Assembly: GCF_003148885.1 (NCBI RefSeq)
Contig: NZ_QGHD01000023.1
Coordinates: 1 to 40,661 of the forward strand
Reading direction: 5' to 3'
Length of the DNA stretch: 40,661 bases
From: Hallerella porci
GTDB lineage: Bacteria > Fibrobacterota > Fibrobacteria > Fibrobacterales > Fibrobacteraceae
The number at the start of each line of letters is the position of its first letter. Positions within the stretch are counted from its first letter, which is position 1. The notes under the pieces were generated by a model that searched no databases, was not told the DNA's origin, and saw only the letters and a list, made by a program, of their open reading frames with translations. Made by a program: the position numbers and the translations under genes. Shown here in pieces: positions 1-40,661 of the stretch.

Positions 1-91
1 ATGCTCCGTCTTTGCCAAAAATTGGCTTTCCTGTTTTGAACTGAGATGCTGCTTTTTTGATCATCTCTTTATATTCTTCGTGTGTCATCAT
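1..91 (-). CDS. Transposase, N-terminal 30 codons only (probable IS256/mutator family)
   Basis: An open frame starts at 91 (tandem ATG ATG) on the minus strand, after a GAGGA ribosome-binding site, and runs off the window edge. The visible product begins MMTHEEYKEMIKKAAS and continues to a GKPIFGKDGA stretch. This looks like the start of IS256-type transposases, which have a helical N-terminus followed by a G-x-x-G segment before the catalytic core. The catalytic DDE residues are outside the window, so the family call rests on the N-terminus, the IS-end sequence and the position inside a repeated element. The same 30 codons recur at 40571-40661. Confidence 0.6.
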   Translation of the reverse strand, partial: MMTHEEYKEMIKKAASQFKTGKPIFGKDGA

Positions 92-160
92 AGTTCCTCA
101 ATTTACATCATTTTTCAAATGATGCTTGATGGTGAATGACACAGTTTTATGGATAGAGTC
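1..160 (-). mobile_element. Insertion sequence end (left contig edge), transposase-proximal side
   Basis: Positions 1-160 are the reverse complement of 40502-40661 with one mismatch (129 versus 40533), and identity stops at 161. The element reads leftwards out of the window. Its outer tip, in transposase orientation, begins GACTCTATCCATAAAACTGT, which resembles IS256-family termini from memory. Between tip and transposase start lies a hairpin (8-bp arms around TTC, positions 104-122) that could block outside transcription from entering the transposase. The rest of the element is off the contig. Confidence 0.8.
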
Positions 161-352
161 GCTTGCGACAATGCTTATCGAGATTTAGTAAATCAGATCA
201 ATGCAAAAATTATGCTCGAAGGCACTGCGGCGTATGAAAATTTCGTCAATTTCGCGAACACACATATTATGCAATATAAAATGAATGTTCTTACCAAAAG
301 AAAAACAAAAACAGCCGCAGTGAATGAGGTCATTGATTCTTTAGAAATGTAA
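161..352 (+). pseudogene. C-terminal fragment of an IS-interrupted gene, unknown function (DUF6261-like?)
   Basis: The 63 codons from 161 to the stop at 352 are open and in frame with the last codons of the IS end, which supply a fortuitous ATG at 149 (MDRV). The original gene must have extended upstream of the insertion. The fragment is a soluble, probably helical C-terminus with LVNQINAKI and a basic end (KRKTKTAAV). From memory it resembles the C-termini of DUF6261 proteins of Bacteroidetes and Fibrobacter, but this is a weak call. A terminator follows directly, which supports a genuine gene end. Confidence 0.45.
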
Positions 353-360
353 AATCAAAA

Positions 361-390
361 AACGCTCGGCAAAGCCGAGCGTTTTTGTTT
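361..390. terminator. Bidirectional intrinsic terminator
   Basis: A perfect 10-bp stem (361-370 with 374-383, loop AAA) is followed by a T tract on the plus strand and preceded by an A tract that becomes T's on the minus strand. It lies between the convergent IS-cut gene fragment (ends 352) and alaS (ends 394) and can serve both. Confidence 0.9.
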
Positions 391-393
391 TTC

Positions 394-3036
394 TTATCCG
401 AGCTTTTCTCGAATCCAATTGTTTGCATTCGAAATGGCTGCCGAGATTTTTTCGGGTTCGCGCGTTCCTGCTTGAGCGCGGTCTGGGCGGCCACCGCCTT
501 TACCGTTACAAACTTTCGCAAGGTCACGCACCATATCGCCCGCTTTAATGCCTTTGGCTTGAGCGTTTTTCCCGACCATGACGACGATGCTTCCGTTGCC
601 GTTTCCTTTATTCGCAATGACTGCGACAGAATCGACATCGAGTTTGTTTTGAACGCCGTCCATCAAAGTCTTGAATTTTGCGTCTTCGATAGACATTTCA
701 CGCACATAAAGATTGACGCCAAGAACATTGACGGCACCTTGTAACAAATCGGCTGCGGCAAGAGTCGCTAGTTCTAATTGAACAGATTGCAAACTCTTTT
801 CCAAATTTTGCGTTTTCGCAAAAGTCTGTTGCAAGCGATTCAAAACTTCAGCGTCTTTGCAGCGGAGCTGTTCGCGAATTGCGCTCAAAATCTGGGTACC
901 CGCACGAAGGAGCGTAAGCGCACCGCGGCCAGTCACCGCTTCGATACGGCGAACTCCCGACGAAACGCTCGATTCCGAAATGATTTTCACCATGCCGATG
1001 TTGCCTGTATTTTTCACATGCAAGCCACCGCAAAGTTCTTTCGAAAATTCGGCGCCCGATTCGCCCATTTTCACCACGCGGACTTTTTCGCCATACTTTT
1101 CGCCGAACAATGCCATAGCACCCGAAGCCTTCGCTTCATCGACGTCCATGACATCGGTATTCACCGGCAAGCAAGCCATGACTTTTTCGTTCACAATGTC
1201 TTCGACTTTTTGAATTTCCTCTTCGGTCATCGCATTAAAGTGGCTAAAGTCAAAACGCAAAAGTTCGTTCGAAACAAAGCTTCCTTGCTGTTGCACGTGA
1301 GTGCCTAAAACGCTGCGCAAAGCGGCTTGAATCAAGTGAGTTGCCGAGTGATTTTTACGAATGTCTGCGCGGCGGGCGTCGTCGACGGTTGCACAAAATT
1401 CTCCCGACATCGTCTTTTCATTGGCGACGCCTTTCTTCACTTTACCGCGGCAAATCGCAGTATCGTTAACCTTAACAGTATCGAACACATCGATTTCTAA
1501 ATCGCCAGAAACGAGTGTTCCCTTGTCGCCCACTTGTCCGCCCATTTCGGCGTAGAACGGAGACGTTTCAAGAACGATTGACAAAATGCCTTTGTCTTCG
1601 CGGAAACGCACGACTTTGGTTTCACATACCGAAATATCGTAGCCCACAAAATTGGTCGAAGCTTCGCTATACTGCGTCCAGCCTTCGGTGCCCATCGTGT
1701 TGATGCCTTGCTTCATGTTCGCGCGGGCGCGAGCCTTTTGTTCTTCCATGCATTTTTCGTAGCCTTCTTCATCGATAAGCAGGCCTTTTTCTTCGGCCAA
1801 AATGCCTGTCAAATCCGGCGGGAATCCATAAGTATCATAAAGCAAGAATACTTTATCGCCCGGAATTTTTTCGCCCTTTTTAAGATCCGAAGAAATTACC
1901 GCAAAGCGTTCGAGGCCAGCGTCGAGAGTGCGGATAAAGCTTTCTTCTTCGCTCTTAATCACAGAAGCGACAAAGTCTTTTCTTTCGCGGATTTCGGGGA
2001 AGGCATCGCCCATCGTATCGGCTAAAACTTGGACGAGCTTGCAAATGAAAGGTTTCTTTTGTCCGAGCAAACGGGCAAAGCGGCTCGCGCGGCGTAAAAT
2101 ACGGCGGAGCACATAACCGCGGCCTTCGTTCGACGGGAGCGCACCATCGGCAATCGCAAAAGAGAGTGCGCGCAAATGGTCTGCAATCACGCGGTGCGGT
2201 GTGCCATCTTCGTTATCTTTGTAAGGAACGCCAGAAAGTTCTGCGACTTTACTAATAATCGGGGTAAAGACATCGGTATCGTAGTTCGAAGTCTTGCCTT
2301 GTAAAATGGCGCAAATGCGTTCGAAGCCCATACCGGTGTCGACGTTTTTTGCCTTCAGCGGAACAAGTTCACCATTAGACAAACGTTCATATTGCATGAA
2401 CACGTTGTTCCAAATTTCAATGTAGCGATCGTTTTCGCCGTTCACGCCCTTAATCGGGTCTTTGAAAGTTTCGGCTTGAGTCGCGAGGTCGCCGCGGTCG
2501 TAGTGAATTTCGGAGCAAGGGCCGCAAGGACCTGTGTCGCCCATTTCCCAGAAGTTGCTGTGGGCGTCAAAACGCATAATGCGATCGTCCGGAAGTCCCG
2601 AGACATCTTTCCAAATTTGCCACGCTTCGTCATCGTCTTTGTAAACGGTGGCAAATAAACGTTCTTTCGGGAGTTTCCAAACTTCGGTCAAAAGTTCCCA
2701 AGCCCAAGCAATCGCTTCTTTTTTATAGTAATCGCCAAAGCTCCAGTTACCGAGCATTTCAAAAAATGTGTGGTGATAATTATCGCGGCCGACAACGTCT
2801 AAGTCGTTATGCTTGCCCGAGACGCGGAGGCACTTTTGGCTATTGCATACGCGCTTCCAACCTTTGGGATTATCGCCCAAAAAGATTGCCTTGAACTGGT
2901 TCATGCCCGCGTTTGTAAACATGAGCGTCGGGTCATCATGAGGAACCACTGGCGAAGAGCGCACAAATAAGTGGCCTTTGGATTCAAAGAACTTAATGAA
3001 AGATTCGCGCACTTGCGCAGAAGTCATCGTAGGCAT
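394..3036 (-). CDS. alaS: Alanyl-tRNA synthetase
   Basis: Cytoplasmic enzyme that charges tRNA-Ala and hydrolyses mis-formed Ser- or Gly-tRNA-Ala. At 880 residues it has full family length. The N-terminal class II catalytic core shows FTNAGMNQFK near residue 41. The editing domain carries the zinc-type ligands H563 and H567 (HSATH) and C669 and H673 (CGGLH), spaced as in the E. coli enzyme. The C-terminal domain ends with a glycine-rich GGGRPDRAQAG motif typical of AlaRS. The start is the ATG at 3036, after an AAGGGA ribosome-binding site; a second ATG three codons later is possible. It is transcribed alone, divergently from der across a 193-bp spacer with no clear operator, and ends at a shared terminator. 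Confidence 0.98.
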   Translation of the reverse strand: MPTMTSAQVRESFIKFFESKGHLFVRSSPVVPHDDPTLMFTNAGMNQFKAIFLGDNPKGWKRVCNSQKCLRVSGKHNDLDVVGRDNYHHTFFEMLGNWSFGDYYKKEAIAWAWELLTEVWKLPKERLFATVYKDDDEAWQIWKDVSGLPDDRIMRFDAHSNFWEMGDTGPCGPCSEIHYDRGDLATQAETFKDPIKGVNGENDRYIEIWNNVFMQYERLSNGELVPLKAKNVDTGMGFERICAILQGKTSNYDTDVFTPIISKVAELSGVPYKDNEDGTPHRVIADHLRALSFAIADGALPSNEGRGYVLRRILRRASRFARLLGQKKPFICKLVQVLADTMGDAFPEIRERKDFVASVIKSEEESFIRTLDAGLERFAVISSDLKKGEKIPGDKVFLLYDTYGFPPDLTGILAEEKGLLIDEEGYEKCMEEQKARARANMKQGINTMGTEGWTQYSEASTNFVGYDISVCETKVVRFREDKGILSIVLETSPFYAEMGGQVGDKGTLVSGDLEIDVFDTVKVNDTAICRGKVKKGVANEKTMSGEFCATVDDARRADIRKNHSATHLIQAALRSVLGTHVQQQGSFVSNELLRFDFSHFNAMTEEEIQKVEDIVNEKVMACLPVNTDVMDVDEAKASGAMALFGEKYGEKVRVVKMGESGAEFSKELCGGLHVKNTGNIGMVKIISESSVSSGVRRIEAVTGRGALTLLRAGTQILSAIREQLRCKDAEVLNRLQQTFAKTQNLEKSLQSVQLELATLAAADLLQGAVNVLGVNLYVREMSIEDAKFKTLMDGVQNKLDVDSVAVIANKGNGNGSIVVMVGKNAQAKGIKAGDMVRDLAKVCNGKGGGRPDRAQAGTREPEKISAAISNANNWIREKLG

Positions 3037-3229
3037 AATTTATCCCTTTTGTTTTTTCGGGCGTAAAAATAGAAAAAGGAAATTCAGAGAAAAGGGTTCA
3101 AAAAAAACTAGCGGAATTTTATGCGGAGAAAAGAGAATGTAAATAGTGTTCATTTGAGCCCAAAAAGCGCAGCGCAAATTCTTACTATTTTCAATAACCT
3201 TTTTCGCTCAATTTACTAAATTTTTCCCC

Positions 3230-4663
3230 GTGGCTAAATTACCAGTTGTTTGTATAGTCGGACGCCCCAACGTGGGAAAGTCCTCTCTGTTTAATCGCAT
3301 TCTCGGACGGCGTGCTGCTGTGGTTTCGGACCGCGAAGGCGTCACCCGCGATAGGCATTACCAAACCGCATCCTATCACGGACGCGAATTTACCGTCGTC
3401 GATACCGGCGGATTTTTGCCCGATGATACGGTCGACGTGCTTGCAGCGAATGTCCGCGATCAAATTTTCGCAGCGATTCAAGAAGCGGATTTGATTCTTT
3501 TCATGGTCGATTCTCGCGTGGGCATTACAAAGCTCGACGATCAATTTGCGAAGATGATTCGCAAACTCGATAAGCAAGTACTTCTCGTCGCAAATAAAAG
3601 TGAATTACCCGAAGACCGTAGTGAAAGTTGGGAATTTTTTTCTCTCGGAATGGGACAGCCTCGCACGATTAGCGCGCTCACTGGCTACGCTTGTCTTTCG
3701 CTTTTAGACGAAGTCATTTCGCTTCTCCCGAATAAAGGAGTTTCTAGCAAAGAAGAAGAAAAGCGTCCGATTCGATTCGCCATTCTCGGGCGACCGAATG
3801 CGGGCAAATCAACGCTGCTCAATCGTCTTCTCGGCGAAGAACGCGTTGTCGTCTCGGATATTCCGGGAACCACTCGCGATTCCATCGATTGCACGTTTAC
3901 CGCCGACGGTGAAAAGTTTGTCGTAACCGATACCGCCGGTCTCCGCAAAAAAGCAAAAGTCGACGATGAAGTGGAAATTTTCAGCAATATGCGTTCGCAA
4001 GAAAGCATTCGCCGTTCAGATCTTTCGCTTCTCGTCATCGATGCAACTCTCGGCATTTCGGAACAAGATTTCCGCATTATTCAAGACATTCGTCAAGCGG
4101 GAAAAGGTCTGATTATCATTTTAAATAAGTGGGACATTCTCCCGAACAAGACCGAAAAATCGTTTGATCATATCGTCAAAGAAATGCGCGAACGCGAACC
4201 GCAGTTCGAATACATTCCGACTCTTTCCATTAGCGCCAAAGAAGGTCAGCGCGTCCATCGCATTTTACAAGAAATCCGTTCGGTTTACGCGAACTGTCGC
4301 CGCGTCATCGGGCGCGATCGCGTCGCCGAAGTTTTCGCCGATGCAATTGCCAAAAATCCGCATCCCGCACACGCTGGCCGCTTAGTCAAACTCACCCGCG
4401 CCTGCCAAATTATGGTGGAACCTCCCGTCATCGATATCGAAACGCGGAATCCCGAAGGCGTCGACGAATCGTATAAGCGTTACCTTCTCAAAACATTCTT
4501 TGAAGCGTTCCACTTGAACGGCGCACCGCTCCGTTTGAATTTTGACCGCAAACTCATCTTAAGAAAGGACGAAGACCTTGAACAGTTTACTCTCGCTTCC
4601 GATAGCGTATCTACTCGGGTCCATACCGACCGCAATTTGGGTCGCCAAAATCGTAAACGGTAA
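3230..4663 (+). CDS. der: Ribosome biogenesis GTPase Der (EngA)
   Basis: Double-domain GTPase needed for 50S subunit assembly. G1 motifs are visible in both G domains: GRPNVGKSS at residues 11-19 and GRPNAGKST at 187-195. Each domain also has its DTGG/DTAG switch II and NKSE/NKWD G4 motif, followed by the KH-like C-terminal domain. The start is GTG at 3230. No Shine-Dalgarno is present, and TAAATTTTT lies just upstream, so a very short leader is possible. The protein runs about 35 residues past the usual end of the KH domain (after GAPLRLNFDRK), and this tail overlaps the start of plsY by 86 nt. It is first of a der-plsY-gpsA run. Confidence 0.97.
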   Translation: MAKLPVVCIVGRPNVGKSSLFNRILGRRAAVVSDREGVTRDRHYQTASYHGREFTVVDTGGFLPDDTVDVLAANVRDQIFAAIQEADLILFMVDSRVGITKLDDQFAKMIRKLDKQVLLVANKSELPEDRSESWEFFSLGMGQPRTISALTGYACLSLLDEVISLLPNKGVSSKEEEKRPIRFAILGRPNAGKSTLLNRLLGEERVVVSDIPGTTRDSIDCTFTADGEKFVVTDTAGLRKKAKVDDEVEIFSNMRSQESIRRSDLSLLVIDATLGISEQDFRIIQDIRQAGKGLIIILNKWDILPNKTEKSFDHIVKEMREREPQFEYIPTLSISAKEGQRVHRILQEIRSVYANCRRVIGRDRVAEVFADAIAKNPHPAHAGRLVKLTRACQIMVEPPVIDIETRNPEGVDESYKRYLLKTFFEAFHLNGAPLRLNFDRKLILRKDEDLEQFTLASDSVSTRVHTDRNLGRQNRKR

Positions 4664-5240
4664 AGATTACGATATCCGCAATTACGGTTCTAAAAATTCC
4701 GGATTAACGAATACATTCCGCGTGCTCGGTGTAAAGCCCGCACTTCCCGTTGTCTTCGTCGATTTGCTCAAAGGATTTTTTGCACCGACGATTGCGATTT
4801 GGTTAAATGAAGCGTCCAAAGCTTCGGGCGGTCCGGATTATTTTTGGCTCCCGCTCGTCTGCGGACTTCTCGCGATTCTCGGTCATAGCTTTACTTGCTT
4901 TGCAGGATTCCGCGGCGGAAAAGGAGTGCTCACCGCTTTCGGCGTTTTCTTAGCGCTTGCGCCGGTGACGGCACTTCTTTCTTTTGCGGTTTGGGTGACG
5001 CTCACCGTCGTCACGAAATACGTTTCCGTCGGAAGTATTTCTGCTTGCGTTGCTCTCGCTGGGCTTTCGCTTTTCGGTTATCTTGCTCCGGATATTTATC
5101 CGCACGATCAAATTAACGAAGGCATTTTAGCAATCGCTTGGATCGTCGCCATCTTCGTCATCATCAAACACCGCGGAAACATTAAGCGTTTGATGAATGG
5201 AACCGAAAATGGATTTGGCAAAAAACGAAAAAAAGCATAG
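4578..5240 (+). CDS. plsY: Glycerol-3-phosphate acyltransferase PlsY
   Basis: Inner-membrane enzyme that transfers the acyl group of acyl-phosphate to glycerol-3-phosphate, the first step of phospholipid synthesis. At 220 residues it has the three cytoplasmic family motifs: GSKNSGLTNTFR near residue 37, GHSFTCFAGFRGGKG near residue 100, and HRGNIKRLMNGTE near the C-terminus, with hydrophobic helices between. The start must be TTG at 4578: it is preceded by AAAGGA (4564-4569), restores the first membrane helix and GSIPTA motif, and no ATG exists in that part of the frame. It overlaps the 3' end of der by 86 nt. The PlsX partner is not in the window. Confidence 0.96.
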   Translation: MNSLLSLPIAYLLGSIPTAIWVAKIVNGKDYDIRNYGSKNSGLTNTFRVLGVKPALPVVFVDLLKGFFAPTIAIWLNEASKASGGPDYFWLPLVCGLLAILGHSFTCFAGFRGGKGVLTAFGVFLALAPVTALLSFAVWVTLTVVTKYVSVGSISACVALAGLSLFGYLAPDIYPHDQINEGILAIAWIVAIFVIIKHRGNIKRLMNGTENGFGKKRKKA

Positions 5241-5270
5241 TTTATTAAAGGATTAACAAAAAGGTTAAAA

Positions 5271-6278
5271 ATGAACGTTACAATTATCGGCACTGGTGGC
5301 TGGGGACTTACTCTCGGTCAAGTATTAAATGACAATGGTCATCATGTTTCTTTTTGGACTTTTTCGCAAAAAGAAGTGGATTTACTTTCGACGGAACATC
5401 AATATAAAGACAAACTTCCCGGAGTCATTTTCCCGGAATCGTTTACTTATACAACCGATATGAAGAAATCCCTCGAAGGCGCCGAAATGGTGCTCTTCGT
5501 CGTGCCGTCTCAGGTAATGGGAAATGTTTCCCGCGAATTTGCCAAATGCAAACCCGAAGGAAAAATTCCTCTGGTCGTCTGCGCAACGAAAGGAATTCTC
5601 GAAGGAACCGATCAGCGGATGAGCGAAGTCATCTTGGAAAATGTGCCTTGGCTCGATAGCGATCACATGGTAACTCTCAGCGGTCCGACTCATGCCGAAG
5701 AAGTTTCTCGCCGCGTTTATACGACAATCGTCGCCGCTTGTCCGAATGAACATTCCGCAAAAGAAGTGCAGAAAATTATGAGCAATAATTATCTGCGCGT
5801 TTACACTTCGACCGATCAAATCGGCGTAGAACTTTGCGGAGCAATTAAAAACGTCATCGCTATCGCAAGCGGTGTGCTTTACGGAATCGGTGCGGGCGAC
5901 AATACGCGCGCAGCGCTCATTACCCGCGGACAAGCAGAAATTTGCCGCTTAGGACGCGCTCTCGGAGCCAATCCGCGGACATTTGCCGGCCTCGCTGGCA
6001 TGGGCGACTTAATCGTCACTTGCCTTTCGCAACATAGCCGCAACCGTTACGTGGGCGAATGCATCGGTAAAGGCGAAGCTTTGGATCAAATCATGAGCCA
6101 CATGAAAATGATCGCCGAAGGCGTGCCGACTTGCAAAAGTGCGAAAGCTCTCGCCGAAGAAGTCCACGTGGAACTTCCGATTGTGAACGCCGTTTACGAA
6201 GTTCTTTTCAACAATAAAAAGCCCGCGGACATTATTGAAATGTTAATGACCCGCGATTTGCGCTCGGAAGAAGAATAA
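5271..6278 (+). CDS. gpsA: NAD(P)-dependent glycerol-3-phosphate dehydrogenase
   Basis: Cytoplasmic enzyme that reduces dihydroxyacetone phosphate to sn-glycerol-3-phosphate, the substrate of PlsY encoded 30 bp upstream, so the pair makes the phospholipid backbone together. The 335-residue protein has the N-terminal dinucleotide-binding motif GTGGWG, the SGPTHAEEV segment, catalytic K193 in GAIKN, and the GLAGMGDLIVTC stretch typical of GpsA. The ATG at 5271 has an AAAAAGGTT ribosome-binding site. The C-terminus ends normally. No terminator is visible before the next gene, so read-through into the small lipoprotein gene is likely. Confidence 0.97.
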   Translation: MNVTIIGTGGWGLTLGQVLNDNGHHVSFWTFSQKEVDLLSTEHQYKDKLPGVIFPESFTYTTDMKKSLEGAEMVLFVVPSQVMGNVSREFAKCKPEGKIPLVVCATKGILEGTDQRMSEVILENVPWLDSDHMVTLSGPTHAEEVSRRVYTTIVAACPNEHSAKEVQKIMSNNYLRVYTSTDQIGVELCGAIKNVIAIASGVLYGIGAGDNTRAALITRGQAEICRLGRALGANPRTFAGLAGMGDLIVTCLSQHSRNRYVGECIGKGEALDQIMSHMKMIAEGVPTCKSAKALAEEVHVELPIVNAVYEVLFNNKKPADIIEMLMTRDLRSEEE

Positions 6279-6316
6279 TTTTTACGAGCAAAACGAGGCA
6301 ATGTGTGCGAGGTAAA

Positions 6317-6673
6317 ATGAAGCAATTTTCCCTTTTCATCACAGGCCTCGTTTTTCTTTTTTCCGCCCTTTTATTCTCGGGCTGTGTGATGGTACAAAGC
6401 GATCCTCCCGGAGAAATTTATTCGGAAAGGCAATGCTATTACACTCCCGAAGGCGTTTACCACTGCAAAATGTGCTACGGCACCGCTTGCGCACGCGATC
6501 GTTACGCAGACCGCGTTTGCTATCTCGATGCAGATTCTCTCGTCATCTGCGAAATTTATCCGCAGTCCGTCGAATGGCACATGTATGTCAACACTTATCC
6601 GTATCCACCTCCTCCGCCGCCACCGCACAGGCGTCCGCCTCCAAGGCACTTCCGCGGAAGAGATTTCCGATAA
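6317..6673 (+). CDS. Small Cys-rich lipoprotein, Pro/Arg-rich tail, unknown function
   Basis: Encodes 118 residues from the ATG at 6317; an in-frame GTG at 6305 is less likely because the CGAGGT element lies between the two. A basic start and hydrophobic segment end in LLFSGC, a plausible lipobox, so the mature protein would be lipid-anchored. The mature part holds six further cysteines, including CYYTPEGVYHCKMCYGTAC, which suggests disulfides or metal binding. The end is low-complexity: a run of seven prolines, then RRPPPRHFRGRDFR. It follows gpsA by 38 bp. I do not recognise a named family. Confidence 0.7.
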   Translation: MKQFSLFITGLVFLFSALLFSGCVMVQSDPPGEIYSERQCYYTPEGVYHCKMCYGTACARDRYADRVCYLDADSLVICEIYPQSVEWHMYVNTYPYPPPPPPPHRRPPPRHFRGRDFR

Positions 6674-6688
6674 AAAGCGAGAAATTGT

Positions 6689-6850
6689 ATGAGCTGGGAA
6701 TGTCATTTTTTAGATGGAACTCATTGCAATCGGCGCAACAAAGAATGCGATCCGGGTGACCGTGGCTGCGTCCTCGAAGGCAAATTTTATTTTCCCTTTG
6801 ACGAGCGCAAAAATCAATTGCGCAAGCCAAAAAATGAAAAAGAAAAATAG
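6689..6850 (+). CDS. 53-residue Cys-rich protein, candidate metal-binding
   Basis: A short frame starts at the ATG at 6689, 15 bp after the lipoprotein gene, and ends at TAG 6848-6850. The product has no signal peptide. It has four regularly spaced cysteines (residues 5, 13, 20 and 27) in a CH-x6-C-x6-C-x6-C pattern with an ECDPGDRGCVLEGKF core, followed by a charged, Lys-rich tail. The spacing and the PGDRGCVL segment look selected rather than random and suggest a small zinc or Fe-S site. The ribosome-binding site is weak (GCGAG), and translation may depend on the upstream gene. Function unknown. Confidence 0.6.
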   Translation: MSWECHFLDGTHCNRRNKECDPGDRGCVLEGKFYFPFDERKNQLRKPKNEKEK

Positions 6851-6913
6851 CCGTTGCGCTGTAAATTCTTGCTTCCTTTGTTTGTAATATTCCTCACACC
6901 GAAAAAATCTCCC

Positions 6914-6942
6914 TTAACAAAATCCAACTCGATTACTATCTT
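6914..6942 (+). promoter_or_regulatory. Probable sigma-70-type promoter of the 6976 gene
   Basis: TTAACA (6914-6919) and TATCTT (6937-6942) are separated by 17 bp. They sit about 30 bp before the start codon, which has its own AGGAGA ribosome-binding site. Expression independent of the upstream operon fits the strong terminator after the gene. Confidence 0.55.
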
Positions 6943-6975
6943 TACGCAGTTCAATTTTGAACATAGGAGACAGAG

Positions 6976-7731
6976 ATGTTTAAGAAAATTGCAATGGCTG
7001 TGGCTTTAGTTGCCGCTTCGAGTTTTGCAACTTGGGATTATTACGCAATCCCAGAAGCCGGAAAGGGAACCGTCAAGGGTCAGTTTAAATATGATACCGA
7101 TGATCCGTGGTCCGGTTGGGGCATCAATGTGAGCGGTCGCTACATTGTGATGCCGAACTTGGAATTGTCTTTACAATCCTTCGGCTACGCTTCTTGGGAA
7201 ATCGATGATACCGATGCAGACGGTAGCGGTCTCACCGACTTCATCTTCGGCGCTCGTTATGCCGTAATGCCGATTGTCAATGTGTTCTTGGATTTGCACA
7301 TTCCGTTTGGCGATGAAGATGAAGGTGACTACGTCGGAAACGATGAATGGGGATTTGACATCGGTGGTCAATTTACTCAAGAAATCATCCCGAACTTAGC
7401 TCTCGGTACCGAAGCCGGTATTTATTGGGGCTTTGAACACAAAGACATTGATCCGGGTCTTCGTTTGAATCTCGCAGCAGAACTCGGCTACACGATTCAA
7501 GAAGTCGGTTTGACCCCGTTTGCAGGCTTTGAATTCAAGTATCGCTTGACCGAAACGGAAAGGGATGGTCATGGTCAAAACGATGACGGTGACGATCAAT
7601 TCAATATGTGGATTGGCGTAGCTTATGCTATCAACCAACAGATGACTGTTGATGGCAAAATCAAGATGCGCTCGGGCGACATTGATGGCGATGCCACTCA
7701 CTTTGATGTGAACTTCAGCTACAATTTCTAA
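6976..7731 (+). CDS. Outer-membrane beta-barrel protein (transporter/porin-like), unknown substrate
   Basis: Encodes 251 residues with a clear signal peptide (MFKKIAMAVALVAASSFA, cleavage near residue 18). The mature part alternates hydrophobic and polar residues, is rich in Gly, Asp, Trp and Tyr, and ends in FNFSYNF, a terminal aromatic typical of barrels inserted by BamA. Repeated amphipathic strands (GWGINVSGRYIVMPNLELSL, FIFGARYAVMPIVNVFLDLH) resemble small outer-membrane barrels of about 10-12 strands. Acidic stretches such as GDEDEGDYVGNDEW are probably loops. It has its own promoter and terminator, so it is likely monocistronic and abundant. No specific function can be assigned. Confidence 0.8.
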   Translation: MFKKIAMAVALVAASSFATWDYYAIPEAGKGTVKGQFKYDTDDPWSGWGINVSGRYIVMPNLELSLQSFGYASWEIDDTDADGSGLTDFIFGARYAVMPIVNVFLDLHIPFGDEDEGDYVGNDEWGFDIGGQFTQEIIPNLALGTEAGIYWGFEHKDIDPGLRLNLAAELGYTIQEVGLTPFAGFEFKYRLTETERDGHGQNDDGDDQFNMWIGVAYAINQQMTVDGKIKMRSGDIDGDATHFDVNFSYNF

Positions 7732-7747
7732 GCGATTTTCATTTTGC

Positions 7748-7780
7748 AAAAAAGAGTCTCGGAAACGAGGCTCTTTTTTT
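7748..7780. terminator. Bidirectional intrinsic terminator
   Basis: A 14-bp stem (7748-7761 with 7766-7779, loop GAAA, one G-T pair) has a T run on the plus side and an A run that gives T's on the minus side. It lies between the convergent barrel gene and priA. Confidence 0.9.
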
Positions 7781-7817
7781 ATGAACAATTGATAAGTTCG
7801 TGCGTTTCAGCGCCGTC

Positions 7818-9836
7818 CTAATTCAAGTTGCATCTTATTTCCAAATCACTCGGCAATTCTTTTAATGCATTGCGAATTTCGGCAGCGGAATTTGCTTTGA
7901 GCAGTAAATTCATCCAAAAAATTTTTCCAACTTGCGGGATGTAAGCGTCCACGGGACCTAAAACTTCGACAGTTGGATTTTTTGTCGCTAAATCATTAGC
8001 AAAAATTTCGGCATGTTGATGTAAAAATTCGGCGTCGCGATGTCCGATGCGAATTTCGGCAACTTTTGCGTAAGGCGGATAATGCGCTTCAAATCGGGCA
8101 GCGAGTTCTCTTTCGGCAAATCCCAAATAATCGTGCGCCGTCGCAAATTGAATAATCGGATCGTCCGGATTATTCGTTTGCAAAATGACGCGGCCATTTC
8201 CGTTTGCGCGCCCCGCGCGCCCCGACGTTTGACTTAAAAGTTCGAAGAGACGTTCTCCCGCCCGAAAGTCGGGCACGCCCGCGCCGATTTCGGCGCCCAC
8301 GACGCCAACGAGTTGGACGCCGGGGAAATCGTGGCCTTTGGCCACGATTTGCGTGCCGAGCAGCACCGAAAATTTCCGTTCTCGAAAATCCGAAAGAATC
8401 TGTTCTGCAGCTCCGACATTTGCCGTTGTATCGCGATCCATTCGAACCACTTTTGCCTGCGGAATCCATTCCGCAATTTCTTCTTCTAATTTTTCAATCG
8501 CTCCGCCCGCGAGTTCAAATTCCGAAGAACCGCATTCGGGGCATTTGGCGTAAAGCGGGAAAAGGCGTCCGCAGTAATGGCAAAGAAGTCCGCTGTGCTG
8601 CCGATGATAAACGAGCGGCACTTTGCAAACGGGACAATTAAATGTGTTTCCACATTCCACGCAAATCCGCGATTTCGAATAGCCGCGGCGATTCATTAAA
8701 ATGATCGCTTGATTTCCTTCGTCCACTGTTTTCGAAATCGCTTCACGCAATTCTGTCGAAAGCAAAAGCGATGAATCTTGCGTGCGCATTTTTTTCTTCA
8801 TATCGACAATCGTAACCTGCGGCATTTCGACTTCGGTCGCACGATGCGTGAGAACGATATATTTTAACTTGCCCGATTTCGCAGCGGAAAATGTTTCAAG
8901 CGAAGGCGTTGCGCTGCCGAGAAGAACGAGCGCGCCCCATTTTTTCGCTTCGTAAAGCGCTAATGTCCGCGCGTGATAATTCGGCGTCGAATCTTCTTGC
9001 TTATAAGATGAATCGTGCTCTTCATCGAGAATCACCAAATCAAAATGAAACGGCGAAAGAATTGCGCTCCGCGTCCCGATGACAATGTGCGCTTTTCCCG
9101 AAAGAATTTTTAACCAAGCGCTGCGTTTTTTCGGAGCCGAAAGCGCAGAATGTATCACGGGAACTGAGAAACCTAAAAATTCCGAAAAGCGAGAAGCCGT
9201 CTGCGGCGCAAGTCCGATTTCGGGAACGAGGATGAGAACATTTTTCCCCGCTGCCAATGCGCTCGAAGCGAGCTCCATATAAACCCGCGTTTTTCCGCTG
9301 CCCGTGACTCCGTGAAGCAAAGCTCCGCGGAAACCGTTTTGCTGAAAAAGCAACTCTTTCAATTCTTCTAACGCTGCATTTTGTTCTACCGTTAACGGCG
9401 GATTTTCTTTCTGCGGTTTTGCGCTGACAATTTCTTCTTTTTCGACAATGAGCGCATCCAAATATTTTTCAAAATCTTTGGGCAAAAATGCATTTAACGA
9501 TTGCATCGGCGTCGCCAAATAATACTTCGACGTCCATTCGAGTTTTTGCATAAAGCGTTCGTCAAAAACATAACCCGATGCATGCGGAAACGCTTGCTTG
9601 ATTTTTTCGAATGCGGGCACTTCTTCGCTGACTTTTGAAACGACAGCGATTTCGGGTTTACGATGTCCTAACTGCACCCAGACAACGCTTCCCCGTTGAA
9701 TATTAAAGTCCGCAGGAATCGCATAAGTAAAAAGCATCGGAGCAAGCGGCACATAAACTTCGCAAAAGCGAGAAAACGCTTTACAAGAAAGCGGCTTAGA
9801 AATTTCTTCGGGAGGAAGTGTTCGGGGAATTCGCAT
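7818..9836 (-). CDS. priA: Primosomal protein N' (replication restart helicase PriA)
   Basis: Superfamily 2 helicase that reloads the replisome at stalled forks. It has an N-terminal DNA-binding domain (starting FCEVYVPLAPMLFTYAIPAD), Walker A GVTGSGKTRVY near residue 178, a DEEH Walker B, and a zinc-binding insertion with eight cysteines in CxxC pairs (CVECG..CPVC..CHYCG..CPECG). The helicase C-terminal part (GTQIVAKGHDFPGVQLVGVV) is also present. At 672 residues it is a little shorter than E. coli PriA. I chose ATG 9836 over the in-frame TTG at 9842; neither has a Shine-Dalgarno, but TAATTT lies about 10 nt upstream. It is divergent from the DUF349 gene. Confidence 0.96.
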   Translation of the reverse strand: MRIPRTLPPEEISKPLSCKAFSRFCEVYVPLAPMLFTYAIPADFNIQRGSVVWVQLGHRKPEIAVVSKVSEEVPAFEKIKQAFPHASGYVFDERFMQKLEWTSKYYLATPMQSLNAFLPKDFEKYLDALIVEKEEIVSAKPQKENPPLTVEQNAALEELKELLFQQNGFRGALLHGVTGSGKTRVYMELASSALAAGKNVLILVPEIGLAPQTASRFSEFLGFSVPVIHSALSAPKKRSAWLKILSGKAHIVIGTRSAILSPFHFDLVILDEEHDSSYKQEDSTPNYHARTLALYEAKKWGALVLLGSATPSLETFSAAKSGKLKYIVLTHRATEVEMPQVTIVDMKKKMRTQDSSLLLSTELREAISKTVDEGNQAIILMNRRGYSKSRICVECGNTFNCPVCKVPLVYHRQHSGLLCHYCGRLFPLYAKCPECGSSEFELAGGAIEKLEEEIAEWIPQAKVVRMDRDTTANVGAAEQILSDFRERKFSVLLGTQIVAKGHDFPGVQLVGVVGAEIGAGVPDFRAGERLFELLSQTSGRAGRANGNGRVILQTNNPDDPIIQFATAHDYLGFAERELAARFEAHYPPYAKVAEIRIGHRDAEFLHQHAEIFANDLATKNPTVEVLGPVDAYIPQVGKIFWMNLLLKANSAAEIRNALKELPSDLEIRCNLN

Positions 9837-9891
9837 CGTCAAGAAATTAGAAATAAGCGGCTTTTTTCAGTTTCCATTTCCTTTTTTCGGC

Positions 9892-9912
9892 GCATTTATT
9901 TAGATTAAATGC
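9892..9912. promoter_or_regulatory. Inverted repeat GCATTTA-N7-TAAATGC in a divergent spacer
   Basis: A perfect 7-bp dyad with a 7-bp centre sits in the 117-bp spacer between priA (minus) and the DUF349 gene (plus). Its size and symmetry suit an operator for a dimeric regulator. It lacks a T tract, so it is not a terminator. No regulator can be named. Confidence 0.35.
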
Positions 9913-9959
9913 AGCTAGCTCAACCGCGTTTTTAACGCATTGATTTTGGAGAACTTTCT

Positions 9960-12845
9960 ATGGGATTTTTTAATTTCTTTAAGCCCGAATGGCAACATTC
10001 CAATGTAAACGTCCGCAAAGAAGCTGTGATGAAACTTCGACCGAGTGCGGATCAAGGGCCTATCGAAACCGTTGCAATGAACGAAACCGATTCAGAAATT
10101 CGAGGCATTGCGATTCGAAAATTAAACAGTCTTGAAATTCTAAAGAAAGTCGTCGCCTCCGAAACCGATCCGTCAAACAAACGCGATGCAGAAAACCGCC
10201 TTCTTGAACGCGCTGCAGAACATTTGAAAAATTTCCGCGAAGCCGCGACCCAGTTAGAATTAGACGCCGTTGCCAAAGTGGCAAATTCTCGTTTTGCCGA
10301 CGACTTGCTCAAGTCGATGCCCAATTCGGAATTGCGTTTAGCGCTCACCCAAGCGACGACGCGTCAAAGCGCCTTGGAATATGTCGCGCTCAAAGATCCG
10401 AAGACCGATGTCGCGATGGCAGCACTCGATAGCATTGAACGCATCAACATGCTGCAAAATATTTTCCAAAATTCTCGCCACACTTCTGTCCGTCAAAAAG
10501 CGGGAGAACTTCTCCGCAAAAGACAAAACGACGGCAAAAAGAAAGAAGCCGAAAAAGACGAAACGATTTTGCTTTTCCAGAAACGCGATGCGATTATTCA
10601 GCAAGCGCAACGCCTCGCCGATTCCAAAGATTACATGACGAATCAAGCGGAATTTGAAAAGCTTTTGCAAATTGCCAAAGACTTGGGAATGGGTCCTGCC
10701 GAAGCCGACTTGAACCGCGTTATCGAAAGCTATCAAGCTCGCCGCGCCGCAGAACAAGCCCGCTTGGATAAAATTCGAAAAGAACAAGAAGAAAAAAGCG
10801 AAAAGCAGAAATCTCTCGAAGCGACGATTGCAGAAATCGATAAATTGCTCGAGACGAATGCCCGCGAAAACAAAGAAAAAATCGAAGAACTCATCGCGAA
10901 GTTCAAAGAATTAAATGGCGACGCAGACAATGCGATTAGCGGACTTTTCAAAATGTCCGTCGCCCGCTTCAATCGTTTGACCGAACAAGAAGCCGAAAAA
11001 GTGGAATTGCGCGCAAACCGCGAAGAAATTTTGGCGCAGTTAAAACTTCTCGCCGAATCGGATGACATTTCAAAATCGGCAGAGCACAAAGTCAAAGCGC
11101 TCGCCCGCGCGTGGGAAGAATTGCCGCTAATGGAAGGCGAAGATCCCGATTTGCAGACTTACAATTCTCTCCGTAGCAAACTTTCTGAAAAGTTCAATGC
11201 CAAGCGCGAAGCCGACGAAAAAATCTTCAACGAAAATGCGACGAAACTCCGCGCAATTATTGAAGACGTCAAAAAAATTGACGAAAACGGAGACTTCAAA
11301 GAAATTTCAGCAACTCTCCGCGATTCGTATAAACGTTGGAAAGAAATTGTCGGCGACGATAAATTCCGCTACAAAGAAATTTGGCAAGAATATCAAGCCG
11401 CAACATCGCGATTCAAAGAAATGCAAGAATGGGAAGTCTGGCACAACGAACACGACCGCGAAGCTCTTCTCGAAGAAATTTCCGCTTTGGCTCAAGAAGA
11501 ACCGAGCAAAGAAATGCTTCTCAAATTGCGGAATTTTGCAAATCAATGGAAATCCATCGGGCTCGTTTCCCCTGCTCACGTCAACGATTTCCGCGAACGC
11601 TTCCGCACGCTTTTCGAAGCGATTATGACAAAGTGCGCTCCGATTATTCAAGAACAAGAAGAAGAAAAAAAGAAAAATCTCGTTCTCAAAGAAGAACTTT
11701 GCGCACAAGTAGAAGCGCTCTCGAACGAAAGCGAAGTCAACTGGCGCGATAAATACAAGACGATGCAAGAACTGCAAGAAAAGTGGAAAGCCATCGGCAT
11801 GATTCCGAAAGAAAGCGTGCAACCGATGTGGGAACGTTTCCGCGCCGCAGAAAATGCCTTCTTTGCAAAGCACAAAGAATTTGTGAAGCAAGAAGATGTC
11901 GTCCGCGAAGAAAATTATCAAAAGAAAGTCGCACTTTGCGAAAAGGCCGAAGCGCTTTCCGCTTCGTCGGATTGGAATGCCGCCTCCAAAGAATTCCGCA
12001 CCTTGCAAGAAGAATGGAAAACTTCGGGTTCTGTTCCGCGCAACAAGTCCGAAGAAATTTGGAATCGTTTCCGCAAAGCGTGTGATGATTTCTTCACCCG
12101 CAAACGTTTGCATTTCGAAGAAATGGATGCAGAAAAAGTCAAGAACCTCGAAGCAAAAGAAGCGATTTGCACAAAGCTCGAAGCACTTGATTTAACCGCG
12201 ACTCCGGAAACTTTAAAAGCATTCGAAGACGCTGCGGAAGAATGGAAAAATATCGGCATGGTTCCCAAAGACAAAGCCGACGAAATTCGCAACCGCTACA
12301 ACGCAATTTTGAATCGCTTTGCTGAAAAGCGCGCCGAATCGGATCCCGAATACAAAAAGGCAGCAGAAGAAGCCCGCGTGAAAAAAGAAGCGATGATCGT
12401 TACGATTACCGAACTCGTAGAATCGGCTGGTTCGAATCAAAGCGCTGACACGGTGAAAACTCTGCAAAATGATTGGAGCGCTCTCCCCCGCTGCGGTTCT
12501 ACTGAACAAGAATTGTATCAAAAATTCCGCACCGCTTGCGACGATTTCTTTACCCGTCGCCGCGACCAGTTGGATATTCAAGAACAAGCCCGCGAAAACA
12601 ATCTGCAGAATAAACTTCGTTTATGCGAAGAAGCAGAACGTTTAGTCGAAAATCTTTCGGACGAAAATCGCCGCGAATCGCAAAATGTGGTGAAGCAACT
12701 TCGCCGTCATTGGCGCGAAATCGGAGCTGTTCCTCGCAAAGATTCCGACAAAATTTGGAAACGTTTCAACACAGCGTGCGATGCCGTCTTCGGCAATGTC
12801 CGAAACGAAAAGCCCGCCGAAGAATCCGCTCAACCGGAAGCGTAA
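9960..12845 (+). CDS. DUF349 repeat protein (961 residues)
   Basis: A large, soluble, highly charged, mostly helical protein without signal peptide. After a HEAT-like N-terminal part (residues 1-190) and a Glu/Lys-rich coiled-coil stretch, about eight DUF349-type units repeat. Each has a W-x5-G-x-VP-x7-IW-x-RF-x3-C-x-x-FF pattern, clearest as KWKAIGMIPKESVQPMWERF, EWKTSGSVPRNKSEEIWNRF, EWKNIGMVPKDKADEIRNRY and HWREIGAVPRKDSDKIWKRF. The two units ending ACDDFFTR are nearly identical. DUF349 proteins are widespread in Bacteroidetes and relatives; their role is not established to my knowledge. ATG 9960 follows GGAG at 9948-9951. The gene lies 1 bp upstream of the Sua5 gene, so the two are co-transcribed. 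Confidence 0.9.
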   Translation: MGFFNFFKPEWQHSNVNVRKEAVMKLRPSADQGPIETVAMNETDSEIRGIAIRKLNSLEILKKVVASETDPSNKRDAENRLLERAAEHLKNFREAATQLELDAVAKVANSRFADDLLKSMPNSELRLALTQATTRQSALEYVALKDPKTDVAMAALDSIERINMLQNIFQNSRHTSVRQKAGELLRKRQNDGKKKEAEKDETILLFQKRDAIIQQAQRLADSKDYMTNQAEFEKLLQIAKDLGMGPAEADLNRVIESYQARRAAEQARLDKIRKEQEEKSEKQKSLEATIAEIDKLLETNARENKEKIEELIAKFKELNGDADNAISGLFKMSVARFNRLTEQEAEKVELRANREEILAQLKLLAESDDISKSAEHKVKALARAWEELPLMEGEDPDLQTYNSLRSKLSEKFNAKREADEKIFNENATKLRAIIEDVKKIDENGDFKEISATLRDSYKRWKEIVGDDKFRYKEIWQEYQAATSRFKEMQEWEVWHNEHDREALLEEISALAQEEPSKEMLLKLRNFANQWKSIGLVSPAHVNDFRERFRTLFEAIMTKCAPIIQEQEEEKKKNLVLKEELCAQVEALSNESEVNWRDKYKTMQELQEKWKAIGMIPKESVQPMWERFRAAENAFFAKHKEFVKQEDVVREENYQKKVALCEKAEALSASSDWNAASKEFRTLQEEWKTSGSVPRNKSEEIWNRFRKACDDFFTRKRLHFEEMDAEKVKNLEAKEAICTKLEALDLTATPETLKAFEDAAEEWKNIGMVPKDKADEIRNRYNAILNRFAEKRAESDPEYKKAAEEARVKKEAMIVTITELVESAGSNQSADTVKTLQNDWSALPRCGSTEQELYQKFRTACDDFFTRRRDQLDIQEQARENNLQNKLRLCEEAERLVENLSDENRRESQNVVKQLRRHWREIGAVPRKDSDKIWKRFNTACDAVFGNVRNEKPAEESAQPEA

Positions 12846-12846
12846 A

Positions 12847-13818
12847 ATGTTTCCTCCATGGACTTCTCCCGAAGCCGCCGCAGAAATTTTACAACGTGGC
12901 GGTATCGTTGCCATTCCCACGGAAACCGTTTACGGTCTCGCGGGGAACGCTTATGATCCAACGGCTCTCGCCAAAATTTTCGAAGCAAAAAAACGGCCGC
13001 ATTTTGATCCGCTCATCGTGCACATCGCTGCGATGGACGAATTAAAAAATGTCGCCGCCGAAGTGCCCGAAGTCGCAAGGAAACTCGCCGAAGCTTATTG
13101 GCCAGGCCCGATGACTCTCGTTCTCCCGAAAACAGAACGCATTCCGGATTTAGCAACAAGCGGACTTTCGACCGTTGCCGTGCGCTTTCCGAATCATCCG
13201 ATAGCCCAAAAAATTATCCGCTTAGCGGGAATTCCTTTGGCAGCGCCGAGCGCAAACTTGTTCCAACATGTAAGCCCGACAACGGCGCAGCATGTCGCTG
13301 AACAGTTGGGAAATATCATCGACGGCATCGTGGACGGTGGAAATTGCGGAGTCGGCGTAGAAAGCACAATCATCGCTTTCCCCGATGGAAAACCGACGAT
13401 TTTACGCCCTGGTGGAATTACTCCCGAAATGGTCAAAGCCATCGCCGGAAGCGTCGAAATTCACGAATCCAAATCAAATCCGAAAGGCCCGATGCTCGCC
13501 CCCGGAATGATCGATCGCCATTACCGCCCGCAAGTTCCGCTTTTTTACGGACCAGTTCCCGAAAACGCAAAACTTCCCGCAGGAACGGTGCGCATCGCTT
13601 TTGGAAATACCGCATCGGCAATTCCTGCGACTCTCAATCTTTCGCCCTCGGGAAATTTGCAAGAAGCAACCGCTAATTTGTACGCCTTTATGCGTCAATT
13701 AGACAAGCCCGAAAATCAGTTGATTTTAGTGGATCCCATCCCGAACGAAGGTCTTGGAATCGCTTGCAACGATCGTCTTAGAAGGGCGGCAATTCGCCAG
13801 TTGCCCGAATCGTTTTAG
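12847..13818 (+). CDS. L-threonylcarbamoyladenylate synthase (Sua5/YrdC type)
   Basis: Makes threonylcarbamoyl-AMP from threonine, bicarbonate and ATP for t6A modification of ANN-decoding tRNAs. The N-terminal YrdC domain shows IPTETVYGLAGNA near residue 25, KKRPHFDPLIVH, and SANLFQHVSPTTA, then GVESTIIAF and ILRPGGIT. The linker and C-terminal Sua5 domain follow (MLAPGMIDRHYRPQVPLFYG), so this is the long Sua5 type, 323 residues. I chose ATG 12847, 1 bp after the DUF349 stop, because GGAAG (12836-12840) is well spaced; an upstream in-frame ATG at 12781 lies inside the preceding gene. The 3' end overlaps the convergent dipeptidase gene by 41 bp. Confidence 0.94.
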   Translation: MFPPWTSPEAAAEILQRGGIVAIPTETVYGLAGNAYDPTALAKIFEAKKRPHFDPLIVHIAAMDELKNVAAEVPEVARKLAEAYWPGPMTLVLPKTERIPDLATSGLSTVAVRFPNHPIAQKIIRLAGIPLAAPSANLFQHVSPTTAQHVAEQLGNIIDGIVDGGNCGVGVESTIIAFPDGKPTILRPGGITPEMVKAIAGSVEIHESKSNPKGPMLAPGMIDRHYRPQVPLFYGPVPENAKLPAGTVRIAFGNTASAIPATLNLSPSGNLQEATANLYAFMRQLDKPENQLILVDPIPNEGLGIACNDRLRRAAIRQLPESF

Positions 13819-14509
13819 ACGAAATCGCATTAAAATGCCACCATTCTGAAGGAAGCGGGATAAAACCCGCTTTTTTCATCACTTGCCGTAAAATTTTTCG
13901 ATTTTCAATTTGTTCTGTGGTGAGGGTTCCCGCTTGAAGCGCTTCCGCTTCACCCTTTTCGCCCGCTCGATTTTCAAAGGAATCAAAATCCGTTCCCATA
14001 TCCAACGGAACGCCCGCCGAATCGGCGATTGTCAAATCCAACGCATAACCAAAATTGTGCACGCTCCCGCGCTTGGGATTCGAAACGAAATCCGAAAACG
14101 GCGTTCCCGCAACGGTTTCCCGCAATTTCGCTTGCGCATAAACCGGCCGCGACGCATCAAATATAACGAAAGAAAATCCAGGATGTTCTTTTTGCAAAAG
14201 TCGAATCGCTTGGCGAAATTTTTTCGCCGCCATCGTTTTTAAGTAAGCGCGTTTTGCGCCGCAATACAAATCGTGTCCGGTGACATTTTCAAATGTCGCA
14301 TAGCGCAAATCCAATTTCACAAAAGGAAAATGCGAAATTTCTTGGTAAGAAGAATCGCTGCGCACAAAATTTTCCCATTGAGAATAAGCTTTGCAAAAAC
14401 GTAACGGCTTTGCAGGATGACGCGGTTCAAAAATTTCTTCGGCAAAAGAAAAATTTGCGCACAAAGTAATCAGCAATAAAACGGCAAACGCAAACCGCTT
14501 AAATCGCAA
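13778..14509 (-). CDS. Periplasmic D-Ala-D-Ala dipeptidase-like metallopeptidase (M15, VanX/DdpX type)
   Basis: Encodes a 243-residue zinc peptidase. The zinc and catalytic motifs are SVHNFGYALDLTIAD (His and Asp ligands) and EWWHF (Glu base and His ligand) near the C-terminus, as in VanX-type enzymes that cleave D-Ala-D-Ala. A signal peptide (RFKRFAFAVLLLITLCANFSFA) puts it in the periplasm, unlike cytoplasmic VanX of enterococci and compatible with turnover of cell-wall peptides. I chose TTG 14509: GAGG lies 6 nt upstream and the start overlaps the end of the TonB-receptor-like gene by 11 nt, indicating translational coupling. Longer in-frame starts would bury the signal peptide. Nothing suggests vancomycin resistance, because no vanH or vanA is present. 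Confidence 0.85.
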   Translation of the reverse strand: MRFKRFAFAVLLLITLCANFSFAEEIFEPRHPAKPLRFCKAYSQWENFVRSDSSYQEISHFPFVKLDLRYATFENVTGHDLYCGAKRAYLKTMAAKKFRQAIRLLQKEHPGFSFVIFDASRPVYAQAKLRETVAGTPFSDFVSNPKRGSVHNFGYALDLTIADSAGVPLDMGTDFDSFENRAGEKGEAEALQAGTLTTEQIENRKILRQVMKKAGFIPLPSEWWHFNAISSKTIRATGELPPF

Positions 14510-16856
14510 AATTTGCCTCAACACCGAATTGCAGATAAAGTCCCATGCCCTTCGCCATAAACGGCACCATTTCGTAGCCATTGGCAGAACGCCCGTCGGC
14601 ATCGCGAGAAACTTGAGAACGTTCACGCGGATTATCCGAGCCTAAGAATTTTAACGATTCGGAATCGAGAGCCGAGAAGACATTGTCCGCTTCGACATAG
14701 AAACGCACTTTGCGGAAGAAGAAAACGTGTCCCGGCAAATCCAAATTCACGCGAACATCGGTGCGGAAAAGATCGGTAAATTCATTGTAATCGCGGATTT
14801 GTCTTGTGCCCGGCGTTTGCGTCGCCGAGTTCGATGGCTTAATCTTGTAATAATACATCGGACGATGCCAGCCCGCATGATGCGTTAAAATTACCGAGAT
14901 GAGAGAATCTTTGCGCGGATAATAGCGGACGGAAGTCGCCATATCGAGCCGCGAATTTGCTTCCCACGGAAGAGAACGTCCATCGTCTAAAGAATATTCG
15001 CCGTAAACCGTCGTCGCATTGATGCCGAGAGCAAAGTGATGCAACGTCCGCGCTTCTAACTTTGCCGCAGCACCAAAGACCCACGCATAATCCGCGTCCG
15101 AAAGTTCACGGTAATGCGCATACGCTAACGGCACCGGAAGTTCTGGATTCAAATAGTAACGTCCGAATCCGTGAGCGCTAATGCTTACGCGTTTCATCGC
15201 AAAGCCTGCGCCCAATTTTCCCGAAGCTCCTGTAATCACATCGCTAACGAGTTCACCGTCATCCCATTTTTCATGCCAGTCGCCGCGCCACGCTGCATTT
15301 CCAAAAATGCGGAAGCCTTCTCCCAAAGCAAGTCCCGGAGTTCCCGCTGAAAGATTGCGATCGAAGTCAAGAGAAACCATCGGAGAACCGTGACCGTCAA
15401 AATCGGCGAGTGCGCCAAAAGCAAAAATCGTTTTCTGCGCATTCGTCGTCCACGTCATCCGACTCGTTCCCGAAATCACATTAGCATTCACTTCTGTTTT
15501 TTGCGATTCCGAAAAATCCGGCCATTTCCGTGTAACGATGTGATGTTCATAAAGAAGAGCGCCCGAAAGATTTGCTCCAAAAAGATGACCCGGGAACGGT
15601 TTATCCATGCCCAAAGTAAATGTCGTTTTGTCTTGTTCGTAGCCATCGATGAAAGTCGCATTTTCAGGAAGCGCATCTTTGCGGTAACCCGTCGTATCGC
15701 GGAGAGTATCCGAAGCTTCTTCGCGGACAATACCAGCGTGGAAGCTCGTTCCAAAACGCGACTGATATTCTAAACCGATGACGCCATAAGTTCTTTGGCC
15801 GCGGATAATGTCAACGCTATTCGATGTTTCTAAAGTGGTCGTCGTATCTTGACGCACAACGTATTCATCGCGGCTATAAATACCGTTTACCATCCAGCGA
15901 TTATCAAGAGAATCGTGTCCCGCTAATTGCGCAAAAATATCGTAAGAAGTTAAATCAAACGAATCCGCATCTTCCGTAGAACAATCGTCGCAATTCGCAT
16001 CGCGTTTACGGAATTCGGTGAAGAATTTTTCGCCCATATTTTTGAGCATTTCGCCATCGAGCCAGCGGAAGCTGAAACGGAAAGAATCCCAGAAAAGGAA
16101 TGGCCCGCCGACGGTTACTTCGCGCATCGTCGTTCCCGCCGAAATGCCGATTTCAAAATCATCGCCCGAAAGAGTTTCTGGAATGTAATCCACAGAAGTC
16201 GCAAGACCTTGACCCACAGGACCTTCGCCGTAGTTATCGTAAATGTCGATGGATTTTAACAAATGCGGATTGATCACCGAAAGGTTTCCGGGGAATCCGA
16301 TGTCCAAGTGACGCATATTCGGAATGCGCAAGCGTCCTAAATGATAACCGACTTCGTCTGCACGCGATCCATCGTAATATAAATCGCTCGAAAAATCTTT
16401 CTGCCCCGAGACGCCTTCAAAGGAACCCAAAAGTTCTGCCACATCAAAGCGCATCCCCGAAACATCTTCTAACTGTTCCACGGTAATGTGCGAAGGTTCC
16501 GGCCATTCCGCTTTGGATCCGCCACCGATCACGGTGCTTTCGCCCAAGTTCCGCACATTCGGATGCAAGACAACGACGATGTCAAATAAATCGGCAAAAT
16601 CTTCTAACGAAACATGCAGCGTATCAAATCCGTCTTTGGCAAAGATGAGTTTTGCACTGCGGGAATCTGCCGTGAGTTCAAAACGTCCGTTTCCATCGGT
16701 TTCGCCGAGAGAACGTCCCGATTCATAAAGAATTGTCACCGAAGACAGCGGATGATCCGTTTCGGTTTCAACAACGGTTCCAATAATTGTCGTCGGCGCA
16801 GCAAAAGCGATGACCGGCAAAAGGAAAGCGAGAAATGCAAAAATTCGTTTTAACAT
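14499..16856 (-). CDS. TonB-dependent-receptor-like outer-membrane protein
   Basis: Encodes 785 residues. A signal peptide (MLKRIFAFLAFLLPVIAFAA) is followed by a CarboxypepD-regulatory-like beta-sandwich (residues 20-105), a plug-like region (about 105-230, with LLGSFEGVSGQKDF and the GEGPVGQGLATSVDYIPE stretch), and a long beta-barrel ending in VEANFAI. This order is typical of TonB-dependent receptors of Bacteroidetes and Fibrobacter. No clear TonB box was recognised, so energised transport is inferred. The dipeptidase gene is coupled downstream, which suggests peptide or muropeptide handling. No Shine-Dalgarno precedes the ATG at 16856; TATATTTTG lies about 11 nt upstream. Confidence 0.82.
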   Translation of the reverse strand: MLKRIFAFLAFLLPVIAFAAPTTIIGTVVETETDHPLSSVTILYESGRSLGETDGNGRFELTADSRSAKLIFAKDGFDTLHVSLEDFADLFDIVVVLHPNVRNLGESTVIGGGSKAEWPEPSHITVEQLEDVSGMRFDVAELLGSFEGVSGQKDFSSDLYYDGSRADEVGYHLGRLRIPNMRHLDIGFPGNLSVINPHLLKSIDIYDNYGEGPVGQGLATSVDYIPETLSGDDFEIGISAGTTMREVTVGGPFLFWDSFRFSFRWLDGEMLKNMGEKFFTEFRKRDANCDDCSTEDADSFDLTSYDIFAQLAGHDSLDNRWMVNGIYSRDEYVVRQDTTTTLETSNSVDIIRGQRTYGVIGLEYQSRFGTSFHAGIVREEASDTLRDTTGYRKDALPENATFIDGYEQDKTTFTLGMDKPFPGHLFGANLSGALLYEHHIVTRKWPDFSESQKTEVNANVISGTSRMTWTTNAQKTIFAFGALADFDGHGSPMVSLDFDRNLSAGTPGLALGEGFRIFGNAAWRGDWHEKWDDGELVSDVITGASGKLGAGFAMKRVSISAHGFGRYYLNPELPVPLAYAHYRELSDADYAWVFGAAAKLEARTLHHFALGINATTVYGEYSLDDGRSLPWEANSRLDMATSVRYYPRKDSLISVILTHHAGWHRPMYYYKIKPSNSATQTPGTRQIRDYNEFTDLFRTDVRVNLDLPGHVFFFRKVRFYVEADNVFSALDSESLKFLGSDNPRERSQVSRDADGRSANGYEMVPFMAKGMGLYLQFGVEANFAI

Positions 16857-16895
16857 ATTGAGTTTTCAAAATATATAATTTCTACTTTGGAGAAA

Positions 16896-17654
16896 ATGGC
16901 AAACGCATATTTGATACAGATGCAACCCGCCAAAACGGGAAAAGCGGACTCGTTTACTCACGCCCGCGAATTGATTCTTCGGGCAAATCCTGCGCCCGAG
17001 AGTCTTCTCATTTTCCCCGAAATGTTTGCTACCGGATTTACGACGCACCCGACGCTTTCCGATTCCGAAAAAATTTCTGCGGACGCGCCCACTTTCTGCT
17101 TTTTGCAAAACCTTGCTAGCGAAACAAAATGCCATGTTCTCGGTGGCGGCATTGAAAATTTTTCATCGGGAAATTTTCGCTTTCGCAACTGGACTATCGC
17201 CTTTGACAAAAACGGTTCGCCGTTAACCATTTATCGAAAAAGACATCCCTTTGCAAGCGAAGCCGAAGAATTTTCTGCGGGGACAGAAATTGTCAATTTT
17301 AATTGGCAAAATTTTTCTGTTTTTCCATTTATCTGTTTTGATTTACGCTTCCCCGAAGATTTTCGTCGAGCGCGAAAAATGGGAGCCGATTTAATCACCG
17401 TCCAAGCGGAATGGCCGCGCTCTCGCGATTTGCATTTTAAAACTCTTTTACGCGCCCGCGCTATCGAAAATCAATGTTATGTTCTTGGCTGCGGACGTGC
17501 GGGCGAAGGCTTCGCAAATAGTGCTGCTTACGATCCGAACGGCGAAGAAATTTTCAAAGCCGATGCGAGCGAATCCGTTTTTTGCGTTTCGCTTTTCCTT
17601 GAAAAAGTCAAAGAAGCGCGACGAAATTTTCCACTTCCCCTTCCCCAATTTTAA
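16896..17654 (+). CDS. Carbon-nitrogen hydrolase (nitrilase superfamily, omega-amidase-like)
   Basis: Encodes a 252-residue cytoplasmic amidase. The Glu-Lys-Cys catalytic triad is visible: E42 in FPEMFATGF, K115 in YRKRHPF and C147 in FICFDLRFPE. The FPEMF-x-TGF and CFDLRFPE signatures fit the omega-amidase/YafV branch, which deamidates alpha-ketoglutaramate-type compounds, but the substrate cannot be fixed from sequence. I chose ATG 16896; a TTG at 16887 would overlap the GGAG element at 16889-16892. The gene is divergent from the TonB-receptor-like gene and its stop overlaps the next start by 1 nt. Confidence 0.88.
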   Translation: MANAYLIQMQPAKTGKADSFTHARELILRANPAPESLLIFPEMFATGFTTHPTLSDSEKISADAPTFCFLQNLASETKCHVLGGGIENFSSGNFRFRNWTIAFDKNGSPLTIYRKRHPFASEAEEFSAGTEIVNFNWQNFSVFPFICFDLRFPEDFRRARKMGADLITVQAEWPRSRDLHFKTLLRARAIENQCYVLGCGRAGEGFANSAAYDPNGEEIFKADASESVFCVSLFLEKVKEARRNFPLPLPQF

Positions 17655-18010
17655 TGATGGATTTAATTCTTCAAATTCCTGCGCAACCGGCGACGTGTTA
17701 TATTCCGCGGCAGATGATGCTTGTCGGTTTGGATTTTCAAAATTCCGTAATTGCCGAAGCCAAAGACGGAAAAATTCCCGCCGAAATTCGATTCACCGAA
17801 AACGATCCTTTTCCGTGGGGCGATTTTCTGCAAAAGTTAGCCGTTGCGTGGAATCTTTCGCGTAACGATGCGATTCCCAAAATTTTTCAGTTGAAGAAAC
17901 CGCTTCCGCACGAAGTCGTAGAACTGATTCCGCAAGTGCCCGCAGAAAGTGCGCGCAGACTTCTCGAAGAACTCGGAAAAGCAGGATATTTTTCGGCATT
18001 TCATCGCTAA
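17654..18010 (+). CDS. Unknown 118-residue protein coupled to the amidase
   Basis: The start overlaps the amidase stop (TAATGATG, 1 nt shared), so translation is probably coupled; a second ATG follows at 17657. The product is small and soluble, with no signal peptide or membrane helix. An N-terminal mixed segment contains CYIPRQMMLVGLDF, and a C-terminal helical part contains PLPHEVVELIPQVPAESARRLLEELGKAGY. No domain was recognised. The last part resembles small helical adaptor regions, such as a ribosomal L7/L12-type helix-turn-helix, but this is only an impression. Its role may be linked to the amidase. Confidence 0.7.
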   Translation: MMDLILQIPAQPATCYIPRQMMLVGLDFQNSVIAEAKDGKIPAEIRFTENDPFPWGDFLQKLAVAWNLSRNDAIPKIFQLKKPLPHEVVELIPQVPAESARRLLEELGKAGYFSAFHR

Positions 18011-18121
18011 AAATTTTTCTTCCTCAATTATCACTCTAATTAAAAAAAGTTATTTATCCTCAATTCATTTTCCTTTTCTGCATTTTCTAAATTAGAGAAA
18101 GCATTCAACTGAGGAATTTTC

Positions 18122-18946
18122 ATGGCGAAAGATACGACTAAAGAAATTTTTTCTAACCTGGTTAAAGAAGCGCTCGCCCTTTCTAATTCCGAGCCACTTC
18201 TCAAATCCATTTTAGACGAGCTCATCGTTTTTCGTCAGTCTTTTGCCGAAGTTCTCGCCGTTTCTCTTTCCCGAAAACTCGCGAGTTCTTTTCTCAGCCG
18301 TTCGCAATTAGAATTGCTTTTTACAGTCGCTTACCGCGACAATCCGACAATCGTCGAAGATTCTGCAGCGGATTTACTTGCGACGATGGAACGCGATCCC
18401 GCTTGCCGTTCTTCTCTTGAACCGCTTTTATTTTTCAAAGGTTTTCAAGCGCTCCAAGCTTATCGCATCGCTCATGTCTTTTGGAAAAGCAATCGCATTT
18501 TCCTCGCCGAAATGCTCCAGAGTTTAATCAGCCAAAAATTTTCTGTCGATATTCATCCTGCGGCAAAAATCGGACACGGAATTCTTCTCGATCATGCGAC
18601 GAATTTAGTCGTCGGTGAAACGGCACGCATCGGCAATAACGTTTCCATTTTGCACGGCGTCACTCTCGGCGGAACCGGAAACGAAGTCGGCGATCGCCAT
18701 CCGAAAATTAGCGACGGTGTAATGATCGGCGCTCACGCACAACTTCTCGGCAATATCAAAATAGGAAAAGGCGCAAAGATTGGAGCGGGCGCAGTCGTCT
18801 TAGAAGATGTGCCTCCGCACGTTACCGTCGCCGGCGTCCCCGCAGTCAAAGTGGGTCATCCCGACACAGCGCTTCCTAGTTTGGAAATGCAACAAGACTT
18901 TACCCGCGATGTGGACAGTCGTCCCATTTCAAAATCTTCGAAATGA
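18122..18946 (+). CDS. cysE: Serine O-acetyltransferase
   Basis: Transfers acetyl from acetyl-CoA to L-serine, giving O-acetylserine for cysteine synthesis. The N-terminal helical domain contains ATMERDPACRS and GFQALQAYRIAH, followed by a left-handed beta-helix of hexapeptide repeats (VDIHPAAKIGHGILLDHATN, VVGETARIGNNVSILHGVTL, GNIKIGKGAKIGAGAVVLED). His and Asp in the HPAAKIGHGILLDHA segment are the usual catalytic residues. The length (274 residues) matches the bacterial enzyme. ATG 18122 has GAGGA seven nt upstream. The end overlaps nth by 4 nt (ATGA). A 111-bp spacer upstream holds no obvious riboswitch. Confidence 0.95.
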   Translation: MAKDTTKEIFSNLVKEALALSNSEPLLKSILDELIVFRQSFAEVLAVSLSRKLASSFLSRSQLELLFTVAYRDNPTIVEDSAADLLATMERDPACRSSLEPLLFFKGFQALQAYRIAHVFWKSNRIFLAEMLQSLISQKFSVDIHPAAKIGHGILLDHATNLVVGETARIGNNVSILHGVTLGGTGNEVGDRHPKISDGVMIGAHAQLLGNIKIGKGAKIGAGAVVLEDVPPHVTVAGVPAVKVGHPDTALPSLEMQQDFTRDVDSRPISKSSK

Positions 18947-19575
18947 ACAAAAAAGAACGCGCAGAATTTATCGGCAAAACCTTAGACGAATTCTATCCGA
19001 ATCCGCCGATTCCGTTGCAATTTTCGAACACATTTACTTTTTTAGTCGCCGTCGTTTTGAGCGCCCAATGCACCGATAAAAAAGTCAATTCGGTAACGCC
19101 TGCGCTTTTTGCTCTCGCCGACTCTCCCGAAAAAATGGCGAAAATTTCTCAAGAAAAAATTTTGGAAATCATCCGCCCGTGTGGACTTGCTCCGATGAAA
19201 AGTGCGCACATCGCAGAACTTTCTAAAATTCTTCTCCGCGATTTTCACGGCGAAGTTCCGCATACATTTGAAGAACTCGAAAGTCTTCCCGGTGTCGGCC
19301 ATAAAACAGCGAGCGTTCTCATGAGTCAAGCGTTTGGAATGCCCGCGTTTCCTGTGGACACGCACATTCACCGCTTAGCGATGCGTTGGGGACTTTCGAA
19401 TGGGAAATCGGTTACGCAAACCGAAGCGGATTTGAAAAAACTTTTTCCCGAAGAAGAATGGAATCGTCGCCATTTGCAATTCATCTATTTCGGGCGTGAG
19501 CACTGCCCAGCGCGTCATCACGATGCGCAAAAATGCCCGATTTGTCACGTCGTCGGCTGCCGCGAAAAGAATTGA
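18943..19575 (+). CDS. nth: Endonuclease III (DNA glycosylase/AP lyase)
   Basis: Base-excision repair enzyme for oxidised pyrimidines. At 210 residues it has the helix-hairpin-helix LPGVGHKTASVL with catalytic K121, the FPVDTH segment with catalytic D139, and four C-terminal cysteines for the [4Fe-4S] cluster. Their spacing is C-x9-C-x2-C-x5-C, with three extra residues in the first gap compared with E. coli (C-x6-C-x2-C-x5-C). It starts inside the cysE stop (ATGA overlap) and stops 17 bp before the first lipoprotein gene, so it may lead the downstream envelope genes on one transcript. Confidence 0.95.
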   Translation: MNKKERAEFIGKTLDEFYPNPPIPLQFSNTFTFLVAVVLSAQCTDKKVNSVTPALFALADSPEKMAKISQEKILEIIRPCGLAPMKSAHIAELSKILLRDFHGEVPHTFEELESLPGVGHKTASVLMSQAFGMPAFPVDTHIHRLAMRWGLSNGKSVTQTEADLKKLFPEEEWNRRHLQFIYFGREHCPARHHDAQKCPICHVVGCREKN

Positions 19576-19592
19576 TTGTTTATTTTAGGGGT

Positions 19593-20240
19593 ATGCAAAT
19601 TTTTCAGCGGATTCTTTTTATCGTGAGCTGCATGCTTCTCTTCGCATGCTTAGAAACTCCCGATTCTCCCGCAAAAATCGGAAATCTATTTCGCCTTTCC
19701 GTTTGCCTTGAAAAAGATTCTTCGTGCACAATTCCTTTACAAGTTTCGCCCGGCGATTCTTTTACTGTATACGCGAAAACTTCGCCCGCAGAATTTGAAA
19801 ATTTGCTGCAATTTTCGTGGATAAAAAATGAAAAAGTTTTACATCGCGGAAAATTTTTTGCAACCGATACATCGCAAGTTCCCGATTCGTTAATCGCCAT
19901 CGATGACGAAGGAAATCGTCTCTCTTTTTCTTTAGATTTTACCTTGGATTCGCCGCCAAAACTTTCCCAAAAAATCATTCCCGAAAACGGGGATACTCTT
20001 GCCGGAAATTCTGCAACCGCATTTTTCTTTTCGTATTCCGCAACCGATGCCGATAAAAAAGATTCGCTTTTTTACACTCTCGAATGGGACTCTACATTTT
20101 TTTATGCGGGGAATTTGACGCAGATTTATCAATCGGGTTTTGCGCCGGGAAATCACACCTTCCGCGTTTATGTGCAAGACCGTTACGGCTTACGCGATTC
20201 TTCGGAAATCATTCACTTTTTTGTGGTGGAGGAATTGTGA
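19593..20240 (+). CDS. Lipoprotein A of the envelope cluster, Ig-like fold predicted
   Basis: Encodes 215 residues from ATG 19593, which is next to an AGGGG element. The signal (MQIFQRILFIVSCMLLFAC) ends in a lipobox (LFAC), giving a lipid-anchored envelope protein. The mature part is beta-rich and low in helix: FRLSVCLEKDSSCTIPLQVS, a SWIKNEKVLHRG segment, then a second module with PENGDTLAGNSATAFFFSY and PGNHTFRVYVQDRYGLRDSS. This looks like two immunoglobulin or cadherin-like domains, as in the next two products. An in-frame ATG at 19533 lies inside nth and would place the signal internally. It overlaps lipoprotein B by 4 nt (GTGA). Function unknown. Confidence 0.8.
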   Translation: MQIFQRILFIVSCMLLFACLETPDSPAKIGNLFRLSVCLEKDSSCTIPLQVSPGDSFTVYAKTSPAEFENLLQFSWIKNEKVLHRGKFFATDTSQVPDSLIAIDDEGNRLSFSLDFTLDSPPKLSQKIIPENGDTLAGNSATAFFFSYSATDADKKDSLFYTLEWDSTFFYAGNLTQIYQSGFAPGNHTFRVYVQDRYGLRDSSEIIHFFVVEEL

Positions 20241-21769
20241 AAGCAAAAATTTTTCTCTGCCTTTGGATGATTTTTTTCATCGCTTGTTCGGACGATAGCA
20301 TTTCTTTTAACGCAAACGATGCCGAAGCGGTTTCTGTCAAAGCTTATTTTTCGCGCCTCGGTGATTCGACAAATACCCGCGTCAAAGCCGATACGATTTT
20401 ACCGACGGATAGTATTCTTTTGATTGCGCTCATTGAGCCGTCGCGTTCCATCCGCATGGAAAATTTTTATTGGCAAATTGACAACGGGAAAAAATTTTCA
20501 GAATTTTCGCACCGCACTCTCGTTTCTCAATCGGGAATGCACGTCGCCAAATTCGTTTTACTCGATCGCTTTGCCGATACACTTTCGGACAGCGTGACAT
20601 TTTGGACTGCGCCCATTCCCGTTCTCGATTTAGAAAATTTTATTCCGCGAAACGGCAGCGAAATTTCAGCAAACGCAAAAATTTCTTTTGCTTGGAATGC
20701 GCTTGAAACAAATCCATTTGCCGAAACGAATTATCATTTTTCATTGCGCTGCGGCAAAAAAATTCTCGCAGACACTATTCTCTCTTCGCCACAATTTTCG
20801 CCAAAATTTTCATTGCCTTCTTTAGAAAACTGCACTTGGGAAGTTTATGCGCAAGATGATTTTGCCCGCGTTTCTTTCGACACATTGCGAGCGAATTTCG
20901 TCACCGAAAGCGCCGATTCTTCTTCGCGCGGCGCAACCCTTTTCCGCATTCAATCCGCTCTTTCTCAAAATGAAAAATTCGAATTTCAACTGTGGAATTC
21001 CAAAAAAGAAATCATTTCTGCAGATTCTCTTTTGATCGATTGGGACAATTCTTTGCTCACGATGAAAAATCTTCCCGCAGGTAATTATCGCATCTTTTTC
21101 CGTCATGAAAAATTCCACGATTATCAAAGCGATACCATTTCTTTCGCCGTAAAAAGTCGTCAAATTTCTTCGTATGCAATTTCGATTCAAGATACGATAA
21201 AACCTTACATTCTCTGCAATGATTGTGAAAATAATACATTCCTTTTCCGCGACACTTTAAAATTTTCAATCATCGAAAACGGCCCCGCCATTTCACCGAA
21301 AAAAATCCGCGTTGTCATCGACGGCGAAGCTTATTCCGCTTGGGAAATTTTAAACGATACGCTTCAAATTTTTACCGCAGAAATTTCTCCCGCTCTCATT
21401 TCGCATCCGATTACCATTTCGGTAACCGATCAAGCGGGGAATTTTTCCAAAGAACAATTTTCTTTATCGCCGAAAAATTTATGCGTTCAAACTTTTTCGG
21501 ATACGCTTGTAGAAAAAAATACCACATTAAAAATTCCCATTCAAAATGCTTGTCCGCATTTAACACCGAAGCGTTTCTTTTGGGATATTGATGGCGACGG
21601 TTCTTGGGACGGCGAAGCCGCTGCCGACGGAAAACAATCCGCCGAAAAAACTTTTTCTGGTTCCCTTTTTCAAAATCCCGAGATGACGATTCGCGTTTAC
21701 ATTCAATACGAAAGCGGTGCTCGTTTTGAGAATCATTTCACCCTTTATGTCAACGGAGTTTCTGGATGA
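20237..21769 (+). CDS. Lipoprotein B of the envelope cluster, multi-Ig-like
   Basis: Encodes 510 residues from GTG 20237, which has GGAGG at 20228-20232 and overlaps the previous stop (GTGA). An ATG start further upstream would remove the signal. The signal ends in FFIAC, a lipobox, followed by an acidic SDD. The beta-rich mature part seems built of several Ig-like units: the middle carries AGNYRIFFRHEKFHDYQSDT, and the later part IRVVIDGEAYSAW and ISVTDQAGNFS. The end has a WDIDGDGSWDGEA segment, reminiscent of PKD or calcium-binding loops. The late module recurs in lipoprotein C, so the two are paralogous there. Overlaps lipoprotein C by 4 nt (ATGA). Confidence 0.82.
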   Translation: MKAKIFLCLWMIFFIACSDDSISFNANDAEAVSVKAYFSRLGDSTNTRVKADTILPTDSILLIALIEPSRSIRMENFYWQIDNGKKFSEFSHRTLVSQSGMHVAKFVLLDRFADTLSDSVTFWTAPIPVLDLENFIPRNGSEISANAKISFAWNALETNPFAETNYHFSLRCGKKILADTILSSPQFSPKFSLPSLENCTWEVYAQDDFARVSFDTLRANFVTESADSSSRGATLFRIQSALSQNEKFEFQLWNSKKEIISADSLLIDWDNSLLTMKNLPAGNYRIFFRHEKFHDYQSDTISFAVKSRQISSYAISIQDTIKPYILCNDCENNTFLFRDTLKFSIIENGPAISPKKIRVVIDGEAYSAWEILNDTLQIFTAEISPALISHPITISVTDQAGNFSKEQFSLSPKNLCVQTFSDTLVEKNTTLKIPIQNACPHLTPKRFFWDIDGDGSWDGEAAADGKQSAEKTFSGSLFQNPEMTIRVYIQYESGARFENHFTLYVNGVSG

Positions 21770-23121
21770 AAAAAATTTTTCTGTTGACATTTTTTCTAAT
21801 CTTCTTCGTGAATTGCGGAGACGATTCGCACGTACATTTTGACGATGTGCCAGCACTCAAATCGGGCATCACCTTTGTGCCTTTCACTTATTCCGGCACT
21901 TCATATGGTTCATTTTCTGGTTACCGCGAAATAGAAATTCTCCAAGGCGAATCGGGGCGTTTCAGCGCCAACATTCAAATCAACGGAAACCGCATCGCAT
22001 ACGATTACATTTCGGATTATGTGAAAAATTTCATTTGGAATTTTGGAAAAGAATCTGCGATTACATCAGCGATTGCCAAGACATTTCCTGACACCGGAAT
22101 TTTTCCCATCATCTTAAAAACCGTTGACTATTTTGACGATACACTTCGCGACACTTTAACTTTATATGTCACAAATCCGCTTCATGTGACGCCGCAATTT
22201 CCAGCAAATGGTTACAATCAATTTGACGCACTCGATTCAAACGGAATCACTTTTGAAGTCAAAACCGAAGGCATTCATTCTTGGAAAAACGTCGAATGTC
22301 TGCTTTATTTTTCGATGGAAAAATCCCTCCTTTGGACATATCCTTACGACACCATTCCTTGCAACGGAAAATATCATTTTCCGGGTCCACTTTTTATCGG
22401 CGATCCTGCGTATCTTTCGGACACTTCTTTCGCCTTCTTCTGGGGAGTTGTCGCGCATGTTCCCGAAACAAATTACGCCTTTAACATCGACACTTCTCTT
22501 GTGCAAACTTTTTATACTGCGCTAACGCAAACCGAAACGGCAGAACTCATCATTCCGATTTGGTATCGGTCACTTTCTACGGGGCGTTCGCCTTCGGGAA
22601 AATTGATTTTGCAAAATGAAAACGGCGACACTTTGGCGATGCAGAAAATTTCCGAAAATCCGTCCACGCTGAGTTTTAAAAAATTAAAAGCGGGAAAAAA
22701 TTTTCATCTGACGATTTCCGATTCTCTTTTAACAGAATATTCTTCATTCGAAACTCAATTTGATTTGCCCAAAGCGACGTATAATGTTCTCGATACAATT
22801 GTTTTGCGCGATACTGTTCCGCCGCAATTTTCTCCGAATAAGATGACCTTTGCTCAAGGCGATTCCATTCGATTTTCCCTTTTCGATGCAGGCTCGGGAA
22901 TTGCAAATAATTCCGTTCGCATTCTCATCGATGGCGAAGCGATTGAACGCACGATTCGCCAAGATGAAGTTCGCTTCTTGCCTTCTTGCAAAAACCGCTG
23001 CATTTTATCGCTTTCGCTGCGCGATTATGCGGGAAATTTAAGTGCGCCGATTTTGTGGACTCTTCAAAATAAAAAAGATGCGTTAACTCTTGCGGGTCCT
23101 TTTAATCCGGAGGATTTATGA
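21766..23121 (+). CDS. Lipoprotein C of the envelope cluster, paralogous to lipoprotein B
   Basis: Encodes 451 residues. The signal MKKIFLLTFFLIFFVNC ends in a lipobox-type FVNC and is followed by GDDSH. The mature protein is beta-rich, with an early IWNFGKESAITSAIAKTFPD unit like a PKD-type domain (compare the WQIDNGKKFSEF stretch in lipoprotein B). A later unit contains KLKAGKNFHLTISDSLL, and a C-terminal module contains VRILIDGEAIERT and SLRDYAGNLSAP, which matches the late module of B. It starts in the stop of B and ends in the start of the PEGA gene (both ATGA), so translation is coupled across four genes. Function unknown; structural or binding roles at the cell surface are plausible. 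Confidence 0.82.
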   Translation: MKKIFLLTFFLIFFVNCGDDSHVHFDDVPALKSGITFVPFTYSGTSYGSFSGYREIEILQGESGRFSANIQINGNRIAYDYISDYVKNFIWNFGKESAITSAIAKTFPDTGIFPIILKTVDYFDDTLRDTLTLYVTNPLHVTPQFPANGYNQFDALDSNGITFEVKTEGIHSWKNVECLLYFSMEKSLLWTYPYDTIPCNGKYHFPGPLFIGDPAYLSDTSFAFFWGVVAHVPETNYAFNIDTSLVQTFYTALTQTETAELIIPIWYRSLSTGRSPSGKLILQNENGDTLAMQKISENPSTLSFKKLKAGKNFHLTISDSLLTEYSSFETQFDLPKATYNVLDTIVLRDTVPPQFSPNKMTFAQGDSIRFSLFDAGSGIANNSVRILIDGEAIERTIRQDEVRFLPSCKNRCILSLSLRDYAGNLSAPILWTLQNKKDALTLAGPFNPEDL

Positions 23122-23744
23122 AACTTTGGATTCTTTTCTGTTTTATTTTCTGCTTGACCGCTAACATTTTCGCTGCGGATTCGACGAAAACTTTGCGCAT
23201 TTCTACATGGCCTGCGGGCGCCGAAATTTATCTCGGAAATCGTCCCGAATCTTTTATTCAAAATGCCGAAATGCATTCGCCCGATTCCATTTCATTATCG
23301 CCAAATGATTCCACAGTCCGCGTTACTTTTTTTAAGCCCGGCTACGCCGACACAACCTTGGATATTCATCTCAAATCGCAGACAAAAAATTTTGTTTGGA
23401 TTGAACTTCAAGAAGAATCCGATTTGGATAAATTAGAATGGCAAGAAGCGATTCTCAATAAACGCGAAAATCGTCGCACCGGAAAACTTCTTTTCTTCGC
23501 GGGCACAATTCCGCTTGCGCTTTCGGGAACTTTCTTCGGGCTCGCTGAATGGAAATTTCACCAAGCGGACGACACCCGCAAAAAAATAGACAACAGTCTT
23601 ATCCGCGAAGGCAAACACTTTCAGCAGTTGCAAAAAGATTTTCACGACGATAAAAAAAGCGGCCGAAATTTTCGCACCGCTGCATTCGTTTCACTCGGCA
23701 TTAGCGCCGCTCTTTTAGGCGCTGCCGCCGTCTTTTATTTTTAG
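23118..23744 (+). CDS. PEGA-domain protein 1 with C-terminal membrane hairpin
   Basis: Encodes 208 residues. A signal peptide (MKLWILFCFIFCLTANIFAA) is followed by one PEGA-type beta-sandwich (residues 25-95, STWPAGAEIYLGN). A basic helical linker then leads to two hydrophobic segments (about 121-141 and 188-207) that flank a polar loop with EGKHFQQLQKDFHDD. PEGA domains occur outside the cytoplasm in surface or envelope proteins. The C-terminal hairpin is shared with the next protein. It begins in the stop of lipoprotein C and ends 9 bp before PEGA protein 2, so the two probably form one complex or assembly step with the lipoproteins. Confidence 0.8.
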   Translation: MKLWILFCFIFCLTANIFAADSTKTLRISTWPAGAEIYLGNRPESFIQNAEMHSPDSISLSPNDSTVRVTFFKPGYADTTLDIHLKSQTKNFVWIELQEESDLDKLEWQEAILNKRENRRTGKLLFFAGTIPLALSGTFFGLAEWKFHQADDTRKKIDNSLIREGKHFQQLQKDFHDDKKSGRNFRTAAFVSLGISAALLGAAAVFYF

Positions 23745-23753
23745 AAGGTTGAG

Positions 23754-25346
23754 ATGAAAAAAATTTTCCTTTTCTTTCTCAGTTTTTCATTATTCGTTTA
23801 CGCCGAAACACGCCGCGGTTTTCCCGTTTCCGTCGAACTTATCTCGGGCGCAAAACAGAACGCCGAACTCGTCGGTGCTGCAGGCGATGCACTTTTCCTC
23901 GGCGGATTTGTCGCCGATACATTTACCGTCGTAAAAATTTTAAAATCCCGCGTTGCGAATTTGCGCGATTCTAGTGGCAATGCGATTGTACTTGCAGAAG
24001 TGGATTCTCTTTTTACAAAAAATGATTCTGCGCACACCGATTCAATTCTCAAAGAAAATGTTCCTAGCGATTCTCTTCCCGATTCTTCGGCAAATATTTC
24101 ATCGATAGATTCTACCGCAAACGATTCCGCAACTGCGCCGCAAATTGAACAAATTAACCTTTCCAATAAAGCGCTCGTTTTCCCCGCATTACGTCGCCCG
24201 ATTGATTCTGCGCTCGCCGAACGCATTCGCATTTTACAACTGCAAACTCTTCACGAAAAAGGACTTTCGCCCATCGCGGTTTCTACAAACGATTTTCCGC
24301 AATGCAAAAATTCGCCATGCATCGCTCAAGAAGCCGAAAGTCGTAATGCACATTCCGTTTGGACTTTAGAAATTCAACCGGCAAAACACCAAGATAGTTT
24401 GGATCTTTTCTTGCATCAATTTTTAATTCAGAACAAATCGCAAACGACGGCAAAGCTGACCCTTTCTGCAAAAAATGCGACCACCGAATTATTAAGCGCA
24501 GACCGTTTTGTGCATTGGATGGAAAAAGCTCTCGGCATTTATCAAGAACCTGTCCGCGAAAAATCGACGAAAAGTTTCATCTATGTTGAAACGGATCCCG
24601 AAGGCGCAAACCTTTCGCGCAAAGGCGAAGATGTCATTTGTCAAACGCCGTGTGCATTCGCCATCGAAGACACGGGGAAAGTAGAACTCGAAGCATTTTG
24701 GGATGTGGAAAATACTTTGTGGGCAAATAAAGCGACGATTCGCCCGATTCCCGGTGACACCGCAAAAATCAATTTGCGTCTAAAACGCGTCAAGCCCGAA
24801 GTTGAAATTCACAGCGTCCCCGCTGGCGCACAAATTTACGAAGCCGAAGAAATCACTCCGCACAGTCGTCCCATCGGAAAAACGCCGAAAATTCTCACCA
24901 CACGCACTCCGGGTCCCGCCGAATTGCATCTATGGCGCGAAGGATTCCGCGATACCGTCATTCAATTCCGCGTCAGCGCAACGAGTAAAACCATCGTCGA
25001 AGTTCAACTGGACACTCTTCAATCCAAACAAGAATTGGAATCGCAAGCCGTCTTTCAGCAAATTCAAAAGCGCATTTTTTGGGGACATCTTTCTCTCGGC
25101 GTGTCAATTGCGCCCGCCGTCGCCGGTGGCATTCTCCTCTACATCGCCGAAAAAGACCGCGATAAAGCCCGCGACATTCGCGATGAACTCAAAATGCCAA
25201 GTTCTGGAGGCGGTGAACATTTCCAAAAATTAGTGGATAAAAATCATCGCTACGCCGACCGTTCTAAGACCGAACGCTATGTCGGCACCGGACTTTTGAT
25301 CTTTGCCGGCGGACTTTTAGCAGCGGGAATTGTTCTCTCGTTCTAA
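23754..25346 (+). CDS. PEGA-domain protein 2 with C-terminal membrane hairpin
   Basis: Encodes 530 residues after an AAGGTTGAG ribosome-binding site. A signal peptide (MKKIFLFFLSFSLFVYA) is followed by a small beta module (residues 20-85), a Ser/Asp-rich linker, and a mixed region (about 140-270) with a CKNSPCIAQEAE segment reminiscent of nucleotide-free receptor-like domains. Two PEGA modules follow: YVETDPEGANLSRKGEDVIC, and HSVPAGAQIYEAEEITPH with GKTPKIL. The C-terminus repeats the arrangement of PEGA protein 1: hydrophobic segment, loop with GGEHFQKLVDKNH, hydrophobic segment, then LAAGIVLSF. It is the last gene of the overlapped run; 79 bp separate it from the barrel protein. Confidence 0.82.
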   Translation: MKKIFLFFLSFSLFVYAETRRGFPVSVELISGAKQNAELVGAAGDALFLGGFVADTFTVVKILKSRVANLRDSSGNAIVLAEVDSLFTKNDSAHTDSILKENVPSDSLPDSSANISSIDSTANDSATAPQIEQINLSNKALVFPALRRPIDSALAERIRILQLQTLHEKGLSPIAVSTNDFPQCKNSPCIAQEAESRNAHSVWTLEIQPAKHQDSLDLFLHQFLIQNKSQTTAKLTLSAKNATTELLSADRFVHWMEKALGIYQEPVREKSTKSFIYVETDPEGANLSRKGEDVICQTPCAFAIEDTGKVELEAFWDVENTLWANKATIRPIPGDTAKINLRLKRVKPEVEIHSVPAGAQIYEAEEITPHSRPIGKTPKILTTRTPGPAELHLWREGFRDTVIQFRVSATSKTIVEVQLDTLQSKQELESQAVFQQIQKRIFWGHLSLGVSIAPAVAGGILLYIAEKDRDKARDIRDELKMPSSGGGEHFQKLVDKNHRYADRSKTERYVGTGLLIFAGGLLAAGIVLSF

Positions 25347-25425
25347 AAAGCCAAACTCGCCCTCTTTTTCCCGTTATTTTCCTCTTATGCGAGAAACGTT
25401 TTTCTTCAAAGAAAGTAAATTATAG

Positions 25426-27003
25426 ATGATGCGTAAAATTTTACTCCCATTGCTTGCTGCAAGCTTGGCGTTCGGTGCTGACTTTGAACGTTCAAACTGG
25501 CATACTCAGACTTTTTTTCAGGTTGAACCTTACACTCCGATCACCTTCGAAGGAAAGGGGCAACTCTTAAACGAAAAAATCGACGAAGACGTTTACACCG
25601 TGCCGATGTCGCTCGGTTTCCTCTTCAGCCCGCTGTTTACTCCGCTTTTCAAAGCCGACATTCCATTTACCTTATGGCTCGGTGCCCAATTCGGTGAATT
25701 TCAATTCGGCGAAATTTCCTCCGGCGCGGATTATACCTATAACGGCGCACAATCGGGCAGCGGCAACGAACTCTCCTTTATGTCGTTTAATCCCGCTGGC
25801 CTCGCAGGTTTCTCGGTCAATTTAATCGGGAATTTGGACTTGCGCATCTTGGGCGGTATCGGTCTTCAATATTATCGTTTCGAAAATAAAGAAACCGCGA
25901 CGACGAAAACGCATTCGGAAACTTCTCTCAGCTACTTTGTCGAAGGCGGCTTAGAATATCGCATCGCCGAAATTTTCCGCGACGGCGACCTCAAAATCGG
26001 TTTGCATGTGAAAAAAGCCTTCAATAAAATTGAAGACATCAAAGCAACTCCGGAATACAAATCGAACACCGAAAATCTTTCTATCCCAGGCGCTTACTCG
26101 GGAGTTGAATTTACCAAAGTAGAAACCAAGCTTCCCGTACGCATCGGCCTTGAAATTTCTTTGGAATTCGGCAGAGAAAGTCGCCGCGACCGCAGAATGC
26201 GTTTTGCTCTCCGCGACCGCGATGCGCAGCTCCGCAACAATTCCGAAGTCAAAGACACTCTCTCGGATTGGGACTGCATGGCAATTGAACGCGATTACCG
26301 TTTCTTCCTCGAAAACGGTCAGTTGCCCGACATGAGCGAAAAATATACGAAGGCTCAGTTCAACGATGTCCTCGAAAGCTATCTCGCATTCTGCCATCCG
26401 GAAGATCTCGCGACGAAAGAACAACTTTACAGCACATTGGATTCGAACAAAGTCCAGTTGAAGGAATACCAAGTTTCTCAAGAAGATGCTCGTTACAAAC
26501 AAGTGATGGCATCGAACGATCCGGAAATGATGGAAATGTTCTTGCAATACTATCCGAATTCCGCGTATCGCAAAGACATCGAAGCCAAGCTCCAAGTCGT
26601 CGGCGATTACCAAATTTTCAAGAAGGCGCAAGAAGCGAATACATTTAAATCTTATTTGGATTACTTGTCCAACTTCCCGCAAGGTCAATTCCGCGACGAA
26701 GCCGAAGAATGCATTTTCCGCTTGGTGCAAGAAAGCAACCGCGAAAAAGATTATCAGATTTATCTGAAGCGTTTCCCGGACGGCCGTTTCGTGAACGAAG
26801 CCAATGCCGCTCTCCAAGAAATGCAAGCGCCTGCGACAAGTGCCGTCGAAAGCACTCCAGAACCGGAACAAGTCGAAGAGCCCGAAGAAGAGGAAGTTCA
26901 ACCAAAGGCAAAAGTTTCGAAATCCAAGAAATCTAAATCAAAAGCAAAAGCCAAATCCAAGGCAAAGCCGAAGAAAAAGACTTCTAAGAAAAAGAAAAAG
27001 TAA
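25426..27003 (+). CDS. Outer-membrane barrel protein with repeat domain and Lys-rich tail
   Basis: Encodes 525 residues from tandem ATGs (25426 and 25429). A signal peptide (MRKILLPLLAASLAFGA) is followed by a beta-barrel-like half (residues 20-265, with LDLRILGGIGLQYYRFENKE and PVRIGLEISLEFGRES). A helical half then has three related units with a Y-L-x-x-F/Y-P-x-G/S-x-F/Y core: MFLQYYPNSAYRKDIEAKL, LDYLSNFPQGQFRDEAEE and YQIYLKRFPDGRFVNEANAA. The end is an acidic/Pro stretch and then about 35 residues dominated by Lys, Ser and Ala, ending in five lysines. An outer-membrane barrel with a periplasmic or surface helical domain is the simplest reading. The tail could bind acidic polymers. It has its own terminator. 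Confidence 0.8.
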   Translation: MMRKILLPLLAASLAFGADFERSNWHTQTFFQVEPYTPITFEGKGQLLNEKIDEDVYTVPMSLGFLFSPLFTPLFKADIPFTLWLGAQFGEFQFGEISSGADYTYNGAQSGSGNELSFMSFNPAGLAGFSVNLIGNLDLRILGGIGLQYYRFENKETATTKTHSETSLSYFVEGGLEYRIAEIFRDGDLKIGLHVKKAFNKIEDIKATPEYKSNTENLSIPGAYSGVEFTKVETKLPVRIGLEISLEFGRESRRDRRMRFALRDRDAQLRNNSEVKDTLSDWDCMAIERDYRFFLENGQLPDMSEKYTKAQFNDVLESYLAFCHPEDLATKEQLYSTLDSNKVQLKEYQVSQEDARYKQVMASNDPEMMEMFLQYYPNSAYRKDIEAKLQVVGDYQIFKKAQEANTFKSYLDYLSNFPQGQFRDEAEECIFRLVQESNREKDYQIYLKRFPDGRFVNEANAALQEMQAPATSAVESTPEPEQVEEPEEEEVQPKAKVSKSKKSKSKAKAKSKAKPKKKTSKKKKK

Positions 27004-27008
27004 ATTGC

Positions 27009-27040
27009 AAAAGCTTTCGTTTTTACGGAAGCTTTTTTTT
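27009..27040 (+). terminator. Intrinsic terminator after the Lys-tailed barrel gene
   Basis: An imperfect 11-bp stem (27009-27019 with 27026-27036, loop TTTTTA) is followed by T's to 27040. The next gene starts only 5 bp later. Confidence 0.8.
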
Positions 27041-27044
27041 GTAA

Positions 27045-28610
27045 ATGAAAATCATGTTTCAGCCGATAAGTCTTTCGAGCAAATCGATTTTTGAAAAATA
27101 TCTGCGTGCGGCAAATAAACAATGCTGCGATTACGCCTTCGCCAATCTCTTTGCGTGGTCCAAGTATTACCAAACCGTTTGGTGCGAATTTGAAAATTTT
27201 CTGATTATCCGTTTTCACGTTGCAGGCTCCGAAAAATGGGCGTACTTAGAACCTCTCGGAACGGGCGACGCTACCGCAGCGATTCAATTTATCTTTCGCG
27301 ATGCCGCAAACGAAACGAAGCAGCCGGTGCGATTTTTTTCCATTTCACAAGAATTCGTAAACCGATACCAAGCTCTGCCCGAAATGCAAACGCAGCGATT
27401 TTACACCGACCGCAGTTTCGGCAATTACATTTACAGCCGCGAAAAATTAGCGCATCTCGCCGGGCGAAAACTCCATTCCAAGCGCAATCACATTACGCAA
27501 TTTGATAAGCGTTATCCGACCGCAAAATTTGAAATTTTAAATCCCGAAAAACACGCTGCAGCATTGCACAAGCTCATCACAAAGTGGTGTCAAACTCAAG
27601 AAGTCGAAACGTCGACGATTCGCCACGAAAAAGAAATGATTGAAAATTCCCTAGCCCATTACGCGGAATTAAATTTATTCGGCATTCTTTTATCCGTTGA
27701 CGAAAACGCAATCGCCTTTTCTTTTGGTTCTCAAATTAACCAAAACACTTTTTACGTTCATGTCGAAAAAGCGGACACGCAATACGAAGGCGCTTACGCC
27801 AAAATCAATCAGCTCATGGCAGAAAATTTGCCCGCAGAAATTGAATGGATTAACCGCGAAGAAGATATGGGACTTTCCTCTTTGCGCAAATCCAAGTTGT
27901 CGTATTTTCCCGATGCGATTTCCGCAGAATATTTTTCGACGAGCAAAAATTCCACAGAGAATGACATTTGGGAATTATGGCAAAAAGCCTTCCCCGAAGA
28001 TTCCGATGAATTTCTCGCGACTTTCATTTTTCCTTATTCCAATCCGTCCACGCAAATTACGCATTACGAAAACGGAAAACTCGCCTCGATGCTTCACCTC
28101 ATTTCCTTTTCTAGCAAATGGGGAAAAGTCGCCTACATTTACGGACTCGCCACCGATCCAGAATTCAGCGGAAAAGGTTTTGCCAAAAAAGTCATCTTCA
28201 ACGCGATGCAGCGCGCGAAAGAAAACGGCTGCACTTGCATTTGCGCCATTCAAGCCAATCTCCAATTTACCGCATGGCAAACGCAATTTGATTTTACGCC
28301 GCCGAGCGTCACCATTCAATTTCAAACCGAAGATGGTTTTGATTTTGGCGGCGAAGAAGAAGACATCCATCGCGGCATTTTCCGCATTCTCGACGTTCAA
28401 ACTTTTCTGCAAAAATTTGCCGCCACGCATTCCGATTCTACCGAAAAAATTTCCGTAAACGATTCCATTTTCCTAGAAAACACAGGAGTTTACTCCCTCC
28501 AAAACGGAAAAACCTCCAAAATTTCAAATCTCCCCGAAAAATCCATTCAAACCATCAACGCATTTTTTCAAAATAATGTTGAAAATGAGAAATTAGGAAT
28601 GAGGAGTTAG
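27045..28610 (+). CDS. DUF2156 domain fused to a GNAT N-acetyltransferase domain
   Basis: Encodes 521 residues with no signal or membrane helix. Residues 10-300 resemble DUF2156, the catalytic domain of lysylphosphatidylglycerol synthases: YAFANLFAWSKYYQT at the N-terminus, KLHSKRNHITQFDKRYP in the middle, and EWINREEDMGLSSLRKSKLSY. Both halves of that domain have acyltransferase folds. Residues 310-430 form a GNAT domain with the acetyl-CoA loop in DPEFSGKGFAKKVI near residue 375. A full LPG synthase would have a membrane part, which is absent, so a soluble aminoacyl or acetyl transferase is likely. Starts are ATG 27045 or 27054; neither has a Shine-Dalgarno. Substrate unknown. Confidence 0.82.
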   Translation: MKIMFQPISLSSKSIFEKYLRAANKQCCDYAFANLFAWSKYYQTVWCEFENFLIIRFHVAGSEKWAYLEPLGTGDATAAIQFIFRDAANETKQPVRFFSISQEFVNRYQALPEMQTQRFYTDRSFGNYIYSREKLAHLAGRKLHSKRNHITQFDKRYPTAKFEILNPEKHAAALHKLITKWCQTQEVETSTIRHEKEMIENSLAHYAELNLFGILLSVDENAIAFSFGSQINQNTFYVHVEKADTQYEGAYAKINQLMAENLPAEIEWINREEDMGLSSLRKSKLSYFPDAISAEYFSTSKNSTENDIWELWQKAFPEDSDEFLATFIFPYSNPSTQITHYENGKLASMLHLISFSSKWGKVAYIYGLATDPEFSGKGFAKKVIFNAMQRAKENGCTCICAIQANLQFTAWQTQFDFTPPSVTIQFQTEDGFDFGGEEEDIHRGIFRILDVQTFLQKFAATHSDSTEKISVNDSIFLENTGVYSLQNGKTSKISNLPEKSIQTINAFFQNNVENEKLGMRS

Positions 28611-28912
28611 GAATTTAAAGTTTGGTGCGCCGAAGGCCGCTGAGATAAGCGCAAAATTTTAATCGGTAAATTTGTAAAATATTCGCACGAAACAGACAAG
28701 CTAGAAGAGCTCTCGGAAGAGTTCATTTGATTTTGCTGGGAGACTAGAAGAGACCTCGGAAACCTCTTTTTGTTTTACTAGGAGACTGTCGCCCACGGGC
28801 AACTTCGCTGCGAGTTTTTGAACTGAGAACTCTCATTTTTTCCGTTGTTCCTAGACAACGCTAAAATCAAACATTCTCATTGTCGATGCTTTGATTTATC
28901 TACATTCTAAGT
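28611..28912. other. 302-bp intergenic region without a gene
   Basis: No open frame with coding character was seen. It holds an AT-rich start with a degenerate GAATTAGGAATGAGG-like stretch, a two-unit imperfect repeat (28701-28787), and a small hairpin (28853-28870, CGTTGT/ACAACG around TCCTAG). Near its end is TACATT (28901-28906), a possible -10 element lying 6 nt before the ATG of the TIGR02147 gene. It probably contains the terminator-less end of one gene and the promoter of the next. Confidence 0.5.
28701..28787. repeat. Two imperfect tandem units, about 43 bp
   Basis: Units begin CTAGAAGAG at 28701 and at 28744, share CTCGGAA nine to eleven bases later, and both end in GGAGA. The centre differs between units. 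Two degenerate units do not make a CRISPR array. It may be an intergenic repeat family or a duplicated regulatory site. Confidence 0.5.
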
Positions 28913-29764
28913 ATGACAGAGAAAAAAGAACAGCGCAAAATTTTTGAATACCTGGACTACAGGCAATTTTTGCAGGATTATTATCAGTCAAAAAAGGCTG
29001 AAAATTCCGCGTTTTCTCTGCGTGCTTTTTCCGATAAAATCGGATTCAAAGCCAAAGATTTCATTAGCCGCGTGATGCAAGGCGACAAAAACCTTTCGGC
29101 ACAAAGCATTCAAAAAATTATTTCCGGGCTAAAATTCGGCAAACGCGAAGCCGCATTCTTCGAAGATCTCGTTTGGTTTAATCAAGCCGAAACGATGGAA
29201 GAAAAGAACAGCTGGTTTCAAAAAATGCAGAACGAGCTGAAAATCGTCCGCTTTACCGCGGGGCAGCATCAACTCGCCTTTTATCAATATCAAGTTTATT
29301 CTCATTGGCGGCATCTTGTTGTCCGCTCTCTCATCGGAATGTTCGGATTTCACGGGGATTTTGCAACTCTCGCCAAATCCGTTCACCCGCCGATTACCAT
29401 CGACGAAGCCAAAGAATCCGTTGCATTACTCGAAAAATGCAATCTCGTCAAAGAAGAAGAAGACGGTTCTTACGTTTTGGTGAATAAAGACATTACGACT
29501 GGCGACAGAACTTCTCGTATTGCCCTTCGCGGATTTCATCAACATTGCTTAGCGCTCGGTGCTGCTTCCATCGACCGCGATCCCCCACAACTGCGAAATA
29601 TTTCGGGTTTAACGCTAGGAATTTCGCAATCCGCCTACGAAAAAATCGTCGAACGGATGAGCGCATTTCGAAAAGAAATTGCCCAAATCGCCGACGAAGA
29701 CGAAGAAGCCGATAAAGTTTATCAATTGCAACTTTTACTTTTCCCAATCGGGGGAAAATTATAA
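28913..29764 (+). CDS. TIGR02147-family protein (Fibrobacter paralogous family, DUF4423-like)
   Basis: Encodes 283 residues. The start KKEQRKIFEYLDYRQFLQDY and the following helix-turn-helix-like part (FSLRAFSDKIGFKAKDFISR, KNLSAQSIQKIISGL) are typical of TIGR02147, a family expanded in Fibrobacter. The middle has the characteristic VYSHWRHLVVRSLIGMFGF segment, followed by a winged-helix-like SVALLEKCNLVKEEEDGSYV. The C-terminus is acidic then hydrophobic (LQLLLFPIGGKL). The N-terminal fold suggests DNA binding, so a regulator is a reasonable guess; no target is known to me. No Shine-Dalgarno precedes the ATG. Its stop codon lies inside a perfect hairpin. Confidence 0.88.
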   Translation: MTEKKEQRKIFEYLDYRQFLQDYYQSKKAENSAFSLRAFSDKIGFKAKDFISRVMQGDKNLSAQSIQKIISGLKFGKREAAFFEDLVWFNQAETMEEKNSWFQKMQNELKIVRFTAGQHQLAFYQYQVYSHWRHLVVRSLIGMFGFHGDFATLAKSVHPPITIDEAKESVALLEKCNLVKEEEDGSYVLVNKDITTGDRTSRIALRGFHQHCLALGAASIDRDPPQLRNISGLTLGISQSAYEKIVERMSAFRKEIAQIADEDEEADKVYQLQLLLFPIGGKL

Positions 29765-29829
29765 TCGCGCAGCCAAGCCGCGCGATTATAAAAGCAAAAA
29801 GCCCCGCTTGCGCGGGGCTCTTTTTATTT
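29761..29829. terminator. Twin hairpins, the second a bidirectional terminator
   Basis: The first hairpin has a perfect 10-bp stem (29761-29770 with 29780-29789) that includes the stop codon of the TIGR02147 gene. The second has an 8-bp GC-rich stem (29800-29807 with 29812-29819, loop TTGC) followed by CTTTTTATTT, and A's on the other side that become T's for the minus-strand gene. The gene ending at 29828 is convergent. Confidence 0.88.
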
Positions 29830-30523
29830 ATGCATTCGGAGTTTCTTCTGCCGAATCAAAATCTTCTACCGGGAGCTTTTTCACCACATTGCGGCGACCA
29901 TAGCGAACTTTTGCCGGGTCAAATTCTGCACCGACGGCTTCGGGTTCTGCGCTAGGAGCAGCAGGAGCTGCGGGAGCAACCGGAGCGGCTGCAGGAGCTT
30001 CTGGGAGAGTTGCTTGCACACGCGGCGGAAGCGGACGACGTCCTTCTGTACGCGGAGCTTCTTGAACAGGCGCAACAGGAGCCGGAGTCGGTTCCACGGG
30101 AGCAGGTGCCGGAGCAACCGGAGCGGATTCCACCGGAGCTGCAATCGGAGCCTGAGCTTCTGCCGGAACAAATTCACGGCGACCCGGGCGGCGTTCACGA
30201 CGATCATCGCGACGAGCATTGCGGTCATCGCGGCGGTCATTTCTGTCACGGTTGAAAGAAGGGCGATCCTGACGGTTCGCCGGAGCGTTATTCGTATTGG
30301 CACGATCACGGCGGTCATTGTTGCGATTGTTGTCGCGGCGGTCATTATTACGCGCAGCCATTTCCTGAGCGTTGACCGGATGACGATTCGGCTTCAGATT
30401 TGTATCCGAAACACGTTTAACAATCGGAGTATGCATATCCGTAATGATCTTATTCACCTTGGACAGAATAACGAATCCAAGGATCACCGCGAGAGCGGCG
30501 AGTGCGAGAGTGATGTATTCCAT
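29828..30523 (-). CDS. Membrane-anchored low-complexity protein (Arg/Asn/Asp-rich, Pro/Ala-rich)
   Basis: Encodes 231 residues. One N-terminal helix (MEYITLALAALAVILGFVIL) is followed by a short basic linker. Residues 58-115 are dominated by Asn, Asp and Arg with repeated NDRRD-type units, then a Pro/Ala/Val-rich stretch (residues 118-205) and a basic/acidic end (RYGRRNVVKKLPVEDFDSAE). The composition suggests a disordered, probably cytoplasmic tail on an inner-membrane anchor, perhaps RNA- or protein-binding; this is inference from composition. ATG 30523 has GAGGT seven nt upstream. A promoter-like pair places the transcript start near 30707, leaving a leader of about 185 nt. Divergent from lexA. 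Confidence 0.75.
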   Translation of the reverse strand: MEYITLALAALAVILGFVILSKVNKIITDMHTPIVKRVSDTNLKPNRHPVNAQEMAARNNDRRDNNRNNDRRDRANTNNAPANRQDRPSFNRDRNDRRDDRNARRDDRRERRPGRREFVPAEAQAPIAAPVESAPVAPAPAPVEPTPAPVAPVQEAPRTEGRRPLPPRVQATLPEAPAAAPVAPAAPAAPSAEPEAVGAEFDPAKVRYGRRNVVKKLPVEDFDSAEETPNA

Positions 30524-30707
30524 TTAATGTACCTCAATCAAAGGGTGGCACGAAAAGCGGCTGGAAGGACCGTGATTTTCGCGGAAGTCGTGATACGGGA
30601 GCCATTTACCAACGCTCTAAGAGCTCAACGGCTATGTGAAAAGGCCCAAAAACGGGCAAAATCGCTAAACAGCGAAAAGAAGAAACGACTTCGTCGCCTA
30701 ATTTAGA
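30524..30707 (-). promoter_or_regulatory. Long, hairpin-rich 5' leader of the Arg/Asn/Asp-rich gene
   Basis: Four short hairpins lie in a row: 30614-30624 (4-bp stem), 30644-30657 (4-bp), 30662-30675 (5-bp) and 30686-30696 (4-bp). A leader of about 185 nt is long for this window, where most genes have short ones. It matches no riboswitch class I know. The stems are individually weak and could be chance. Confidence 0.35.
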
Positions 30708-30713
30708 TAATTA

Positions 30714-30742
30714 TCATTAAAAGAGATTCCAAAATTTGACAA
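30714..30742 (-). promoter_or_regulatory. Probable promoter of the Arg/Asn/Asp-rich gene
   Basis: On the minus strand TTGTCA (30742-30737) and TAATGA (30719-30714) are separated by 17 bp. This predicts a start near 30707. Confidence 0.5.
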
Positions 30743-30769
30743 ATTCGTCTAGAAAAAAAGAAAATAAAA

Positions 30770-30815
30770 AATGTGCAGTGAATATATTGACAATTAAACA
30801 AATGTGCACTATTTT
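30770..30815 (+). promoter_or_regulatory. lexA promoter with two AATGTGCA repeats (candidate LexA sites)
   Basis: TTGACA (30787-30792) and TATTTT (30810-30815) are 17 bp apart. AATGTGCA occurs at 30770-30777 and again at 30801-30808, 31 bp apart or about three helical turns. One copy lies upstream of -35 and the other inside the spacer. On the minus strand each reads TGCACATT, matching the TGCNC half of the LexA box I recall for F. succinogenes (TGCNC-N4-GTGCA); the second half is not conserved here. Autoregulation by LexA is likely but inferred. Confidence 0.6.
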
Positions 30816-30840
30816 TAAAGAAAAAGAACGAGGTATTTTT

Positions 30841-31494
30841 ATGGATACAAAAAAAGCGCTAACCGAACGCCAACAAGAAATTTTTGATTACATCCGTTCC
30901 TGCACCGAGCGGGGAAAAATGCCGCCTACCGTCCGCGAAATCGGCGATAAATTCGGAATTTCTTCGACCAACGGCGTCCGCTCCATTTTAGCCGCTCTCA
31001 TTAAAAAAGGCTACATTCGGCGCGCGCCCCGTTTAAGCCGCGGCATTGAAATTTTGGAAGAATCCGAAAATTCTCTCCAAGAAACCCAAGAAACGTCCGA
31101 ATCTTCAACCGTAGAAGTGCCGATTATCGGGCGTGTCGCTGCTGGCGCTCCCATTTTAGCCGTTCAAAATATCGAAGGCACCGTTACCGTGGATCGCGAT
31201 TTTCTCGCAAGTCAGCCGAATGTGTTTGCGCTTCATGTCAAAGGCGATTCGATGATTAACGCGGGCATTTTTGATGGAGACTTAGTCTTTGCGCGTTCCC
31301 AAACGGTCGCAGAACGCGGAGAAATGATTATCGCTCAAGTTGATGACGAAGCAACCGTCAAATACTACCAACCGCAGATCGATCACATTGAACTGCGCCC
31401 CGCCAACCCCAAATATCAGCCGATTATAGTCCACTCCAATCAAAAATTTTCGATTGCGGGGCGCGTCATCGGCGTTCTCCGTAAAATCAACTAA
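30841..31494 (+). CDS. lexA: LexA repressor (SOS response)
   Basis: Represses DNA-damage genes and is inactivated by RecA-stimulated self-cleavage. At 217 residues it has the N-terminal winged helix ([32 protein letters not shown]), the A101-G102 cleavage bond in RVAAGAP, catalytic S137 in KGDSM and K174 in EATVKYY. I chose ATG 30841, after CGAGGT; an upstream in-frame start would add residues not found in LexA and cover the promoter. Two half-site-like repeats in the promoter suggest autoregulation. Followed by a bidirectional terminator. Confidence 0.97.
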
Positions 31495-31503
31495 TGTAAC
31501 AGC

Positions 31504-31535
31504 AAAAGAGCGCCGCTTTCGCGACGCTCTTTTTG
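31504..31535. terminator. Bidirectional intrinsic terminator
   Basis: Stem AAAAGAGCG/CGCTCTTTT (31504-31512 with 31525-31533), extended by an inner CGC/GCG pair around TTTC. T's follow on both strands. It lies between convergent lexA and the Ala/Lys-rich gene. Confidence 0.88.
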
Positions 31536-31576
31536 TCAATCATCAAACAAAGGAGTGTTTTTTTCGGCAATTTAAT

Positions 31577-32713
31577 TTACATATCCGAATCGTCTAAGTC
31601 CAAATCCTTATCCGCTTCGTCAATTTCTTCTTGAGAAGGCGCTTCGCCAAAGTCATCGTCATCGCGCGCTTCGTCCAAAGAATCCATTCCAAGGCGATTT
31701 GCTTGATAATTCAAGTGGCGAGCTTCTTTCGAACGGCCAAGTCCTAAAATTTCGGCACATTCTTCGCAGTAGCCCAAATCTTTATCAACGCGGAAATCGG
31801 GAGAAACCGGATTTTTGCAGCATTTGGAGCAAAGTTGATGCGAACATTCTTTTAAGAAGCGATCGTTTTCTTCTTGAAGTTCTGCGATGACGCGAGCATA
31901 AAGCTCTTCCGAAGTTTCCTCGGCAAGAGATGCGCGATGGCGAATACTCGTGGTCGGCTTTTCAACGGCATCTGGAGAAGATTTTTTCTTCGAAGTGCGA
32001 TCTTCTTGATCCACTTCTTCGGAGAAGAACGGCGTTTTCATCAATTTGACATTGCCGCGCAAAAGAATCGCATCATTCTTTGCAGCATGAGAAGTCGTTT
32101 CCGTTTTTTTCCCAGACGACTTTGAGTCAAGCTCACGCTTATCCGATTCTTGCGAATCTTCTATCACATTTTCCACAGGCGGCTCTGGCGCTGGCTTCAC
32201 TGGCGGCTTCGGCTCAGGATTTACCGACGTTTGGGCAGTCTGTTTGGGTGGTTTTGATGGATTGACATTCGCTTTTCCTGAAGAACCTTTCTTCGGAGTG
32301 GAAGCGTTTCCATTCTTTGTCTTATTTTTCGTCGGAGTTACCTTTACCGCAGGCTTTGTTTCTTTTGTTCCAGACTTTGCTGTGGCTTTCGCCGGAACTT
32401 TCGATGCGGAAGAAGTTTTAGAAGTTGCTTTCGCGACTACTTTGGAACCTGCTTTTGACGCAGATTTTGCGGCAGAAGCCGACTTTTTCACCGCGGGCTT
32501 TGCCGCAGTTTTTGCCGGAGCCGCTTTTGTTGCAGGCGTTGACGCCGGTTTTCCCGCTTTTGCAATGGGCTTCGCTGCAGGCTTTTTCGCTGGTGCCGCT
32601 TTTTTTGCAGCAGAAGCCTTCGGCGCTGAAGCGCTTTTTTTAGCCGGAGCAGCTTTTACATTCTTTTTTTCTGGTACCGATTTCTTTGTAGACGGTTGTT
32701 TTTTTGAGCTCAT
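31577..32713 (-). CDS. Histone-H1-like Ala/Lys-rich protein with DksA-type zinc finger
   Basis: Encodes 378 residues. Residues 1-165 are a disordered Lys/Ala/Pro/Ser tail with repeated PAKK, KPAA and ATKA units, as in histone-H1-like bacterial proteins. A Glu/Ser/Pro linker follows. Residues 270-320 have a helix (EELYARVIAELQEENDRFLKE) and four cysteines, C295, C298, C316 and C319, in a CxxC-x17-CxxC pattern, the spacing of DksA/TraR fingers. The C-terminus is strongly acidic (DEADKDLDLDDSD). A nucleic-acid-binding or transcription-related role is inferred; conserved DksA coiled-coil-tip residues were not found. ATG 32713 has no Shine-Dalgarno; TATATTTG ends 4 nt upstream. Divergent from lepA. 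Confidence 0.75.
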   Translation of the reverse strand: MSSKKQPSTKKSVPEKKNVKAAPAKKSASAPKASAAKKAAPAKKPAAKPIAKAGKPASTPATKAAPAKTAAKPAVKKSASAAKSASKAGSKVVAKATSKTSSASKVPAKATAKSGTKETKPAVKVTPTKNKTKNGNASTPKKGSSGKANVNPSKPPKQTAQTSVNPEPKPPVKPAPEPPVENVIEDSQESDKRELDSKSSGKKTETTSHAAKNDAILLRGNVKLMKTPFFSEEVDQEDRTSKKKSSPDAVEKPTTSIRHRASLAEETSEELYARVIAELQEENDRFLKECSHQLCSKCCKNPVSPDFRVDKDLGYCEECAEILGLGRSKEARHLNYQANRLGMDSLDEARDDDDFGEAPSQEEIDEADKDLDLDDSDM

Positions 32714-32717
32714 GTCC

Positions 32718-32777
32718 CAAATATAGTTATTCTTTCCTTTTTCGTCTCAAACTTCGCCATTTAACTAGCTATATTTG
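32718..32777. promoter_or_regulatory. Divergent TATATTTG elements next to two start codons
   Basis: TATATTTG occurs on the minus strand at 32725-32718, 4 nt before the ATG of the Ala/Lys-rich gene, and on the plus strand at 32770-32777, 6 nt before the ATG of lepA. As -10 elements they would put both transcript starts at or next to the start codons. The motif fits TANNTTTG of Bacteroidetes promoters; no convincing -35 was found. Confidence 0.45.
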
Positions 32778-32783
32778 CGGGCA

Positions 32784-34607
32784 ATGGCCAAAATAGAAGA
32801 TAACATTCGCAATTTTTCAATCATCGCCCACATTGACCACGGCAAATCCACTCTCGCCGACCGTCTTATCGAACTCACAAAGACCGTCGCCGAAAAAGAT
32901 ATGCAAAACCAACTTCTAGACGATATGGATCTAGAACGGGAACGGGGCATTACCATCAAAGCACACGCAATTCGTTTGCTGTATAACCGCGGCGATGAGC
33001 AATACATTTTGAATATGATCGATACGCCGGGGCACGTGGACTTTAGCTACGAAGTCAGCCGTTCCTTAGCCGCTTGCGAAGGCGCAATTCTCGTCGTCGA
33101 TGCGACACAAGGCATCCAAGCGCAGACGCTTTCCAATTTGTACTTGGCGATTGAAAACGATTTGACCATTATTCCGGTTTTAAATAAAGTGGATTTGCCC
33201 AGTGCGAATCCCGACCATGTAGCGCAGCTCGTCGGAGATTTGCTCGGTTACGATCCCGAAAAAATTCCCCGCATTTCGGCGAAAACAGGCATTAACGTCG
33301 AAGAAGTTCTCGATCGCATCGTCGATGAAATTCCGGCCCCGAAAGGCGATTCCAAAGACAAATTACAAGCGCTCATTTTCGATTCGATGTACGATTCCTA
33401 TCGCGGCGTGATCAACGACATTCGCATTTTCAACGGAACTCTCCGTCCGGGAATGGAAATTCAGCTGATGACGACTGGAGCGACTTATACCGTAACCGAA
33501 GTCGGCACCTTTACGATGAAACGGAATCCGCGCAAAGAACTCACCGCGGGCATGGTCGGCTACGTCCTCGCCAATGTGAAAACGATTAGCGATGTTAAAA
33601 TCGGCGATACGATTACCGATGCCGATGATCCGGCGAGCGAACCGCTTCCGGGATACAAAGACATTCAGCCGATGATTTATTCGGGAATTTATCCGATTGA
33701 TCCCGAAGATTATAAAAATCTGCGCGACGCTTTAGAAAAATTAAAATTGAACGATTCCGCACTCCAATGGGAACCGGAAACTTCGGACGCTCTCGGCTTC
33801 GGATTCCGCACCGGCTTCCTCGGACTTTTGCACATGGAAATTGTGCAAGAACGTTTGGACCGCGAATTCGGCGTGAACATTATTACGACCGTGCCGAACG
33901 TTGAATATCACGTTTATTTGACCGGCGGCGAAATGCTCAAAGTTTCGAGCCCATCCAAGCTCCCCGACGCTTCGCGTTACGACCGCATCGAAGAGCCTTA
34001 CGTCAAAGCACAAATTTTTACGCCCAAAGATTTTGTCGGCGCCATTATGAAACTCTGCGAAGAGAAACGCGGCGAATTCGACAATATGGAATACATCGAC
34101 GAGACGAAAGTCATTCTCAAATACAATTTACCGCTCGCCGAAATTATGTTCGATTTTTACGATCGGTTAAAGTCCATCAGTCGCGGTTACGGCGGACTCG
34201 ATTACACACCGCTCGGCTATCGTCCGAATAATTTGGTGAAGCTCGACATTCTTTTGAACGGCGATCCGGTGGACGCATTCTCGGTAATCATTCACCGCGA
34301 AAAGTCTGCGTCTTACGCCAATGCGATTTGCGTTCGTCTCAAAGATTTAATTCCGCGTCAACAATTCGATGTTGCAATTCAAGGCGCCATCGGCGGAAAA
34401 ATCATCAGCCGCAGCACGGTCAAAGCGGTTCGCAAAGACGTTCTCGCCAAATGCTACGGCGGCGATATTACCCGCAAACGCAAATTGTTAGAAAAGCAAA
34501 AAGAAGGCAAGAAGCGCATGAAGAGCATCGGCTCTGTCGAAGTGCCGCAAAAAGCATTCCTCGCTGTGCTCTCGCTTTCGGACGCCGGAAAATCTTCCGA
34601 CGACTAA
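32784..34607 (+). CDS. lepA: Elongation factor 4 (LepA), translational GTPase
   Basis: Ribosome-bound GTPase that affects translocation and initiation. At 607 residues it has G1 AHIDHGKST at residues 15-23, the [10 protein letters not shown] switch [19 protein letters not shown]-Tu-like domain 2, and the LepA-specific C-terminal domain ([20 protein letters not shown]). I chose ATG 32784 over TTG 32775 because [20 protein letters not shown] matches the family start. No clear Shine-Dalgarno is seen; TATATTTG precedes it. The signal peptidase gene starts 1 bp after its stop, a pairing often seen as lepA-lepB. Confidence 0.97.
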
Positions 34608-34608
34608 T

Positions 34609-35451
34609 ATGTCTGTCGCATCACGAGCCAAAAAACTGCAGCGGGCATCTTCCCGCAAGTGGAATTTTTTCTTCGGGATAATTCTCGCAGCGGTTTTATT
34701 CGTGAGCGTCGCATTACGATTTTACGTCATCGAGCCCATCCGCGTCATCGGAAATTCTCTTGACCCAATTGTTCCTGCGGGCTCTTCCATTTGGGTTTGC
34801 AAACTTCCTACTTGCACACATAAATTAACCCGCGGCGATATTGTTCTCATCCAATTGCCCGACGGCGAAAAAGTTTTGCGCGAAGTCTTCGGACTTCCGG
34901 GCGATTCGATTTTCATTTCTGCCGATGGAAAAATTCAAAGCGCCGAAAATTCTTTTACGTGGGAAGATGAATCCGAAATTATTTCCCCGAGAAATTTTCA
35001 AATTCCCCGCCGCGGCGATTCTTTGCAAATCAAAAATTTAAACGATATTTCTTTCGATTACGCCGTTGCGATGTTACAGCGCAAAAAAGGGCTGCGTAAA
35101 TTTTACACCGAAGCCACGCTCTTCCGCGGAAAAGATTCTTTATCGCTTTCTCGAGTCGGCTCAACAAGCCTTGCTGGGCGTCCCGTCAGCATCCGCGAAA
35201 TTCACGGATTCCATTGGCAAGAATATTTTTTAATCGGACTCCAAATCAACCGCGAAGATCCGGGAGCCACTCCTGTTCACTTTGAACGAAAAATTTTTAA
35301 CGCCGAAGATTCGACCGAAATCAGCTCCATTCCCGTTCGCGAAAATTATTACTACGTCATTTGCACCCAAGGCAGCCGCTGCGAAGATTCGCGTCAATTC
35401 GGCTACATTTCACAGAAATCAATCCGCGCAAAAATGATTCATTTTCCATAA
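34609..35451 (+). CDS. lepB: Signal peptidase I-like protein with substituted catalytic lysine
   Basis: Inner-membrane S26-family protease that removes signal peptides from secreted proteins. The 280-residue protein has one N-terminal membrane segment (about 19-38), nucleophile S50 in IGNSLDP (the family usually has SM), box C RGDIVLIQLP, box D LREVFGLPGD and box E with SRCEDSRQFGYIS. In box D the family has K-R-x-x-G-x-P-G-D, with Lys as general base. Here the aligned residue is R91, with the nearest Lys (K88) three residues earlier. Activity may therefore be altered. It lies 1 bp after lepA. A second canonical peptidase could exist elsewhere in the genome. Confidence 0.85.
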   Translation: MSVASRAKKLQRASSRKWNFFFGIILAAVLFVSVALRFYVIEPIRVIGNSLDPIVPAGSSIWVCKLPTCTHKLTRGDIVLIQLPDGEKVLREVFGLPGDSIFISADGKIQSAENSFTWEDESEIISPRNFQIPRRGDSLQIKNLNDISFDYAVAMLQRKKGLRKFYTEATLFRGKDSLSLSRVGSTSLAGRPVSIREIHGFHWQEYFLIGLQINREDPGATPVHFERKIFNAEDSTEISSIPVRENYYYVICTQGSRCEDSRQFGYISQKSIRAKMIHFP

Positions 35452-35508
35452 ATCAAAAAAAAATTCAGTTAATTTGTGAGAAAATGACGGATTTTTAAAA
35501 TTTCTTTC

Positions 35509-35516
35509 TATATTTG
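35509..35516 (+). promoter_or_regulatory. TATATTTG -10-like element upstream of rpsP
   Basis: The same octamer as in the lepA spacer lies 30 bp before the rpsP start, with AGAGGT as ribosome-binding site between. No good -35 is visible. It is a plausible promoter for the rpsP-rimM-trmD-rplS group. Confidence 0.4.
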
Positions 35517-35545
35517 CACCCGAAAATCAACAAGAGGTATTTTCA

Positions 35546-35959
35546 ATGTCTACAGTTATTCGTCTCGCTCGTTTTGGCAAGCGTCACCACTCCGTTTACC
35601 GCGCTGTTGTTATCGACAACCGCAAAGCCCGTAACGATAGCTTTATCGAACAGGTCGGCTTCTATGATCCGAACCAGAAGCAGCCGGTGATCACTTTCGA
35701 TCAAGAAAAGGTGATGAAGTGGCTCAAGACTGGTGCTCAACCGTCTGACACCGTCAAGTCTCTCTTGAAGAAAGTCGGCATCCTCGATCTCTTCCATGAA
35801 ATCAAGGCAGGCCGTTCTATCGAAGGCAAGAACGCAACTCCGCGTCCGGACAAGGAAAAGAAGGCAAAACTCGGTCCTAAAGCGAAAGCTCGTCTCGAAG
35901 CAGAAAAGGCTGCTAAGGAAGCTCCGGCTGCCGCTGAAGAAGCAGCTCCGCAGGCCTAA
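35546..35959 (+). CDS. rpsP: Ribosomal protein S16
   Basis: Small-subunit protein that binds 16S rRNA. Residues 1-85 are the canonical domain (IRLARFGKRHHSVYRAVVID near the start, GFYDPN, GAQPSDTVKSLLKK). A C-terminal extension of about 45 residues rich in Lys, Ala and Glu ends AAEEAAPQA and makes the protein 137 residues, longer than E. coli S16 (82). Similar tails occur in Bacteroidetes-type S16. ATG 35546 follows AGAGGT. A terminator-like hairpin separates it from rimM. Confidence 0.97.
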   Translation: MSTVIRLARFGKRHHSVYRAVVIDNRKARNDSFIEQVGFYDPNQKQPVITFDQEKVMKWLKTGAQPSDTVKSLLKKVGILDLFHEIKAGRSIEGKNATPRPDKEKKAKLGPKAKARLEAEKAAKEAPAAAEEAAPQA

Positions 35960-35980
35960 TTTCTTAAACGGTTTCTGCAG

Positions 35981-36014
35981 AACCCTGTGCTGCACTTTGC
36001 ACGGGGTTTTCTTT
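35981..36014 (+). terminator. Terminator or attenuator between rpsP and rimM
   Basis: A 10-bp stem with one G-T pair (35981-35990 with 35999-36008, 8-nt loop) is followed by TTCTTTT. rimM starts 7 bp later, so it probably acts as a partial terminator lowering rimM and trmD expression relative to S16. Confidence 0.7.
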
Positions 36015-36020
36015 TGAAAC

Positions 36021-36560
36021 ATGGAAAACGCAATCGATAAAGATTTGGTCGTCGTCGGACACTTGATGCGCACCCACGGATTCAAGGGTGAAATCAAATG
36101 TGCCCCGCAAACTCACGACATTAAACGCTGTCAGAAATTGACAACGGTTTATGCGTTATGCAGCAAAGACACGCTCCCGCTGAAAGTCGAAAATGCACGC
36201 ATTGCAGGCGATCTTTGGATTCTCAAATTCCAAGGCTACGATTCTCCAGCATCGTTAAAATCGCTCGTCAACGCTGACATTTGCGTTCCCATGTCCGAAC
36301 GGATTCCGGCTCCCGAAGGCAAATATTACTTTTCTGATTTAGAAGGCTATTCCGTCATCGGAGACGCCGATCAAGAAATCGCAAAAGTACTTTCGGTAGA
36401 AGTTCTCCCCAGCGTCAACGCATTCCGTTTTACATACAAAGGAAGCGAGATCCTCGCCCCGTGGATTAAGGAATGCGTCGGTGAAATCAATTCAGAAAAA
36501 CGCACCGTTAAAATTTCAGAAGTTTTTCTTCAAAAACTTTTTGAGATGAGGGTCGAATGA
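36021..36560 (+). CDS. rimM: 16S rRNA maturation factor RimM
   Basis: Assists assembly of the 30S head together with S19. The 179-residue protein has the N-terminal RimM barrel (VVVGHLMRTHGFKGEIKC) and the PRC-barrel C-terminus (KYYFSDLEGYSVI, FRFTYKGSEILAPWIKECV). No good ribosome-binding site is seen; translation may use the short spacer after the attenuator. Its stop overlaps trmD by 4 nt (ATGA). Confidence 0.95.
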   Translation: MENAIDKDLVVVGHLMRTHGFKGEIKCAPQTHDIKRCQKLTTVYALCSKDTLPLKVENARIAGDLWILKFQGYDSPASLKSLVNADICVPMSERIPAPEGKYYFSDLEGYSVIGDADQEIAKVLSVEVLPSVNAFRFTYKGSEILAPWIKECVGEINSEKRTVKISEVFLQKLFEMRVE

Positions 36561-37261
36561 GAATTGATTGCATCACCATTTTCCCCGAAATGTTTGCTCC
36601 GATTTCGCAGTCGATTGTCGGCAGAGCGCAAAAGAACGGACTGTTTTCATTCAATACGGTTTACCTCCGCGATTTTGCGGTGAATGATTATGGTCAAGTT
36701 GACGACTCTCCTTACGGCGGCGAACCGGGCATGGTACTCCGACCAGAACCTTTGGCTGCGGCTATTCAAAGCACCCATGTCAAAGAAGACGGCGGCAAAG
36801 TCATCTATCTTACCGCAGACGGTGTGCCGTTTTCGCACAAATTAGCCTCCGAACTTTCTCACGAAGAACATTTGGTGCTAGTCTGCGGCCATTACAAGGG
36901 AATTGACGAACGCATTCGCGAAAATTACGTCGATCTCGAAATCTCCATCGGTGATTTTGTGGTCAGCGGCGGCGAACTTCCTGCAATGCTTGTAACCGAT
37001 GCTGTTGTCCGGCTCCTCCCTGGCGCTCTCGGACACAAAGAATCCGGCGAAACAGATTCATTTGCTCAGGGACCTCTCGGCTGGCCCGTCTATACCAGAC
37101 CCGAGGTTTTTGAAGGAAAATCCGTTCCAGAAGTGCTCCTTTCGGGGCATCATCAGCGGATTTCCGAGTGGAGAAGGGCGGAATCTTTAAAAAGAACGCA
37201 AGAAAGACGCCCCGACATCTACGAAAAGTTGCAAATAGATACTAAATTTGGCACACAATAA
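36557..37261 (+). CDS. trmD: tRNA (guanine-N1)-methyltransferase TrmD
   Basis: Methylates G37 of tRNAs with a G36G37 sequence, using S-adenosylmethionine, and so prevents frameshifting. The 234-residue SPOUT enzyme shows DDSPYGGEPGMVLRPEPL, the knot segments CGHYKGIDERI and GDFVVSGGELPAMLVTDAV, and LLSGHHQRISEWRR. Start in the rimM stop (ATGA overlap). Confidence 0.97.
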   Translation: MRIDCITIFPEMFAPISQSIVGRAQKNGLFSFNTVYLRDFAVNDYGQVDDSPYGGEPGMVLRPEPLAAAIQSTHVKEDGGKVIYLTADGVPFSHKLASELSHEEHLVLVCGHYKGIDERIRENYVDLEISIGDFVVSGGELPAMLVTDAVVRLLPGALGHKESGETDSFAQGPLGWPVYTRPEVFEGKSVPEVLLSGHHQRISEWRRAESLKRTQERRPDIYEKLQIDTKFGTQ

Positions 37262-37276
37262 CAGAGGTCACATCTT

Positions 37277-37624
37277 ATGTCCCTTAACATCGAAGCTATT
37301 CAGCAAGAAAACAAGAAATCGGATATTCCGGAAATCCGTACCGGCGATACCGTCACGGTCAACGTGAAGGTGATCGAAGGCACCAAGGAACGCATTCAGC
37401 CGTTCAAGGGTGTCGTCATCCAGCAGAAGAACACTGGCATTTGCGAAACTGTTACCGTCCGCAAGATGACCGATGGCGTTGCTATCGAACGTATTTTCCC
37501 GGTGCACAGCCCGCGTATCGCTTCTTTCGAAGTGAACCGCAAGGGTAAGGTTCGCAAGGCTCGCATTTACTACATGCGCAACCTCGCTGGTAAGGCTGCC
37601 CGTATCGAAAAGCGCGAAGCTTAA
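37277..37624 (+). CDS. rplS: Ribosomal protein L19
   Basis: Large-subunit protein at the 30S-50S interface. At 115 residues it has the family signatures GDTVTVNVKVIEGTKERIQ and RIFPVHSPRIASFEVNRKGK. An AGAGGT ribosome-binding site precedes ATG 37277. It completes the conserved order rpsP-rimM-trmD-rplS. TAAATTTG in the trmD end (37244-37251) might be an internal promoter. Confidence 0.97.
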   Translation: MSLNIEAIQQENKKSDIPEIRTGDTVTVNVKVIEGTKERIQPFKGVVIQQKNTGICETVTVRKMTDGVAIERIFPVHSPRIASFEVNRKGKVRKARIYYMRNLAGKAARIEKREA

Positions 37625-37642
37625 TTTTTCCGGCGGTTTCCC

Positions 37643-38563
37643 GTGAACCCGGGCGATCCCGAAAAGAAAGCAACAAATTTACCACTTGAGCGGTTTTCCG
37701 TTCAAGCGGGTTTTGTTGTTTTTAAAAAAGGCCAAAAAGCTTCTGAAATGGTCTACGTCGAAGAAGGCGAACTCGAAGCCTTTGACGATGAAAAGATGCT
37801 TTACAATATCCCGCAAGGATCTTTGATCGGGGTTTCATCGGTAATGGATGGAACTCCTTTTGTGTATTCTGTCCGCGCAGGAAAGCCCGCAGTACTTATC
37901 CGCATTGGGCAAAAAGCGATGGAGCAAGTGCTCAAGCAAGTGCCTCCGTGGATGCTTTTGACGATGAAAGTTCTCTCGCAAAAAGCAAAAGACGGAAAGG
38001 CTGCATTATCGAAGCCCATTTATGCGAGCGTTCTCGAAAGTTTTGCGTTATTCTTAGCGACGCGTGCCGTTAACAAGCCTCTCGATACCGCTGCGGTTAT
38101 CCGCGAATACATGTGGCAAACGCGCACCGAAAAAGAAGAAGTTACCATCGCATTAAAAGAACTTATCCGCCGCAAATTTGTGAAATTAGAAGCCGGCGAA
38201 AACGGCGAACAAAACGCTAAAATGCTTTTGGTCAAGCCAAAACTTTTCCGCATTCTCGTGGAATATTTGCAGGCTGAGCGCAAAAACGAAACGTATCCCG
38301 CTTACGGACTTTCGAAGCGCGAACGCGCGTGCCTTGAATTTTTAGGGCTCGAAAATTCTCTCTTTACACGCTCCCGCGATGAATGGCTTAAGTATTTGAA
38401 AATTGCGACTCCCGACGCCGACATTATCGTCATCATTAAATTTTTGGAGCTCGGCATTTTTTCCGAAATTCCGAATACGCAAAAACTCTTTTTGGAAACC
38501 GTCGTCTTGGATAAATATCTGAGCGCAATTCACGGCGAACGCAATATCCGAGGGCTTTTATGA
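37643..38563 (+). CDS. Cyclic-nucleotide-binding-fold protein 1, unknown output
   Basis: Encodes 306 residues from GTG 37643, with a weak ribosome-binding site. Residues 15-100 fit the beta-roll of CRP/FNR and cNMP-binding domains: FVVFKKGQKASEMVYVEEGELEA, IPQGSLIGVSSVMDG, VRAGKPAVLIRIGQKAMEQV. The phosphate-binding cassette lacks the usual GE...R-(S/T)-A residues, so cyclic-nucleotide binding is doubtful. The remaining 200 residues are helical, with repeated winged-helix-like pieces (TIALKELIRRKFVKLEAG), but no clear recognition helix. It overlaps the next gene by 4 nt. The two are related and probably work together. Confidence 0.75.
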   Translation: MNPGDPEKKATNLPLERFSVQAGFVVFKKGQKASEMVYVEEGELEAFDDEKMLYNIPQGSLIGVSSVMDGTPFVYSVRAGKPAVLIRIGQKAMEQVLKQVPPWMLLTMKVLSQKAKDGKAALSKPIYASVLESFALFLATRAVNKPLDTAAVIREYMWQTRTEKEEVTIALKELIRRKFVKLEAGENGEQNAKMLLVKPKLFRILVEYLQAERKNETYPAYGLSKRERACLEFLGLENSLFTRSRDEWLKYLKIATPDADIIVIIKFLELGIFSEIPNTQKLFLETVVLDKYLSAIHGERNIRGLL

Positions 38564-39510
38564 AAAAACTTTTGCCCCGCGACATTCTCTTTCAAGAAGG
38601 TGCTCAAGACGGTAAATTGTATATCGTCCGCAAAGGCGAACTGTTAATTCAAAAGAAAGAAGGTTCGCGCATTAAAAGTTTTAAAACTCTCGGACCCAAT
38701 TCCATCATCGGCGAAGAATCGCTTTTATTTAACGCCCCGCATCCGTTTACTCTCCGCGCGACGGATTCCGTAGAAGTCGAAGAAATTTCCCGCGAAGATT
38801 TAAAAAACGTCTGCGAAAAATTGCCCGCTTGGTTCCCGCCGCTTTTGCATTTTTTAGCGAAGCACACACATCGTCTCGAAGAAAATCGCAAGACGATTGA
38901 CAAAATTCACGCGCTGCCCACTCTCCTTTTTCTTTGCGCAAAATATTTGAGAAAAAGCGAAGATGGAAAATTCAAAGTGGAGCCTTTGACCGATGATTTG
39001 CATGTCATCAACGGGCTCGGTTACAATGAAACTTTTGAACTTCTCCGTGCGCTTTGCAATCTCGGTATCGCAGAAATTATCCCGGGCGAATACATCCAAA
39101 TTCACTTTTATCGGAAGAATTTACCGCAGCTTTTATACCGCACCCTTTTAAAACGCAAGCACAGTAAGCAACTTCCGATTTCACTTCTTTCGGCAAACGA
39201 TCAGACCATTCTCACCGCATTTATCGCAGTCGCAAAGACGAAAGGTTTAGAAAAACAAGGCAGCACTTTTATTCGGCAAAAAGACTTTTTGGTAAAATAC
39301 AAAGAACTTTTCCCCGGCATAAAATTGACGCATCGTTCATTCGAAAATCTTGTGCAATGCGGTTATCTGTTTACCGTTCCCGAATTTTCGCCGAATTTGG
39401 ATTTCAAAAATATCGAAGAATTTTACGCAGACAAAGAAGCCATCAAAGATTTGGTAGAACTCAATCGCGTTTACCCGCTCCTCGACAAACAACTTGTTGA
39501 AAATCTGTAA
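38560..39510 (+). CDS. Cyclic-nucleotide-binding-fold protein 2, paralogue of the upstream protein
   Basis: Encodes 316 residues, coupled to the previous gene by ATGA. The N-terminal beta-roll is better conserved: ILFQEGAQDGKLYIVRKGEL, then GPNSIIGEESLLFNAPHPFTLRA. The GE of the phosphate cassette is present but the Arg expected before (S/T)A is replaced (PFTLRA). The helical remainder includes TDDLHVINGLGYNETFELLR and LLRALCNLGIAEIIPGEYI, reminiscent of a winged helix-turn-helix of the CRP family. No signal or membrane segment, so it is cytoplasmic. A sensory or regulatory role is inferred. A stem-loop lies about 85 bp downstream. Confidence 0.78.
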   Translation: MKKLLPRDILFQEGAQDGKLYIVRKGELLIQKKEGSRIKSFKTLGPNSIIGEESLLFNAPHPFTLRATDSVEVEEISREDLKNVCEKLPAWFPPLLHFLAKHTHRLEENRKTIDKIHALPTLLFLCAKYLRKSEDGKFKVEPLTDDLHVINGLGYNETFELLRALCNLGIAEIIPGEYIQIHFYRKNLPQLLYRTLLKRKHSKQLPISLLSANDQTILTAFIAVAKTKGLEKQGSTFIRQKDFLVKYKELFPGIKLTHRSFENLVQCGYLFTVPEFSPNLDFKNIEEFYADKEAIKDLVELNRVYPLLDKQLVENL

Positions 39511-39594
39511 TTTAATGAGGAAGGAGATGATGGCGCACCGTATAGGCACGCAAGGGGAAGCGAACTCGTTCAATTTGACCATTCTTCTTTTGCG

Positions 39595-39619
39595 GTCGCG
39601 GGCAGGTAACGCCCGCGAC
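39595..39619. other. Perfect 9-bp GC-rich stem-loop
   Basis: GTCGCGGGC (39595-39603) pairs with GCCCGCGAC (39611-39619) around AGGTAAC. It lies in the 130-bp spacer between the convergent cNMP-fold gene and the FISUMP-like gene. No T tract follows on either strand, so it is not a classical intrinsic terminator; it could be an mRNA 3'-end stabiliser or an intergenic repeat. Confidence 0.55.
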
Positions 39620-39640
39620 AAATAAATCGAATGCGCTACG

Positions 39641-40501
39641 CTATTCTGCTAAGACAGGGCGAACAGAGCGACCTATGCGGCGGTGTATGTCCTTCATGGT
39701 GCTGTAACCCGAAAGGAAGTTAAAGATGTAAGCGTAATTGCTGGTGGCCGGAGTAGAGCTCCAGTAGTAGCCGCGACTGCCTACATCCAACAAGCTATCG
39801 CCACGGTTCCCTGCTGCAGGGAGGAATATGCTGTTACCATTTGGATCTGTTACCATAGCACCATCAACACCATTTTTGGTTGTCCATTCCCATGTGCATT
39901 TTGATCCCAATTCATCCATTTGTTCGTATGTCGGCATTTTCCATTTGACGCCCCAGTTGGCAGTGGCTGCATCGTAATTTGCATTGCCTGCAATGTCGCC
40001 TAAATTACTATTTCCACAAGTTTGGCAATTTTCTGTGGTGTATTCTGCTTTTGGTTCTATTTCACCCCAAGCAAAGTAATCGCCAGAATCTTCTGGTTTT
40101 TTTGCACCCACATTTATGTTCGCCCATTTAGTGCCACTTGGGAGTCTTAAATCAACAGCGGTGTCTAAAAAGCTGCTCGATGAAATTTCAAATAACGCAC
40201 TTGAACTAGAACTCGAATAAGCAAGTCCAGAATTTTGATTTATCCAACCGCCATTTAAACAAGTGTAAACAGCATTACTGTTTATCACATAAACACTAAC
40301 ACCGTTATTATCAAATGAACAAGGTACAAGATCACTTTCAGCAGATACTTGAATAAGATTGCCTCCGGAAACAAGTCCGGTATTTTGATTTATCCAATCG
40401 CCATTTAAACAAGTGTAAACAGCATCACTGTTTATCACATAAACACTAACACCGTTATTGTCAAATGAACAAGGTACAAGATCACTTTCAGCAGATACTT
40501 G
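39641..40501 (-). pseudogene. FISUMP-like surface protein, 5' end removed by IS insertion
   Basis: 286 codons remain, open up to the IS junction at 40501/40502, and the IS supplies a fortuitous MDRV start at 40513. The fragment begins with two near-identical 50- and 43-residue units (QVSAESDLVPCSFDNNGVSV, then a VYTCLNGxWINQNxGL part, two Cys each), followed by a Ser-rich linker. The FISUMP-like domain follows: VDLRLPSGTKWANINVGA, GDYFAWGEIEPK, WKMPTYEQMDEL, RGYYWSSTPATSN and a terminal RRIGRSVRPVLAE. This family is abundant in Fibrobacter and related to lectin-like folds. The missing N-terminus would hold the signal peptide, so the fragment is probably not exported. Confidence 0.8.
40223..40501 (-). 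repeat. 150-bp period tandem duplication inside the FISUMP-like gene
   Basis: The stretch 40372-40501 matches 40222-40351 shifted by exactly 150 bp, with about four differences over about 120 bp, and codes for two copies of a Cys-pair unit. Further copies may have lain beyond the IS junction. Confidence 0.85.
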
Positions 40502-40661
40502 GACTCTATCCATAAAACTGTGTCATTCACCACCAAGCATCATTTGAAAAATGATGTAAATTGAGGAACTATGATGACACACGAAGAATATAAAGAGATG
40601 ATCAAAAAAGCAGCATCTCAGTTCAAAACAGGAAAGCCAATTTTTGGCAAAGACGGAGCAT
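40502..40661 (+). mobile_element. Insertion sequence end (right contig edge), transposase-proximal side
   Basis: Inverted copy of positions 1-160 with one mismatch (40533). The tip GACTCTATCCATAAAACTGT borders the cut FISUMP-like gene. The base outside the tip differs from that at the left junction, as expected for two separate insertions. The element continues beyond the window. Confidence 0.8.
40571..40661 (+). CDS. Transposase, N-terminal 30 codons only (probable IS256/mutator family)
   Basis: Starts at tandem ATG ATG (40571 and 40574) after GAGGA and runs off the window; identical in product to the left-edge fragment. It is preceded by the 8-bp-arm hairpin of the IS end (40540-40558). 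Catalytic residues are not visible. Confidence 0.6.
   Translation, partial: MMTHEEYKEMIKKAASQFKTGKPIFGKDGA

Follow-up and report, generated by a model that had tools for sequence, protein, structure and literature searches.

Several envelope systems contain parts that resemble those of the locus described here. TolB-N and LpoB have roles in outer-membrane constriction and peptidoglycan synthesis, and PelC forms a ring beneath the PelB barrel. In the Sus-like systems of Bacteroidota, several lipoproteins are encoded together with SusC and SusD. For B. fragilis and F. johnsoniae, the lipoprotein export signals SDDDD and SDDFE have been described (PMC5080379). The PEGA domain (Pfam PF08308) is described in PMC2447325.

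The window, meaning the whole 40,661-nucleotide stretch of Hallerella porci DNA that was analysed (contig C23 of a 2.85 Mb genome), carries five genes, A to E, that overlap or nearly touch (Table 1). Their surroundings are housekeeping genes; the stop of nth lies at 19575, and A begins after a gap of 17 bp. A and B overlap by 4 nt (GTGA), as do B and C, and C and D (ATGA at both). D and E are separated by 9 bp, and in the window a further 79 bp separates E from gene F. The first-pass annotation had counted four coupled junctions followed by a 9-bp gap; the tight packing and the gap stand, and the 4-nt overlaps number three. The coupling exceeds chance, with the order unchanged in 50 loci and the A/B overlap kept in 46 of them.

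Table 1. Coordinates of the five-gene unit, its domains and associated genes (window positions unless a locus is named).
Feature	Position	Strand	Description
A-E cluster	19593-25346	+	five genes, overlapping or near-touching
A	19593..20240	+	lipoprotein, 215 aa, lipobox LFAC; A/B/C family
B	20237..21769	+	lipoprotein, 510 aa, GTG start, lipobox FIAC
C	21766..23121	+	lipoprotein, 451 aa; stacked PKD/Ig-like domains
PKD-like domain of C (residues 28-138)	21847..22179	+	structure match, predicted model
D	23118..23744	+	208 aa; signal peptide, PEGA-like domain, C-terminal hydrophobic hairpin
E	23754..25346	+	530 aa; signal peptide, LSm-like, PelC/FlgT/TolB/LpoB-type, two PEGA, helical hairpin
LSm/SH3-like beta domain of E (residues 23-72)	23820..23969	+	weak Hfq and RimP structure rows
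PelC/FlgT/TolB/LpoB-type alpha/beta domain of E (residues 137-264)	24162..24545	+	structure match
Two PEGA (transthyretin-like) domains of E	24573..25013	+	first with invariant C-x3-C pair
C-terminal helical hairpin of E	25026..25343	+	hydrophobic segments 446-464, 510-528; invariant last Phe
F	25426..27003	+	outer-membrane barrel, periplasmic helical repeats, Lys-rich tail
ECF sigma factors of genus g6	L049:11617-12075, L052:12459-13007, L069:11390-11857, L070:7473-8006
ECF sigma factors of genus g6 (continued)	L138:7610-8104, L141:4660-5121, L143:5809-6270

This unit recurs across the Fibrobacteraceae, its order kept in nearly all of the gut and rumen Fibrobacter relatives compared. E was searched for in 61 relatives and later in 168 genomes of the phylum, and gene neighbourhoods were read in 40 stretches of relatives plus 32 named loci, with a 6-row alignment of E as the query for related loci. 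The closest named relatives in that search were Fibrobacter intestinalis ATCC 43854 and rumen Fibrobacter MAGs. Nearly every family member has a full-length E, and none was found outside the family among the 168 genomes; among the members without it are incomplete genomes and a case at a contig edge. All 50 loci of the main architecture (about 45 distinct genomes once duplicate records are allowed for) have the order A-B-C-D-E on a single strand. The 4-nt A/B overlap is kept in 46 of these loci, and the D/E gap ranges from -1 to 10 bp wherever both genes could be called. E is cut by a contig end in L064, and the D genes of L086 and L095, missed by the ORF caller, are present when the frame is read. 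Thus the genes, far from being scattered among relatives, keep the same order. The flanks vary. In the genus of the window nth lies upstream, while other genera have xseB with an ABC ATPase, or a DedA (VTT) protein, beside the unit. Constant order despite different flanks shows that A to E travel as a unit, and these five genes are the conserved unit. Mean identity across orthologues is 34-44%. The pairwise divergences of the five products correlate (r 0.92-0.97), as is expected of any vertically inherited genes.

Gene F, also noted at the outset as a barrel with a lysine-rich tail, is real but optional. It occurs in 18 of the 61 relatives, compared with 41 that have an E match. F adjoins E in four genera, is missing from several A-E genomes (e.g., G033) and is unlinked to the unit in G015. 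Its mean identity (68%) is far above that of A to E. For these reasons F is a separable, associated neighbour outside the core. Downstream of F, window positions 27045-28610 encode an N-terminal PF09924 (phosphatidylglycerol lysyltransferase C-terminal-type) domain and a GNAT domain. The minus-strand ORF 39641-40513 contains a tandem repeat (window positions 40222-40501) whose 150-bp unit is present in 1.9 copies with 96% matches.

All five products had been annotated as exported, three as lipoproteins and two as hairpin proteins, and their lipoboxes, signal peptides and C-terminal hydrophobic helices bear this out. The lipoboxes of A and B are clear; that of C is atypical in the window (FVNC) and has the standard form in nearly all orthologues. 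The Ig-like parts proposed from the sequence are confirmed for C by its AlphaFold model (pLDDT 88, pTM 0.64), which is a row of beta-sandwich domains. Its first domain matches the PKD domain of ColG (2y72) with Z 10.4 and rmsd 2.1 over 82 residues, the remaining domains resemble Ig/Fn3 stacks, and the top structure matches are PKD and Ig/Fn3 stacks. With its lipobox and predicted PKD fold, C belongs with the PKD/Ig-like lipoproteins. Comparison of C with viral folds gave generic Ig/Fn3 rows and nothing else. In nearly all members the domains of C fall under the Pfam thresholds.

The mature N-terminus of B in the window is CSDDS. This resembles the Bacteroidetes lipoprotein export signal, in which the lipidated Cys is directly followed by a polar residue and then two acidic ones, although that signal is not established in Fibrobacterota. 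Acidic residues follow the cysteine in 27 of 32 B sequences, 22 of 33 C sequences (weak), 4 of 13 A sequences (none) and 25 of 60 other predicted lipoproteins, an enrichment whose test overstates significance because the orthologues are related. In the reading preferred below, B and probably C would be displayed at the cell surface.

D and E each start with a signal peptide and carry two hydrophobic helices at the C-terminus. The earlier assignment of both as PEGA proteins holds for E, where the domain scores 28.1 bits against a Pfam gathering score of 20.8 and is matched in 29 of 30 orthologues. In D it lies under the cut-off (16.9 bits, E = 0.006). The E model has pLDDT 81 and pTM 0.43, so that the placement of its domains is uncertain. 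A disordered linker follows the LSm-like domain in this model. The alpha/beta domain after it matches PelC (Z 9.5), FlgT (9.3) and TolB (9.0) with rmsd 3.2-3.5 over 106-117 residues, and LpoB is among its Foldseek rows. Unrelated aminoacyl-tRNA synthetase domains come next at Z about 8; since such middling values are common, residues 137-264 are assigned a fold class only and no function. No sequence match for this region was found in Pfam, NCBIfam or the PDB. Cysteines 184/189 and 296/300 of E, invariant or nearly so, suggest disulfides. The charges flanking the D and E hairpins are indecisive as to an inner-membrane placement.

The last residue is Phe in 68/68 E-type ORFs (some of them duplicates) and in 49/50 D-type proteins; the window codons are 25341-25343 (E) and 23739-23741 (D). 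It ends a predicted hydrophobic helix and holds even in distant members and an orphan paralogue (L033, L055-L066). Such a terminal Phe recalls that of outer-membrane barrels, but D and E are not barrels.

Two reported F. succinogenes entries with consecutive numbers were considered as D and E. FSU_1783 is a 'PEGA protein' of 20.24 kDa (PMC4619616), and FSU_1784 is an 'LpoB/LptE lipoprotein' with a -3.35-fold change on cellulose (PMC6851124). The pairing was rejected as evidence, as D is about 23 kDa in relatives of genus g2. The likelier counterpart of FSU_1783 is another small secreted PEGA protein of this genus, encoded at L135:3040-3576 and L136:2452-2997; at 178 aa and 19.15 kDa, with a Lys-rich C-terminal tail, it fits better than D.

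The five genes belong to two families, a relationship beyond the first-pass account. In profile searches the models of A, B and C match one another, and D pairs with the C-terminal half of E. With only two families present, A-E can be viewed as an amplified two-component module. A reduced version is found in genus g6, where the unit is lipoprotein-lipoprotein-E. There the lipoproteins have about 200-280 aa, E lacks the LSm domain and D is absent. Fewer, shorter lipoproteins accompany a trimmed E and the loss of D, so both halves shrink jointly. Other loci have an E-like gene followed by one very large lipoprotein (1197 aa in L061, 1617 aa in L063, 1748 aa in L065) or by one of 532 aa (L066). 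Scored with profiles from the main clade alone, these lipoproteins match B (3.5e-13 for L061, 6e-11 for L063 and 1.6e-8 for L066) or A (7e-5 for the L065 giant); the neighbouring lipoprotein of L062 has no match to the main-clade profiles. The simplest history suggested by these matches is tandem duplication of an older pair, a lipoprotein and a PEGA-hairpin protein. An orphan E paralogue also occurs in the genome of the window (L033:8881-10335; match G000:C5:27067-27831), and it is kept in relatives near an RsmB-like methyltransferase with no adjoining A-C lipoproteins.

Our preferred reading, held at about even confidence, is that A-E form a lineage-specific envelope complex in which PKD/Ig lipoproteins of the outer membrane and PEGA proteins anchored in the inner membrane support a surface structure. 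A, B and C would sit in the outer membrane as lipoproteins, at least B and C facing outside. D and E would be secreted to the periplasm, where the C-terminal hairpin would anchor them, most probably to the inner membrane. The PelC/FlgT/TolB/LpoB-type and PEGA domains of E could then extend toward the outer membrane to retain or position the lipoproteins there, and the whole set would be a trans-envelope support for a surface structure used in attachment or in cell-cell or cell-fibre contact. The gene overlaps would make translation of the genes interdependent and so set the proportions of the subunits, and the set may have arisen from a tandemly duplicated lipoprotein and PEGA-hairpin pair. 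Operon grouping also occurs for proteins that make no contact. The analysis establishes gene order, paralogy, conservation, predicted folds and the joint reduction in g6, while topology, surface display, the complex itself and its role are inferred. Fibre adhesion, wall tethering and a gliding-like role had all been raised as speculative possibilities for these genes; none of them is singled out by the results. A fuller version, a trans-envelope machine for plant-fibre contact in which surface PKD/Ig lipoproteins are held by the PEGA-hairpin proteins and the last Phe is a sorting or assembly signal, is rather unlikely.

The most serious rival, still an unlikely one, is an envelope tether or wall scaffold in which periplasm-facing lipoproteins, together with the LpoB/TolB-like domain of E, tie the two membranes and the peptidoglycan to one another and so serve envelope stability instead of surface contact. 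The likeness of an E domain to TolB-N and LpoB suits such a function, and the near-universal presence of E in the family would fit a housekeeping role. However, a peptidoglycan-binding domain (OmpA-C, LysM or SPOR) is absent from all five products, and fast-evolving Ig/PKD stacks (at the 34-44% identity given above) together with the acidic N-terminus of B better suit exposed proteins.

Surface sensing is quite improbable. Here the lipoproteins would pick up an external signal, which the D/E hairpins would relay to the cytoplasm to control transcription. The idea draws on the divergent ECF sigma factor that adjoins the reduced operon in seven g6 genomes (Table 1), and on a TIGR02147/DUF4423 protein encoded upstream in two other genomes. 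Genus g6 is a side branch, however, and neither a sigma factor nor a kinase lies beside A-E in the clade of the window or in most genera. The hairpin loop is also short and has no known anti-sigma domain, the one weak RseA_C match occurring in 1 of 30 members.

Decidedly improbable is export of a polysaccharide or protein, with E as a PelC/CsgG-like ring under a channel (F where present) and A-C as accessories. PelC does give the best structure rows for E, and F, a barrel with periplasmic repeats, is next to E in some genera; but a common fold is no proof of function, the unit lacks a glycosyltransferase or synthase, and F is missing or unlinked in the genomes already named. That A-E are merely unrelated envelope genes, co-transcribed by chance among housekeeping genes and, in the window, just past nth, is extremely unlikely, as conservation of the five-gene order between differing flanks across the family and the joint reduction in g6 speak strongly against it.

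Fibrobacter is a leading fibre degrader, yet how it attaches so closely to cellulose is poorly explained. An uncharacterised envelope unit of five genes that is near-universal in the family offers a small and concrete set of targets for knock-out. The putative ancestral module of lipoprotein and PEGA-hairpin protein also gives a handle on the many unannotated lipoproteins of the phylum.

The early impression that the cluster matches no named system holds, as no sequence match of A-E to a characterised system was found. PDB sequence-profile searches gave no match for C, E or F, and Pfam and NCBIfam detected among A-F neither a SusC/SusD homologue nor Por/Sov/Gld components of type IX secretion and gliding. 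No paper connecting the PEGA domain with F. succinogenes or Fibrobacteres, and no description of C-type lipoproteins arranged with D/E, was found in the open-access literature. Each piece is a known fold or domain family, and the combination is undescribed in the open-access literature searched. PelC, FlgT, TolB-N and LpoB share a fold with E residues 137-264 without a sequence match, and the A-E unit has no pel, flagellar or Tol-Pal genes; the gene for a genuine LpoB (PF13036) lies at another place in the genome of the window. C, like PKD lipoproteins and tandem Ig/Fn3 adhesins, is a stack of beta-sandwiches, with the PKD domain first. As in Sus-like systems, several lipoproteins are encoded together and a CSDDS-type N-terminus is present, but PEGA-hairpin partners take the place of SusC/SusD. 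Among PEGA proteins, E is a clear member and D a weaker copy. What differs here is that E joins the domain to LSm-like and PelC/TolB-type domains and to a C-terminal hydrophobic hairpin, and both D and E share an operon with paralogous lipoproteins.
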